From positions 1 to 57,007 of the forward strand of contig JAAYHM010000043.1 in the NCBI GenBank assembly GCA_012735405.1: 57,007 nt of DNA. Reading direction: 5' to 3'. A model generated the notes under the pieces. It had not been told where the DNA came from and did no database searches. It worked only from the letters and a program-made list of their open reading frames with translations. Shown here in pieces: positions 1-57,007 of the stretch (the stretch's first letter is position 1; every line of letters begins with the position of its first letter). The position numbers and the translations under genes were made by a program. This stretch comes from Tissierellia bacterium. GTDB lineage: Bacteria > Bacillota > Clostridia > Tissierellales > Tepidimicrobiaceae.

Positions 1-293
1 GCTGCTCCTGTGATCATGTTCTTTACATAGTCAGCGTGACCTGGGCAGTCTACGTGTGCATAGTGACGGTTTGCTGTTTCATACTCTACGTGGGATGTGG
101 AGATTGTTATTCCTCTTTCTCTTTCTTCTGGAGCCTTATCTATATTTTCATAATCTATGAATTGACCTGTGCCAAATCTCTTGTTTAATACTAATGTTAT
201 AGCAGCAGTTAAGGTGGTTTTACCGTGGTCTACGTGACCTATTGTTCCTATATTTACGTGAGGTTTGGTTCTTTCAAATCTTTCTTTTGCCAT
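1..293 (-). CDS. tuf: Elongation factor Tu, N-terminal part (cut by window edge)
   Basis: GTPase that delivers aminoacyl-tRNA to the ribosome. About 97 N-terminal residues are visible; the rest lies beyond base 1. The start is the ATG at 293-291, preceded by an AGGAGG site. The P-loop GHVDHGKT is at residues 19-26, the switch I motif RGITI at 60-64 and DCPGH at 82-86, all standard for EF-Tu. It follows tRNA-Thr closely and shares the promoter upstream of that tRNA, so tRNA and tuf are probably co-transcribed, as is common downstream of sigH in clostridia. Only the truncation by the window is unusual. Confidence 0.98.
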
Positions 294-362
294 CTTTATT
301 CCTCCTTACTAGTAAATTTAAATTTCCTCTAGGAAACTCTCCCGGGTGTTTCTTAATAAGTA

Positions 363-438
363 TGGAGCCCATGACCGGATTTGAACCGGTGACCTCTTGC
401 TTACCATGCAAGTGCTCTACCTCCTGAGCTACATGGGC
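363..438 (-). tRNA. tRNA-Thr (anticodon GGT)
   Basis: The reverse complement folds as a full cloverleaf: a 7-bp acceptor stem GCCCATG/CATGGGC, an anticodon stem CTTGC/GCAAG with loop ATGGTAA, and a T arm with GTTCAAATC. The anticodon GGT reads ACC. The 3' CCA is encoded at 365-363. It lies between sigH and tuf. Confidence 0.97.
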
Positions 439-456
439 ATCAAATCACTAAAGTTA

Positions 457-485
457 ATTTTACTACCTAGTGATATTATTGTCAA
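457..485 (-). promoter_or_regulatory. Sigma-A promoter for tRNA-Thr-tuf
   Basis: On the minus strand TTGACA (485-480), a 17-bp spacer and TAAAAT (462-457). Transcription would start near 450, about 12 bases before the tRNA. The -35 box is perfect and the -10 box has one mismatch. Confidence 0.8.
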
Positions 486-494
486 TAGTCAATT

Positions 495-1145
495 TTAAGA
501 TTCCTTAAGTTGTAAATATCTTTCCAGTTTTCTCTTTACCCTCTGCAGGGCGTTGTCAATGCTCTTTTCATGCCTATGTAATTCTTTGGCAATTTCCTGG
601 TATGATTTGCCATCAAGATAAGCCATGAGGACCTTCCACTCCAGGTCACTTAAAAGCTCAAAAATTTTATTTTCCATTGAACATAATTCTTCACTGTTTA
701 TCACCAACTCTTCAGGGTCGGCTATTTTAGCTTGTGATATTACATCCAAAAGGGTCCTGTCGCAATCTTCATCATATATTGGTTTATTTAAGGATATATA
801 AGAGTTCAATGGAATATGTTTTTGCCTAGTTGCAGTTTTAATTGCTGTTATTATCTGTCTTGTAATACAAAGTTCCGCAAAGGCCTTAAAAGAAGATAGC
901 TTGTCCCTATTGTAGTCACGAGCAGCCTTAAATAGGCCTATCATTCCTTCTTGGATTATATCTTCCTTGTCAGCACCAATTAAGAAATAGGTTCTAGCTT
1001 TGCCCTTTACAAAATTCTTATACTTTGATATTAAATACTCCATTGCATGGGGATTACCTGTTTTAGCCTCTTCTACAATATCTTCATCATCCATGCCATC
1101 ATAAATACTTGTATCAAGATTACTACTATATGACCCTATTGCCAC
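495..1145 (-). CDS. sigH: Sporulation sigma factor SigH
   Basis: Sigma-70 family factor, about 216 aa, the length expected for SigH (Spo0H), which controls early stationary-phase and sporulation genes. Region 2 shows DKEDIIQEGMIGLFKAARDY, and the C-terminal region 4 helix-turn-helix reads LDGKSYQEIAKELHRHEKS. The open frame runs up to a TTG at 1160, but a GGAGGG site ends just before 1152. The GTG at 1145, followed by AIGSYSSN, sits 7 bases after it and is taken as the start. Its position between yacP/rlmB and tuf is the conserved clostridial order and supports SigH over another sigma factor. Confidence 0.94.
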   Translation of the reverse strand: MAIGSYSSNLDTSIYDGMDDEDIVEEAKTGNPHAMEYLISKYKNFVKGKARTYFLIGADKEDIIQEGMIGLFKAARDYNRDKLSSFKAFAELCITRQIITAIKTATRQKHIPLNSYISLNKPIYDEDCDRTLLDVISQAKIADPEELVINSEELCSMENKIFELLSDLEWKVLMAYLDGKSYQEIAKELHRHEKSIDNALQRVKRKLERYLQLKES

Positions 1146-1191
1146 CAAACATCCCTCCAAGTATGTTTGAAATACCCCTGTAATTAACTAA

Positions 1192-1220
1192 ATTATAATT
1201 AAATAAAAGTAAATAGTCAA
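1192..1220 (-). promoter_or_regulatory. Sigma-A promoter for sigH
   Basis: TTGACT (1220-1215), a 17-bp spacer and TATAAT (1197-1192) on the minus strand, directly after the yacP stop codon. This gives sigH its own transcript besides read-through from yacP. Confidence 0.75.
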
Positions 1221-1221
1221 G

Positions 1222-1755
1222 TTATAAGTTGTTTTTTCTCCATTTACTGAGTTTTTTTAGGTTCTCTTCATCAAGACCTCCTATAACTAAATCATTTTTC
1301 ATTTTTTCTGCCTCTTTTTTTATTCTAAGTAGCCTTTTTTGGTCTTCTATTTCAGTCTTAAGCTCCCTTGCTGAAATTCTTGTCCCCCCACGACCCAGTA
1401 CTATCTGCTGCTCCATCCAATCTGATGTGGCAACTCTAACAGATTTAACCCTTCCAATACTATCTAAAACCTTTTCAATATACTGGTCTGCTGTCTCATT
1501 TTCTTTAGTATATACTACATCAACACCCTTAATATTTTCACATTTTCCACTATTGGATTTTACCATATGGGCATCAAAGACTATAATAACCTTTATACCT
1601 GAATAATATTGATATTCTGCCATTATCTCAATTAATTCTTCCCTTGCTACCTCTAGGCTTAGACTGCTTAATTCCCGGAGATTGTCCCAGGAATTAATAA
1701 TATTGTAACCATCTACAAAAAGATATTCATTGTATTTTTTAGCTTTCTTTTTCAT
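1222..1755 (-). CDS. rae1: NYN-domain ribosome-dependent endoribonuclease Rae1/YacP
   Basis: A 177-aa NYN (PIN-like) nuclease of the YacP family. The Bacillus member Rae1 cuts certain mRNAs in the ribosomal A site. Acidic active-site positions appear as FVDGYNII near residue 15, VFDAH near 60 and ENETADQYIE near 90. The C-terminal third is lysine-rich and helical. Its start overlaps the rlmB stop by 17 bases, so the two are translationally linked. It keeps the usual place between rlmB and sigH. The family is clear; the exact mRNA targets are unknown. Confidence 0.9.
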   Translation of the reverse strand: MKKKAKKYNEYLFVDGYNIINSWDNLRELSSLSLEVAREELIEIMAEYQYYSGIKVIIVFDAHMVKSNSGKCENIKGVDVVYTKENETADQYIEKVLDSIGRVKSVRVATSDWMEQQIVLGRGGTRISARELKTEIEDQKRLLRIKKEAEKMKNDLVIGGLDEENLKKLSKWRKNNL

Positions 1756-2476
1756 ATTTCTGCCTTACCACTTCATACATTAAAATTGAGGCAGCATTAG
1801 AAGCATTTAGGGAAGAAATTTTTCCTACCATTGGTATATTTAAAAGAAAATCACATTTTTCCTTTACAAGTCTTGATATGCCCTTGCCTTCACTTCCAAT
1901 AACTAGGGCAACAGCTCCTGTCAGGTCCACTTCAAAATATTTGTCCTTTCCTTCCATATGGGCACCATATATCCATAAACCTTTTTCCTTTAATTCATCA
2001 ATAGTATTAGACAAGTTGTTTACCTTTGCTATCAGCATATGTTCTACTGCTCCTGCAGAACTTTTATAGACTGTTTCTGTAACATGGGCAGACCTTCTCT
2101 TTGGTATTATAATACCGTGAACCCCACTACATTCTGCAGTTCTGATTATAGAGCCTAAATTATAAGGGTCTTCAATTCCATCTAATATTAATAGGAAGGG
2201 GGGCTCCTGTAACTTTTTCGCCTTGTTTAAAATTTCATCCATAGAACTATACCTGTATGGTGATATCAAGGCAGCAACACCTTGATGGTTACCCCCCTGG
2301 GAAACTTGATCCAGCTTCTTTTTATCCACATATTGGACTACTATATTCATATCCTTAGCCAGGGCTACTATCTTATTTATGGAACCTTTTAATTGCCCCT
2401 TTGCAACTAATATCTTTTCTATTTCCTTATCTGTTTTTAGTATTTCTAATACTGGATTTCTTCCTATAACGTACAC
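1739..2476 (-). CDS. rlmB: 23S rRNA (guanosine-2'-O)-methyltransferase RlmB
   Basis: SPOUT-family methyltransferase, 245 aa, for ribose methylation of a peptidyl-transferase-loop guanosine. An N-terminal L30e-like substrate-binding domain (YVIGRNPVLEIL) is followed by the trefoil-knot SPOUT motifs: NLGSIIRTAE around residue 105, VIGSEGKGIS near 195, and a closing motif containing SSLNASNAASI near 222. The start is GTG at 2476 behind AAAGG. Gene order thyX-rlmB-yacP-sigH is conserved. TrmH-like tRNA methylation is the main alternative. Confidence 0.92.
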   Translation of the reverse strand: MYVIGRNPVLEILKTDKEIEKILVAKGQLKGSINKIVALAKDMNIVVQYVDKKKLDQVSQGGNHQGVAALISPYRYSSMDEILNKAKKLQEPPFLLILDGIEDPYNLGSIIRTAECSGVHGIIIPKRRSAHVTETVYKSSAGAVEHMLIAKVNNLSNTIDELKEKGLWIYGAHMEGKDKYFEVDLTGAVALVIGSEGKGISRLVKEKCDFLLNIPMVGKISSLNASNAASILMYEVVRQKYEKES

Positions 2477-2502
2477 CTTTCATACCCCATTTCAATTTAC
2501 TT

Positions 2503-3261
2503 TTATAGATTCTTAAATTTTTCCCTTACTTCAGTTATTTTGCCGCAGGTCATGCTACCTTCCGGGCAGGGGCCAGATATGCAACTAGGCCCAGCTTTTT
2601 TGAATAAGGTAGGATATACACCTTTAACTAATCTTAACATTTCTGTAGCCAGAGCTCTAATTTCCCATTGAGCCCTCAAACAGCATCTAACATTGAAAAA
2701 GTGGAAAAGACTTCTTGCATTCATTGTAACTACAATCTTGGTTTCACAGGCATTAGGAAATACATACCTGGCATCCTCTATAGCTTCCTTTTCTGCCTTA
2801 AGTTTTGCTTCCTTCTCTGTAAGCCCCTCTTCAATCATCCTTCTATAGTTCTCATTAAATAGAATCTCAGTTAATCTATTATAATATTCCTGGTCCTTTT
2901 CCATAGCCTCTACAAATATTTTTTTGGCTTCTTCATTTTCTTCAATGGAAGGGGGAATTATATAGTCAAATTGTTCCAGTCTGACATAGCGTTGGGACTG
3001 TTGGGAATAACTTGCAATCCTATGTCTTACAAGCTGATGGGTTAAGCTCCTAGATACCCCCTCTATTCCAAAGGTAAAGCTTATATGTTCAATTGGGGAT
3101 TCATGGCCCAGATTCATTAACATATTCAAAAATCTACTTGTACTTTCTTCATCTAAATTTTCTTCAATGTCGGAAATGCCCACAGATGAATAACAAAGCT
3201 TAGCAGCAGAAGCTATTAATTTCTCGCCATCTGGTGTATATCTTAACAATTCTACTTTCAT
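2503..3261 (-). CDS. thyX: FAD-dependent thymidylate synthase ThyX
   Basis: Flavin-dependent enzyme making dTMP from dUMP with methylene-tetrahydrofolate and NADPH. The ThyX signature RHRxxSxxxxSxR is present as [13 protein letters not shown], and [13 protein letters not shown] supplies the C-terminal substrate-site residues. The open frame extends to 3297, but GGGGGA sits just before the ATG at 3261. Starting there gives 252 aa ([12 protein letters not shown]) and removes the overlap with cysS. The distal tail has several cysteines ([15 protein letters not shown]). No mrnC gene separates it from cysS, unlike in many relatives. Confidence 0.95.
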
Positions 3262-3281
3262 AGTGTCCCCCTTATATAGAT

Positions 3282-4679
3282 TTAGATTCTTCTCCATTTA
3301 ACTCCACTTGGTGTATCCTCTAGTATTATACCTTTTTCCCTTAATTGGTCCCTAATCCTATCTGCTAATTCATAGTTCTTTTCCTTTCTGGCAGCATTTC
3401 TCTTTTCAATTAATTCAAGTATTTCATCTTCCAATATTTCTTTGTCCTTAGATAGGATTCCCAATATATTAGACAATTTCATTAATACATCATAAGTATA
3501 TTTTATCACAGTCTTTGGAGTTTTTTCATTAAAATTAGAGTTGGAATATTTAACAATTTCAAATAGGCTTGCTAGGGCATCTGCTGTATTTAAATCGTCC
3601 TCCATGCTGGCTATGAAGCTTTCTTCATATTTGTCAATTTCCTTCATCATTTCTTTCTCTTCATCATTTAATTCTCTTTCTTCCGCCTTTGACAGAAGAT
3701 ACTCCAAGTTATTTTTCCCGTTGTATAATCTTTCCAGAGCCCTCTTAGATTGTTCCACCAGGTCCCTAGAAAAATTAACAGGATTTCTATAGTGGGCTGA
3801 CAGTATAAAAAATCTTAATACTTCCAAATCATACTCCTTGCTTATTTCTCTGACTGTAAAGAAGTTCTTTTCTGATTTGGACATCTTTTTATCATCTACA
3901 TTTATCATGGCATTATGAAGCCAGTAGTTTGCAAAGGGCTTTTCAGTTAATGTTTCAGATTGGGCTATTTCATTTTCATGATGTGGAAATTGTAAATCTT
4001 CTCCCCCTGCATGAATATCTATAGTATCTCCTAATAATTCCTTTGCCATCACTGAGCATTCAATATGCCAGCCTGGTCTTCCCTCACCCCAAGGGCTATT
4101 CCAAGCAGGTTCCCCTTCCTTTTTCTTTTTCCATAAAGCAAAATCCATCGGGTTTTTCTTCTCTTCACTTACATCTACTCTGGCTCCACTTTTTAGCTCT
4201 TCAATATTTTTCTTGGACAGCTTTCCATAGTCTTTAGCTCTGGTTATATCAAAATAGACATTACCATCAACAACATAAGCAGCACCTTTTTCAATTAAGC
4301 CTTCAATAAATTTAATTATCATATTAATATATTCTGTAGCCCTAGGATGTAAAGTATCTTCTTCATATAGGCCCAATCCTTCAGCATCCTTTATAAACTC
4401 ATCTATATATCTTTCTGCAATGTCCCTTACAGTTGTCCCCTCTTCATTGGCCTTATTTATTAGCTTATCATCAATGTCAGTAAAGTTTACTACATACTTT
4501 ACATCATAACCCTTATAGATGAAATATCTTCTTAAGGTATCGAATACTACCAAAGGCCTGGCATTGCCTACATGGATATAATTATATACTGTTGGACCGC
4601 AAACATACATGGTCACCAGTCCATCCTTTATTGGCTTAAACTCTTCTTTTTTTCTTGTAAGAGTATTATACAGCTTCAT
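3282..4679 (-). CDS. cysS: Cysteinyl-tRNA synthetase
   Basis: Class I synthetase of 465 aa that charges tRNA-Cys in the cytoplasm. The HIGH-type motif is in [14 protein letters not shown] near residue 35 and KMSKSEKN near 270. Zinc-site residues include Cys28 (YVCGPTVY), Cys in WHIECS and His in HHENE. The ATG at 4679 has AAGGAGG ahead of it. A Cys-type T-box leader lies upstream, so expression should rise when uncharged tRNA-Cys accumulates. thyX follows. Confidence 0.97.
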
Positions 4680-4778
4680 ATTTTAACCTCCTTACTTTTA
4701 TTTACAAATAAGACAAGGAATGATTCTCTTGTCTTATTTGACTGTTAAATCCTTTTAGTTCATATTGGTAAAGATTTT

Positions 4779-5002
4779 AAAAAAACCGCCTCTAATTAAA
4801 GAGACGGCAAAACCGCGGTTCCACTCTTTTTGGAATAACCCACTTTATTACGTATAACGCCGTAACCCGTATTGCTCTACTTTTTTCAAGCAATAAGTTC
4901 AAAGGTGCACTTCAACTATAATCTAATCTTAAAGTTCCTTTCAGCCCATGGGAACTTCTCTCTGTAAGCAGATTATAGTCTACTTTCCTTGTCTTCACTT
5001 TT
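4779..5002 (-). promoter_or_regulatory. T-box leader of cysS (Cys specifier TGC)
   Basis: This fills the 334-base gap between gltX and cysS. The T-box core (AGAGTGGAACCGCGG type) is at 4826-4809, followed by a terminator with arms GCCGTCTCT/AGAGGCGGT and a run of Ts at 4808-4779. Stem I is formed by ACTATAATCT and its exact complement AGATTATAGT, flanked by AGTA on the 5' side and GAA on the 3' side. The specifier after GAA-G reads TGC, a cysteine codon, matching the gene. I see no clear promoter, so it may be read from the gltX transcript. Confidence 0.93.
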
Positions 5003-5013
5003 ATATATTCATT

Positions 5014-6498
5014 TTAAGCTAAGTAATTTTTTTCTATATATTCTATTCTATTAAGTATGTTTTGTTTACCTAATAAATATATTATACTCACAAGCTCTGG
5101 TCCATGGACCTTGCCGCTTAAAGCAACCCTGGTTGGCATAAATAGCTTTTTGCCTTTTATACCAGTAGCTTTTTGTATTTTTTTCATTACAGTCTTTGAA
5201 AATTCCTGGTCTATTTCATCTACACTTTCTACTTCTGCTTTAAATGCCTTTAGTACTGTCTCTGTTTCTTCCCATTTTAATACATCCAGGGCATCTTCAT
5301 CCTCTACTTCTATAGTATCCCTGAAGAATATATCAACAGCATCTACTATTTCTGATACATTAGATAATCCTTCCCTTACAGTTTCTACTAGAATCTTTAG
5401 CCATTCATATTTTTCTTCCGCAAACTTATCATCTATATATCCTGCTTCCTTTAAGAAGGGGATGGCAATTTTTGTAAGCTTATCTAAGTCATAACTCCTT
5501 ATATAATGTCCATTTACCCAGTCTAACTTTTCTTTATCAAAAATTCCTCCAGTTTTTGATACCCTTTCAAAGGAAAACTCTTCAATTAACTCCTCCATAG
5601 TAAGTATTTCCTTATTGCTTTCAGGAGCCCATCCTACCAGGGCTAAATAGTTTACCAAGCCTTCTGGCAAATATCCCTTCTTTCTAAAATCCTCAACTGA
5701 AACATCTCCATGGCGCTTGCTTAGCTTCTTTCTATCCTTATTTAATACTGTAGGGAGATGTACATAAGTTGGCTTTTCCCATCCAAAGGCTTCGTATAAA
5801 TATACATGCTTTGGAGTAGATGGCAGCCATTCTTCCCCTCTTACAATATGGGTTACACCCATTAAATGGTCATCCACTACCACAGCCATGTGATAAGTTG
5901 GGAAGCCGTCTGATTTTAATAGTACCTGATCATCTAAGTCCTCTGTATTTATTGTAATTTCTCCTCTTACTAAATCTGTAAATGTAATATCCTTATTTGC
6001 TGGTAATTTAAGCCTTACTACATATTCTTCACCATTAGCAATTTTTTCCCTTGCTTCTTCTATGCTTAAACTTCTACACAAACCATCGTATCTGGGTATA
6101 AGGCCCTTTATTTTTTGTTCTTGCCTTACCTTGTCTAATCTTTCCTTGGTACAGAAACAATAATAGGCATATCCCTTTTCAATTAATTCATCTACATATT
6201 TCCTGTATATCTCCAATCTTTCCGACTGAATATATGGTCCATATTCTCCTCTTTGGACAATCTTTCCGTTTTCAATAAAAACACCCTCGTCATATTTAAT
6301 ACCAGCCCAGTGTAATGAATCTATTAAATTTTCAATAGCCCCTTCTACATATCTTGTTCTATCTGTATCTTCAATTCTCAATATAAACTTTCCATTATGG
6401 CGCTTTGCAAACAGGTAATTATATAAAGCAGTTCTAAGTCCGCCAATGTGCAAATAGCCTGTAGGGCTTGGTGCAAATCGTACTCTAACTTCTTGCAA
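5014..6498 (-). CDS. gltX: Glutamyl-tRNA synthetase
   Basis: Class I synthetase, 494 aa, with an N-terminal catalytic domain ([20 protein letters not shown], residues about 8-27), a CFC pair near residue 118, the KLSKRHG motif near residue 255 and a helical anticodon-binding C-terminus. The start is TTG behind a strong AAAGGAGG. It lies upstream of cysS as in many Firmicutes. Whether it also charges tRNA-Gln (non-discriminating) cannot be told from this window. Confidence 0.96.
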
Positions 6499-6571
6499 AT
6501 ACTTTTCCTCCTTTCAACGCTATTACTCTAATATTATATACGAACATTTTTTCCCTGTAAATGTTTATAGA

Positions 6572-7423
6572 TTACCCAAATATTCTTTTTATAAAATTAA
6601 TTATTGCCTCCAGTATTCTTTGTAATAAAGATTTTACTTCAATATTTTGGTTTAATATTTCATCAATTTTCCCTTGAATATCCTTAAGCTGTTCTTTTAT
6701 TTGGTCTATATCCAAATCAAGCTTGGATATATTCTGCATAAGGGAAATTAGCTCCTGTACTTGCTCATCAGTAAGCTCTATGGATAGATTGTTAGCTACT
6801 TCTTTAATAACCTTTTCTATGGAATCCCTATCCTTTATATTGTTATTAATAATATAAATCTTTATATTTCTTATAAGCTCCTGGGCCTTTTCCTTTCCTA
6901 TTTCTTCCCCTAATTTAGCAGTTTTGGCTATTTCTTCACTGGCAATCTTTTTCTCCTCTTCAGTAATATCTTCTCCTGTAACATTTTCAAAGGCCTTTAT
7001 GATTCCAGTTAAAGCTGCTGTTCCTGAGGCATTTTTAGGGCTTGCAACTATAATCTTTGCATCCTCAACTCCTGCAGTTATAAGAGCATCCTTATACATG
7101 TCCTCTGTAGCATAGAATATATTATAGGTCTCCACCGACAGACCGGACCCTTTTGGAAGCCTTTCTACATATACTGATGAAATGGCATTATAGCCTATAT
7201 ACCTTTCGTCTAGATAGTCTCCAAAATACTTCCATTCTTCTTCATTGGTGACCTCTATGATCCTAACTTCTCCTTCTTTCACACCAAATAGGTTTAATAT
7301 CTGCTGTCTTTCCTCTGGAGTTAAATCCTGTCCAAGGGTAACTATCCTATCATCTTCATTGGCATATGCAATAGATGAGAAAGAAAGCATTAAAACTATT
7401 AACAAGGATAATATTCTCCTCAT
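6572..7423 (-). CDS. Secreted DUF1002 protein (YpuA-like)
   Basis: A 283-aa exported protein of unknown function. An N-terminal signal peptide (MRRILSLLIVLMLSFSSIAYA) is followed by the DUF1002 pattern TLGQDLTPEERQQIL with FGVKE. A middle alpha/beta part follows, then helical, charged repeats to the C-terminus. It is probably translocated and stays outside the membrane. It sits alone between proS and gltX with its own AGGAGGG site. DUF1002 proteins are common in Firmicutes and none has a firm role, so no function is assigned. Confidence 0.82.
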   Translation of the reverse strand: MRRILSLLIVLMLSFSSIAYANEDDRIVTLGQDLTPEERQQILNLFGVKEGEVRIIEVTNEEEWKYFGDYLDERYIGYNAISSVYVERLPKGSGLSVETYNIFYATEDMYKDALITAGVEDAKIIVASPKNASGTAALTGIIKAFENVTGEDITEEEKKIASEEIAKTAKLGEEIGKEKAQELIRNIKIYIINNNIKDRDSIEKVIKEVANNLSIELTDEQVQELISLMQNISKLDLDIDQIKEQLKDIQGKIDEILNQNIEVKSLLQRILEAIINFIKRIFG

Positions 7424-7551
7424 TCTTTACCCTCCTATTAAGATAATTATTAATATAATACCCTATTAATTTTCTTATTACAAGTCAAATCCATTATGTC
7501 CTTTTCCTGGAATCCTTCATCCATATAGTATAATTATACCACCTGAGAAAA

Positions 7552-7580
7552 AAATAGGCTGTGAATTTCACAGCCTATAT
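7552..7580 (-). terminator. Terminator of proS
   Basis: An inverted repeat with arms AATAGGCTGTGAA/TTCACAGCCTAT, followed on the minus strand by a T run (7553-7547). It overlaps the proS stop codon. Confidence 0.85.
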
Positions 7581-9296
7581 TTTAATTCCTTCCTTATCAA
7601 ATTCTGCCTTTATCCTTTCCAAAACCTCATCTACTGCTATTTCTTCTTTTGCATTGTCCTTTCTTAGGGAGTATTCAACTATATTTTCTCCTGCTTTTTT
7701 ACCTACTGTTATTCTTATTGGAATTCCTATTAAATCTCTGTCATTAAATTTGACTCCTGCCCTTTCCTTTCTATCATCAAGGAGAACCTCTATACCTGCA
7801 TCCTTTAACTTACCATATATTTTTTCACCTAATTGGATTTGTTCCTCATTTTTTGAGTTTACAACTGTAATTATTACATGGTATGGTGCTACTGCTAAAG
7901 GCCATATAATTCCATGTTCATCATGATGCTGTTCAACTATTGCAGCTACAGACCTGGACACTCCAACACCATAGGAACCCATTATAAAGGGCTTTTCCTT
8001 TCCATTTTCATCAAGGAATTTAGCATTTAGGGATTCACTGTATTTTGTACCAAGCTGGAATATGTTTCCTACTTCTATTCCCCTGTCCATCTTTAGAGAC
8101 TTACCACACTTAGGGCAAATATCCCCTTCCTCAACCAATAATAAGTCTTCAACTATTTCTCCTTCAAAGTCTCTGCCATAGTTAACATTTTTTATATGAT
8201 AATCTGTTTCGTTACCCCCTACTATTAGATTTTTCATCTTAGTAATTCGTGAATCCACTATGATTCTTACCCCATCCTTTAAACCTACAGGCCCAGTAAA
8301 GCCTTTCTTGGCACCTGAAATTTCCTCTATTACAGCTTCATCAGCCATGGCTAATTCATGTTCAGGAATCCTTAGATAGTTTAACAGTTTGGTTTCATTT
8401 AGCTCCCTGTCACCTGGAACTATGACTACAACCGGCTCTCCTGCTGCCACATATACCAGGGCCTTTCCAAATTTATTTTTTTCCATGCTGAAAAATTCTT
8501 CCAATCCTTCAATAGTAGTCACCCCTGGGGTGTAAACTTTTTCCATTTCCTTTTCCTCTTCATCAGACTCCACCCTGTATACTACCTTAGCTTTTTCATC
8601 TGTGGCAGCATAATCACAGTGATCACAATAAGCAATTACCCCTTCGCCAGTTTCCGCTAAAGCCACAAATTCATGGGAATCGCTTCCCCCCATGGCTCCT
8701 GAATCTCCTTCTACTACCCTAAAATCTAGTTTCAATCTGGTAAATATCTTTTCATAGGCTTCCCACATTTTTTTGTAGGATTCCTTCATGCCTTCCTCGT
8801 CCTTATCAAAGCTATAGGCATCCTTCATTATGAATTCTCTAGCCCTTATGACTCCAAATCTAGGCCTTTTTTCATCTCTATACTTTGTCTGTATCTGGTA
8901 AAGATATAAGGGCAATTGCTTATAGGAATTTACTTCATTTTTAATAAGATCAGTAAAATATTCCTCATGGGTTGGCCCAAGGCAAAACTCCCTTTCATTT
9001 CTATCCTTAAGCCTAAACATCTCTGGACCAAAATCACTCCATCTTCCTGACTCTTCCCATAGTTCCCTTGGTTGAATGGCTGACATTAAAAGTTCCTGGC
9101 AACCTATATTATCCATCTCTTCCCTAACAATATTTTCTATTTTCTTTATGACCCTATATCCCAAAGGTAGGTAAGAATACACCCCTGAGACTAGCTTCCT
9201 TATCATACCTGCTCTAAGCAATAGCTGATGGCTTGGTATCTCAGCTTCGGTAGGTACCTCTCTTAAGGTTGGCATATACATATTTGACATTCGCAT
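7575..9296 (-). CDS. proS: Prolyl-tRNA synthetase (bacterial, with editing domain)
   Basis: Class II synthetase, 573 aa, the length of the bacterial form that has the INS editing domain between motifs 2 and 3. Motif 2 contains [17 protein letters not shown] near residue 140 and motif 3 is in [13 protein letters not shown] near residue 440. The middle domain (about 230-390) is the editing insert that clears Ala-tRNA-Pro. A strong AAAGGAGG precedes the ATG. A Pro T-box and promoter lie upstream, making it an independently controlled unit with its own terminator. Confidence 0.97.
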
Positions 9297-9328
9297 GGCT
9301 ATTCCTCCTTTTTCAATTTTAATTTACT

Positions 9329-9572
9329 AAAAAAGCCTTTCATCTCCACCTAGAGACGAAAGGCATGCTTCCGCGGTACCACTCTAATAGACCTAAATAA
9401 ATTTAAGTCCCCTTAATATGTTAACGCAATTAGCGTTTAAGCCTACTCTTTTCAGCTTAAAGGCTCCAGGACGGGTTCAGTATTAAGGGGGCCGGAAATC
9501 TTCCACCAATTTGATTTCCTCTCTATAGGCCATTAATACCTACTATTTCCTATCACAGCCAAATATTTAATT
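9329..9572 (-). promoter_or_regulatory. T-box leader of proS (Pro specifier)
   Basis: This fills most of the 318-base gap before proS. The core AGAGTGGTACCGCGG-type sequence is at 9386-9368 and the terminator has arms GCCTTTCGTCTC/GAGATGAAAGGC, then TTTTTT. In Stem I, AGTA-GGTATTAA pairs with TTAATAC followed by TGAA. By the same register as the other two T-boxes here, the specifier after GAA-C is CCG. One base earlier would be CCC; both are proline codons. Confidence 0.92.
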
Positions 9573-9579
9573 TACAGAT

Positions 9580-9608
9580 ATAATACTAAAAGTAATATAA
9601 AGTGTCAA
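9580..9608 (-). promoter_or_regulatory. Sigma-A promoter for the proS T-box transcript
   Basis: TTGACA (9608-9603), a 17-bp spacer and TATTAT (9585-9580) on the minus strand, just downstream of the ispF coding region and at the head of the T-box. Confidence 0.78.
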
Positions 9609-9614
9609 TTATTT

Positions 9615-10091
9615 TTACTTCAAAGCCTTTAATATACATACGCTATATGATGCTATACCTTCTTCCTTACCTACAAATCCTAAATTTTCTGTAGTTGTAG
9701 CCTTTATGTTTATATTCGATGTATCCGTATTTAAAATATAAGCTATATTCTTTTTCATTTCTTCTATGTAAGGAGCCATCTTAGGCCTTTGGGCAACAAT
9801 AATTGAATCAATATTGCCTATTTCATATTTTTCCTTTTTCATAATATTATATACTCTTTCCAATAAAACAAGGCTTGAAATATCCTTATACTGCTCATCT
9901 GTATCCGGGAAATGCTTGCCAATATCCCCCGCTCCAAGGGCACCTAGTATGCTGTCCATAATTGCATGTATCAGCACATCTGCATCTGAATGGCCTAAAA
10001 GCCCTTTCTCAAAAGGGATATTTACTCCACCTATTATAAGTTTTCGTCCCTTAACCAGCTTATGAACATCATAACCAATTCCTATCTTCAT
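9615..10091 (-). CDS. ispF: 2-C-methyl-D-erythritol 2,4-cyclodiphosphate synthase
   Basis: A 158-aa enzyme of the non-mevalonate (MEP) isoprenoid pathway that cyclises CDP-methylerythritol 2-phosphate. The zinc-binding signature is clear: GYDVHKL (residues 6-12) and [16 protein letters not shown] (about 33-48), with [10 protein letters not shown] after it. It is 11 bases downstream of ispD, which makes the substrate two steps earlier, so the pair is one operon. Confidence 0.97.
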
Positions 10092-10102
10092 ATTTAATCA
10101 CC

Positions 10103-10840
10103 CTACCTGGTTTGAAAGGCAATTTCATTTCTTCTATATATTTCTTCCTTGTCCTTTAGAATGGATTCAGCAATTATTATATCTTCTGGCGTTGTAATTT
10201 TAATATTTTCATAACTTCCCATTATTATTTTTACATCCATTCCCAATCTTTCAACAAGCATACTATCGTCTGTTCCTACAAAATTATCTTCTATTGCCTT
10301 TCTATATCCTTCCATAAGTACTTCTTTTTTAAAACATTGGGGAGTTTGAGCCTGCCATAGTAGACTTCTTTCTGGAGTTTTATTTATATTATTGTTTTCT
10401 ACCACCTTTATGGTATCCTTTACAGGAACTCCAATTATACAAGCCCCATATTTATATGCCCCTTCTATGACATCTATTATATTTTTTACTTCAACAAAGG
10501 GCCTTGCACCATCATGGGATATAACTATACCAGTTCTTTCATCCAAGGCTAATATGCCGTTGTATACTGAATCCTGTCTTTCCTTGCCTCCCCTTACTAT
10601 TTTGGATACCTTTTGGAATTTATATTTTTTTACTATTTCTTTCTTGCAGTAATTAATTTCATCCTCTCTTGCAACTACTATTATTTCATCCACATATTCA
10701 CATCTTTCAAATTTTTCAATTGTATGGGCCAGTATTGGCTTATCTTTCAAAAAAATAAATTGCTTGTTTACTTTACTTCCCATTCTGTTGCTCATACCAG
10801 CTGCTGCCACAATAACTGATACAAATTGTTTTTTGTACAT
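10103..10840 (-). CDS. ispD: 2-C-methyl-D-erythritol 4-phosphate cytidylyltransferase
   Basis: A nucleotidyltransferase of about 245 aa that makes CDP-methylerythritol in the MEP pathway. The CTP-binding loop reads AAAGMSNRMGSKVNKQF near the N-terminus, then SHDGARPFV in the middle and GTDDSMLVE toward the end. The open frame begins with a GTG at 10849, but GAGGTG is better placed for the ATG at 10840 (MYKKQFVSVIVA). It pairs with ispF. A terminator of the preceding gene ends about 65 bases upstream. Confidence 0.95.
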   Translation of the reverse strand: MYKKQFVSVIVAAAGMSNRMGSKVNKQFIFLKDKPILAHTIEKFERCEYVDEIIVVAREDEINYCKKEIVKKYKFQKVSKIVRGGKERQDSVYNGILALDERTGIVISHDGARPFVEVKNIIDVIEGAYKYGACIIGVPVKDTIKVVENNNINKTPERSLLWQAQTPQCFKKEVLMEGYRKAIEDNFVGTDDSMLVERLGMDVKIIMGSYENIKITTPEDIIIAESILKDKEEIYRRNEIAFQTR

Positions 10841-10906
10841 GTAGTTCACCTCTTCAATATTATAGCATAGAAGTATATTATTTCAATTATAAAGCAAAAA
10901 AGCCTT

Positions 10907-10935
10907 AAAAAATAAGGCCTATTTTATAGGCCTTA
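10907..10935 (-). terminator. Terminator of the PIN/TRAM gene
   Basis: Perfect arms TAAGGCCTAT/ATAGGCCTTA around a 3-base loop, then TTTTTT on the minus strand. The hairpin includes the last codon of the upstream gene. Confidence 0.88.
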
Positions 10936-12030
10936 CATTGCTTTGTCTACTAAAGTTTTAGGTTTAGCAAATATCATTCTTCCGGCTGAAGTCTGAAGTA
11001 CACTGGTAACTAAAACATCAATTGTTTCTCCAATATGTTTTTTACCACTTTCCACTACGATCATGGTTCCATCATCTAAGTAAGCCAAACCTTGCCCAGA
11101 TTCCTTACCATCTTTAATTACCTGAACTACCATTTCCTCACCAGGTAGTACAATAGGTTTTACAGCGTTAGCTAATTCGTTTACATTTAATACCTTTATA
11201 TTTTGTACTTCAGCAACCTTATTCAGATTATAATCGTTGGTAATTATTTTCCCATTTAAAGCTTGGGTAAGCTTAAGTAATTTAGAATCCACTTCTTTTA
11301 CATCATCAAAATTTGCTTCGTGTATTATAACTTCAATATCCAATTCTTTTTGGATCTTGTTCAGTATATCCAGTCCTCTTCTTCCCCTATTTCTCTTTAA
11401 GGTGTCTGATGAATCTGCTATATGTTGCAGCTCCTCTAAAACGAACTCAGGAATTATTAAGGGGCCTTCTATAAAACCTGTCTTACATATATCTGCTATT
11501 CTTCCATCTATAATTACACTTGTATCAAGAACCTTTGGGCAGGCAGAATATTCCACATTTTCTTTATCCTTACTGCCGCCCTTTCTTATATTTATAATTA
11601 AATTGGTTATATCTTCCTTCTTTTTAATAGGAATCTTAATTCCTAAATAACCAAAAGCTGAATAAAGAATAATTGATATTGCCACACCTAAATAAGGGAT
11701 TTCCAGCTTGTAAAAGGGTTGGCTTAAAAGATAGGCAATTACTAAGCCTAGTATAAGACCAATAGAGGCAATAACAATTTCAGTTGCTGGCACATCCTGT
11801 AGTTCGCTTTCTATAAATTTAGCAATTTTTTTACCCCTATCTATTATTCTTGGGGATAGTAAGAAAAATATGATTCCAAAAATTAAACTAATTCCTATAT
11901 AAAAAAATAAATTAAGCCATCCCCTGTTTGGTAAATTTATTATATTCAAAGCCAAAAATCCAGACACTAAACCATATCCCATCAAAATACCTAATAGTAC
12001 TATGATTCCTCGAATAATTTTATTTAACAT
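10933..12030 (-). CDS. PIN/TRAM-domain membrane protein (YacL-like)
   Basis: A 365-aa membrane protein. About four hydrophobic helices occupy residues 5-145 (for example IIVLLGILMGYGLVSGFLAL). A PIN nuclease domain follows, starting CPKVLDTSVIIDGRIADI near residue 165, with acidic residues in TNDYNLNKVAE. The C-terminal TRAM domain (about 300-360) is a putative RNA-binding module. The family is YacL of Bacillus, whose role is still poorly defined. The PIN domain suggests a membrane-tethered ribonuclease. Neighbours carD and ispD match the usual clostridial order. Confidence 0.88.
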   Translation of the reverse strand: MLNKIIRGIIVLLGILMGYGLVSGFLALNIINLPNRGWLNLFFYIGISLIFGIIFFLLSPRIIDRGKKIAKFIESELQDVPATEIVIASIGLILGLVIAYLLSQPFYKLEIPYLGVAISIILYSAFGYLGIKIPIKKKEDITNLIINIRKGGSKDKENVEYSACPKVLDTSVIIDGRIADICKTGFIEGPLIIPEFVLEELQHIADSSDTLKRNRGRRGLDILNKIQKELDIEVIIHEANFDDVKEVDSKLLKLTQALNGKIITNDYNLNKVAEVQNIKVLNVNELANAVKPIVLPGEEMVVQVIKDGKESGQGLAYLDDGTMIVVESGKKHIGETIDVLVTSVLQTSAGRMIFAKPKTLVDKAM

Positions 12031-12099
12031 TCATTCACCTCCTATACAATATTTATTACCATTTTAACAAAATATATAACAAAAACAAGACAATTTTCC

Positions 12100-12582
12100 T
12101 TATGCATAATTAATTGCATCATTAATTAATTTTTCAGTCTCTTCCTCATTGAAATCTGAAGCCAATACTATTTCACTAATAAGCATCTGTTTTGCACTGT
12201 TTAGCATTTTTCTTTCTCCTGTTGAAAGGCTTTTTTCAGCATCTCTCAACATTAAATTTCTAACTACAGCCGCAATTTGATATATATCTCCAGATTTTAT
12301 TTTTTCCATATTGGCTCTATAGCGCCTATTCCAATTTTGGGGCATTTTTGAACAATCACCCTTTAGTATTTCTATTACCTTGCTTACTTCCTCCCCTTTT
12401 ATAATTTCCCTAATTCCAATTTCCTCTATATTATCAACAGGTATCATTACCTTCATATCTCCTATAGGCATTCTCATGATATAGTATTTTCTCTTTTCCC
12501 CTAAAATTTCCTTCTCTTCAATTCCTTCTATTATACCTGCACCATGCATAGGGTAAACAACTTTATCTCCAATATTAAACAT
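12100..12582 (-). CDS. CarD/CdnL-family RNA polymerase-binding regulator
   Basis: A 160-aa protein with an N-terminal CarD_CdnL_TRCF domain (FNIGDKVVYPMHGAGIIEGI, residues 2-21, running to about 65), which in mycobacterial CarD binds the RNA polymerase beta subunit and stabilises open complexes at promoters. A helical C-terminal domain (NWNRRYRANMEKI onward) contacts DNA in that family. It is transcribed from two tandem promoters, which fits a housekeeping regulator. The clostridial target genes are unknown. Confidence 0.92.
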   Translation of the reverse strand: MFNIGDKVVYPMHGAGIIEGIEEKEILGEKRKYYIMRMPIGDMKVMIPVDNIEEIGIREIIKGEEVSKVIEILKGDCSKMPQNWNRRYRANMEKIKSGDIYQIAAVVRNLMLRDAEKSLSTGERKMLNSAKQMLISEIVLASDFNEEETEKLINDAINYA

Positions 12583-12613
12583 ATTACAACCTCCTATATT
12601 AGCTTCTTAGTAT

Positions 12614-12642
12614 ATTATACAATAATAAGGAAAAGTTGTAAA
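12614..12642 (-). promoter_or_regulatory. Proximal carD promoter
   Basis: TTTACA (12642-12637), a 17-bp spacer and TATAAT (12619-12614), about 30 bases before the carD start. Confidence 0.68.
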
Positions 12643-12648
12643 GATAAT

Positions 12649-12677
12649 ATTATACTATACCCTATATCTCATGTCAA
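12649..12677 (-). promoter_or_regulatory. Distal carD promoter (consensus)
   Basis: A perfect TTGACA (12677-12672), a 17-bp spacer and a perfect TATAAT (12654-12649). It lies 35 bases upstream of the proximal promoter. Confidence 0.8.
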
Positions 12678-12721
12678 CTTATTCTTTACATAAAAAATAA
12701 AAAATATATTTTCAGAAACAT

Positions 12722-12751
12722 TTGACAACAACTTGTCTCAATAAGTATAAT
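12722..12751 (+). promoter_or_regulatory. Promoter of the plus-strand gene at 12790
   Basis: TTGACA (12722-12727), an 18-bp spacer and TATAAT (12746-12751), back to back with the carD promoters. Confidence 0.8.
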
Positions 12752-12789
12752 AAAACCATAACCAAAATTTATTGACAGGGGTGGACTAT

Positions 12790-13215
12790 ATGGACACTAA
12801 TCCAAATACAGTTAAGGTTCAGCAAAATATAAGTTTAAATGATTTCCAAAAGCTAGGGGAAGATGTGCTTATTAGACATAAAAGCATTTTGGATATTATA
12901 ACAAAGCTTGATGAATATACAGCCAGAATTAACAGAGCAGTGATGAAATCTGTTACCTCTTGTGGTTGCATAGAAATTCATGCAACAAAACAAGATTATA
13001 ATAATAAAGAATCATTATCGGAAATGAAAGATAGTATGAAAAGCCATATTGAAGGTGAATTATGTCCAACTTGCAAAGAAATTATTGAAGAGGAGATAGG
13101 TGCCCATTTATTCTATTTGGCTGCTCTTTGCAATACTTTAAATATTGATCTATCAGATGCCCTTGTAGAGGAATATAACAATATGAAAACTCTGGGAATA
13201 TTTAGTTTAAAATAA
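12790..13215 (+). CDS. Conserved clostridial protein of unknown function, MazG-like C-terminus
   Basis: A helical 141-aa cytoplasmic protein. I do not recognise a characterised family. Visible features are RHKSILDIITKLDEY, SVTSCGCIEIHA in the middle with a Cys-Gly-Cys, a CPTCKEIIEEEIG stretch, and a C-terminal helix pair (HLFYLAALCNTLNIDLSDAL) that resembles the end of MazG-type nucleotide pyrophosphohydrolases. Four cysteines in CGC and CPTC could bind a metal. The frame opens at a TTG at 12772, but AGGGGTGG points to the ATG at 12790. It is one of only two plus-strand genes here and has a strong promoter of its own and its own terminator. Confidence 0.8.
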   Translation: MDTNPNTVKVQQNISLNDFQKLGEDVLIRHKSILDIITKLDEYTARINRAVMKSVTSCGCIEIHATKQDYNNKESLSEMKDSMKSHIEGELCPTCKEIIEEEIGAHLFYLAALCNTLNIDLSDALVEEYNNMKTLGIFSLK

Positions 13216-13252
13216 TAAAAGGCTAAGGGCCCCCCTTGCCTTTTATTATTTT
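13214..13252. terminator. Bidirectional terminator between the 12790 gene and radA
   Basis: Arms AATAAAAGGC/GCCTTTTATT followed by ATTTTTTT on the plus strand. Read from the minus strand the same hairpin is followed by a weaker T-rich stretch and would serve radA. Confidence 0.85.
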
Positions 13253-13253
13253 T

Positions 13254-14633
13254 TTATGAATTATCAAATACATGATTAATCACTTCCTGAAGGTTTCTTA
13301 GTTCTACTACTTTCAAATTTCTTAAATTCAACTTCTGTTTTAAGCCATCTTTACATATATAGGCCCTTCTATAGCCCATTCTATCCAACTCTTTAATCCT
13401 TGATTCCAGGGAAGGTACCCTTTTAAGCTCACCAGTTAAACCTACATCTGCTATAAAAACTACATCATTGGGAATGCCTTTTTCTAAAACAGATGACACT
13501 ATGCTCATTATTATGGCTAAATTCACTGCCGTTTCCCTTAGTTTAAGTCCACCAGTTGCCTTTATAACCACATTTTTATCATAAAGATTTATGCCACCTC
13601 TTTGTTCTAAAATGGATATTAACGTATTTAATTGGTCTTTTCTTAAACATTCACCAATCCTGGAAGGATAAGGCGTAAAAGACCTTGACACTAAGCTTTC
13701 TATTTCCACAGTTATTTGTCTTGAACCTTCTTTAATAACCGATAAGGCAGTTCCAGGAACATCCAAACCATCTTCCCTCTTTGTAATAAAAAATTCAGAG
13801 GGATTGTCTATGGGCACCATGCCTTCCTCTTCCATGGAGAAAAAACCTGTTTCTCCGGTCCTGCCAAATCTGTTTTTAGTAGCCATGAGGGTCCTGATGG
13901 ATTCATCACTTTCCCCTTCCAAATAAATTACTGTATCCACTAAATGTTCCAGTGTCCTTAAACCTGCCATTTCATCAGCCTTAGTCATATGGCCAACCAT
14001 AATTACAGCCCTGGGCCTATCCTTACTTTTGGCAATTTCTACTAAGGCATTGGCACATTCTATAGTTTGAATAGGGGAACCTGCCCTTGAACTATATTCT
14101 TCTAGCACAAAGGTCTGTATGCTGTCTATTATGACCAAATCTGCATCTATTTCCTCTATGGCCCTTAACACATTATCCATGCTAATATCTGATAAAATCC
14201 AAATATTATCCGGAATATGATTCAATATCCTATTGGATCTTAATCTTATTTGGGTTTCACTTTCCTCTCCGGAAGCATATAGGACCTTATATCCTTTTTT
14301 GGCCACATCACTGGATATTTGTAGCAGCAGGGTAGATTTCCCTGCCCCAGGCCTTGCAGTTAAAATAGTTACAGAATCCTTTACAATTCCGCCACCTAAA
14401 ACCCTGTTAAACTCTTCTATGCTTGTAATTATTCTCTGGCTAGTATCTGCCTGTACATCTGAAAGTCTTATAGGATTTAATCTATTGGCCTCCTTCTGGG
14501 AGGCTGTTTTGTTCTTCCTTTCCACCATAACTTCCTCTATGCTATTCCAAGTACCACATTGTTGGCAGAACCCAGACCATTTAATAGTTTCAAATCCACA
14601 ATTATTGCACTTGTATATAACCTTCCTCTTCAT
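13254..14633 (-). CDS. radA: DNA repair protein RadA (divergent)
   Basis: A RecA-like, Lon-associated protein of 459 aa that promotes branch migration in recombination. It has an N-terminal C4 zinc finger (CNNCGFETIKWSGFCQQCG), a Walker A reading ARPGAGKSTLLLQ near residue 90, the RadA-specific KNRFG motif near residue 250 and a Lon-protease-like C-terminal domain. Several signature spots differ from the textbook family: the Walker A usually reads GDPGIGKST and the segment here reads TKADEMAGLRTLEH where most RadA have an IAGPR-type sequence. All key catalytic residues remain. No disA gene follows it. Confidence 0.9.
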   Translation of the reverse strand: MKRKVIYKCNNCGFETIKWSGFCQQCGTWNSIEEVMVERKNKTASQKEANRLNPIRLSDVQADTSQRIITSIEEFNRVLGGGIVKDSVTILTARPGAGKSTLLLQISSDVAKKGYKVLYASGEESETQIRLRSNRILNHIPDNIWILSDISMDNVLRAIEEIDADLVIIDSIQTFVLEEYSSRAGSPIQTIECANALVEIAKSKDRPRAVIMVGHMTKADEMAGLRTLEHLVDTVIYLEGESDESIRTLMATKNRFGRTGETGFFSMEEEGMVPIDNPSEFFITKREDGLDVPGTALSVIKEGSRQITVEIESLVSRSFTPYPSRIGECLRKDQLNTLISILEQRGGINLYDKNVVIKATGGLKLRETAVNLAIIMSIVSSVLEKGIPNDVVFIADVGLTGELKRVPSLESRIKELDRMGYRRAYICKDGLKQKLNLRNLKVVELRNLQEVINHVFDNS

Positions 14634-14668
14634 CTCATCACCTTTTGCCTTTTCCCTATATTATAACA

Positions 14669-14705
14669 TGAAATAAGGTCATAGTTGAACTATGACCTTA
14701 TTTCA
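14669..14705 (-). terminator. Long hairpin at the end of the DUF302 gene
   Basis: A perfect 16-bp stem, TGAAATAAGGTCATAG and its complement, around a 5-base loop. It overlaps the DUF302 stop codon. The T run after it is short, so it may attenuate rather than fully stop read-through into radA. Confidence 0.7.
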
Positions 14706-15084
14706 CATCATCTATTGCTTTTTTAAGTGTGCTCTCAACTTCAACAGCTATATTCCTTAAGCTATCCTCCCCTACCATTTCCATTAGGTTAGTTGGTTTA
14801 AGCATTCCAATATAGATACTCTCATCCTTCTCATAAACTACTATTTTACATGGAAGGAAGTAACCAACCATAATATTCTTTTCCAACACTTCCTTTGCCT
14901 TCTTTGGATTACATACTTCCATTATGGCAAAGTTCCTTTCAAAATTAACCCCTTTTTCTCCTAGTTTATCCTTGATATTCATCTCCCACAGTACGCCAAA
15001 ATTATTTTTTGCTATGCTCTCCTTCACCTTGTCTACTACTTCATTAAAATCTCCTGAAGCTTTAACCTCATATACAAATTCCAC
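14698..15084 (-). CDS. DUF302-domain protein
   Basis: A small 128-aa protein of the DUF302 family. The alpha/beta fold is recognisable from FVYEVKASGDFNEVVDKVKE, an acidic middle, MEVCNPKKAKEVLE, and the near-C-terminal YIGMLKPTNLMEMV. It starts with GTG behind GGAGGGG. DUF302 proteins have no settled biochemical function; some are linked to oxidative or metal stress. Here it lies directly downstream of clpC (23 bases) and is probably read from the ctsR operon, so a stress role is plausible but not shown. Confidence 0.85.
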   Translation of the reverse strand: MEFVYEVKASGDFNEVVDKVKESIAKNNFGVLWEMNIKDKLGEKGVNFERNFAIMEVCNPKKAKEVLEKNIMVGYFLPCKIVVYEKDESIYIGMLKPTNLMEMVGEDSLRNIAVEVESTLKKAIDDVK

Positions 15085-15107
15085 CTGTACCCCTCCATTT
15101 ATTTTTC

Positions 15108-17540
15108 TTAAACACCCTTTTCAAATACCAGCCTGCCATCCTTATAATCTACTATTATTTTATCATTCTTTGATATGTTACCCTTTAATATTTCCTCAGC
15201 CAATTGATCTTCAATCATTTTAGTAATAGTTCTTTCAAGAGGCCTAGCTCCATATACTGGATCGAAGCCTTGTTTGCTTATTTCATTAACAGTATTTTCA
15301 GTAACCTTAATATTTATATCTAATTTAGCCATCCTTTCTTCCAGATCCCTAACCATAATACCCACAATTTCCTTCACATCTTCTTCTTTTAGAGAGTGGA
15401 ATACTATTACCTCATCAATTCTATTCAGGAATTCTGGTCTAAAGGTTTTTTTCAACTCCTCCATAATAGTTTCTTTCATTTTTTCATACTCTTCTTTTTC
15501 CACTTCTGCAGCAGTTGTAAATCCTAATACATTTTGTTTTCTTATGGTTGTAGCTCCTACATTTGATGACATGATAATTATGGTATTTTTAAAATCTACA
15601 GTTCTACCCTTGGAATCAGTAAGCCTACCATCATCTAATATCTGTAATAGTATATTAAATACATCTGGATGGGCCTTTTCAATTTCATCAAATAAAACTA
15701 CCGAATATGGTTTTCTTCTTACAGCTTCAGTTAATTGTCCTCCCTCTTCATATCCCACATATCCTGGTGGTGAACCTATAAGCCTTGAAACTGAATGTTT
15801 TTCCATATATTCACTCATGTCAATCCTGATCATCAAATCCTCGTCACCAAAGAGAGTTTCTGCCAAGGATTTTGCAAGATATGTTTTACCTACTCCTGTT
15901 GGACCAACAAACATAAAGGTTCCTACAGGTTTTTTGGGATCCTTCAGTCCTACTCTAGCCCTTCTAATTGCATTAGATACTGCAGAAACAGCCTGTTTTT
16001 GACCTACTACCTTCTTATGAAGCTCCTCTTCCAAGCGCAAGAGCTTTTGGCTTTCTTCCTCTGTCATTTTTGCCACTGGAATTCCTGTCCAATCAGAAAC
16101 AACCTTTGCTATTTCATCATAACCTAGTACCATATTAGAACTTTGCTTTTCTTTTTCCCATCTGCTTTTTTCATTTTCTAGCTGCTCTCTTATTTTTCTT
16201 TCTTCATCCCTTATTTGGGCTGCCTTTTCATAATTTTGGGTATTTATAGCCTCTTCTTTTTCATGAGCCAATTCTTCCAATCTTTCTTCTAAATCTTTTA
16301 AATCAGCAGGTGCTACAAAAGAATTAATTTTGACCATAGAGGCTGCCTCATCTATTAAATCTATAGCCTTATCTGGTAAGTACCTATCTGTTATATATCG
16401 ACTGGATAACTCCACTGCCGCCCTAATAGCCTCATCAGATATTTTAATTCCATGGTGGGCTTCATATCTATCCCTTAAACCTTCCAATATCTTAATTGTA
16501 TCTTCTATAGTAGGCTCTTCTACCATGATAGGCTGGAATCTTCTCTCTAAGGCAGCATCCTTCTCTATATACTTTCTGTATTCATCTATTGTAGTAGCCC
16601 CTATTACCTGAAGTTCTCCTCTTGCAAGCATTGGTTTTAAAATATTGGAAGCATCTATTGCACCTTCTGCTGCTCCTGCCCCAATTATTGTATGAAGCTC
16701 ATCTATGAAAAGAATTATGTTTCCATTTTCCTTTAATTCATTCATGGCTCCCTTAAGTCTTTCCTCAAACTCTCCCCTGTATTTGGAACCTGCCAGCATG
16801 CCTGGTAAATCCAGGGTAACTACCCTTTTATCCTTTATAATTTCAGGAACTTCCCCTTCCACAATTTTTTGTGCTAGACCTTCTGCAATGGCAGTTTTAC
16901 CAACTCCAGGTTCACCAATTAATACCGGGTTGTTTTTGGTACGTCTGCTTAATATTTGAATGACCCTTTCAATTTCTTTGCTTCTTCCTATAACAGGGTC
17001 AATTTTGCCTTCTTCCGCTAGCTTTATAAGATCCCTGCCGTATCTGTCCAAATATGGAGTATTGCTTTTTCCTGGTGGCTTATTGTAGGATTGCTTAGGT
17101 TGGCTATCTGAAAGCATGCTTATTATATTTTCTTTTAGGGCCACAGTATCTACACCTAGTTTTTTCAATACTACTACAGCAACCCCTTCATTTTCTTCTA
17201 ATAAGCCTAACAATATATGCTCTGTACCCACATAGTTATGGCCTAAATTTCTTGCTTGTAGAAAGCTCAATTCAAATATCCTCTTAGTTCTAGGAGTAAA
17301 TCCCATAATATCAACATCATAATTTCCTTGACCTACAGCTTTTATGACCTCTTCCCTTGCTTTTTCTAAAGTCACTCCCACATTGGCTAAGGCCCTGGCA
17401 GCAATGCCATCATTCTCTGCAATCAATCCTAAAAGTATATGTTCTGTACCTACATAATTATGACGTAACCTTTTTGCCTCTTCCTGGGCTAATAGTATGG
17501 CTTTTTGGGCCCTTTCTGTAAATCTACCAAACATTGCCAT
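15108..17540 (-). CDS. clpC: ATP-dependent Clp protease ATPase subunit ClpC
   Basis: An HSP100 unfoldase, 810 aa, that feeds damaged proteins to ClpP. Two Clp-N repeats ([10 protein letters not shown] appears in both) cover about 1-145. AAA domain 1 has Walker [14 protein letters not shown] near 210, a UVR-containing middle domain lies near 420-455, and AAA domain 2 has [13 protein letters not shown] near 545. It is the fourth gene of the ctsR-mcsA-mcsB-clpC operon. The expected partners McsA and McsB, which tag substrates with phospho-arginine, are immediately upstream. Confidence 0.97.
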
Positions 17541-17554
17541 AATATCCCTCCTAA

Positions 17555-18571
17555 CTATAATCTTTCTCTAATGTACTTAGCTCTTATTATATCTCTTTCA
17601 TTATTATCCAGATCCCTATTGGCATATTTTTGTATGGAGCCTGGCTGTATACCTATGGTTATTTTCTCTATTTCCTTAAAACCTATATCCTTAATTATTC
17701 CCATCTCTATTCCTAACCTTACATTGGATAAATGCTGCATAGCTTCTTTAGAGCTTATTCTCCTTGCATACTTTAATACTCCATAAGATCTATAAATCCT
17801 GTCCTCAATTTCATATTTTCTACTTGAAAGTAAATTGTTCCTTACATCCCTTTCCTTATTTACGGTTTGGTATATTATGCCTTTTAATCTTTTTATTATT
17901 TCTTCCTCTTCTTCTCCCAAAGTAGTCTGGTTGGATATCTGATACAAATCTCCATAGGCCTTGGTTCCTTCTCCATACAAGCCTCTTACAGCCAGCCCTA
18001 TTTTTTGAAATCCTCTAATTAGCCCATCAACCTGTCCTATAATAGATAAAGCAGGTAGATGAACCATTACTGATGCCCTAATACCAGTCCCTACATTGGT
18101 GGGACAGGCAGTTAAATAACCAAATTTATCATGATAGGCATAATCCAGTTTGCTTTCCAGAAAGTTATCTATTTCATTTATTGACTCCCAGGCCTTTTCA
18201 AAGTTAAGACCAGGATAGAGTACCTGTATCCTTAAATGGTCTTCTTCATTTATCATAATAGTTGCAGTTTCGTCATCTTTAAGTAAAAAACTGCTGTAAT
18301 CCGGTCTATTTATGAGTCCTGGGCTAATTAAATGCTCTTCTATATAGGATATTCTTTCTATAGGAGACAGGCTGTTTATCTTGTAGAATTTATAATTAAC
18401 ACCAGGTGGTAAATCTTTCATTACATTTAATACTTCCTGTGTAATATTTTCAGCCTCTTGTATACTCATTCTCTGCGGGAACCTATAGTTCCTTAAATTC
18501 CTTGCCATCCTAATTCTAGTACTTACTACCACATCCTCATCACTTGCATCTCCGTCTATCCATTTTACCAT
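17555..18571 (-). CDS. mcsB: Protein arginine kinase McsB
   Basis: A guanido-kinase homologue that phosphorylates arginines on misfolded proteins and on CtsR. The nucleotide-binding residues are visible in VVSTRIRMARNLRNYRFP near the N-terminus and in CPTNVGTGIRASV in the middle. The C-terminal ERDIIRAKYIRERL matches the phospho-arginine receptor end. The frame opens at 18592, but a strong AAAGGGGGGA favours the ATG at 18571 (MVKWIDGD), giving 338 aa and no overlap with mcsA. Confidence 0.95.
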   Translation of the reverse strand: MVKWIDGDASDEDVVVSTRIRMARNLRNYRFPQRMSIQEAENITQEVLNVMKDLPPGVNYKFYKINSLSPIERISYIEEHLISPGLINRPDYSSFLLKDDETATIMINEEDHLRIQVLYPGLNFEKAWESINEIDNFLESKLDYAYHDKFGYLTACPTNVGTGIRASVMVHLPALSIIGQVDGLIRGFQKIGLAVRGLYGEGTKAYGDLYQISNQTTLGEEEEEIIKRLKGIIYQTVNKERDVRNNLLSSRKYEIEDRIYRSYGVLKYARRISSKEAMQHLSNVRLGIEMGIIKDIGFKEIEKITIGIQPGSIQKYANRDLDNNERDIIRAKYIRERL

Positions 18572-18584
18572 ATATCTCCCCCCT

Positions 18585-19082
18585 TTAATCAAGGCCCTTT
18601 TCCAATTCCTTAATCTTATCCCTCAATATGGCAGCCTGTTCATATTCTTCCCTGGCTACATGTTCTTTTAGCTTCTCTCTCAATTTCTCAATCTTTTTCA
18701 TCTTAGCTACTTGTATATTGGCTCGTACCGGGACTTTGCCTGTATGTCTATCATGACCATGTATACTCTTAAATATTGGGCTTAAATTAGACTTAAATGT
18801 TTCATAACACTGTGCACATCCAAATTTGCCTACCTTTTTAAACTGCTCATAATCCATTCCGCAGAAAGGACATTTTAAGGTCTGTATTTCCTTAAAGGGC
18901 AATTCTCCTTGAATATTATCCATAAGTCCACTTAATAGCTTATGGAATGAAAAGGTGGAATCAAATTCTATTTCCTTATTCATTGCACATTGTTCACATA
19001 GATGCAGTTCTTCAATATCACCATTTACAATCTTAGTATAGTGGACTGTAGCTTCATTTTTTTTACAGATTTGGCATAACAC
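18585..19082 (-). CDS. mcsA: McsA, activator of McsB
   Basis: A zinc-finger adaptor of about 165 aa that activates McsB and helps recruit ClpC. Four CxxC pairs are visible: CQICKK and LCEQCAMN near the N-terminus, CPFCGM, and CAQCYETF. A UVR domain ends the protein (EEYEQAAILRDKIKELEKG). The start is GTG behind AGGAGGG. It lies between ctsR and mcsB as in other Firmicutes. Confidence 0.94.
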   Translation of the reverse strand: MLCQICKKNEATVHYTKIVNGDIEELHLCEQCAMNKEIEFDSTFSFHKLLSGLMDNIQGELPFKEIQTLKCPFCGMDYEQFKKVGKFGCAQCYETFKSNLSPIFKSIHGHDRHTGKVPVRANIQVAKMKKIEKLREKLKEHVAREEYEQAAILRDKIKELEKGLD

Positions 19083-19097
19083 AATAATCCCTCCTAA

Positions 19098-19556
19098 TTA
19101 CCTGTACAATCCCAGTAAAATATTCTTAAGTATACTTGCCCTCAATACATTTCTATTAATAGAAACCGGATTTAGTGCAGTATCTTCTATTGCAGCTTTC
19201 ATTATACGCTCCTCTCTTTTTGTAATAATACCCTGTTCCCTTAATCCTTCAATTATGTGGTAGGCTTTATTTTTTGTTATTGTATCACCTATAACATTAT
19301 TAATTAAATGCTTTAAATCAGGGTTTTTATCAATTTCCACCTTTGTTATCTTAATATACCCGCCGCCACCTCTTCTACTTTCAATATAGTAGCCCTTATA
19401 GGGTGTAAATCTAGTAGTAAGAACATAATTTATCTGGGAAGGAGCACACCCAAATTTTTCAGCCAATTCATTTCTCCCTATTTCTATTATTCCATCTTCC
19501 GCTTCATTTAACATTTCTTTTATAAATCTTTCGATAATATTGCTTATCTTAGGCAA
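19098..19556 (-). CDS. ctsR: Stress regulator CtsR
   Basis: Repressor of the clp and stress genes, 152 aa, close to the usual length. The winged helix-turn-helix is recognisable in NELAEKFGCAPSQINYVLTT and the glycine-rich beta-wing in ESRRGGGGYIKI. The C-terminal half is helical. The frame is open to 19640, but AAGGAG sits 7 bases before a TTG at 19556, which gives the typical CtsR start (PKISNIIERFI). It is autoregulated in the family. The operator here is incomplete. Confidence 0.94.
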   Translation of the reverse strand: MPKISNIIERFIKEMLNEAEDGIIEIGRNELAEKFGCAPSQINYVLTTRFTPYKGYYIESRRGGGGYIKITKVEIDKNPDLKHLINNVIGDTITKNKAYHIIEGLREQGIITKREERIMKAAIEDTALNPVSINRNVLRASILKNILLGLYR

Positions 19557-19573
19557 ACTATCACTCCTTAGAC

Positions 19574-19628
19574 TTTGACTTTCTTTGTTCTTTATTATAT
19601 AATAGCACATTTTTTGACTGGATTTCAA
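19574..19628 (-). promoter_or_regulatory. ctsR promoter with CtsR half-operators
   Basis: A minus-strand promoter with TTGAAA (19628-19623), an 18-bp spacer and TATTAT (19604-19599). AGTCAAA heptads lie at 19619-19613 inside the spacer and at 19580-19574 just before the start codon. CtsR operators are normally two AGTCAAA heptads in direct repeat with 3 bases between, and here each heptad has only a poor second copy, so this is a candidate site only. Confidence 0.6.
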
Positions 19629-19740
19629 TATTTTTACCAAGTCAAGGTCTTTTATGTTTTTTTATTACCCAAATATGATTATTTATAAACAAAGGATTGA
19701 AAGAACAATAGTCAATGGACATATAAATAAAGGAGCTTTT

Positions 19741-19771
19741 CCCATAAGGCAAAGAACCGTCCCCTGTCTTA
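19741..19771. repeat. REP-like intergenic motif
   Basis: The sequence GAACCGTCCCCTGTCTTA with its upstream AAGGCAAA is a motif that recurs between genes in many clostridia. A related copy with CCCCTGTCTTA is at 55100-55111. The long 19641-19821 gap otherwise holds only the terminator of the EF-G gene. Confidence 0.55.
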
Positions 19772-19774
19772 TTT

Positions 19775-19812
19775 AAAAAAGGTCCGATATGGTAAACCAT
19801 ATCGAACCTTTT
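19775..19812 (-). terminator. Terminator of the EF-G-like gene
   Basis: A 14-bp stem AAGGTTCGATATGG/CCATATCGGACCTT with one G-U pair, then TTTTTT on the minus strand. Confidence 0.9.
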
Positions 19813-19821
19813 AAAGTTATT

Positions 19822-21888
19822 TTAAGCCTTTGCCTTTTCCTTTGCTTCTTCAATTATTTTTTCTGCAATATTTGCAGGAACTTCTTCATATCTTAGAAAT
19901 TCCATAGTGAAGCTGCCCCTTGCTTGGGTCATACTTCTTAGGTCTATGGCATATTCAAATAATTCAGCCTGTGGAGCTTCAGCAATAACTAGCTGATTTC
20001 CATCTTCCTGTGGTTCCATACCCAGTATTCTTCCTCTACGCTTGTTCATATCTCCCATTACATCTCCCATATATTCTTCTGGAACTAGTATTTCTAATCT
20101 CATTATTGGTTCTAATAATACTGGATTAGCTTCTTCCATACCTTTTTTGAATGCCAAGGATGCAGCAATCTTAAAGGCCATTTCATTTGAGTCTACAGGG
20201 TGGTAGGAACCATCAAATAATGTAGCCTTAATATTTACTACTGGATATCCGGCAAGGACACCATGTTCTAATGATTCTCTTAATCCTTTTTCTACTGCTG
20301 GGAAGAAATTCTTAGGTACAGCTCCACCAAATACTTCCTCTGCAAATTCAAAATCTTTATCGCTAGGCTCAAATCTTATATGAACATCTCCATACTGGCC
20401 TGCTCCACCAGTTTGCTTTTTATGCTTTCCTTGTACACTGGCAGTACCCTTAATTGTCTCTCTATAGGCTACCTTTGGTTGGGTTAAGGTTACGTCTACT
20501 CCAAACTGTTTTTTTAGTTTATCGATTATAACAGTTAATTGCATATTGCCTTGACCGCCTACTAGTAACTGCTTTGTTTCTGCATTCCTTTCAACTACAA
20601 AACTTGGATCTTCATCTGTTAATCTATTAAGGGCCGAACTAATTTTTTCTTCGTCATCTTTGGATTTTGGCTCTATAGCCTTATATAAGGTTGGCTTTGG
20701 ATAGTTAATTTTTTCATATACTATTTTATCAGACTTTACACATAAAGTATCTCCGGTTTGAACATTCTGTAATTTTGATGTAGCACCTATGTCCCCTGCT
20801 ACTATTTCTGGAACCTCTAACTGATTCTTTCCTCTAAGTACAAATAAGCCTCCTAATCTTTCAGATTCATCCTTGGATGAATTGTATATGTCCTGATCTT
20901 TACTCAACTTTCCAGTTAATACTTTAAATAGGGATAGCTTACCAACAAATGGGTCAACAATTGTTTTAAATACCAATGCTGAGAATGGTTCACTCTTATC
21001 TATTTTTCTTTCTACTAGTTCTTCTCCCTTATACCCTGCAACTAGGCCAACATCTGCTGGACTTGGCATGTATTCTTTTATGAAATCCAGCAAAATGTCA
21101 ATAGCCATGGTATTTTCTGCTGAACCAACAATTACTGGAACTAAATCCCCATTTTTTATAGATTCCTTTATTCCCTTTCTTAATTCCTCTGGTGTAAACT
21201 CTTCCCCTTCAAAATATTTCTCCATTAATTCTTCGTCTGTTTCTGCCACTTTCTCCGCCAATGCTTCCTTGATAGACTCTATTTCCCCTTGTAATTCTGC
21301 TGGTACATCCACTTTAGTTGAATCTTTTCCCTTATATTCATAGGCTACTTCTTCCATAACCTTTACTATGCCTTTAAATCCAACTCCTTCTCCTATTGGC
21401 AAAGTAAAGGGTACTACTTTGTCGCCAAACTGACTTTTTATTTCATCCAATACCTTATTAAATTCAACGTTTTCCTTATCCATCTTGTTTATAAATATGG
21501 CCCTTGGAAGCTTATATTCTTCAACATACTTCCAGGATTTTTCTGTTCCTACTTCTACGCCTGCTGATGCATCTACTACTATTAAGGCACTTTCTGATGC
21601 ACGTAATGCCCCATAAACCTCTCCCACAAAATCAAAATATCCAGGAGTATCTACAAGGTTAATCTTCGTATTACCATACTCTACAGGGATTACAGAAGTT
21701 CCTATTGAAACCTTTCTGGCAATCTCCTCTTTATCAAAGTCTGACACAGTATTACCATCATCTACTCTACCCTGTCTTGTAATTGCCCCTGTTGCAAATA
21801 AAGCTGCTTCTGTTAATGTTGTTTTTCCACAGCCACCATGACCAATCAATGCAATATTTCTAATTTGTTCAGTTTGATATACTTTCAT
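19822..21888 (-). CDS. Elongation factor G-like GTPase (FusA2 type)
   Basis: A translational GTPase with EF-G domain order, 688 aa. The P-loop is GHGGCGKTT near residue 17, NKMD is intact, and domains III-V are present, with domain IV marked by GGAGQYGDVHIRF. Canonical EF-G has AHIDAGKTT, RGITI and DTPGHVDF. Here the switch region lacks RGITI and the G3 motif reads DTPGYFDF. These changes identify the second EF-G subfamily found beside a normal fusA in many bacteria. Its role may be in stress or recycling. It sits apart from the rpsL-rpsG-fusA operon, before ctsR. Confidence 0.88.
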   Translation of the reverse strand: MKVYQTEQIRNIALIGHGGCGKTTLTEAALFATGAITRQGRVDDGNTVSDFDKEEIARKVSIGTSVIPVEYGNTKINLVDTPGYFDFVGEVYGALRASESALIVVDASAGVEVGTEKSWKYVEEYKLPRAIFINKMDKENVEFNKVLDEIKSQFGDKVVPFTLPIGEGVGFKGIVKVMEEVAYEYKGKDSTKVDVPAELQGEIESIKEALAEKVAETDEELMEKYFEGEEFTPEELRKGIKESIKNGDLVPVIVGSAENTMAIDILLDFIKEYMPSPADVGLVAGYKGEELVERKIDKSEPFSALVFKTIVDPFVGKLSLFKVLTGKLSKDQDIYNSSKDESERLGGLFVLRGKNQLEVPEIVAGDIGATSKLQNVQTGDTLCVKSDKIVYEKINYPKPTLYKAIEPKSKDDEEKISSALNRLTDEDPSFVVERNAETKQLLVGGQGNMQLTVIIDKLKKQFGVDVTLTQPKVAYRETIKGTASVQGKHKKQTGGAGQYGDVHIRFEPSDKDFEFAEEVFGGAVPKNFFPAVEKGLRESLEHGVLAGYPVVNIKATLFDGSYHPVDSNEMAFKIAASLAFKKGMEEANPVLLEPIMRLEILVPEEYMGDVMGDMNKRRGRILGMEPQEDGNQLVIAEAPQAELFEYAIDLRSMTQARGSFTMEFLRYEEVPANIAEKIIEEAKEKAKA

Positions 21889-22073
21889 ATACGCTTTCCC
21901 CCTTAACCAGCATTTTGTAATATAATATAATATAAAAGATTGAGAATTTTTACAATCTTTTAAAACTACTACTTGTATTTTAATTGTCTTTTTAGATTAT
22001 ATCATGAAATGGCTACTTATCATAGTATTTTTTAATATAAACCTAATTTTACAAATATATGTATAATTTTGGG
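21889..22073 (-). other. Leader and upstream region of the EF-G-like gene
   Basis: A hairpin of 9 bp (AAAAGATTG/CAATCTTTT) lies between the ileS terminator and the start codon, followed by AT-rich sequence. A TATAAT box is visible near 22000 with a weak -35 (ATGATA). No riboswitch type is recognised. Confidence 0.4.
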
Positions 22074-22110
22074 AAAAAGGCTTCCATTTTATTTAAAAGG
22101 AAGCCTTTTT
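22074..22110 (-). terminator. Terminator of ileS
   Basis: Arms AAAAAGGCTTCC/GGAAGCCTTTTT around a 13-base loop with a T-rich tail on the minus strand. Confidence 0.9.
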
Positions 22111-22113
22111 ATC

Positions 22114-25100
22114 TTATTCTACTTTTTCCAACTTTATACCTGTAATATGTCCATTTATATCCTGTTCTATTAAGGATTCATCTTTTACCTTTACTATTTT
22201 AAGGGCTAAAGTTTCTTCTTTAATATAGTCTTCATATAGCCTTACTGCTTCTTCTATTTCTTCATCTGAATCATAATAGATATAGATATTGTCCAGAACA
22301 TCATAATTGTTGCTTTTCCTCATCTGTTGCACCTTAGATATAAATTCCCTTGCATAGCCTTCATTTATTAAATCCTTTGTAAGGGTTGTATCTAATACTA
22401 CAAATAAATTGTTTTCCATAGTAACGTTAAATCCTTCCTTAGAGGATATGGTTACCTGAACTAAATCCTTTGTAATAGCTACATCCTCTCCATCTAAATT
22501 TAGAACAAGCTCTTCCCCACTTTCCAATTTTTCTACAGTATCAAAAGGATCAAGTTCATTTAATGCCTTAGCAAAGGATTTAACCTTAGGACCTAACTGA
22601 GGACCTGCAAGTTTATAGTTTGGCTTTAGAGAGTAATCCATAAATTTGCTTAAATCCTTTTCAAATATTACTTCCTTTACATTTAACTCTTCTTTTATCA
22701 GTGGAACTAAATCCTTAATCTTATCTTCATATTTGCCATCAACCAGTACTCCATTAAGAGGCTGACGAACCTTTATCTTGACAGTTTCCCTTGAAGCCCT
22801 GCCTAATTTAACAATATCCCTTACCAAGTCCATTCTTTCCTCCAGTTCTGGATCTATTAGGCTTTCATTAGCTTCTGGATAATAGTCTAGATGTACAGAT
22901 TCCTTATCTGTTAGATTTCTATAAAGTTCTTCCGCAGTGAAGGGAACAAAGGGCGCTATCATCTTGGATATACCTAATAATACTTCATAGGTAGTATTGT
23001 ATACTGCCTTCTTGCTAATATCCAATTCAGTTGACCAGAAACGTCTCCTTGTACGTCTTATATACCAGTTGGATAAATCCTCTACTACAAAATCTTGAAT
23101 AGATCTTACCACTCTTGTTAATTCAAATTCATTCATATCTTTTCTTACCTGTTTTACCAGGCTGTTATACTTTGATAAAATCCATCTATCTAATTCTTCC
23201 CTGTCTTCATATTCCACGAAAAATTCTCTAGGATCAATATTATCTGTGTTGGCATATAGGGAGAAGAAGTTATACACATTTCTTATACTTCTAAAGAATT
23301 TGTTTTCCACTTCCTTAATACCTTCTTCGTCAAATCTTGTTGGTGTCCATGGTGGTGAAACATATACTAAATACCATCTTAAAGCATCTGCCCCATATTT
23401 ATCAAACATTTCAAAGGGGTCTACAGTATTTCCCCTGGACTTAGACATCTTCTTGCCATACTTATCCAGTATCAAATCATTTACAAGTACACTTTTATAG
23501 GGAGATTTGCCAGTTACAAAGGTAGATATAGCAATCAGTGAATAGAACCATCCTCTGGTCTGGTCTATTCCTTCGCATATAAAGTCTGCAGGGAACAGCT
23601 TATCAAAGTTTTCCTTATTTTCAAAAGGATAATGGTGTTGTGCAAAGGGCATGGCACCACTATCAAACCATACGTCTATTACGTCTTTTTCCCTGGTCAT
23701 TGTACCATTACATTTTTCGCATCTTAAGTGTACCTCGTCTACATAGGGCCTGTGAAGTTCTATGGATTCATCTATATCTTCAATAGCCCTTTCTACTAAT
23801 TCTTTCCTGGAACCAATACTTGTAATATGTCCACAGTCATCACATCTCCAAATAGGAAGAGGTGTCCCCCAATATCTACTTCTTGATATAGCCCAGTCAT
23901 TCAAATTCTCAAGCCAGTTTCCAAATCTTTTTTCTCCAACAAAAGGCGGATACCAGTTAACCTGATTATTGTTTTCAATTAGCTGATCTTTAAGCTTAGT
24001 CATTTCTATATACCAGCTAGGCTTTGCATAGTATAATAGGGGCGTATCACATCTCCAGCAATGAGGATAATTATGAAGCATTCTCTCCTTTTTGTAAAGC
24101 TTTCCTTCCTGCCTTAGCCACTGGATTATTTCCGGATCTGCATCCATTACAAATTTACCCTTCCAAATAGTATCTGTAAATCTACCCTCGTCATCAACAG
24201 GCTGTAGGACTGGTAAATTATATTTTTTACCTGTGTTGTAGTCATCCTCACCAAAGGCAGGTGCAGTGTGAACAATTCCTGTACCATCTTCTGTAGTAAC
24301 ATAATCTGCCAATGTAACGAAGAAGGCCTTTTTATTTTCATCTACCTTAACAAAAGGAATTAACTGTTCGTATTCAATATACTCAAGGTCTTTACCCTTA
24401 ATCTCTTCCAATACCACATATTCTTCTCCTAATACCTTACTTGCTAAATCCTTGGCTACATAGTATACTTCATCATTTTGTCTCACCTTAACATAGGTTA
24501 CATCTGGATTAACAGTTAAGCTAACATTGCTGGGCAGGGTCCAAGGAGTTGTAGTCCAGGCTAAAAAGTATTCCTCCTTATCCTTTAATTTAAATTTTGC
24601 AATGGCTGTCTCACTTTTAATTTCCTTATAACCTTGGGCAACCTCATGGGATGCAAGGCCAGTTCCGCATCTGGGACAATAGGGCAGTATCTTATGGCCC
24701 TCATAAATTAATCCTTCCTTATAGAATTTATCTAAAATCCACCAGACAGATTCTATATAATCATTATCCAGGGTTATATAAGGATTATCCATGTCTATTT
24801 CATAGGCCATTCTTTTGGTCATTTCTCTCCATAGCTTTTCATATCGAAAAACAGATTCCTTGCATTTTTTATTGAATTCTTCTATACCATATTCTTCAAT
24901 TTCCTGTTTATTGTTAATATTTAATTCTTTCTCCACTTCAATTTCTACTGGCAAGCCATGGGTATCCCATCCGGCCTTACGTTTTACCTGATAACCTTCC
25001 ATGGTTTTATATCTGCATACTAGGTCCTTTAAGGTCCTAGCCATTACATGGTGTATACCAGGCTTACCATTGGCTGTTGGAGGCCCTTCATAGAATATAT

Positions 25101-25224
25101 AGGGTTTGTTTTCATCTCTTGTTTCAACAGCTTTGTGAAGAAGGTCGATTTCTTCCCAATATCGGGATATTTTCATTTCTCGATCCTTTACCGGTTCATT
25201 GGACAGTTCCCTAAACCTTTTCAA
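22114..25224 (-). CDS. ileS: Isoleucyl-tRNA synthetase, type 2, with GIHH signature
   Basis: Class I synthetase of 1036 aa, the long type-2 form, with CP1 editing domain near residues 190-380, KMSKSRGN near 600 and an extended C-terminus. The signature normally read as HIGH is GIHH at residues 56-59 (GKPGIHHV), as in a known subgroup of type-2 enzymes reported to be extremely mupirocin-tolerant. Two CxxC pairs (CDDCG, CEKC) add a zinc site. It starts with TTG behind AAAGG. Upstream is an Ile T-box with promoter; a terminator follows. Confidence 0.96.
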   Translation of the reverse strand: MKRFRELSNEPVKDREMKISRYWEEIDLLHKAVETRDENKPYIFYEGPPTANGKPGIHHVMARTLKDLVCRYKTMEGYQVKRKAGWDTHGLPVEIEVEKELNINNKQEIEEYGIEEFNKKCKESVFRYEKLWREMTKRMAYEIDMDNPYITLDNDYIESVWWILDKFYKEGLIYEGHKILPYCPRCGTGLASHEVAQGYKEIKSETAIAKFKLKDKEEYFLAWTTTPWTLPSNVSLTVNPDVTYVKVRQNDEVYYVAKDLASKVLGEEYVVLEEIKGKDLEYIEYEQLIPFVKVDENKKAFFVTLADYVTTEDGTGIVHTAPAFGEDDYNTGKKYNLPVLQPVDDEGRFTDTIWKGKFVMDADPEIIQWLRQEGKLYKKERMLHNYPHCWRCDTPLLYYAKPSWYIEMTKLKDQLIENNNQVNWYPPFVGEKRFGNWLENLNDWAISRSRYWGTPLPIWRCDDCGHITSIGSRKELVERAIEDIDESIELHRPYVDEVHLRCEKCNGTMTREKDVIDVWFDSGAMPFAQHHYPFENKENFDKLFPADFICEGIDQTRGWFYSLIAISTFVTGKSPYKSVLVNDLILDKYGKKMSKSRGNTVDPFEMFDKYGADALRWYLVYVSPPWTPTRFDEEGIKEVENKFFRSIRNVYNFFSLYANTDNIDPREFFVEYEDREELDRWILSKYNSLVKQVRKDMNEFELTRVVRSIQDFVVEDLSNWYIRRTRRRFWSTELDISKKAVYNTTYEVLLGISKMIAPFVPFTAEELYRNLTDKESVHLDYYPEANESLIDPELEERMDLVRDIVKLGRASRETVKIKVRQPLNGVLVDGKYEDKIKDLVPLIKEELNVKEVIFEKDLSKFMDYSLKPNYKLAGPQLGPKVKSFAKALNELDPFDTVEKLESGEELVLNLDGEDVAITKDLVQVTISSKEGFNVTMENNLFVVLDTTLTKDLINEGYAREFISKVQQMRKSNNYDVLDNIYIYYDSDEEIEEAVRLYEDYIKEETLALKIVKVKDESLIEQDINGHITGIKLEKVE
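25048..25059 (-). other. GIHH codons replacing HIGH in ileS
   Basis: The four codons GGT ATA CAC CAT read GIHH. Histidine and glycine at positions 1 and 3 of the HIGH tetrad are exchanged. The flanks are typical of the type-2 enzyme. Confidence 0.95.
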
Positions 25225-25263
25225 CTCATTTCATCCTTTCTATTTATTTTTATTCAAGCAATC

Positions 25264-25500
25264 AAAAAGTCCCTAAGCAAATGCTTAGGGACGGATTACC
25301 GCGGTACCACCCAAATTGCAGAGAAAATCTCTGCCACTCCTTTTAGAATAACGCCCCAGGCGTAACATCCTACTGAAATTTCAGATGTTATGCTCCAAAG
25401 TGATCTTCGTAAAAGAATTTATTGATAATCTCTCACCAGATGATTATCTCTCTGTGAATAAATTCTTTTACTACTCTCTTTTTCATAGCATTTACATATC
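25264..25500 (-). promoter_or_regulatory. T-box leader of ileS (Ile specifier ATC)
   Basis: This fills the 324-base gap between lplA and ileS. The core GGGTGGTACCGCGG is at 25311-25291 and the terminator has arms GTCCCTAAGC/GCTTAGGGAC, then TTTTT. Stem I has a 15-bp perfect pairing of GTAAAAGAATTTATT and its complement, then GAA-G-ATC-A. The specifier ATC is an isoleucine codon. Confidence 0.95.
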
Positions 25501-25514
25501 CAATTTTGATTATA

Positions 25515-25544
25515 AATATACATTAAGTAGGCTGAATTTGTCAA
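25515..25544 (-). promoter_or_regulatory. Promoter of the ileS T-box transcript
   Basis: TTGACA (25544-25539), an 18-bp spacer and TATATT (25520-25515), directly after the lplA stop region. Confidence 0.7.
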
Positions 25545-25548
25545 GTTC

Positions 25549-26535
25549 TTAAATTATTAAACTTAAGAGCTCCTCCTTGGATATACCTGCAAAATAATAT
25601 CCAACATCTATGTCGTCCAATACCTTGCTAATTTCATCTTCTTTATACTTAATTCCCACTAACTTTTCTTCTAATTCAGATACATCACCAGTTCCAAAGA
25701 AGTCTCCATAGAACTTAATGCTCTTTATAATACCTTCGTCTACATTAATCTTACTTTGTACCTTTCCTGATGTAAATCTCTTTGATTTTTCAATATTAAA
25801 TTCAGGTGAATACCCAAAATTCCACTCCCAGGTTGCATATCTTTCTTCCATAATTTTATTTATCTTTTCATAATCCTCTTCTGTCAGCTTGTATTCTGTA
25901 ATGTTATGGGTTTCTATCATATGATCTAAAAGAAGCTGTTTAAAGTCTTCTATGCTTATATCTTCCTTAAGATGGTCTTTAATATTTGTAACCCTGCTTC
26001 TTACTGATTTTACACCCTTAGATTCTATTTTATCCTTGGAAACCTTTAGGGCCTTGCTCAAAACGTTTAAATCTGTATCAAAGAGCATGGCACCATGGTG
26101 TAGTATTCTATTTTTCTTCATATACTGAGCATTGCCGCAGAATTTCCTGCCATCTATGGTTAAATCGTTTCTTCCAGTAAATTCTGCCTTAACACCTAGC
26201 TTTGCCAAAACTTCTATTACAGGTCTGGTAAAGGCTTCAAAATTAAAGGCAGTTGATTTGCCCCCTTTTTCTGAAATTATAGTATAATTTAAGTTACCAT
26301 AATCATGATATACTGCTCCTCCACCAGACAATCTTCTAACTACATTTATATTATTCTCCTTAACATAATCCAAATTAATTTCTTCAATGGTATTTTGGTT
26401 TTTGCCTACTACTATAGTAGGTTCATTAATCCATAGTAGGAATATTTCATCAAACTGGGTTAAATTATCAAATACATATTGCTCCAATGCCAAGTTAAAC
26501 TGAGGTCTGTTATCGTCATTTCTTATATATATCAT
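25549..26535 (-). CDS. lplA: Lipoate-protein ligase
   Basis: LplA-type ligase of 328 aa that attaches free lipoate, via lipoyl-AMP, to lipoyl domains such as the glycine-cleavage H protein. The catalytic domain shows RRLSGGGAVYHDYGNLNYT near residue 70 and the adenylate-binding GRNDLTIDGRKFCGNAQ near 140, with LHHGAMLFDTDL after it. A C-terminal accessory domain follows. An AAAGGAGGAG site precedes the ATG. No lipoyl-domain protein is in this window. Confidence 0.93.
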   Translation of the reverse strand: MIYIRNDDNRPQFNLALEQYVFDNLTQFDEIFLLWINEPTIVVGKNQNTIEEINLDYVKENNINVVRRLSGGGAVYHDYGNLNYTIISEKGGKSTAFNFEAFTRPVIEVLAKLGVKAEFTGRNDLTIDGRKFCGNAQYMKKNRILHHGAMLFDTDLNVLSKALKVSKDKIESKGVKSVRSRVTNIKDHLKEDISIEDFKQLLLDHMIETHNITEYKLTEEDYEKINKIMEERYATWEWNFGYSPEFNIEKSKRFTSGKVQSKINVDEGIIKSIKFYGDFFGTGDVSELEEKLVGIKYKEDEISKVLDDIDVGYYFAGISKEELLSLII

Positions 26536-26608
26536 TATATCTCCTCCTTTGATTATAATACTAATATTTTAGTTTAAATTTGTTACTTTGTAAAATATTG
26601 TCTAGTAT

Positions 26609-27901
26609 TTAACCTATTGTTTCATCCTGTAGCTTCCTAAGCTTATATATGGTTTTACTTTTATCTAATTCTACCATATCGTAGCTTATAATTTCTCCTT
26701 TTTTAATATCCCTTTTTGCTACTGTATTTTCATCTATAAGGCCTATGGGAACTAATTTTTCCTTCATTACCAGCTCATGCCTTTCAATAACTCCATAAAC
26801 AGTATAGCCTCCAATGGAATCCAATCTTTCTCCCGCCTTTAAATCCCTTTTAGCCACTGCTATAGTATCTGCCACCTGTCCTTCTGTTGGGGCTATGGTA
26901 GCTTCCTTATAGTAACAGGCTTCAAATATGGTTACAGGGGTCTCAAGACTTGTTAAATGATAAGGTCTATAAAGTACATAATTAGGTCCAGATCCCATAT
27001 TTAAATACTCCATTTGCCTATGTACTTCTTCTAATTTAGTGGTAATTATTGCAAAAACTCCAGGTGCAATACCCTTTACAAAGTCTACTACCCCATATCT
27101 GCTTAAAACTCCACCCTCTTCTTTTAAACTAAGGATTTTTGTTAAGTTATTTATATCACATTCTACTCCATGGCATCCCCTAATATCAGGTATAAAGCCT
27201 GTAGCATTGGCCAGGGAAGTTAGCTCTATCATAGTATTGGTTCCATCTACAAAGCCTGTTAACATTCTAGGCTTTAATCCTTTCTTTATTGCATCATCAT
27301 ATACGGTATCCGGGGTTGCATCTACATTCAATGGATTATTTTTACCCTTACCAATAACAAGAATATCGAAGCCTAAACCTTTGGCAAAATTGTATAATTC
27401 CATAGTAGCTCCCGGTTCATCCCCTGCAGTGCCAGTATACACTACCCCTGCATCAGTAGCTTTTTTGTATAAAATAGGACCAACAACTGCATCTGCTTCT
27501 ATGTTTAACATTATTATATGTTTTTTATTATCTATTGCATCAAGGGCTACAGTGGCACCTACCTCTGGTACCCCTGTTGCATCAACAACTGCATCTATAA
27601 TACTGGCCTTGGTGGCCAACTCTATATATTCACTAACAACAAATTTTCCCTTTTCTAAATAATAGTTTGCCTCCTTTAAGGAATTTGTTTCAATTATTTC
27701 TTCCTTTGGAATACCTGAAGAAAGTAAAGCATCTATGGCCTTTTCAATCCTCCTGTTAACCACTAAGGCAGGAACCATGCCTTCAATTCTTGACATTTGA
27801 TTTATAAGTCCCTTGCCCATTTTACCTGCTCCAATTATAGCAACCCTTATTTTTTTACCTTTATCTAAAAGTTCCTTTAGTTTCTTGTTCATAGTAAACA
27901 T
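26609..27901 (-). CDS. NAD(P)-dependent oxidoreductase with SAF domain (homoserine-dehydrogenase-like)
   Basis: An oxidoreductase of about 430 aa. Rossmann motif GAGKMGKG lies near residue 22, followed by a homoserine-dehydrogenase-like domain with VVDATGVPEVG near 110 and GDEPGATMELY near 165. A C-terminal SAF domain (about 340-405; VAKRDLKAGERLDSIGGYT) follows. The family is widespread in clostridia but its substrate is not known. The open frame starts at 27910; AAAGG is too close to that ATG, so the ATG at 27901 is used. It is in line with a flavoprotein upstream and lplA downstream. Confidence 0.82.
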   Translation of the reverse strand: MFTMNKKLKELLDKGKKIRVAIIGAGKMGKGLINQMSRIEGMVPALVVNRRIEKAIDALLSSGIPKEEIIETNSLKEANYYLEKGKFVVSEYIELATKASIIDAVVDATGVPEVGATVALDAIDNKKHIIMLNIEADAVVGPILYKKATDAGVVYTGTAGDEPGATMELYNFAKGLGFDILVIGKGKNNPLNVDATPDTVYDDAIKKGLKPRMLTGFVDGTNTMIELTSLANATGFIPDIRGCHGVECDINNLTKILSLKEEGGVLSRYGVVDFVKGIAPGVFAIITTKLEEVHRQMEYLNMGSGPNYVLYRPYHLTSLETPVTIFEACYYKEATIAPTEGQVADTIAVAKRDLKAGERLDSIGGYTVYGVIERHELVMKEKLVPIGLIDENTVAKRDIKKGEIISYDMVELDKSKTIYKLRKLQDETIG

Positions 27902-27925
27902 ATATTTCATCCTTTCAATAATAGA

Positions 27926-29152
27926 TTATTTACTGGCAGAATTTTTGCCTGCTACATAACCTGAGGACCAAGCCCATTGAAGATTAAATCCGCCACAATC
28001 CCCGTCTACATCTACAATTTCCCCTGCAAAATACAAGCCTTTGACCAGCTTAGACTCCATTGTAGTATTGTTTATTTCATCAGTCTTTACCCCTCCAGCT
28101 GTAACTTGGGCACTATCCCAGGATTTACTGCCTATTATATTAAATCTAAAATCTGTAAGTATATTAGATATTTTTCTTATTTCCTCTTTTGATATATGGG
28201 CAATAAGTTTATTTTTATCAACTCCAATCTCCTTTAGCATGGGAATTATAAGCCTTTTATTTATAAGTCCTATTAAAGCTCTTTCTATTGTTTTTTTAGG
28301 CATAAAGGAAAATCTGTAGTGTAAGTATTTTTCCAACTCTTCCTTGTTCTTGTCCTTTATTATGACTATTTTTAATTCTGGTTTTTTACCTTCATAAAGC
28401 AGTTTATTTGCTATACGGCTTATTTGTAAAATAGGGGGACCGGATATGCCATAATTAGTAAAGAGTATATCCCCTTCCTCCCTTCTTATAAGCATATTTT
28501 CATCATACAGTTCTGCAACACCTACTATCTTTACCCCATCAACTTTTTTGAAAAAATTCCCTTCTAATTTTAATTGAACTAAGCCTGGGAAAACATATTC
28601 TATGGTGTGTCCTAATTTTTCTGCCAGTTTATAACCATTTCCATCGGAACCTGTATTAGGAGCAGCCTTGCCTCCTGTAGCTAAAATAATCCTATCTCCA
28701 GTAAATTTCCTTCCATCCTCTAAAGTTACTGAGAATTTATTAGCTTTTTTAGATATGTCTGTTACAAAGGCTTCAGTTATTACTTCAATTCCTAGGTATT
28801 CTAATTCAAACCTCAGTACATCCAGGACACTGGAACTTTGTAAGGACATAGGATAAACCCTGCCATTTTCTTCGATGTAAGGGGTTATGCCCAGTCTTTC
28901 AAAAAAATCAATAGTATCATATACATTAAACTGGGACAAGGGGCTATAGGGAAACTTTGGATTCTTCCCATGGTAATTATCTATTGATAAATTTATATTG
29001 GTATAATTACACCTGCCATTGCCAGTGGCCAGTATCTTTCTTCCAACCCTATTATTCCTTTCAAAAATGGTTACATCTGCTCCATGTTTTTTGGCTGATA
29101 TAGAAGCCATCATGCCTGCTGCTCCTCCACCAATTACCAACACCTTAAGCAT
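27926..29152 (-). CDS. FAD/NAD(P)-dependent oxidoreductase, HI0933/YhiN family
   Basis: A flavoprotein of about 408 aa. The N-terminal dinucleotide-binding motif is VIGGGAAGMMASI with a Gly-rich loop, followed by VGRKILATGNGRCNYTN, typical of the HI0933 family, and TGGKAAPNTGSDGNGY near residue 170. A closing FAGEIVDVDGDCGGFNLQWA completes the FAD site. Frame opens at 29173, but GAGGAGA favours the ATG at 29152. Function is uncertain; it may act on RNA or quinone-like substrates, which is not established. Confidence 0.88.
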   Translation of the reverse strand: MLKVLVIGGGAAGMMASISAKKHGADVTIFERNNRVGRKILATGNGRCNYTNINLSIDNYHGKNPKFPYSPLSQFNVYDTIDFFERLGITPYIEENGRVYPMSLQSSSVLDVLRFELEYLGIEVITEAFVTDISKKANKFSVTLEDGRKFTGDRIILATGGKAAPNTGSDGNGYKLAEKLGHTIEYVFPGLVQLKLEGNFFKKVDGVKIVGVAELYDENMLIRREEGDILFTNYGISGPPILQISRIANKLLYEGKKPELKIVIIKDKNKEELEKYLHYRFSFMPKKTIERALIGLINKRLIIPMLKEIGVDKNKLIAHISKEEIRKISNILTDFRFNIIGSKSWDSAQVTAGGVKTDEINNTTMESKLVKGLYFAGEIVDVDGDCGGFNLQWAWSSGYVAGKNSASK

Positions 29153-29222
29153 AAAAATCTTCTCCTCGTACAAATTACATACCTAATTTTTTATTTTATA
29201 CCTTATTTAATAATTTGTCTAA

Positions 29223-29270
29223 CATAATATTAAAAGCCTATCTTAATTAAGATAGGCTTTTAATATTATG
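29223..29270 (-). terminator. 48-bp perfect palindrome, terminator of the uracil permease gene
   Basis: Arms TATTAAAAGCCTATCTTAAT and complement meet with no spacer, within a palindrome running unbroken from 29223 to 29270. It ends 3 bases from the permease stop codon, so it is probably its terminator. Confidence 0.85.
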
Positions 29271-29272
29271 GA

Positions 29273-30526
29273 TTATTTTTTCTTTCTATTTAGGATGATG
29301 TTTAGTACCACCCCAACTATTGCTGCAAAGCTCAACCCTGATATGCTTACTGATTCATTTATAGGGATTCCTACAGTTATCCCCAACTTACTTTCAATAA
29401 GACCGCTTCCAAGGCCAAGTAATAAAATAGTTCCCATTACTATTATATTTTTCCAGTTAAGCTCTACTTTGCTTGTTTTTATGGTTCTAAAACCTACTAA
29501 GGCTATCATGCTAAATAGCATAAAGCTTATTCCGCCCATTACAGAGTTGGGTATGGTAGTTAGTACTGTACCTAATTTTGATATAAATCCTAGGGCTATA
29601 GCAAATACGGCAGTCAATCTCAATACTGATGGGTCATAGTTCTTAGTTATGGCAAGAACTCCTGTATTTTCCCCATAGGTTGTATTGGCAGGGCCTCCAA
29701 CTAATGCAGCTACTGTTGTTGCCAAACCATCTCCCAGTAAAGTCCTATTTAAGCCTGGATCTTCTATAAAGTTTTTACCTACTACCTGTCCATTAGTTGT
29801 TATATCTCCCAGGTGTTCCATAAATACTGCCAATACTACCGGTGCTATTATGGCTATGGCACCTATATCAAATTTGGGAAGGGTGAAATTTGGCACAGAT
29901 AAAACCGGTGCTTCTAAAATTGGGCTTGTATCCACTAAACCTAAAGCCAGTGAAATTATATATCCTGCTGTTACAGCTATTAAAATTCCCAATTGCTTTA
30001 CAAATCCTTTTCCTTTGAAGTTTATAACTAGGGCTATTCCCAGGGTCAAAGCTGCAATTACATAATTGGTGCTTGCCATATCCAGGGCTGTCGGTATTAA
30101 ATTAAGTCCAATTACTATAATCATAGGTCCTATTACCTGACTGGGTAAATATCTTTGAATTCTTTCTACTCCAAATTTCTTAATGAAAAAGGACATTGCT
30201 ACATAGAGTAGCCCTGCAACAACTATGCCACCTTGGGCATAGGCTAAATCTCCATTATATAATTCCTTTACCTTTAGTATCACGGGAATAAACGCAAAGG
30301 ATGAGCCTAGAAACACAGGTACCTTTCCATAGCTACATAGGTGAAATATTAAGGTTCCCAGTCCAGCTGTAAAAAGTCCAACAGATATATCCATTCCAGT
30401 TAGTATGGGTACCAAAACTGTGGCACCAAACATGGCAATTAAATGTTGAAAGGCCAATACTACCTTCTTAGAGTTGTTTACCAATCTTACCTGACTTATA
30501 CTTCCTTTTAATACATTTTCAGTCAT
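29273..30526 (-). CDS. uraA: Uracil permease (NCS2 family)
   Basis: A membrane transporter of 417 aa with about 12-14 hydrophobic helices. NCS2 signatures are LAFQHLIAMFGATVLVPIL near the N-terminus, SSFAFIPVI and the AVFMEHLGDIT in the middle, and a Gly-rich GGPANTTYGENTGVLAIT. It most likely imports uracil by proton symport. Uracil rather than xanthine is supported by the PyrR-type leader just upstream. AAAGGAGG precedes the start but sits inside a possible regulatory hairpin. Confidence 0.92.
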   Translation of the reverse strand: MTENVLKGSISQVRLVNNSKKVVLAFQHLIAMFGATVLVPILTGMDISVGLFTAGLGTLIFHLCSYGKVPVFLGSSFAFIPVILKVKELYNGDLAYAQGGIVVAGLLYVAMSFFIKKFGVERIQRYLPSQVIGPMIIVIGLNLIPTALDMASTNYVIAALTLGIALVINFKGKGFVKQLGILIAVTAGYIISLALGLVDTSPILEAPVLSVPNFTLPKFDIGAIAIIAPVVLAVFMEHLGDITTNGQVVGKNFIEDPGLNRTLLGDGLATTVAALVGGPANTTYGENTGVLAITKNYDPSVLRLTAVFAIALGFISKLGTVLTTIPNSVMGGISFMLFSMIALVGFRTIKTSKVELNWKNIIVMGTILLLGLGSGLIESKLGITVGIPINESVSISGLSFAAIVGVVLNIILNRKKK

Positions 30527-30533
30527 AAAAAAA

Positions 30534-30574
30534 CCTCCTTTTTAATTTTAAGGAGAGTTTTTTCTTCTCTCCTT
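30534..30574 (-). promoter_or_regulatory. Hairpin covering the permease ribosome binding site
   Basis: CTCTCCTT (30557-30550) can pair with AAGGAGG (30540-30534), hiding the ribosome binding site, and the following T run makes a terminator-like structure. CTCTCCTT can alternatively pair with the upstream AAGGAGAG (30574-30567), freeing it. Confidence 0.7.
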
Positions 30575-30603
30575 ATCAGTCTCTCAGTACTGATTTAAAG
30601 GAT
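30570..30603 (-). promoter_or_regulatory. PyrR-type hairpin 2 (proximal)
   Basis: Outer arms TCCTT/AAGGA and an inner CAGT/ACTG stem around a purine-rich loop. The core TCAGTACTGAGAGACTG resembles the PyrR RNA consensus ARUCCNGNGAGGYU and parallels hairpin 1. It overlaps the alternative pair that opens the ribosome binding site. Confidence 0.72.
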
Positions 30604-30622
30604 AGCTAGATTGTAATTACAT

Positions 30623-30651
30623 AAAAAAATTCTTGCTGCTAGCAAGAATTT
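30623..30651 (-). terminator. Attenuator terminator between the two PyrR hairpins
   Basis: Ten-bp perfect arms AAATTCTTGC/GCAAGAATTT followed by TTTT. Flanking strands AGATTGTGATTACA (30698-30685) and its near-complement (30621-30608) can form an alternative helix. Confidence 0.85.
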
Positions 30652-30693
30652 GACACAAGTATACACATGAACCATATACAATTTTGTAATCAC

Positions 30694-30728
30694 AATCTTG
30701 CCAGCCTCACAGGACTGATTTAAAGATT
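30694..30728 (-). promoter_or_regulatory. PyrR-type hairpin 1 (distal)
   Basis: Outer arms AATCTT/AAGATT around the core AGTCCTGTGAGGCTGGCAAG, a close match to the known PyrR-binding loop. The AAGATT arm is shared with the alternative helix, as expected for an anti-antiterminator. Confidence 0.85.
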
Positions 30729-30745
30729 AAATTTTAATTTTTTTC

Positions 30746-30774
30746 ATTATAACATGCCAGTATAGTTTATGCAA
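30746..30774 (-). promoter_or_regulatory. Promoter of the uracil permease leader
   Basis: TTGCAT (30774-30769), 17-bp spacer, TATAAT (30751-30746) on the minus strand, starting transcription just ahead of PyrR hairpin 1. Confidence 0.75.
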
Positions 30775-30860
30775 TAGTTTTTTTGATTTCCTTCTTTTGA
30801 ATAGCTCATATTTGTTTTGGGTATCAAATAATCAAAATATATACAAAGGGGTAATGTATA

Positions 30861-31373
30861 ATGAAAAGAAGAAAAGGAATTGTTACCATGGGTGGAGAGC
30901 CTGTTACTCTATTAGGCAGGGAAATAAAGGCTGGAGATAAGGCACCAAATTTTACTGTACTTAAGGGAGATTTGACTGAATATAGCCTAAAGGATGCAGG
31001 AGATAGCATAAAGATTATAAGTGTTGTTCCTTCCTTAGACACAGGTATCTGTGAATTGCAAACCCTTAAATTTAACGAAGAGGCTACTGATTTGGATAAT
31101 GTAGTAGTACTAACAATTTCTGTAGACCTACCCTTTGCACAACAAAGATTTTGTGATGCCCACAAGATAGATAAGGTGCTTGTTCTATCTGACCACAGGG
31201 ACCTATCCTTTGGTTTGAACTATGGATTTGTAATGGAAGAGCTAAGGCTACTGGCAAGGGGTATAGTTGTACTTGATAGGGACAATACAGTAAGATATGT
31301 TGAATACGTAAAAGAAGTAAAAACCCACCCTGATTATTACAAGGCTCTGGAAGAAGTAAAAAAACTATTGTAA
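30861..31373 (+). CDS. tpx: Thiol peroxidase Tpx
   Basis: A 170-aa atypical 2-Cys peroxiredoxin that reduces peroxides in the cytoplasm using thioredoxin. The peroxidatic site is SLDTGICELQ with Cys64 preceded by the conserved Thr61 and Asp60, and the resolving cysteine is Cys98 (QQRFCDAH). Length and GxAPDF-like GDKAPNFTV are typical. AAAGGGG precedes the start. It is one of two plus-strand genes and lies back to back with the permease leader; the promoter is not clear to me. Confidence 0.95.
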   Translation: MKRRKGIVTMGGEPVTLLGREIKAGDKAPNFTVLKGDLTEYSLKDAGDSIKIISVVPSLDTGICELQTLKFNEEATDLDNVVVLTISVDLPFAQQRFCDAHKIDKVLVLSDHRDLSFGLNYGFVMEELRLLARGIVVLDRDNTVRYVEYVKEVKTHPDYYKALEEVKKLL

Positions 31374-31381
31374 ACTATTGT

Positions 31382-31423
31382 AAAATAAGCCAATATAGCT
31401 TCTAAGCTATATTGGCTTATTTT
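31382..31423. terminator. Bidirectional terminator between tpx and the DUF523 gene
   Basis: A perfect 20-bp stem (arms start AAAATAAGCC and end GGCTTATTTT) with a 2-base centre. Each strand leaves a T-rich tail, and the stem includes the stop codon of the convergent DUF523 gene. Confidence 0.9.
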
Positions 31424-31839
31424 ATAATATCAGACTCCTCTATGACCTTTAAGCCATTTTTAATCAACAAGTCTGCCGTTATGCCATTGCCATCCCTCAG
31501 GCTGCCAGAAAAGGTCCCGTCATATACCTTTCCATACCCGCAGGAGGGGCTTCTTTCTTTTAAAATAGCCAGCTTACAATGGTAAAATTTTGCAAGCTTT
31601 AATACTTCTTCTGCCCCCCTTTTATAGTTTTCAGTCACATCCTTCCCACCTTTGGTAATTACCCTGTCTCCCACTATCTCTGCAGGCTCTCGTGGAGTTG
31701 GAAGCCCCCCAAATATTTCAGGGCATACAGGAATTAGGTCATATTTATCTTTCAGGGAAGCTATCTCTTCCATAAACTTACTTCCTCCATCATACCTGCA
31801 ATTTACTCCCAATAAACAGGCACTGATTAAAACATACAT
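31417..31839 (-). CDS. DUF523-domain protein
   Basis: A 140-aa protein of the DUF523 family (YbbK-like). The family signature SACLLGVNCRYDGG is at the N-terminus and CPEIFGGLPTPREPAEI follows, then KERSPSCGYG. Conserved cysteines suggest metal or sulfur chemistry, but no reaction is known to me. The open frame reaches 31869; AAAGGAGG points to the ATG at 31839, which leaves one base between it and the upstream regulator gene, so both share a transcript. Confidence 0.86.
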   Translation of the reverse strand: MYVLISACLLGVNCRYDGGSKFMEEIASLKDKYDLIPVCPEIFGGLPTPREPAEIVGDRVITKGGKDVTENYKRGAEEVLKLAKFYHCKLAILKERSPSCGYGKVYDGTFSGSLRDGNGITADLLIKNGLKVIEESDIIK

Positions 31840-31840
31840 A

Positions 31841-33295
31841 CTATGCCTCCTTTTGTATCTTAATACCATACTTTTTGGCCTTTCTAACTACATTTGATTG
31901 GTCAATTTTTAAAATTTTTGCAGCTTCCCTAGTGCTTTTAGTACTTCTTATAGCATTTTCTAATATACTCTTTTCAATCTCACTAAGTATCTCCTTTAAA
32001 CCTTTATTCTCATGTGTTTGATTTACTTCTTTATCTTTGCCATTGTGTAAAATATTCAAAACTTCATCATGATATATTAACTGGGAGGGTTGACTTATTA
32101 TTATAAGCCTTTCTATAAAATGTTGTAACTCTCGAACATTACCCGGCCATCTATATTCTTGCAGCAAAGATATTGCCTTATCAGTCAAGGCAACATTTTT
32201 TGAATACTTTTCATTGTATATGCTTAAAAAATGGCTTATAAGTAATGGAATATCTTCTGTTCTTTCCCTTAGGGGAGGAACATGAATTTTAAAAACATTG
32301 AGCCTATAGTATAGGGCTTCATTGAATTTCCCTTCGTCTACCAGCCTGCGTAAGTCCTTGCTGGTACAGGCTATAATTCTAACATCTGTTTTTACAGGTT
32401 TTTTTGAACCAACCCTGGTTATTTCCTTGAATTGTATAGCCCTTAAAAGCTTTGGCTGCAATTCATAAGGCATTTCATCAATTTCATCCAATAGCAGGGT
32501 ACCTCCGTTGGCCTCCTCAAATACTCCCTTCTTTCCATTTTCTGAAGCCCCTGTAAAGGCTCCTTTTTCATATCCAAAAAGTTCTGCCTCTGCTAAATTC
32601 TTTGGTATGGCAGCACAATTGATCTTTACAAACTTTTCCTTACTTCTACTGCTGTTTTTATGTATTTTGTTAGCTACTACTTCCTTGCCAACTCCTGTTT
32701 CCCCTGTTATAAGTACTGTAGTATCAAAGGGAGCTACTCTTAAAATATAATATATTAGATTTTTAATTACTGCACTCTTGCCAATTAAATTTAGATTGGC
32801 TTCTTGTCTAGCCAAAATATCTGAATACCTTACATCTGAACTGTTATCATATTTGCTGGAGTAAACTTCACCAGGCTCTGGATGAAAATCTTTGACACTG
32901 CTTATATCTATTAGAAATACAATAACCTTGTTTATGTGCCCCTGGTAGTCCAGGGTATACATAGAGTAGGAAAGGGTTGTCTTTCCTGTTTTTTCAAATT
33001 TTACTATAGAATACAGCTCATTTTTTTTACTTAAAACTATTTTCAAGTCCTTAATTAGATTTTCTGAACCTATTCCAAGAATATCTTCCTTTTTACAGCC
33101 AGCTAGGCTACAATATCCATCATTTACATACTCAACAAAACCATTGCTATCTATAATAATAATCCCTTCCTTAAGGTGTTCTCCAATTATTCTAATATCA
33201 AATTCTTTTAAATTGCTATAATCATCAATAATCTTCTTAAAACCGCAATCAAGCTTATTATTTATTTTTTTATCCCCCTTTTCCTTTATCCCCAT
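31841..33295 (-). CDS. Sigma-54-dependent transcriptional activator (PAS-AAA-Fis)
   Basis: A 484-aa enhancer-binding activator. A PAS-like sensor covers about 36-145 (GIIIIDSNGFVEYVND). The AAA+ domain (about 165-400) has Walker A GETGVGKEVVA, GAFTGA, which is needed to contact sigma-54, and LLLDEIDEMP. The C-terminal Fis-type helix-turn-helix has STREAAKILKIDQSNVVRKA. It is the last-but-one gene of the AOR cluster and likely activates the sigma-54 promoter at 37761. Its own promoter is of sigma-A type. The signal sensed by the PAS domain is unknown. Confidence 0.93.
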   Translation of the reverse strand: MGIKEKGDKKINNKLDCGFKKIIDDYSNLKEFDIRIIGEHLKEGIIIIDSNGFVEYVNDGYCSLAGCKKEDILGIGSENLIKDLKIVLSKKNELYSIVKFEKTGKTTLSYSMYTLDYQGHINKVIVFLIDISSVKDFHPEPGEVYSSKYDNSSDVRYSDILARQEANLNLIGKSAVIKNLIYYILRVAPFDTTVLITGETGVGKEVVANKIHKNSSRSKEKFVKINCAAIPKNLAEAELFGYEKGAFTGASENGKKGVFEEANGGTLLLDEIDEMPYELQPKLLRAIQFKEITRVGSKKPVKTDVRIIACTSKDLRRLVDEGKFNEALYYRLNVFKIHVPPLRERTEDIPLLISHFLSIYNEKYSKNVALTDKAISLLQEYRWPGNVRELQHFIERLIIISQPSQLIYHDEVLNILHNGKDKEVNQTHENKGLKEILSEIEKSILENAIRSTKSTREAAKILKIDQSNVVRKAKKYGIKIQKEA

Positions 33296-33333
33296 TAAAA
33301 GCCCCCCTCTTCAAATAAAGTGTTTGTAAAAAT

Positions 33334-33362
33334 ATTATATATTATTAAGATAATTGTGACAA
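33334..33362 (-). promoter_or_regulatory. Sigma-A promoter of the sigma-54 activator
   Basis: TTGTCA (33362-33357), 17-bp spacer, TATAAT (33339-33334). The activator is thus made independently of the operon it probably controls. Confidence 0.8.
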
Positions 33363-33364
33363 TT

Positions 33365-33394
33365 AAAAAAGGGCTACTTAATTTTAAGTAGCCC
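33365..33394 (-). terminator. Terminator of the aldehyde oxidoreductase gene
   Basis: Arms GGGCTACTTA/TAAGTAGCCC and TTTTTT tail on the minus strand. Confidence 0.92.
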
Positions 33395-33400
33395 AAATTA

Positions 33401-35266
33401 TTATGCCAATGCTTCCTCCCCATATAGAGCTTTAATGACTTCTTTTAATCCTAATTTTTGCAGTAGTTCTAGAGAGGGTTTGCCAGTTTCCATATCCCAG
33501 CCTACATTTGCAAAGAACATGCGTGCAAGTTTATCTACATCTACAGTAACTCCCTCTAGTGGTCCTGCAGTCAAAGGTGGTTTGCCTAGGGCACGATCTG
33601 AAATAGTAAGGTCTGAGGGTTTAATTCCTTCCCTTACATTAAAGGCATGGCGCATATTAAGAATACGCAATCCAGTTATAAAGTTGTCTTGACCCAGGAA
33701 ACGTCTGCCTGTTACTGCCTGAATATATTCGTTTTCTATTCCTTGGGGTGCCGCTATGCTCATAAACATGCAAAAACCTGCACTATTTATAATTTCTTGA
33801 CCAGCAGTCAACATAACATCCAAAAATCCTCCTACGTCATAATTATATTTATCTCCCGGATATGCCCCCATCATTTGAGGTGCACCTGCCCCACCTTTTA
33901 CGTGTCGACCTGGTGTGGGGTCATATTTGTATGTTCTGGCCAAGCCTGGTGCAAACCTTGGGTCATGCATTGGAAGCTCAATTCCCGATGCAACTTGCAG
34001 GTATTCTTCCCCCTTTCCAAAATGCCTGGCTGCATACTGGGAACCATTAGCTAAAATAGCTCCAATCCCTTCTCCCTTAGCCATTTTTTCCATTATTGCT
34101 ACTATGGCTTCTCCATTGCCCCAGGTCAAATCAATGCCATCTAATTCTTCCCTTGTTAGCACCCCTTCATTATAGCATTCCATAGCCCATGCTATGGTCA
34201 TACCTGCAGATATGGTATCAAAACCAGCCCTATTGCATATTTCATTACATTTCAATATAGCATCCATTTCATCACATAGAAGGGTACTGCCAAAGGATGC
34301 TGCTGTTTCATATTCTGGACGCTCTGTCTCCTCCAGTGGCCATCTTCCGTCATCTACCTTCAATTCAGCCCCACATCCTAGAGGACAGTTATGACAGGCA
34401 TATTTTCTGGTTTTATATTTTTCTAATACCTGGGCTCCTACCTTTTGAGCACTTTCTTCACCAAAATCTACAATTCCTACTCCACCCCAGTTTTTAACTG
34501 GTGAGTCACCACTTAAGGCAGATGCAGCTGTGCCAACTCCTGTTCCAAAAGTACCGAATCCCTGGGCAGCAGGATTATCCTTCATTGCTTCAACTATCCT
34601 TTTATTTATCTCCAGTACCTTTTCAGGGTCTGCAACCTTAATTTCCTGCGTACCATGAACTGCAATAGCTTTTAGTTTCTTGGAACCCATTACAGCCCCA
34701 CCGCCACCTCTTCCTGGTGCCCTATGCCCATCATTTATTGGGCAGGATATTAAAGACTGTCTCTCTCCTGCAGGTCCAATGGCTACAACACGTACTTTTG
34801 GATCCGTTTCGGATTTTAATGCCTCCCAGACTTCCTTACAGTCCATGCCCCATAGGTGGGATGCATCTCTAATTTCTACCTTACCATCATTAATCCAAAT
34901 ATATACTGGTTTTTCTGCTATTCCTGAAATAAATACTGCATCATAACCAGCCTTCTTAAGCTCAGGCCCGAAGTAGCCTCCTGAGTTGGCATCATTCCAA
35001 CCACCTGTAACTGGGGACTTGTGCACTATAGTATACCTTCCGCTGAATAGGGTTCTAGTCGCAGTAACAGGTCCTGTTACAAAGCCCAGTATATTTTCTG
35101 GTCCCAATGGATCAGCCCCTGCTGGCATCATATCATATAGTATTTTGGCACCGATGCCATATCCCCCAAGGAAATTTTCAGCTAGTTCCTGTGTAAGTTC
35201 CTTTTCCTCTATTTTATTATTTGTAAGGTCTACAAATAGCATCTTGCCTGCATAGCCATATAACAT
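33401..35266 (-). CDS. aor: Tungsten-type aldehyde ferredoxin oxidoreductase (AOR)
   Basis: An enzyme of 621 aa of the AOR family, interconverting aldehydes and acids with ferredoxin. The family pattern includes GYAGKMLFVDLTNN at the start, GGYGIGAKILYDMMP, FVTGPVTATRTLFSGRYTIV and SGGYFGPELKKAGYDA. An iron-sulfur triplet CxxCxxxC reads CHNCPLGC near residue 295. Whether it uses tungsten or molybdenum is inferred from the family. The frame opens at 35323; AAAGGAGG favours the ATG at 35266 (MLYGYAGK). It is the last gene of a sigma-54-driven operon. Confidence 0.95.
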   Translation of the reverse strand: MLYGYAGKMLFVDLTNNKIEEKELTQELAENFLGGYGIGAKILYDMMPAGADPLGPENILGFVTGPVTATRTLFSGRYTIVHKSPVTGGWNDANSGGYFGPELKKAGYDAVFISGIAEKPVYIWINDGKVEIRDASHLWGMDCKEVWEALKSETDPKVRVVAIGPAGERQSLISCPINDGHRAPGRGGGGAVMGSKKLKAIAVHGTQEIKVADPEKVLEINKRIVEAMKDNPAAQGFGTFGTGVGTAASALSGDSPVKNWGGVGIVDFGEESAQKVGAQVLEKYKTRKYACHNCPLGCGAELKVDDGRWPLEETERPEYETAASFGSTLLCDEMDAILKCNEICNRAGFDTISAGMTIAWAMECYNEGVLTREELDGIDLTWGNGEAIVAIMEKMAKGEGIGAILANGSQYAARHFGKGEEYLQVASGIELPMHDPRFAPGLARTYKYDPTPGRHVKGGAGAPQMMGAYPGDKYNYDVGGFLDVMLTAGQEIINSAGFCMFMSIAAPQGIENEYIQAVTGRRFLGQDNFITGLRILNMRHAFNVREGIKPSDLTISDRALGKPPLTAGPLEGVTVDVDKLARMFFANVGWDMETGKPSLELLQKLGLKEVIKALYGEEALA

Positions 35267-35306
35267 GCCATTACCTCCTTTTAATTTAGCATTATGAAAT
35301 TTATGA

Positions 35307-36683
35307 TTATACCTCTGATTCAACCACTTCTACCTTTCCTTTAGGTCTAATGTTTAACTCTCCTAATGACAATCTTGGCAATTCATAACAGTAGTCACCT
35401 GGATCCCAATCTATTTTGCCTATAGCTTCCCTGTGTACATATCCAAAGGGATTTCCTGGACCATAGGGTGGGAATATAAATTCATTTGCATCTGCTGGCT
35501 CAGAAGTAATTAATTCATATTCAGTTGTACCAATTCCATTAAATACCGCAGCATTCAATTGTTGCCATTGACTTTGTTTTGCCATACTGGAGCAATTTGT
35601 AAATCTTTCTGTATTTGGCTCACTAAATCCATATTCATCTGCCAATGAACCTGGCATTCCATCAACGGCCTCAGCAGCTTCCATACAAGCCATATCTATG
35701 GCTACAGGGTCCTTTGAAGCAAATACTCCAATATTTGGTACCAGTGGTCTATCGTGGAAGCTAGCACAGTCACACCATGGACTTATATCAAATGCATAAT
35801 TCAAATACAGCATCTTATCCTTGCCTATTGCATTGATAATGCCAGCTGCAGAGTCAGCAATTGTTGGTGCCCAGCTTGGTAAAATATCTAGAGGCAGGTT
35901 AAACATACCAGACATCATAGTTGGCCCCATACATGCTCCACATAGTATACATTTTTCTGTATCGAATGCAAGTGCATTTCCATCATAACTAAATGCATCT
36001 ACTGGACAGCTCTTGATTAAATTGTCAAGTACATTGGGTCTCGGCCCTTCGGCTATTTTCTTAACAGCCTCCTGATTAATAGTCCAATTTTTAATGCCAA
36101 GTACAGGATGATTGAAGAAATGTGTTGTGAGCTTACCACGTGGAGATGCCATTCCTATACCTACATTTTTGATTGCTCCTCCATATACTCCCATAGGATG
36201 GCCTTTGAAGTGTGAAACTACAATTACTGCATCAAATTCCAGTATCTTTCTGCCCATAAATGTATGCTTCATATATACGCCATTTGGTATTTCTACTTTT
36301 ACATCATCTTCACCATATTCACCATCACAGATCCAAACTGGACAGCCTAATGTTTCTTCGTTAAAACCATGTCTAGATACACATTTAAGATGATCCTCTG
36401 CATAGGCACGTGCTGAATATTCACTGAAAATTGCAGTATTGCAATCAAAAACTACCGGTCTTCCCCCTAGTCTTTGCACTTCTTCAACAATTGCTTTAAC
36501 CCAGTGAGGACGAAGATTTAGAGCATTTCCATACTCTCCCATGTGGGTCTTTATGCCTACTAAATCCCCCTTTTTAAATAATGTCTCAATACCAGCATCT
36601 CTTAATAGTTTCACTGCCTTAAATGGGATACTGTCTTGAACACCACCAGCCCGGTCATCCATAAAATAGACCTTAGATACCAT
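35307..36683 (-). CDS. DUF362-domain iron-sulfur protein
   Basis: A DUF362 protein of 458 aa. N-terminal features are KKGDLVGIKTHMGEYGN near residue 40, then VVVSHFKGHPMGVYGGAIKN-type sequence near 155, a ferredoxin-like CILCGAC preceded by SCPVDAF, WCDC near 305, and a C-terminal DPVAIDMACMEAA. Such cysteines may hold an FeS cluster. DUF362 proteins often neighbour anaerobic redox enzymes; the role in AOR maturation or electron transfer is only inferred. It sits 40 bases upstream of the AOR gene in the same operon. Confidence 0.85.
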   Translation of the reverse strand: MVSKVYFMDDRAGGVQDSIPFKAVKLLRDAGIETLFKKGDLVGIKTHMGEYGNALNLRPHWVKAIVEEVQRLGGRPVVFDCNTAIFSEYSARAYAEDHLKCVSRHGFNEETLGCPVWICDGEYGEDDVKVEIPNGVYMKHTFMGRKILEFDAVIVVSHFKGHPMGVYGGAIKNVGIGMASPRGKLTTHFFNHPVLGIKNWTINQEAVKKIAEGPRPNVLDNLIKSCPVDAFSYDGNALAFDTEKCILCGACMGPTMMSGMFNLPLDILPSWAPTIADSAAGIINAIGKDKMLYLNYAFDISPWCDCASFHDRPLVPNIGVFASKDPVAIDMACMEAAEAVDGMPGSLADEYGFSEPNTERFTNCSSMAKQSQWQQLNAAVFNGIGTTEYELITSEPADANEFIFPPYGPGNPFGYVHREAIGKIDWDPGDYCYELPRLSLGELNIRPKGKVEVVESEV

Positions 36684-36712
36684 TCACAATTCCCCCTTTA
36701 CTTAATATTTAT

Positions 36713-37729
36713 CTATTCATTAGATGCAACACAGGAACTAAATGATTCCTGTAGTTCTTCAGCATCTGTAAGCTCCCTTCCTATAAGTACAACTACACTT
36801 TTTCTTTCTTCATCCTCCTGCCAGATATGGTCTGCCTTAGAGCTAAAAGTTTTCCTTACTGCCTGAAATTCATACCTGTAATCATCATCAGCAAAATAGA
36901 AGAATCCCTTACTTCGCAAAATATTTAGCCCCCTGGTATCAAATAAATTTTGTATCCATTTGTTTACTTTCTTCTTGTCCATAGGCCTGTTTTCAGTAAG
37001 AACCACTGTCCTAATATCATCCATAATATTTTCATCCTTTCCAGCATAGGAAACTTGCTTCAGATTCTTAAGCTGTTCATACAAGCTGATATCCAGTACC
37101 TTATCTATATCAACCTGTCCATATGTAGTAGGATAAATCCTGGCAATGGAGTTTATTCTGCCTAAACGTTCCCTTAACCTTTCTATAGTATTTTCATCAG
37201 CCAAATCTACTTTATTTATCAGTATTACATCGGCATAAGCTACCTGCTCCCTTGCCACTCTAAATTCATCAAGATTAAGATGCCCATATTCAGCATCCAC
37301 TAATGCTATGTAGCTTCCAAGCCTATACTGATATGGCAAATGGCCTAAGAAAAACAGTTGAATCAAATATTCCGGAATATCTAAGCCACTGGCTTCCATA
37401 ATCAAATGTTCAAATCCGGCTTCAGCTTTTTCATGATGCAAGTGGTGCAAGTAATCATACAATAAAAGTTGGGGATCCTGATGGATAGAACCTCTGGTAA
37501 ATACATGTATATTTTCCTTTTTCAAATCAATAAGCTTGTCATCTATAGCAACTGCCCCGTATTCCCTAACTAAAACATCTACTTCCTTACCGGTAAAATT
37601 TGATAATATGTAATTTATCGTAGTAGTTTTGCCTGCACCAAGAAAGCCTCCAACAATTGTCACCGGAACTTTTGAAAAGTGTTCATGAACTACCCCATAA
37701 TATACACCTCCTCCTAAAGGAAAACCCAT
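36713..37729 (-). CDS. CobW/YjiA-family GTPase with disputed N-terminus
   Basis: A G3E-family P-loop GTPase, a family of metal chaperones. Motifs: Walker A GGFLGAGKTT, Walker B-like HLIMEASG, NKVDLAD and a C-terminal CobW_C domain. The CxCC metal motif of the family is absent; the same place reads VFTRGSIHQD, followed by LHHLHH. Coordinates use the only in-frame ATG (37729), which lacks a ribosome binding site. The strong AGGAGGAGG at 37710 points to an ATG at 37698 that is one base out of frame and meets TAG in two codons. One more G in the run there would restore MGVVHEHFSKVPV. Confidence 0.82.
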   Translation of the reverse strand: MGFPLGGGVYYGVVHEHFSKVPVTIVGGFLGAGKTTTINYILSNFTGKEVDVLVREYGAVAIDDKLIDLKKENIHVFTRGSIHQDPQLLLYDYLHHLHHEKAEAGFEHLIMEASGLDIPEYLIQLFFLGHLPYQYRLGSYIALVDAEYGHLNLDEFRVAREQVAYADVILINKVDLADENTIERLRERLGRINSIARIYPTTYGQVDIDKVLDISLYEQLKNLKQVSYAGKDENIMDDIRTVVLTENRPMDKKKVNKWIQNLFDTRGLNILRSKGFFYFADDDYRYEFQAVRKTFSSKADHIWQEDEERKSVVVLIGRELTDAEELQESFSSCVASNE

Positions 37730-37760
37730 AGCATTTAAGGATTTATATCTAATAACTAAG

Positions 37761-37776
37761 CAATTTTTGTACCAAA
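37761..37776 (-). promoter_or_regulatory. Sigma-54 promoter of the CobW-DUF362-AOR operon
   Basis: The minus strand reads TTGGTACAAAAATTGC: GG and GC separated by exactly 10 bases, the -24/-12 spacing. Consensus is TGGCACNNNNNTTGC; the one change is C to T next to the -24 GG. It lies 50-60 bases ahead of the CobW ribosome binding site and a GAFTGA activator is encoded nearby. Confidence 0.78.
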
Positions 37777-37783
37777 AAAACAA

Positions 37784-37820
37784 AAAAGAAGGGATCTTAC
37801 CCAGCTGTCCCTTCTTTTTC
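37784..37820 (-). terminator. Terminator of the MoaD-like gene
   Basis: Arms AAAAAGAAGGGA/TCCCTTCTTTTT, 13-base loop and a T-rich tail on the minus strand. It isolates the sigma-54 promoter from read-through. Confidence 0.88.
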
Positions 37821-37904
37821 TCATAATTTAGCTAAATATTTGGCATTTAATTACTTGAATTTTCAATATATTGATTAAGTATTTGTTAGGATTTTAATAA
37901 TTAT

Positions 37905-38010
37905 TGATGTACTATTGCATCACGTTTAACAAGCTTTTTTAGAAATACACAATAAAATACTTATTATTGCATCATGTAAATTTACATCTATTAATGCAAA
38001 TTTACATCAC
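37905..38010. promoter_or_regulatory. Candidate enhancer sites for the sigma-54 activator
   Basis: Three related sites: TGATG-N8-CATCA at 37905-37922; TGCATCATGTAAATTTACAT within 37968-37988, with a perfect 14-bp palindrome ATGTAAATTTACAT; and TGCAAATTTACATCA at 37995-38009. They are 130-230 bases upstream of the -24 box, the usual distance for enhancer binding. Confidence 0.55.
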
Positions 38011-38015
38011 AGCTT

Positions 38016-38252
38016 TTAACCTCCACCTAAGGTTTGGAGAATTAGAACTTCATCACCATCATTAAGTACTGTATTTTTTTCTGCCCTTGAATTATTGACC
38101 AAAAATGTAGTTGTTGGTATTTGTTCTATGTTTAATTCATGATTTTTTTGTAATACATGAACAAGATCTGCTATACTGCTACCTTCTGGCAGCTCCATAT
38201 ATTGGGCTAAGTCAATTGTCTTAAATCCAAAATACCTTAATCTTATTTTCAT
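38016..38252 (-). CDS. MoaD/ThiS-family sulfur carrier protein
   Basis: A 78-aa ubiquitin-fold protein whose C-terminus LQTLGGG ends in the Gly-Gly needed for thiocarboxylate formation. Beta-grasp pattern is IRLRYFGFKT and VNNSRAEKNTVLNDGDEVLIL. In MoaD it donates sulfur to pterin (molybdopterin/tungstopterin); in ThiS to thiamine. Placement next to AOR favours the tungstopterin role. The frame opens at 38351; GGGGGGATAAG precedes the ATG at 38252. Its own terminator separates it from the operon downstream. Confidence 0.85.
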   Translation of the reverse strand: MKIRLRYFGFKTIDLAQYMELPEGSSIADLVHVLQKNHELNIEQIPTTTFLVNNSRAEKNTVLNDGDEVLILQTLGGG

Positions 38253-38443
38253 CTTATCCCCCCAAGATATTACCTGAACTGCACATGCTAAGGTCACAAG
38301 TGTACATGCCTTAATCATAAGTAGTATAAAATTTTCAAATATAACCAGCAATTTATTATATTATACCCTTGAAAAAAAGATTCAACCTGTATGAATATTA
38401 ATTTTTCCCCACAACCCTATACTTTTAATAGAAAACCCATATA

Positions 38444-39465
38444 TTAATATTTTAAATCCCCTTCTTCCACACCATCCATCCATCTGTCGAATAAAAACCT
38501 CATAAAGTATGGGGCTTTTGGTGGATGTTCATAATCTGGTCCAAGGTTTTTCATGTATTCGTCTTCCACACTTATAATAAATTCATCAACTATAAATTTT
38601 TCTTCCGTAACTGTATAGATAAAGCTAGTAGGATGCTTATAGAAATTTCCATCTCCTGCTTTTTCTCCTAAGATTTCTTTTAGGTTGCCTCCTGGTTCTT
38701 CTGGCCACCTGTTGACAACTACCCCCATTGCTATATAAGTGTCTTCATCGTATTGGGTTACTAGCTCCGGGATTGTATAAAATCTTCCTTCTTGAAAACC
38801 TCTTTCCAGTATCAGGTAGCCGTTAACGTGAGCCCATGTGAACACAAATTGGGATAAAAGTTCCTTTTCCCTTCCTTCCTCTATCATGTCAAAGTAGGTT
38901 CTGTAGGGGTGGTGTTTTCTTTCTTCAAGTGGAAGTTTTGATAGATCTTTCCTTATGGTATGGATTGAGTGGCTGAAATATTCTACATCATCTACTGTAA
39001 GTTCAGAATATATTTCTCCTGTATATGGGTTAGGCATGGAAAAGTGTAACCGTATTTGTCAGATACAATTGTGGCTTTTAGGCCTTCTTTTTGCAGTTGC
39101 AGATCATCTGCCGATTCAAACAGGCCCTTTTCCAGCAGATCTGATTGATACAGAGCAAAACCAAGATAGCCTATGCCCGTCGGATCCCTTAGTTCATTCA
39201 TCCTTGCAAATACTTCCTCTCTAGTCATCTCATCCACAGCATCAAGCACTTCTTCCAGTTCTGGAACATAGTATTTGCTTTCTTTTTCTTCTTCAGTTTC
39301 TTCAATCTCTTCAGTTTCTTTAGCCTCCTTGGCTACCTCTTCCTGGCTTGTTCTTTGAATACTATCCTGGACTGTATTATTCTTATTGCAACCTACTAAA
39401 CTAATTAGGATTGAAAAAATTAACAAGGCACTAATCAGCAGCTTTAATTTCTTTGGTTTTTTCAT
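38444..39465 (-). pseudogene. Lipoprotein gene with a frameshift
   Basis: Two overlapping frames look like one gene. The upstream part (39465 to about 39044) begins MKKPKKLKLLISALLIFSIL with lipobox LVGC, so it is a membrane-anchored lipoprotein with a Glu/Lys-rich linker. The downstream part (39037-38444, 197 aa) continues with NPYTGEIYSELTVDDVEY. One extra T in the TTTT at 39043-39040 joins them as GYTFSMPNPYTGE. Without it the protein stops 23 codons later. No function is recognised. It may be a real mutation or an assembly error. Confidence 0.75.
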
Positions 39466-39658
39466 ATAATCCCTCCCCTGGTAGAAAATTAAAAACTTTT
39501 TTATGCCACCTCCCTGTTTTACTATCTGTTATTACATCCATTATATCATAATAAAGCATTTATAGTTATTTACAGCATTGGGTTCATCTTTTTTTGCTAT
39601 ATTGTTTACATCACTTCCATGAGCTATTTTGATTTTGGATCCATTAAACTTGTTAAAA
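39466..39658. other. Intergenic region between thrB and the lipoprotein gene
   Basis: AT-rich DNA. A TATAAT box near 39545 (minus strand) has no convincing -35. No gene seen. Confidence 0.4.
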
Positions 39659-39659
39659 T

Positions 39660-39696
39660 AAAAAAAGTCGATTGGCCAGTCTACAGCCTTTCGACT
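39660..39696 (-). terminator. Terminator of thrB
   Basis: Arms AGTCGA/TCGACT with an inner GGC/GCC pair and a T7 tail on the minus strand; the stem is modest. Confidence 0.7.
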
Positions 39697-39729
39697 CTTT
39701 CAAAGAATCTTTTGCCTATTTCATGGTAA

Positions 39730-40626
39730 TCAGGATACTGAAGTCCATTCAATAGTGGCTCCAGTTAAATCCAGTTGTAGCTCCTTAACCTCCCAACCCA
39801 AACCAAGGGATTGAAGATAATCTTTAATTTCCATTGTATATTTACTATTGTCATTGTCTACTATTCCAATTAGAGTAGGTCCAGCACCACTTAGGTACAC
39901 ACCATAAGCTCCCAGTCTCCTGCTTGCATTAATTATTTCATTAAAATATGGAATTAATTTCCCCCTGTAGGGCTGGTGCAGTTTGTCCTTAACGGCATGT
40001 TCCAATAAATCAAACCTGCCACTTGCAAATGCAGATATCAAAAGGGATACCCGGCCAACATTATAAACTCCATCCTCATAGGATATTGAAGTTGGCAGCA
40101 CACTCCTGGCTACTTTGGTGGAAATAGTAAAATCTGGTATCAGGGCTACAAATTTGATCCCTTTAGCAACATTTATTTTATTGAAATAAACCCTGCCTTC
40201 TTCCATAATGGATACAACCATACCACCATACAAGGCTGGAGCTACATTGTCCGGATGTCCCTCCATTTCAGTAGCTATATTCAATATTTGTTCCTTAGAA
40301 AGGGGGCTACCAGCCAATCCATTGGCACCCATAACTCCACCTAATATACAGGCTGCACTGCTTCCCAAGCCTCTGGATACTGGTATATGGGTATCCACAG
40401 TAATCCTAATGCCTTTAGCCTGGTACCCAATTTCTTTGAAGGTTTTTAACATGGAACTATAGATTAGATTGTCTTCATTTTTATACCTATGGCCACATCC
40501 AACAATCTCTAAGCCTTCTGGTATTTCTTCAAAAGTAAAGGAATTGTACAGGTTTAAAGCCAGGCCTAGTGCATCAAACCCAGGCCCTAAATTGGCACTT
40601 GTGGCAGGTACCCTTACATTAATCAA
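39730..40626 (-). CDS. thrB: Homoserine kinase
   Basis: A GHMP kinase of about 298 aa that phosphorylates homoserine in threonine synthesis. Motifs are VRVPATSANLGPGFD near the start, the ATP loop PVSRGLGSSAACI near 90, and the C-terminal GAYGVYLSGAGPT. Its start overlaps the end of thrC, so the two are translationally coupled. The frame opens with TTG at 40638; GGTGAGG (40632-40626 region) makes the TTG at 40626 (INVRVPATS) more likely, but this is not certain. Confidence 0.93.
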   Translation of the reverse strand: MINVRVPATSANLGPGFDALGLALNLYNSFTFEEIPEGLEIVGCGHRYKNEDNLIYSSMLKTFKEIGYQAKGIRITVDTHIPVSRGLGSSAACILGGVMGANGLAGSPLSKEQILNIATEMEGHPDNVAPALYGGMVVSIMEEGRVYFNKINVAKGIKFVALIPDFTISTKVARSVLPTSISYEDGVYNVGRVSLLISAFASGRFDLLEHAVKDKLHQPYRGKLIPYFNEIINASRRLGAYGVYLSGAGPTLIGIVDNDNSKYTMEIKDYLQSLGLGWEVKELQLDLTGATIEWTSVS

Positions 40627-42103
40627 AGGCCTCACCAACCTTTAAAAACTTACACAATATTTTCTTCATATCCTCTTTCCTACAATAGTTATTATGTTTT
40701 ACCTTCTTCTCCCTTAGGGAAGCTATGCCTTCTGGTACTTTTATTCCCGTCCTGTCTTCCAATTCCTTAAGTATTTGAAACTCATCCTTTTCATAGGTAT
40801 TCAAACCTATTGAATCAGCAACCTTCTTACCAAATTTGAAGGGGCTGGCGGTGGCTGCAATTATAGTTTTTGTATCATCCTTGGTCCTTAGCCTGTATTT
40901 ATCATATACACTATAGGCTACTGCTGTATGGGGATCCATTAAATATCCATCATGGTTAAATACATCTTTAATGGTATTAGTCACTTCCTCTTCCCTTGAA
41001 TAATCTCCATAAAAATCATCTAAATTTATATTTTCTATTCTATAGAAGCCATTTTTACTTAGTCCTTCCATTTTATCCTTAACAGCCCCATCGTCTTCAT
41101 TTAATATATAGAATAAAAGCCTTTCCAAATTGCTGGATATGAGTATATCCATAGAAGGGGATGAGGTCAATATAAGTTCCCTTCTTCTGTCATATACTCC
41201 CCTATTGAAAAAATCAGACAAAACATTGTTTTCATTTGAAGCACATATTAGTCTGTTTACAGGAAGACCCATCATTTTTCCATAATATGCTGCCAATATA
41301 TTGCCAAAGTTACCAGTAGGTACAACTATGTTTATTTTTTCTCCCTCACCTATCTCCCCTTGTTTTAAAAGATTTAGGTATCCATAGAAATAATATACTA
41401 TTTGAGGGATTAACCTTCCAACATTTATAGAATTAGCAGAAGACAATATGTAGCCATGCTTATCCATTATCTCCTTAAACTTTATATCATTAAATATAGT
41501 TTTTACTCCAGTCTGGGCATCATCAAAATTTCCTTCAATGCCAACTACAAATGTATTTTCCCCTTCTTGGGTTATCATCTGAAGCTTTTGGATTTGGCTT
41601 ACTCCCTTTTCAGGAAAGAATACAACTATTTTGATCCCTTCTACATCTGCAAATCCTTCCAAAGCAGCCTTACCTGTATCTCCTGATGTGGCAGTTAGTA
41701 TTACCACTTCCTTATTTACATTATTGGTCTTTAGTGCAATCCTTAATAGATGGGGAAGTATGGATAAGGCCATATCTTTAAAGGCATAGGTTGGCCCATG
41801 AAATAACTCCAATATATACCTATCCTTGACCTTTACAAGGTTTACTATTTCCCTGTGGCTAAATTTTTCTCCGTAGGCCTCATTTATTGCTTCCCTTAAT
41901 AAGGATGGTTCTAAATCTGTGAAAAATTTTGACATTATAAGATATGCCAATTCTCTATAATCCATTTCAGTCAATTCCATTAAGTTATCAATTTTAGGAA
42001 TAGTTTTTGGAACAAATAAACCTCCATCCTTGGATATGCCTTGAATAATTGCTTGACTTGGTAAAATTGATATTGTCTTATCTCTAGTACTAGTATATTT
42101 CAT
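40619..42103 (-). CDS. thrC: Threonine synthase
   Basis: PLP-dependent enzyme, 494 aa, converting phosphohomoserine to threonine. The PLP lysine is in HGPTYAFKDMALSILPHL near residue 115; ATSGDTGKAALEGF and TGNFGNILAAYYGK form the phosphate and PLP pocket. Its length and start (YTSTRDKTISIL) match the long thrC family of yeast and enterics. It is followed by thrB; no T-box or other leader is seen. Confidence 0.96.
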   Translation of the reverse strand: MKYTSTRDKTISILPSQAIIQGISKDGGLFVPKTIPKIDNLMELTEMDYRELAYLIMSKFFTDLEPSLLREAINEAYGEKFSHREIVNLVKVKDRYILELFHGPTYAFKDMALSILPHLLRIALKTNNVNKEVVILTATSGDTGKAALEGFADVEGIKIVVFFPEKGVSQIQKLQMITQEGENTFVVGIEGNFDDAQTGVKTIFNDIKFKEIMDKHGYILSSANSINVGRLIPQIVYYFYGYLNLLKQGEIGEGEKINIVVPTGNFGNILAAYYGKMMGLPVNRLICASNENNVLSDFFNRGVYDRRRELILTSSPSMDILISSNLERLLFYILNEDDGAVKDKMEGLSKNGFYRIENINLDDFYGDYSREEEVTNTIKDVFNHDGYLMDPHTAVAYSVYDKYRLRTKDDTKTIIAATASPFKFGKKVADSIGLNTYEKDEFQILKELEDRTGIKVPEGIASLREKKVKHNNYCRKEDMKKILCKFLKVGEAFD

Positions 42104-42331
42104 CTTGCTCCCCTCTACTTTATAATTTTAGTAAGTTATACCTGTCCCTCTTCCATCTGGAGGGAATATTTTTATATATTATAGTAACATAGTTTGCCTC
42201 ATATTGAAATAGGAAAGATAATTAGGAACTTGTCTTTCCAATATGTCTTTGCTCAAGGGGAAACTATAAATACCACACATAATTTGACTATTAGGGATCA
42301 TACTATAAACAGTAGCCAATAGGCAAAAAAT
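42104..42331. other. Region between thrC and the tRNA cluster
   Basis: Contains a TATAAT box near 42175 with a poor -35 and a GGAAAGA/TCTTTCC inverted repeat near 42210-42240. No gene or known riboswitch seen. Confidence 0.4.
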
Positions 42332-42366
42332 AAAAAAAGCCCTATTTTCCCAAATAGAGCTTTTTT
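42332..42366 (-). terminator. Terminator after the tRNA cluster
   Basis: Arms AAAGCCCTATTT/AAATAGAGCTTT with one mismatch, followed by a T run on the minus strand. Confidence 0.82.
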
Positions 42367-42367
42367 A

Positions 42368-42443
42368 TGGTGGGCGCAATAGGACTTGAACCTATGACCC
42401 CCTGCTTGTAAGGCAGGTGCTCTCCCAGCTGAGCTATACGCCC
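42368..42443 (-). tRNA. tRNA-Val (anticodon TAC)
   Basis: Cloverleaf with acceptor GGGCGTA, anticodon stem CCTGC/GCAGG and loop CTTACAA, anticodon TAC for Val; T loop GTTCAAGTC and encoded CCA. Confidence 0.96.
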
Positions 42444-42447
42444 AGGA

Positions 42448-42522
42448 TGGTGACCCTACCGGGATTCGAACCCGGGTTACCGCCGTGAAAGGGCGGTGTC
42501 TTAACCACTTGACCATAGGGCC
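42448..42522 (-). tRNA. tRNA-Glu (anticodon TTC)
   Basis: Acceptor GGCCCTA, anticodon stem CCGCC/GGCGG with loop CTTTCAC, anticodon TTC for Glu, T loop GTTCGAATC, encoded CCA. Confidence 0.96.
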
Positions 42523-42532
42523 TGAACTATGC

Positions 42533-42609
<77 letters not shown>

Positions 42610-42666
42610 ATTAAGCTAAATTTTTATAAATTCAATTGACGCTGCCTACCCAGCATATCATGTTTT

Positions 42667-43275
42667 TTAGTTCTTGTCAATGCTTTTTTCAATTTTGTTT
42701 AATTCTTTCTTTAAATTTTGTAGGTCATTAAGATATACTTCCTTTAGGCTTCTGTTGTAAATTACTGCTGCAGGATGGTATAGGGGGAATAAATTATATT
42801 TATTATCATAAATTTCCACAGATATTAATTTTCCATGTACATCCCCAATTTTCACATCTTTTTCAAATAAGGATTTAAGGGAGGTATTTCCTAGGGTAAC
42901 TATTATTTTAGGTTTGATTATATCTATCTCTTCAAGTAAAAAGCTTCTAAAGCTTTCTATTTCCTTTGCTGTAGGAGTTCTATTGGATAGTCTGCCTGTT
43001 TTAGGATTCAATTTAGTTGGCCTATATTTAACAGAATTGGTTATGTATATATCCTCCTTATCCAATTCCAATACTTGAAGAAATTCATCCAGATGTTTTC
43101 CTGCCTGGCCTACAAAAGGCTCGTTAAACTCCACCTCTTTTCTGCCAGGAGCTTCCCCCACAAGCACAATAGGGCTGTTTAGATTCCCACGACCTAAAAC
43201 CAGCTTTTCATCTGGGTAAGCATCTAGTATTCTTTTGTTTAAAGCTTTAATTTTTTCTTCTTTCAAGTCTATCAA
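42667..43275 (-). CDS. Uracil-DNA glycosylase superfamily protein without Fe-S ligands
   Basis: A UDG-superfamily protein of 202 aa. Family motifs are VGEAPGRKE near residue 40, FVGQAGKHLDEFL and a C-terminal LYHPAAVIYN. It belongs to the family-4-like fold, but the four cysteines that hold the 4Fe-4S cluster are missing; the place of KCRP reads KYRPT. Catalytic residues seem kept. Its start overlaps the partner gene by 4 bases. Which start (TTG at 43275 or the next TTG at 43266) is used is uncertain. Confidence 0.85.
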   Translation of the reverse strand: MIDLKEEKIKALNKRILDAYPDEKLVLGRGNLNSPIVLVGEAPGRKEVEFNEPFVGQAGKHLDEFLQVLELDKEDIYITNSVKYRPTKLNPKTGRLSNRTPTAKEIESFRSFLLEEIDIIKPKIIVTLGNTSLKSLFEKDVKIGDVHGKLISVEIYDNKYNLFPLYHPAAVIYNRSLKEVYLNDLQNLKKELNKIEKSIDKN

Positions 43276-43847
43276 CCTTTCAATTTATTTTTATCCATTA
43301 TTTCATTATACTTTTCCCTTATACTCTTTAAGTCTTTCCAGGCATCTATTTTTTTACTCTCATCCCTTAAAAGTGCTGCAGGATGGTAGGTAGCAATTAC
43401 ATGAAATTTACCCTTGGTATACCAGACTCCCCTGCTCTGTGTAATCCTAAAATCCTTATCTATTATATTTCTGGCTGAAACAGCACCAAGGCATACTATT
43501 ATACTTGGATCTATAATTTTCACCTGCCACCTTAAAAAGTCTAAGCATTTTTCACTTTCTTCCTCATAGGGATTTCTGTTGTTGGGAGGCCTGCATTTTA
43601 CAATATTTGCAATATAAACCTCCTCCCTTTTAAATCCTACAGACTCTAACATTTTATCTAGTAGCTTGCCTGCCCTTCCTACAAAGGGACGGCCAGTTTT
43701 ATCCTCGTAAAAACCAGGCCCTTCACCTATAAGCATTATGTCAGCCTCAGGGTTACCTTCTCCAAATACAACATTTGTTCTATTTTTCCACAGTGGACAT
43801 CTTCTACATTTGTGAACAAATACCTTAAGCTCTTCTAAAGTATACAT
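43272..43847 (-). CDS. Family 4 uracil-DNA glycosylase (Fe-S type)
   Basis: A glycosylase of 191 aa that removes uracil from DNA. The 4Fe-4S ligands are visible as CRRC near residue 8 (HKCRRCP) and KCRPP ... SEKC in the middle. Motif A is GEGPGFYEDKTGRPFVGRAG, motif B AYHP-type reads TYHPAALLR. The frame opens at 43865; GGAGGGG favours the ATG at 43847. It lies directly upstream of a sister gene that lacks these ligands. Confidence 0.92.
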   Translation of the reverse strand: MYTLEELKVFVHKCRRCPLWKNRTNVVFGEGNPEADIMLIGEGPGFYEDKTGRPFVGRAGKLLDKMLESVGFKREEVYIANIVKCRPPNNRNPYEEESEKCLDFLRWQVKIIDPSIIVCLGAVSARNIIDKDFRITQSRGVWYTKGKFHVIATYHPAALLRDESKKIDAWKDLKSIREKYNEIMDKNKLKG

Positions 43848-43895
43848 TACAACCCCTCCAAACAAAAAGAACCAAGGAAGTCCCTTGGCTCAGTA

Positions 43896-45374
43896 TTAAT
43901 CATCTAATGGCTTCATTGTTGGGAATAGGATAACATCTCTTATACTTGGCTGATTTGTAAGTATCATAACTAACCTGTCAATACCAATTCCTAAGCCTCC
44001 TGTTGGAGGAAGACCTACTTCCAATGCATTTACAAAGTCATGGTCCATCATATGGGCTTCCACATCTCCAGCTTCTCTTTGCCTTGCTTGTTCCAAAAAT
44101 CTTTCCTTCTGGTCTATTGGATCATTTAATTCACTGAAAGCATTTGCAATTTCCCAGGTATTTATAAAGGCTTCAAATCTATTAGTCAATCTTGGGTCCT
44201 CTGGGCTTCTCTTTGCCAATGGTGAAACTTCCACTGGATGATGGGTAATAAAAGTAGGCTGAACAAGATGTTCTTCACAGAACTCTTCAAACATTTCACT
44301 TATAACATGGCCCCTCTTCATTCCAGGTTTAATTTCTAATCCTTTTTCCTTTGCTATTTTAATAGCCTCTTCATCAGAGTCTATTTGGTTAAAATCTACC
44401 CCTGTATATTTCTTCACAGCTTCAATCATTGTCATTCTGTTCCATGGAGGGGTCAAGTCTATTTCCTTACCCTGATAATTAATCTTTGTAGTACCAAGGG
44501 CTTTTTCCGCTGCATAGGCTACTATCTCTTCTGTAATTCTCATCATATCCTTATAATCAGCATAGGCTTGATATAGCTCAATACTTGTAAATTCCGGGTT
44601 ATGTTTGTAGCTCATCCCTTCATTTCTAAACATTCTACCCATTTCATAAACCTTTTCGAATCCACCCACTATAAGTCTCTTTAAATATAATTCATTAGCA
44701 ATCCTTAAATACATGTCAATATCCAATGTATTGTGATGGGTAATAAAAGGTCTTGCATTTGCTCCGCCGGCAATAGTATTTAAGATAGGAGTCTCTACTT
44801 CCAAGAAATCCCTTTCATCCAAATACTCCCTTATGGCTTTAATAATCTTGGTTCTTAATATAAAGGTCTCCTTAACTTCCGGGTTTACTATTAAATCTAC
44901 ATATCTTTGTCTATATCTTAAATCAGGGTCCTTGAGTCCGTGGAATTTTTCTGGTAGTATTTGAAGGGATTTAGTCAATAGGGTCATTTCTTTAACCCTT
45001 ATAGATATTTCGCCAGTTTTAGTCTTAAATACTTCACCAGTAGCTCCTACTATATCTCCAATATCCAGCAATCCTAGACTTTTATATTCTTCCTCTCCGA
45101 TTAAATCCATTTTTACAAATAGCTGTATTCTACCTTTGCTATCTTGCAGGTCCATAAAGGAAACCTTGCCGTGGCCCCTTCTGGACATAATCCTTCCAGC
45201 AACGGAAACAGTCTTTTCTTCCAGCTCATCAAAATTTTCCTTTATAGTTGTGCTATGATGTGTATATTCGTATTTTTCTATTAAAAAAGGATTTCTATCC
45301 ATTTCTTGTAATTCTTTTAGTTTTTCTCTTCTAATCTTTAGCATTTCATTAATATTTTCTTCTGTTCCTGGCAC
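43896..45374 (-). CDS. lysS: Lysyl-tRNA synthetase (class II)
   Basis: Class II enzyme, 492 aa. An OB-fold tRNA-binding domain ([20 protein letters not shown], about 58-77) precedes the catalytic core: motif 2 [20 protein letters not shown] near 260 and motif 3 [14 protein letters not shown] near 465. The start is GTG behind AAGGAGG. It follows greA by 14 bases, the usual pair. No T-box was seen upstream. Confidence 0.97.
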
Positions 45375-45388
45375 TAATTATAACCTCC

Positions 45389-45865
45389 TTATCGCATTAT
45401 AGAAACTATTTTATATTTAATAATCCCATCTGGTACATGAACCTCCACTATATCACCTGTCTTTTTACCCAATAAGGCACTTCCTACTGGAGACTCATTT
45501 GATATTTTTCCTTCAAAAGGATTGGCTTCTGCTGAACCTACTATTGTATATTCCATTTCTTCATCATATTCTAAATCATTTACAATTACCTTTGAACCTA
45601 TACTAACCACATCTGTGCTTAAATTTTCATCATCTATTAGTTTAGCATTTCTAAGTATCATTTCCAACTTTGCAATTCTTTCCTCTAATTGTGCTTGTTC
45701 ATTCTTTGCTTCATCATATTCTGAGTTTTCACTTATATCTCCAAAAGCCAAAGCTTGTTTTATCCTTTCAGCAACCTCTCTTCTTTTCACAGTTTTAAGC
45801 TCATCTAATTCCTGCTCTAACCTTTTTAGACCTTCAGCAGTTAAAAAAACATCTTTTTCAGCCAT
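45389..45865 (-). CDS. greA: Transcription elongation factor GreA
   Basis: A 158-aa factor that rescues backtracked RNA polymerase by stimulating transcript cleavage. The N-terminal coiled coil carries the acidic tip sequence [16 protein letters not shown] near residues 40-55 and the C-terminal domain has [19 protein letters not shown]. The frame is open to 45898; AGAAAGGC favours the ATG at 45865 (MAEKDVFLT). It is coupled with lysS. Confidence 0.95.
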
Positions 45866-45982
45866 TTGCCTTTCTCTCCTTCTTATATATTTGGCCATCT
45901 ATGCCACCTTATAACTATAATTAACAATTATTACTCATATATGCCACATATTATAATCAAGGGAATTTGAAATGTCAAGCAC

Positions 45983-46939
45983 TTACAATTTCCCCTTATT
46001 TTTTATATTTTTATCTATAAATTCTTCAATTGAATAAATATTATTATCAATATAGAAGCCCATTAGGTCGCCCCTATTAAGGTCTGCAAGCTCCTCATAC
46101 ATTGATGAAAAAACACTTGTAGGCAAATACTTGCTTTCCTTTATTTTTAAATTTTTTTCTTTAAAAATGAAATCTTCAATTATTGCTCTTCCCTTTTCCA
46201 CCCTATTTTTCTTCAGGCCTTTGCTTGCACTAAAGTCAAAAAGTATGGCTTCTTTTCTTATTTTACTCAAATCAATACTACAATCATCTATTAGATTAAT
46301 AATAATAGAATAATTTTTCAATATTTTATCTATATTTTTTGAATAAAAAATTGATAAACCTGTTTTTTCTAGTATGGTTTCATATATATTATCTGCTATA
46401 TCCTTACTATAAGGGCCAGTTATGGTTACAAAGCCAACCTCCTTATATATTGCTTCTATAATTTCCTTAGTCTCTTTTTCATCATCACCTATTATTAACA
46501 CTTCTTTGTTTTTTGAATCCTCACCTAATAGGCTGTATATTTCTTTTAAAGCTAAAGGCAAAAAGGTTAATAGAATTTTTTTACCATCTATTACTTTTAA
46601 ATTAGTTCTTGCTTCTATTAACTTTAAATCCTTCCTATTAAATAGGAACCTATCCTCAAATATTATACTCCTAATATACTCTTCTTTCAAACTATCTAGG
46701 GCTTTTATAGTATTTTCAACAATTTCATCCTTTTCCTCTGGATAATGCTTTAAAAAAATTCCACAAATTTTACCTAATACATTTCCATCTATATCATATA
46801 TATTTTCAAGATTTTTAGGCCTTATTACAGGAATTAAGCTCTTAGGGAAAGCTTTCCTAATTCCCCTGAAATAATACTCAAAATATCTACTTTGACCCAG
46901 TATATATATAAGTCCAATAAATAATTCCCCCTTTATCAA
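45983..46939 (-). CDS. Conserved protein of unknown function
   Basis: I do not recognise this 318-aa protein. A middle region KEVLIIGDDEKETKEIIEAI resembles an alpha/beta (Rossmann-like) unit, the rest is Lys/Ile-rich and soluble with no obvious membrane segments. It sits between dusB and greA, as a hypothetical often does in related genomes. Start choice is unclear: the frame opens with TTG at 46939, but AAAGGGGGAA sits after it and would place translation at an ATT near 46918. Function unknown. Confidence 0.75.
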   Translation of the reverse strand: MIKGELFIGLIYILGQSRYFEYYFRGIRKAFPKSLIPVIRPKNLENIYDIDGNVLGKICGIFLKHYPEEKDEIVENTIKALDSLKEEYIRSIIFEDRFLFNRKDLKLIEARTNLKVIDGKKILLTFLPLALKEIYSLLGEDSKNKEVLIIGDDEKETKEIIEAIYKEVGFVTITGPYSKDIADNIYETILEKTGLSIFYSKNIDKILKNYSIIINLIDDCSIDLSKIRKEAILFDFSASKGLKKNRVEKGRAIIEDFIFKEKNLKIKESKYLPTSVFSSMYEELADLNRGDLMGFYIDNNIYSIEEFIDKNIKNKGKL

Positions 46940-46986
46940 TTTTATTGTATTATATGAACATAGGGGAATTTGTATAACTTGTCAAT

Positions 46987-47961
46987 TTAAAAAGGGTTAA
47001 TTTCAGATAAATAATCCAACAGGACTTTTTCCACTTCATCCTTAGAAGAAATAGAGTTTATTATATTTTTAATTCTATTAGAATTTTTCATCCCCTTTAT
47101 ATACCAAGCTATATGCTTTCTCATTTCTTTTACTCCAACCAATTCTCCCTTATCTAAACATAAGAGATTCAAATGTTTAATAGCCATATTTATTTTTTCC
47201 TCACTACTAGGTTCCATATCCTTTTTTCCTTCCTTAAGGGCTAGAATCCTTTTAAATATCCAGGGATTCCCCATGGCCCCCCTTCCAATGGCTACACCAT
47301 CACATCCTGTATACTCCATCATTTTTATAGCATCCATAGGCTCAAATACATCCCCATTGCCTATTACAGGAATATGGACAGATTCTTTTACCTTCTTTAT
47401 ATACTCCCAGTCTGCCTTGCCTGAATAAAACATATTTCTGGTTCTACCATGTATAGTAATTGCTGCTATCCCTTCTTCTTCGGCAATTTTGGCTATTTCA
47501 ATGCCAGTTAGGCTGTCAAAATCCCAGCCCATTCTAATTTTAACAGTAACAGGCTTGTTGGATACCCTAACTATACTTTTTAATATCTTTCTTACTAATT
47601 TAGGGTTCTTGAGTAGTGCTGCACCGCCGCCATTTTTTACTATTTTGGGTGTGGGACATCCCATATTTATGTCTAAAATATCTATATCTTCCCTATTATT
47701 TATGTGGCTTTCAACTACCTTTGCCATAATATCTGGATCTGATCCAAATATTTGCAAGGCAACAGGCCTTTCATCTGCTGTTATATATGTTAGATTTTTT
47801 GTTTTTTCATCCCCATAGTACAGCCCCTTACAACTTACCATCTCTGTAACTACAAGGCCTGCCCCCATTTCTCTGCAGATAGTCCTATATACCCTATCTG
47901 TAACTCCAGCCATAGGGGCTAACACAATGTCATTTTCTAAGGCTACTTTCCCAATCTGCAT
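46987..47961 (-). CDS. dusB: tRNA-dihydrouridine synthase DusB
   Basis: FMN enzyme of 324 aa reducing uridine to dihydrouridine in tRNA. Signature VLAPMAGVTDRVYR near residue 15, active-site Cys in NMGCPTPKIVKNGGGAALL near 102, and HGRTRNMFYSG near 175. The C-terminal helical tRNA-binding domain is complete. It shares the transcript with coaX, which is 37 bases upstream. Confidence 0.95.
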   Translation of the reverse strand: MQIGKVALENDIVLAPMAGVTDRVYRTICREMGAGLVVTEMVSCKGLYYGDEKTKNLTYITADERPVALQIFGSDPDIMAKVVESHINNREDIDILDINMGCPTPKIVKNGGGAALLKNPKLVRKILKSIVRVSNKPVTVKIRMGWDFDSLTGIEIAKIAEEEGIAAITIHGRTRNMFYSGKADWEYIKKVKESVHIPVIGNGDVFEPMDAIKMMEYTGCDGVAIGRGAMGNPWIFKRILALKEGKKDMEPSSEEKINMAIKHLNLLCLDKGELVGVKEMRKHIAWYIKGMKNSNRIKNIINSISSKDEVEKVLLDYLSEINPF

Positions 47962-47979
47962 TTAATCACTCCCTGCAAT

Positions 47980-48007
47980 AAATAAGTAGCCTCCTGGCTA
48001 CTTATTT
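47980..48007 (-). terminator. Hairpin after coaX
   Basis: Arms AAATAAGTAGCC/GGCTACTTATTT around a 4-base loop; the T run is weak, so partial read-through to dusB is likely. Confidence 0.65.
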
Positions 48008-48771
48008 CTATCATATATTATGCGTAATCCTTCAAGGGTCAGTAAAGGATCTACTTTATCAATATATTTACTCTCTGAAGCTATTAAATTGGCTAGGCCT
48101 CCTGTAGCTACTATTCTCTTTACCTGACCTTGATCCTTTAGTTCATCTATTATTCTTTCCAGTATAAAGTCCACTAAGCCTACATATCCATAAATTAAAC
48201 CTGCTTGAATACTATTTACAGTATTTTTCCCTATCACATTTTTAGGCTTAACTAATTCAACCTTAGGCAGCTTAGCAGCCTTCATAAATAATGCTTCACT
48301 GGAGATTCTAATTCCTGGTGCTATTACACCTCCTAAATAATCCCCTTCCTTTGAGATTACACAAAAGGTTATGGCTGTTCCAAAGTCTACTATTATCAAA
48401 GGTCCCCCATATTTTTCATAGGCAGCTACTGCATTTACAATTCTATCTGCCCCTAGCTCTTTAGGATTTTCATATTTAATATTCATACCAGTTTTAATTC
48501 CTGGACCCACAATTAAGGGTTTTTTATTGAAGTATTTTTCACTCATGGAAGATAATGTAGTCATTAAAGTAGGTACCACAGTTGAAATAATGACATCTTC
48601 AACATCTTTCATGGAAATCTGATTATATCTAAATATTTGTTCAAATAACAAGCCATATTCATCTTCAGTTTTGTTTTTATCTGTGGATAATCTCCAATAA
48701 TTAAGCAGTTTTTCCCCTTCATAAATACCAAAGACTATATGGGTATTTCCTACATCTATTGCTAATAACAT
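47998..48771 (-). CDS. coaX: Pantothenate kinase type III
   Basis: Type III pantothenate kinase, 257 aa, first step of coenzyme A synthesis. The ASKHA fold has [18 protein letters not shown] at the N-terminus, [16 protein letters not shown] near 105, and VDFGTAITF near 130. It lies just after a membrane substrate-binding gene, which supports pantothenate uptake for that transporter. Confidence 0.95.
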
Positions 48772-48783
48772 ATATTCACCATC

Positions 48784-49533
48784 CTAATTCTTCCTATTTC
48801 TTAAAACTTTAACAATATTGGTAACTAATATTATTGCAATAATAACTTCTGGCATGCCATTGGTAATTCCAATGCCAATTAGAACCTTCTTGGCCATGGA
48901 TATATCTTGTCCTAATGCTAAAACGAAGCGCTGGGCATAAAAAAGATATATGCTGGAAAGTACTCCAACAGTATTAGTTAATGTACCCATAATTGTAGGT
49001 ATTATAATATCTATGGCCTTATTTTTAAGTTTTTTGCTTGTAAAAAAGGCCATTGAAATACTTAAAATTATTAGTAAAACATTTACAAGTATTGGCCAAA
49101 TACTATTAAAGTCAGTTAAATTTATATATATACCATATAATAAATATCCAATTATTCCTATCCATAACAGGTTTAACAGCCGTAAGGATTTATTTTCCCC
49201 TAAATCCTTTATAAACTTATAAGTATAATAGGTTACTATTCCAATTAAAAACCTGGGTAATATGGAAACAAGAGGATTTAAAAAAACGAAGGATACAGGT
49301 GTAGGATTGGACATGGCTTGGAACATACTCAACATTCCAAACAAAAGGCCTATAAATCCTCCTACCAGTGGGCCCTCCATAATGGCACCTATAATTACTG
49401 GTATATGCATTATAGTTGCCCTGGTAGGTCCTATGGGAATAAATCCCAAAGGTGTTAAACCTAAAATAATTGAAATTCCTCCTAATACTCCAATAATAGT
49501 CATTTTTCTAATAGATATGCTTGCTCTTTTCAT
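48784..49533 (-). CDS. ECF transporter S component, probably for pantothenate
   Basis: A membrane protein of 249 aa with about six hydrophobic helices, typical of ECF S subunits, which bind a vitamin and pair with the EcfA/T module encoded elsewhere. N-terminal IRKMTIIGVLGGISIILG and GPTRATIMHIPVIIGAIMEGPLVGGFIGLLFG give the S-component feel. The substrate is inferred as pantothenate because coaX follows directly. The strong GGGAGGG site lies right behind two hairpins. Confidence 0.82.
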   Translation of the reverse strand: MKRASISIRKMTIIGVLGGISIILGLTPLGFIPIGPTRATIMHIPVIIGAIMEGPLVGGFIGLLFGMLSMFQAMSNPTPVSFVFLNPLVSILPRFLIGIVTYYTYKFIKDLGENKSLRLLNLLWIGIIGYLLYGIYINLTDFNSIWPILVNVLLIILSISMAFFTSKKLKNKAIDIIIPTIMGTLTNTVGVLSSIYLFYAQRFVLALGQDISMAKKVLIGIGITNGMPEVIIAIILVTNIVKVLRNRKN

Positions 49534-49549
49534 GCTTTTCCCTCCCGCT

Positions 49550-49621
49550 CTGGTTCCGTCAGGATACCAGTCGAACTTTTATTTATTTTTCCCAACTGTC
49601 CAGTTCTATAACAGATACTGG
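49550..49621 (-). promoter_or_regulatory. Two tandem look-alike leader hairpins
   Basis: Hairpin 1 (49621-49600) has outer arms CCAGT/ACTGG, a bulged A on the 5' side, inner arms TCT/AGA and a 5-base loop. Hairpin 2 (49570-49550) has CTGGT/ACCAG, the same bulged A, TCC/GGA and a 4-base loop. Each is followed by an unpaired A. They fill the short leader and end 3 bases before the ribosome binding site. The layout resembles the tandem pan-type RNA motif of pantothenate genes, but this is not verified. Confidence 0.6.
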
Positions 49622-49629
49622 CCAAAATA

Positions 49630-49658
49630 ATTATAATTCTTAATATATATTTTTTCAA
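49630..49658 (-). promoter_or_regulatory. Promoter of the ECF-coaX operon
   Basis: TTGAAA (49658-49653), 17-bp spacer, TATAAT (49635-49630). Transcription would start around 49623, so the first hairpin begins within a few bases of the 5' end. Confidence 0.75.
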
Positions 49659-49676
49659 CACTATAAATTATCTAAA

Positions 49677-49703
49677 GCATGGCCTAGGGCCATGCCTTTT
49701 TTT
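49677..49703 (-). terminator. Terminator of the decarboxylase operon
   Basis: Arms GCATGGCC/GGCCATGC with a 3-base loop; it overlaps the end of the beta-subunit gene. The T run on the minus strand is short. Confidence 0.7.
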
Positions 49704-50883
49704 ATCCGCCAAAGAAATTTAACAACAACCCTGCTGCTACGGCAGAGCCAATCACTCCTGCCACATTTGGCCCCATAGCATGCATTAACAAGAAGTTGCT
49801 CGGATTTGCTTCTTGTCCAACCCTTTGACTTACCCTTGCAGCCATTGGAACTGCTGAAACTCCTGCTGAACCTATTAATGGATTTACTTTTCCTCCTGTT
49901 ACCTTATACATGATTTTTCCAAACAATATACCACCTGCTGTTCCTATGGAAAAGGCTACAAGACCTAAAGCAATTATACTTAATGTTCTCACATTCAAGA
50001 AAGCTTCTGCACTGGCAGTAGCCCCTACTGTTAATCCTAAAAATATTACTACTATATTCATAAGTGCATTTTGAGCTGTATCAGATAGTCTATCTACTAC
50101 ACCACATTCCCTCATTAAGTTGCCTAGCATAAGCATGCCAACTAAGGGTGTTGCATCTGGTAATAAGAGTGAAACAAATACTGTAATGATTATTGGAAAT
50201 ATAATCTTTTCCTTCTTTGATACTGGTCTTAGCTGTTTCATGACAACCTTTCTTTCTTCTTCTGTAGTCAGTGCCCTCATAATAGGAGGCTGGATTATAG
50301 GAACTAAGGCCATATATGAATAGGCTGCTACTGCTATAGGTCCTAATAGATGGGGTGCTAGCTTACTTGTCAAATAAAGGGCTGTTGGCCCATCTGCCCC
50401 TCCAATTATACCAATGCTGGCTGCTTCTGGCCCTGTAAATCCTAAAAGAACTGCACCTATGAAGGTAATAAATATACCTACTTGTGCAGCTGCACCAAGT
50501 AATATACTTGAAGGATTTGCTATTAAAGGACCAAAATCTGTCATTGCTCCAACCCCCATGAATATCAGGGGTGGATATATGCCAAGTTTTACACCTTGAT
50601 AAAGATAATATAATAGACCCCCAAGTTCTTTAGTTTCCTTTACTATTTCACCCGTCACAGGATCTGTTATGTATTCTACAACAGGTTCCTTCATCAACCC
50701 AGCTAAGGGTAAATTTGCAAGTAGCATTCCAAAAGCAATTGGTACCAATAAAAGAGGTTCAAATCCTTTCTTTATTGCTAAATATAGAAGGACAAAGGAT
50801 ATTAGTATCATTATTATGTTACCAACGGTAATATTTGCAAATCCAGTACCTTCTAAATAGTTTTTCAATACATCTATAAACAT
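49702..50883 (-). CDS. mmdB: Na+-translocating decarboxylase beta subunit (membrane pump)
   Basis: A 393-aa membrane protein with about 9-11 hydrophobic segments, homologous to OadB/MmdB/GcdB. Signatures are [37 protein letters not shown] and [17 protein letters not shown], containing the Asp and Ser that take part in Na+ movement in this family. It accepts CO2 from carboxy-biotin and exports Na+. Context with mutase and epimerase says methylmalonyl-CoA decarboxylase. Confidence 0.93.
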
Positions 50884-50908
50884 TAGACAATCCTTCCTTT
50901 CATTGGCA

Positions 50909-51316
50909 TTATTCTAAAACTACCATATCATCTCCTGTATTAACAGAAGCACCTTCCGATACTGCAATACTTACAACTTTTCCATCCCTTGGGGCAAGTA
51001 TTTCATTTTCCATCTTCATAGCTTCTAAAATCAAGAGCACATCACCTTTATTTACACTGTCTCCTTCATGTACATTTATTTTTAATATATTACCTGGCAT
51101 TGGTGCTTTTACTACTTCCTGCCCTTCTTGAGCTACCACCTTCTTAGGTTCTGCTGCTTGTGGTGCCTTTTCTTCTACCTTTGGTGCTGCCTGGGGAGCT
51201 GTTTGTACTTGTGGTTGAGGATTACTTGGTTGTGGTTGAGATGTAGTATTTTTAATCTCTTCTACTTCCACTTCATATTGTTTTCCATTTACTCTTATAA
51301 GAAATTTTTTCATCAT
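50909..51316 (-). CDS. mmdC: Biotin carboxyl carrier protein of the decarboxylase
   Basis: A 135-aa biotinyl-domain protein. An N-terminal segment ([16 protein letters not shown]) is followed by a Pro/Gln/Ala-rich flexible linker (about 28-60) and a biotinyl domain whose lysine lies in EAMKMEN. It shuttles the carboxyl group from the carboxyltransferase to the beta subunit. Adjacent to the beta and delta genes. Confidence 0.93.
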
Positions 51317-51337
51317 ATTTACCTCCTATTTATGTTT

Positions 51338-51709
51338 TTATATACTTCTTATTTGTTCCATTCTTCCTGCCTCTGCCCAAATAGGGGTACTCTGAGGTAG
51401 TCTTTTTATTTTTCTTATTTTTATTTGAGGAATATCTACACCTAAACTTGCAGCTATGGCTGCAGCTATTACTGCTACCAACTCTTCATCATCCTCTGTC
51501 CTGTTTGAAATTTCTGCTTCAATTGGATTTGATTCTACAGGCTTTGGTTTTATACTGTCTGCTTTGTTTTTCCCTTTATCCTTATCATCTATTGCTATTA
51601 CCTTTAAAATCCTTATTAAATAAGCTATTAGAACAAGAGCTACAAAAACTACCAGCATACTAAATACTGTTATTATTAAACTATCTCCTAATGTTATATG
51701 AGCTCCCAC
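51338..51709 (-). CDS. mmdD: OadG-family delta (anchor) subunit
   Basis: A small 123-aa protein with one N-terminal membrane helix (LIITVFSMLVVFVALVLIAY) and a charged cytoplasmic tail; it fits the OadG/MmdD subunit that assembles the decarboxylase. The frame opens with ATG at 51718, but AAAGG is adjacent to it; a GTG at 51709 (GAHITLGDS) has better spacing and is used. Start not certain. Confidence 0.82.
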   Translation of the reverse strand: MGAHITLGDSLIITVFSMLVVFVALVLIAYLIRILKVIAIDDKDKGKNKADSIKPKPVESNPIEAEISNRTEDDEELVAVIAAAIAASLGVDIPQIKIRKIKRLPQSTPIWAEAGRMEQIRSI

Positions 51710-51723
51710 ATATATCATCCTTT

Positions 51724-53268
51724 CTATACTGGCATATTGCCATGTTTCTTGCGAGGATTAGACTCTCTTTTACTCTCTAGCATATCAAAGGCTGATATTA
51801 GTCTAGGTCTTGTAGTACTTGGTACAATTACATCGTCAATAAATCCTCTTGATGCGGCAATATATGGATTTGCCACTAAATCCCTATATTCTTTAATCTT
51901 TTCATCTCTTGTTTCTGTTGGGTTGGAAGATTCCTTTATCTCATCTTTAAATATAATGTTTGCCGCTCCTTCTGGTCCCATAACAGCAATTTCTGCACTT
52001 GGCCATGCAAATACCTGGTCTGCTCCCAAATCCTTAGAGCACATTGCCAGATATGCTCCACCATAAGCTTTTCTTATAATTAATGTAATCTTTGGTACTG
52101 TAGCTTCACTATAGGCATAAAGCATCTTGGCACCATGTCGTATAATTCCACCATATTCCTGATCTGTGCCAGGTAAAAACCCTGGTACATCTACTAAATT
52201 AAGTAAGGGTATGTTAAAGGCATCACAGGTTCTAATAAATCTGGCTGCCTTATCTGAGGCATTTATATCTAAACACCCTGCAAGTATTCTAGGTTGATTT
52301 GCTATGACACCTATGGATTTGCCATTAAGCCTTATAAAGCCTGTAATTATATTTTCCGCGTAATTTTCCTGCACCTCTAAAAAATCTCCATTGTCTGCTA
52401 ATAAGCCTATTATTTCCTTCATGTCATAGGGTTTATTAGGATTGTCTGGAACTATTTCGTTTAGCTTTTCTTCAATCCTGTTTATATCATCAGTAGAGTT
52501 ATATTCTGGTGGTGATTCCAAATTATTGGATGGTAAAAAGCTTAATAGCCTTCTTATCCTTGCCATACATTCTTCTTCACTACTGTCCATAAAATGGGCT
52601 ACCCCTGAAACCCTGTTGTGGGTATTAGCTCCACCCAGCTCCTCCTGGGTCACATCTTCTCCAGTAACAGCCTTTATTACCTGAGGACCAGTTATAAACA
52701 TTCTGCTTATACCATCCACCATGAATATGAAGTCTGTTAAGGCTGGAGAATATACGGCTCCACCTGCACAAGGTCCTAAAATAACACTTATCTGAGGTAT
52801 TACTCCTGATGCAATAGTATTGTTATAAAATATCTTTCCATATCCTGATAGGGCATCTACCCCTTCCTGAATTCTTGCTCCACCTGAATCATTAATGCCA
52901 ATTAAAGGAGCTCCCATTTTTAAGGCCATCTGTTGAACCTTCACTATTTTGTTTGCATGCATCTCTCCTAAAGAACCACCTAGGACTGTAAAGTCTTGTG
53001 CAAATACAAATACCAGCCTGCCATCAATTGTTCCATATCCTGTAACTACGCCATCAGCATTGGCTTCTACCTTATCCATGCCGAAATTAGTACTTCTATG
53101 CTTTACAAAGGCATCTATTTCTACGAAACTTCCCTCGTCCAATAATAGGTTTATTCTTTCCCTTGCTGTTAGTTTACCTTGACTATGCTGTTTTTCTATT
53201 CTCTTTTCCCCACCACCCAGTTCTATTTTTTTTCTGGTATCAAGAAGCTTATCAATTTTCTCGTTCAT
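51724..53268 (-). CDS. mmdA: Methylmalonyl-CoA decarboxylase alpha (carboxyltransferase) subunit
   Basis: A 514-aa carboxyltransferase of the propionyl-CoA carboxylase beta family. It shows the N-terminal [27 protein letters not shown]-type region, [20 protein letters not shown] and the second half [17 protein letters not shown]. In the decarboxylase it moves CO2 from methylmalonyl-CoA to biotin. Same family as PCC/OAD, so the substrate is inferred from the operon (mutase, epimerase and Na+ subunits). Confidence 0.93.
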
Positions 53269-53286
53269 TATTGTCCTCCCTTCAGT

Positions 53287-53685
53287 TTATCTTTCACATA
53301 ATTCTATTAAAACCCCAAAAGTAGATTTTGGATGTAAAAAAGCAATTTTTGCTCCTCCTGCACCCTTTCTTGGTTTTTCATCAATTAGCCTTATGCCTTT
53401 TTTCTTTACTTCCTCCAGGGCCTTTTCTATATTTTCAACCCTATAGGCAATATGTTGTATTCCTTCCCCTCTTTTTTCAATAAACCTGGCTATTGGTCCA
53501 TCCTTATCAGTGGATTCTAAAAGTTCCACCTCTGTATCCCCTATGGGTAAAAAAGCAGTTTTAACCTTTTGCTCTTCTACAACTTCCACTCCAGTGCATT
53601 TAATGCCTAAGACTTCTTCATAAAATTTTAATGCTTCATCTAAATTGGCTACTGCAATACCTATATGGTCAATTTTTGTTACCAT
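53287..53685 (-). CDS. mce: Methylmalonyl-CoA epimerase
   Basis: A 132-aa vicinal-oxygen-chelate (glyoxalase-fold) protein. The N-terminal [19 protein letters not shown] supplies the metal His (IDHIGIA), [13 protein letters not shown] and QHIAYRV the others. It converts the S and R forms of methylmalonyl-CoA. The frame begins at 53691 but GGGGGG favours the ATG at 53685. It is between the mutase helper meaB and mmdA. Confidence 0.94.
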
Positions 53686-53696
53686 ACTCATCCCCC

Positions 53697-54632
53697 CTAT
53701 TCTTTGATAAGATCAATAAGCCTTTCTTTTGCAGTATAAGGATCTGTTTCCTTAGCTATTACATCATTTGCTAAATCTTCAATTAGATTTTCCCTAAAGG
53801 CCTTATCCATTATCAGACTCATTAATTCCTCTTCTATAAGCTTCATTATTTCAAGTTTTATATTCTTCTTCCTCCTTTCAATTATTTTGCCTGTATCTTC
53901 CAGATACCTTCTATGCTCCATTAATTTATCTATTAAATCATCTATGCCCTTGTTTTGCCGTGCAGAAACCTTTACAACAGGAGGCCTATATTCCTTATCC
54001 TCGCTTAAGTCCAAATTCATCTCTATTTCTAACTTGGTCCTATCAGCTCCCTCAAGATCTGATTTATTGATGGCAAATACATCAGCAATTTCCATTATCC
54101 CTGCCTTTATAGCCTGTATATCATCTCCTAGATTTGGAACCATTACCATCAATACTGTATCAGCTATTTTTACTATATCTATTTCTGACTGGCCTACCCC
54201 TACAGTTTCAATAAATATATAATCCATTCCAAATATATCCAAAACTTTAACTGCACCCCAAGTAGCTCTAGACATGCCACCTAAAGCACCCCGGGTTCCC
54301 ATACTTCTTATGAATACATTTTTATCCAATGTTAAATCATTCATCCTTATTCTATCTCCAAGGATTGCCCCACCAGTAAAGGGGCTGGTAGGATCTATGG
54401 CAAGTATACCTATCTTCTTCCCTTTCTTTCTAAATTCCTTAACTATTTTATCTGTCAGGGTACTTTTGCCACTGCCTGGAGCACCTGTTACCCCTATTAC
54501 ATAGGCATTTCCTGAATACTTATACAAATCCCTTAATATATCTATAGCCTCATTGTCATTATTTTCCAGCATCGTAATAAGCCTGGCACAAGCCCTCCTG
54601 TCTCCATTGAGAAGTCTTTCTCCTAAATCCAA
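53697..54632 (-). CDS. meaB: MeaB-type GTPase, mutase chaperone
   Basis: A G3E GTPase, about 311 aa, that protects and reactivates methylmalonyl-CoA mutase. Walker A is [16 protein letters not shown] near residue 55, switch [10 protein letters not shown], Walker [12 protein letters not shown], and base recognition NKSDLEGAD. The frame starts with GTG at 54644, but the family start ([13 protein letters not shown]) and AGGTGG spacing favour a TTG at 54632. It follows the small mutase subunit by about 17 bases. Confidence 0.92.
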
Positions 54633-54649
54633 TGAACGCACCACCTGTA

Positions 54650-55045
54650 TTATCTTTTTAGATTATTTTTAATAAATTCAACTACCTCTTTTGTAGAGGT
54701 TCCTGGAGTAAATATTTCCTCTATACCAGCCTCTTTCAATTTAGGTATATCCTCATCAGGTATTACTCCTCCACCAATAATAAGTACATCATCTACCCCT
54801 TCTTCTCTAAGAAGGTTCACAACCTTTGGAAATAGATGATTATGTGCACCGGATAAGATGCTCATAGCCACCACATCAACATCCTCCTGAATAGCTGCCT
54901 GTACTATTTGTTCAGGAGTCTGCCTAAGACCTGTATAAATTACTTCCATACCAGCATCCCTTAAGGCTCTAGCAATTACCTTAGCACCTCTATCATGACC
55001 ATCTAACCCAGGCTTTGCTACCAATACCCTAATAGGTCTATCCAT
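54650..55045 (-). CDS. Methylmalonyl-CoA mutase, small B12-binding subunit
   Basis: A 131-aa cobalamin-binding domain. [20 protein letters not shown] carries the DxHxxG motif whose His coordinates cobalt, followed by [20 protein letters not shown] and [13 protein letters not shown]. In split mutases it pairs with the large subunit encoded just upstream. The frame extends to 55090; AAAGGAGG favours the ATG at 55045. Confidence 0.94.
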
Positions 55046-55083
55046 AAATATACCTCCTTTATTCAATTGACGATTGAAAGTTG

Positions 55084-55145
55084 AAGACAAGGGGACGCAT
55101 CCCCTGTCTTATATGCGTGGACAAATTACCTGTCCCCCTGTCCAC
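55084..55145. repeat. REP-like double hairpin between the two mutase genes
   Basis: Hairpin A (55084-55110): AAGACA/TGTCTT and GGGGA/TCCCC with a bulged A and a CGCA loop. Hairpin B (55117-55145): GTGGACA/TGTCCAC. The CCCCTGTCTTA edge is also found at 19760-19771. No T run follows, so it is not a standard terminator. Confidence 0.65.
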
Positions 55146-55148
55146 AAT

Positions 55149-56828
55149 TTATAAGATGATTGACTGCTCGTATTCTCCAAATACTTCTCTTAATACATCA
55201 CATATCTCACCTAGGGTTGCATAGGCTTTAACTGCATCTAGTATATATGGCATCAGGTTTTCATCTGTAGAAGCCTTTTCTTTCAAGATCATCAATTTTT
55301 CTTCTACTAATTTGTTATCCCTTTCTTCTTTTAGGGCTTTTAGCTTTTCTCTCTGTAGTCTTTCAACTTCAGGATCTACCCTTAATATTTCCTTATGGTC
55401 TTCTTCCTCAATCTGGAACTTATTAACTCCCACTACAATTCTCTCACCAGATTCTACTTCCATTTGATACTTATATGCAGCATCCTGTATTTCTTTTTGT
55501 ATATATCCCTTTTCTATTGCTTTTATGGCTCCGCCTAATTCATCTATCTTCTTAATATAGTTCATAGCCTCTTGTTCAATTTTATCAGTTAAGCTTTCAA
55601 TATAATATGAACCTGCCAGTGGATCAACAGTTTCAGTGACTCCCGATTCATAAGCTACAATTTGTTGGGTTCTAAGGGCAATACGTACAGATTCCTCTGT
55701 AGGTAAAGCTAATGCCTCATCCCTTGAATTTGTATGAAGGGATTGGGTTCCACCTAAAACTGCTGCCAGGGTCTGTATGGTTACCCTAACAATATTATTG
55801 TCCGGTTGTTGAGCTGTTAAAGTAGAGCCTGCCGTTTGTGTATGGAACTTAAGCATCATGGATTTTTCCTTTTTAGCCTTAAATCTTTCTTTCATTATCT
55901 TTGCCCAAAGTCTTCTGGCAGCCCTAAACTTAGCCACTTCCTCTAATAGGTCATTGTGGGCATTAAAGAAAAATGACAATCTTGGAGCAAAATCATCTAC
56001 ATCTAAGCCAGCTTCTATAGCTGCCTCCACATAAGCAATACCATCGGCTAAAGTAAAGGCTACCTCTTGAACTGCAGTGGCTCCAGCTTCCCTAATATGG
56101 TATCCACTTATACTTATGGTATTCCACTTAGGTACTTCTTTTGAACAATATTCAAATATATTGGTTATTAGTCTCATGGAAGCTTTTGGAGGGAATATAT
56201 AGGTTCCTCTGGCTATGTATTCCTTTAATATGTCATTCTGAATAGTTCCTCTTAATTTATCCTTGTCTACTCCCTGCTTTTCAGCAACTGCAATATACAT
56301 GGCTAGTAAAACGATTGCAGGGGCATTAATGGTCATAGATGTGCTTACCTTATCTAAGGGTATTCCGTCAAATAAAATTTCCATATCTTTTAGGGAATCT
56401 ATGGCAACTCCAACCTTGCCAACCTCTCCTTCAGAAAGAGGATGGTCTGAATCATAACCAATTTGTGTAGGTAAATCAAAGGCTACACTTAATCCAGTTT
56501 GCCCTTGCTCCAATAAGTACTTGTATCTTTTATTAGACTCCTCTGCTGTAGCGAATCCAGCATATTGTCTCATTGTCCAAAGCCTTCCCCTGTACATGGT
56601 AGGCTGGACCCCTCTTGTAAATGGGTATTCTCCCGGGAAACCTAGCTTTTCCATGTAATCTATGTCTTGTATATCTTCAGGTGTATATAGCCTATCCACT
56701 TCTAAATTTGAGCCTGTTCTAAAGGTTTCCTTTCTTTCAGGGAAACGGCTAATAGCCTTTTTTACTTTTTCCTCTGCCCATTTCTCTTTTTCCAGTTTAA
56801 TTTCTTCCAACTTATTTTTATCAAACAT
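55149..56828 (-). CDS. Methylmalonyl-CoA mutase, large subunit
   Basis: A 559-aa TIM-barrel catalytic subunit lacking the B12-binding domain, which is encoded separately, as in archaea and clostridia. Features are FPFTRGVQ-type [20 protein letters not shown] near residue 70, then [21 protein letters not shown], and [12 protein letters not shown] near 245, supporting methylmalonyl-CoA. AGGGGGA precedes the start. It is the first gene of the operon. Confidence 0.95.
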
Positions 56829-56877
56829 AATCTAATCCCCCTATATGGAAAGTTTTAAGCAATATACTCCTATCTTT

Positions 56878-56907
56878 ATTATATTATTAAATAGGACAAT
56901 TTTGCAA
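56878..56907 (-). promoter_or_regulatory. Promoter of the mutase-decarboxylase operon
   Basis: TTGCAA (56907-56902), 18-bp spacer, TATAAT (56883-56878), about 50 bases before the ATG. AATATTGCAATATT, a perfect palindrome just upstream (56940-56953), could be an operator. Confidence 0.6.
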
Positions 56908-56961
56908 TATATATTTCAAATTATTTTTGAAAATGCAACAAATATTGCAATATTATATAAA

Positions 56962-57004
56962 AATCCCAGCAATAATGGCCAAAAAAGCCAGTATTGTCGG
57001 GATT
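56962..57004 (-). terminator. Terminator of the gene upstream of the mutase (outside the window)
   Basis: Arms AATCCC/GGGATT with a longer inner stem (GCAATA/TATTGT, TGGC/GCCA) and TTTTT tail on the minus strand, just before the window edge. Confidence 0.8.
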
Positions 57005-57007
57005 GCA

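Follow-up and report, generated by a model that had tools for sequence, protein, structure and literature searches.

The pan leader and the operon it precedes

The locus lies on the minus strand of a Tissierellia bacterium contig (JAAYHM010000043.1, assembly GCA_012735405.1), which was analyzed over positions 1-57,007, hereafter the window. In the direction of transcription, the operon opens with a panT-type gene for an ECF substrate-binding subunit of 249 aa (48784-49533; PF12822, 4.4e-28; start codon ATG at 49533), continues with coaX, encoding a type III pantothenate kinase of 257 aa (47998-48771; PF03309, 7.1e-82; NF009847, 416 bits over a cutoff of 381), and has as its third gene dusB, for a tRNA dihydrouridine synthase (46987-47961; TIGR00737, 400.8 bits over a cutoff of 293.3; conserved synteny). 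The original prediction had placed an ECF subunit followed by coaX at this position, and these family matches bear it out.

It had further proposed that a pantothenate-linked RNA stands in front of an uptake gene. When a profile of 18 panT orthologues was compared with the PDB, two chains were clearly matched, 4rfs (E 4.5e-20) and 6zg3 (E 7e-11), both of which are PanT pantothenate transporters (PMC7755397), versus 0.017 for the thiamine subunit ThiT. As judged from this profile, the ECF subunit is closest to the solved PanT transporters rather than to other S components, and its putative role as a pantothenate transporter is supported by homology together with the coaX and pan RNA context, in agreement with the proposal. 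ThiT was considered as its identity and rejected, since the Pfam and NCBIfam matches were below cutoff and the PDB profile match was far weaker than that to PanT.

Neither panC nor panD was found in the genome, and coaBC is present; the organism should therefore need external pantothenate, and its pan RNA is retained without complete vitamin B5 synthesis. A search of a same-genus relative found none of panB, panC, and panD either. Elsewhere in this genome without panC or panD, two adjacent PanB-like genes (C152:24000-34000) lie together with ketopantoate-reductase-like and dehydratase-like genes and, by eye, apparent TRAP transporter genes, a cluster that possibly reflects a catabolic use of PanB-like enzymes. 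Rfam matches in the window also include three T-box leaders (25284-25495, 9349-9565, and 4797-5004) and a PyrR binding site (30621-30730), all on the minus strand.

Upstream of the panT-type gene, a promoter with 11/12 consensus matches (49630-49658, minus strand) combines the -35 hexamer TTGAAA (49658-49653), a 17-nt spacer, and the -10 hexamer TATAAT (49635-49630). Its position predicts a transcript start at about the first base of the motif described below, so the leader is essentially that motif plus the ribosome-binding site, much as had been claimed for a leader made almost only of hairpins. On the opposite strand, a terminator-like hairpin (49677-49695, plus) faces the leader, and two promoter-like plus-strand sites (49470-49497 and 49608-49637) lie upstream of it; this hairpin could simply terminate transcription in both directions behind the upstream operon, or it could end a short antisense RNA.

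A likeness to the tandem pan motif had been noticed from the letters alone, with a covariance-model search named as the check. The Rfam pan model (RF01749) matches 49624-49542 on the minus strand over its full length (1-92) with 39.5 bits, which is barely over the gathering score of 36.2, and finds this single copy in the whole genome. On the strength of this match and of the comparisons below, we assign the element to the pan RNA family. The two hairpins of the same plan are present as predicted: hairpin 1 (49598-49622) has a 5-bp stem CCAGU/ACUGG, a bulged A49616 on the 5' side, and three pairs UCU/AGA, and hairpin 2 (49546-49573) has a 5-bp stem CUGGU/ACCAG, a bulged A49565 on the 5' side, and three pairs UCC/GGA. 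The prediction of one bulged A per hairpin was correct for these two residues and missed a second bulged A in the 3' strand of either hairpin (A49599 and A49549) as well as the lower stems, which in hairpin 2 consist of C49573-G49546 and G49572-C49547. Both the 3'-side bulged A residues and the short lower stems belong to the pan consensus, and the two tandem stems with two conserved bulged A residues each are kept in relatives. G49546, which closes the lower stem of hairpin 2 at its 3' end, is also the first base of the Shine-Dalgarno sequence GGGAGGG (49540-49546).

The folding energy of the single leader is no better than that of shuffled sequences (z = -0.53), and its predicted minimum-energy fold is without hairpin 2. 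We therefore rejected single-sequence folding as support, and the case rests on comparison. Two alternative pairings were also examined by eye and discarded: a pairing across hairpins 1 and 2 (CCAGU with ACUGG) is not kept in relatives with CCAAU/AUUGG or CUAGU/ACUAG stems, and a linker pairing of CAGUUGGG with UUCGACUG from the leader's predicted fold is absent in the same-genus relative.

Comparative evidence and pan-linked genes

The original prediction had argued for a structured RNA from stems that differ in sequence around a kept bulged A, and had asked whether orthologous leaders covary. In an alignment of 18 leaders made by sequence alone, 98.5% of cells pair and 22 cells carry double changes, compared with 6.6 in shuffles. 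Among 70 distinct sequences from a search with our own covariance model (R1), aligned by fitting to the structure and thus leaning towards it, 96.5% of cells pair, 17 of the 18 pairs have changed on both sides, double-change cells number 163 versus 38.7 in shuffles, and the covariation score is 0.440 versus 0.206. When partners were slid in this set, the covariation signal collapsed. The expected covariation is thus found, and the argument for a structured RNA holds.

R1 was built from the 18 panT-type elements. Run on about 0.5 Mb of sequence covering 80 named panT loci, it matched 71 of them, always immediately upstream of panT and with 4-11 nt between the motif end and the start codon, and gave no match elsewhere in the 0.5 Mb at E<=0.1; by contig matching, about 60 of the 71 loci were outside the training set. 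Rfam's own model, with its stricter threshold, places pan RNA above cutoff in 27/80 of the same genomes. The matched loci include Tissierella, Clostridium ultunense, Tepidibacter, Peptoclostridium, Acetoanaerobium, and Clostridium species, and the nine loci in which R1 found no match belong to one Eubacteriales MAG and to Allofustis, Anaerococcus, Aedoeadaptatus, and Peptoniphilus species. Four matches, in Aedoeadaptatus, Anaerococcus, and related records, score low (E 0.008-0.04), with hairpin 1 degraded or missing; hairpin 2 and the Shine-Dalgarno sequence are kept there.

These comparisons bear on two rival readings. The unremarkable folding energy and the small excess of 39.5 bits over the cutoff speak for hairpins that arose by chance in an A+T-rich leader and for an Rfam match that is marginal, but the motif before panT in 71/80 loci and the covariation refute this reading, which we give practically no credence; the case beyond chance is a comparative one, built on the Rfam match, the recurrence before panT, and the strong covariation. 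Inverted repeats read as double-stranded DNA by a repressor would agree with an element that begins at the predicted transcript start. However, G-U pairs are frequent (39/70 at one hairpin 2 pair), which is expected of RNA and not of an operator in DNA. The single bulged A residues, too, are maintained on just one strand, and every element lies on the coding strand with a fixed spacing to the start codon, so that a DNA operator is highly improbable.

Within the order, pan RNA occurs in 35/249 genomes, 19 of which have both panC and panD and 16 of which, the genome studied here among them, have neither; the same-genus relative carries one copy (49.3 bits with the Rfam model). In 15 of the 16 carriers without panC and panD the RNA precedes panT, the exception being a 68% complete genome with a panG-type pan site. 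Two groups of downstream genes are found in the order, panG-panB-panC-panD operons and panT-coaX-dusB, and both site types occur together in two genomes. The panT-coaX-dusB arrangement follows the element in 17 of the 18 order genomes with a panT-type element, and panT-coaX follows it in the 18th.

Across the phylum, the element was present in 152/398 sampled genomes from many families, and 150 of 151 pan sites precede operons for pantothenate synthesis, uptake, or phosphorylation. The first recognized gene is panG at 74 sites, panB at 23, panT at 22, panC at 12, a PanS-like gene at 5, an OPT transporter gene at 5, panD at 3, bioY before panT at 3, birA before panT at 3, and none at 1. This tally over-represents the order to which the window belongs, and its genes were called by BLAST against a few references. 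The sole site without a pathway gene has a strong pan RNA (54.5 bits), a terminator-like hairpin downstream of it, and then a gene for a protein of 78 aa that carries paired CxxC motifs and matches no Pfam family.

Several of these genes are importers. In three genomes, the gene after the OPT gene under pan RNA (PF03169, 1.5e-49) encodes a type II pantothenate kinase (NF009842, above cutoff), and two further sites have pan RNA before an OPT gene. Since yeast Opt1 imports pantetheine-glutathione mixed disulfides (PMC12406275), the pan-linked OPT proteins are, by analogy, candidate bacterial importers of CoA precursors. At five sites, pan RNA stands before a gene for a PanS-like sodium symporter and then panC, an order that suggests control of pantoate uptake; because the protein scores 298 against an NCBI cutoff of 400, PanS denotes a resemblance and not an assignment. 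At six sites, pan RNA lies upstream of bioY-panT(-coaX) or birA-panT(-coaX) operons, which would couple biotin and pantothenate genes in a single transcript. Altogether, pan-linked genes make, import, or phosphorylate pantothenate, the OPT and PanS-like genes probably so.

Expression platforms and proposed switching

In 62/67 panT leaders, the Shine-Dalgarno GGAGG and hairpin 2 have a base in common, since the first G of the one is also the final paired base of the other; in the remaining 5/67 the Shine-Dalgarno sequence abuts the hairpin. This overlap with the last stem base indicates that the panT-type pan RNA would act on translation. The panT leaders leave no room for a terminator; one was looked for and rejected, the stricter scan giving only 2/18 hits, both within the coding region.

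The other pan leaders of the phylum have a different platform, with a terminator-like hairpin within 200 nt in 112/129 non-panT leaders compared with 31/129 in control windows further downstream. In this set, the 5' arm of each leader's own terminator can base-pair with the 3' arm of hairpin 2, with a mean of -14.5 kcal/mol versus -12.2 kcal/mol for mismatched leaders, and other parts of the motif reach -5.6 to -9.4 kcal/mol with the terminator. None of 2000 permutations was as good as the matched pairing (0/2000), a pooled comparison that is decisive for the set, even though the set includes related and hence non-independent leaders. Taken singly, most leaders gave no significant result when the antiterminator was tested against shuffles. 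Because the 3' arm of hairpin 2 overlaps the Shine-Dalgarno sequence in one design and matches the 5' arm of the terminator in the other, this one strand is likely the switch in both, and a strand common to both designs offers precise mutations for testing.

We infer that the gene is OFF when hairpin 2 is formed, a direction that in the panT type follows from steric overlap; no conserved alternative pairing that defines the ON state of this type was found. Our model is as follows. When the supply of pantothenate or CoA is sufficient, a trans-acting signal, either a pathway metabolite or a protein reporting on the pathway, would stabilize hairpin 2, the Shine-Dalgarno sequence would be closed to the ribosome, and pantothenate uptake would fall. 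In biosynthetic leaders, the free 3' arm of hairpin 2 would pair with the 5' arm of the terminator as an antiterminator, and formation of hairpin 2 would likewise turn the genes OFF. We consider it probable, with good though not full confidence, that the leader belongs to a panT-type subclass of tandem pan RNA and controls the pantothenate-uptake and kinase operon panT-coaX-dusB at translation.

Candidate effectors and comparison with known systems

Since pan RNA is kept where vitamin B5 synthesis is incomplete, it is improbable that the effector is solely an intermediate on the way to pantothenate. The presence of pan RNA on importers and kinases, and its retention without complete synthesis, points instead to pantothenate or a downstream product such as CoA, and the kinases among the targets fit, without proving, a post-kinase product of this kind. 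We infer that the leader would respond to pantothenate or CoA, the two compounds with which the original prediction had suggested probing it.

Two forms of effector fall within this best explanation. In the first, a dimeric RNA-binding protein that reports the pantothenate or CoA state would bind both hairpins and block the Shine-Dalgarno sequence or cause termination, in a PyrR-like manner. The hairpins are small and simple, their conservation is limited to the bulged A residues and adjacent pairs, they are arranged in tandem, and a dimeric protein ligand was suggested by Weinberg et al. (PMC2864571); yet pan RNA has no known partner, and an element found so widely (152/398 genomes, many families) would demand an equally widespread one. 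We regard such a protein as quite possible, stopping short of favoring it. In the second form, the ligand would be pantothenate, a phosphorylated intermediate, or CoA, bound by the tandem hairpins themselves at two sites that act together. That the associated genes all belong to a single pathway, that typical platforms are attached (terminator/antiterminator and Shine-Dalgarno), and that coaX and type II pantothenate kinase genes are in the regulated set, as fits a post-kinase product such as CoA, speak for this form, which we entertain tentatively; however, each hairpin has only about 25-28 nt, with scant conserved sequence for an aptamer, and a validated CoA riboswitch is not reported in the Breaker-group reviews of 2022 (PMC9971707, PMC10043782). 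Our literature search found no metabolite binding data for pan RNA.

In a bolder version, pan RNA would sense CoA or one of its late precursors directly, as the cofactor riboswitch reported missing, and would place the synthesis, import, and kinase genes for B5 in a single regulon. We think this rather unlikely; if it were true, the pan-linked OPT transporters would be unrecognized bacterial importers of CoA precursors. Pan RNA may also serve as a marker for finding unrecognized transporters of CoA precursors.

The published target set of pan RNA has been narrow since 2010, when Weinberg et al. described it before panB, panC, or aspartate decarboxylase operons (PMC2864571), and it is listed upstream of panB in a study of Paenibacillus (PMC5670726). 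Importers (panT, PanS-like, and OPT) and pantothenate kinases are now added; within the open-access article texts covered, and with priority accordingly not certain, we found no report of pan RNA before panT, coaX, or OPT genes, and a mention of RF01749 in an Oenococcus paper was discarded as a false match to an ORF number. The element studied here shares with RF01749 the tandem stems, the two bulged A residues per stem, and the position in the 5' leader of a pantothenate-pathway operon on the same strand. In contrast to the published panB, panC, and aspartate decarboxylase cases, its operon is panT-coaX, which is outside the published set and belongs to a genome that lacks both panC and panD. 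Its hairpin 2 also runs into the Shine-Dalgarno sequence, whereas elsewhere a terminator follows hairpin 2.

Two other kinds of leader offer parallels. Like PyrR binding site RNA (RF00515) and similar attenuators, the pan hairpins are small, can switch between terminator and antiterminator, and may act through a protein; however, the leader's Rfam match is pan, and the PyrR match lies elsewhere in the window (30621-30730). Vitamin riboswitches act on ECF substrate-subunit genes, for example TPP on thiT and FMN on ribU. There, as proposed for pan RNA, a leader RNA governs an ECF vitamin-uptake subunit as well as the biosynthesis genes for the same vitamin, but those systems have proven ligands and aptamers larger than pan. 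The leader represents a known family in a new arrangement, with an uptake and kinase operon downstream and the Shine-Dalgarno sequence fused to the motif, and pan RNA appears to govern both routes, import and synthesis, by which bacteria obtain vitamin B5.
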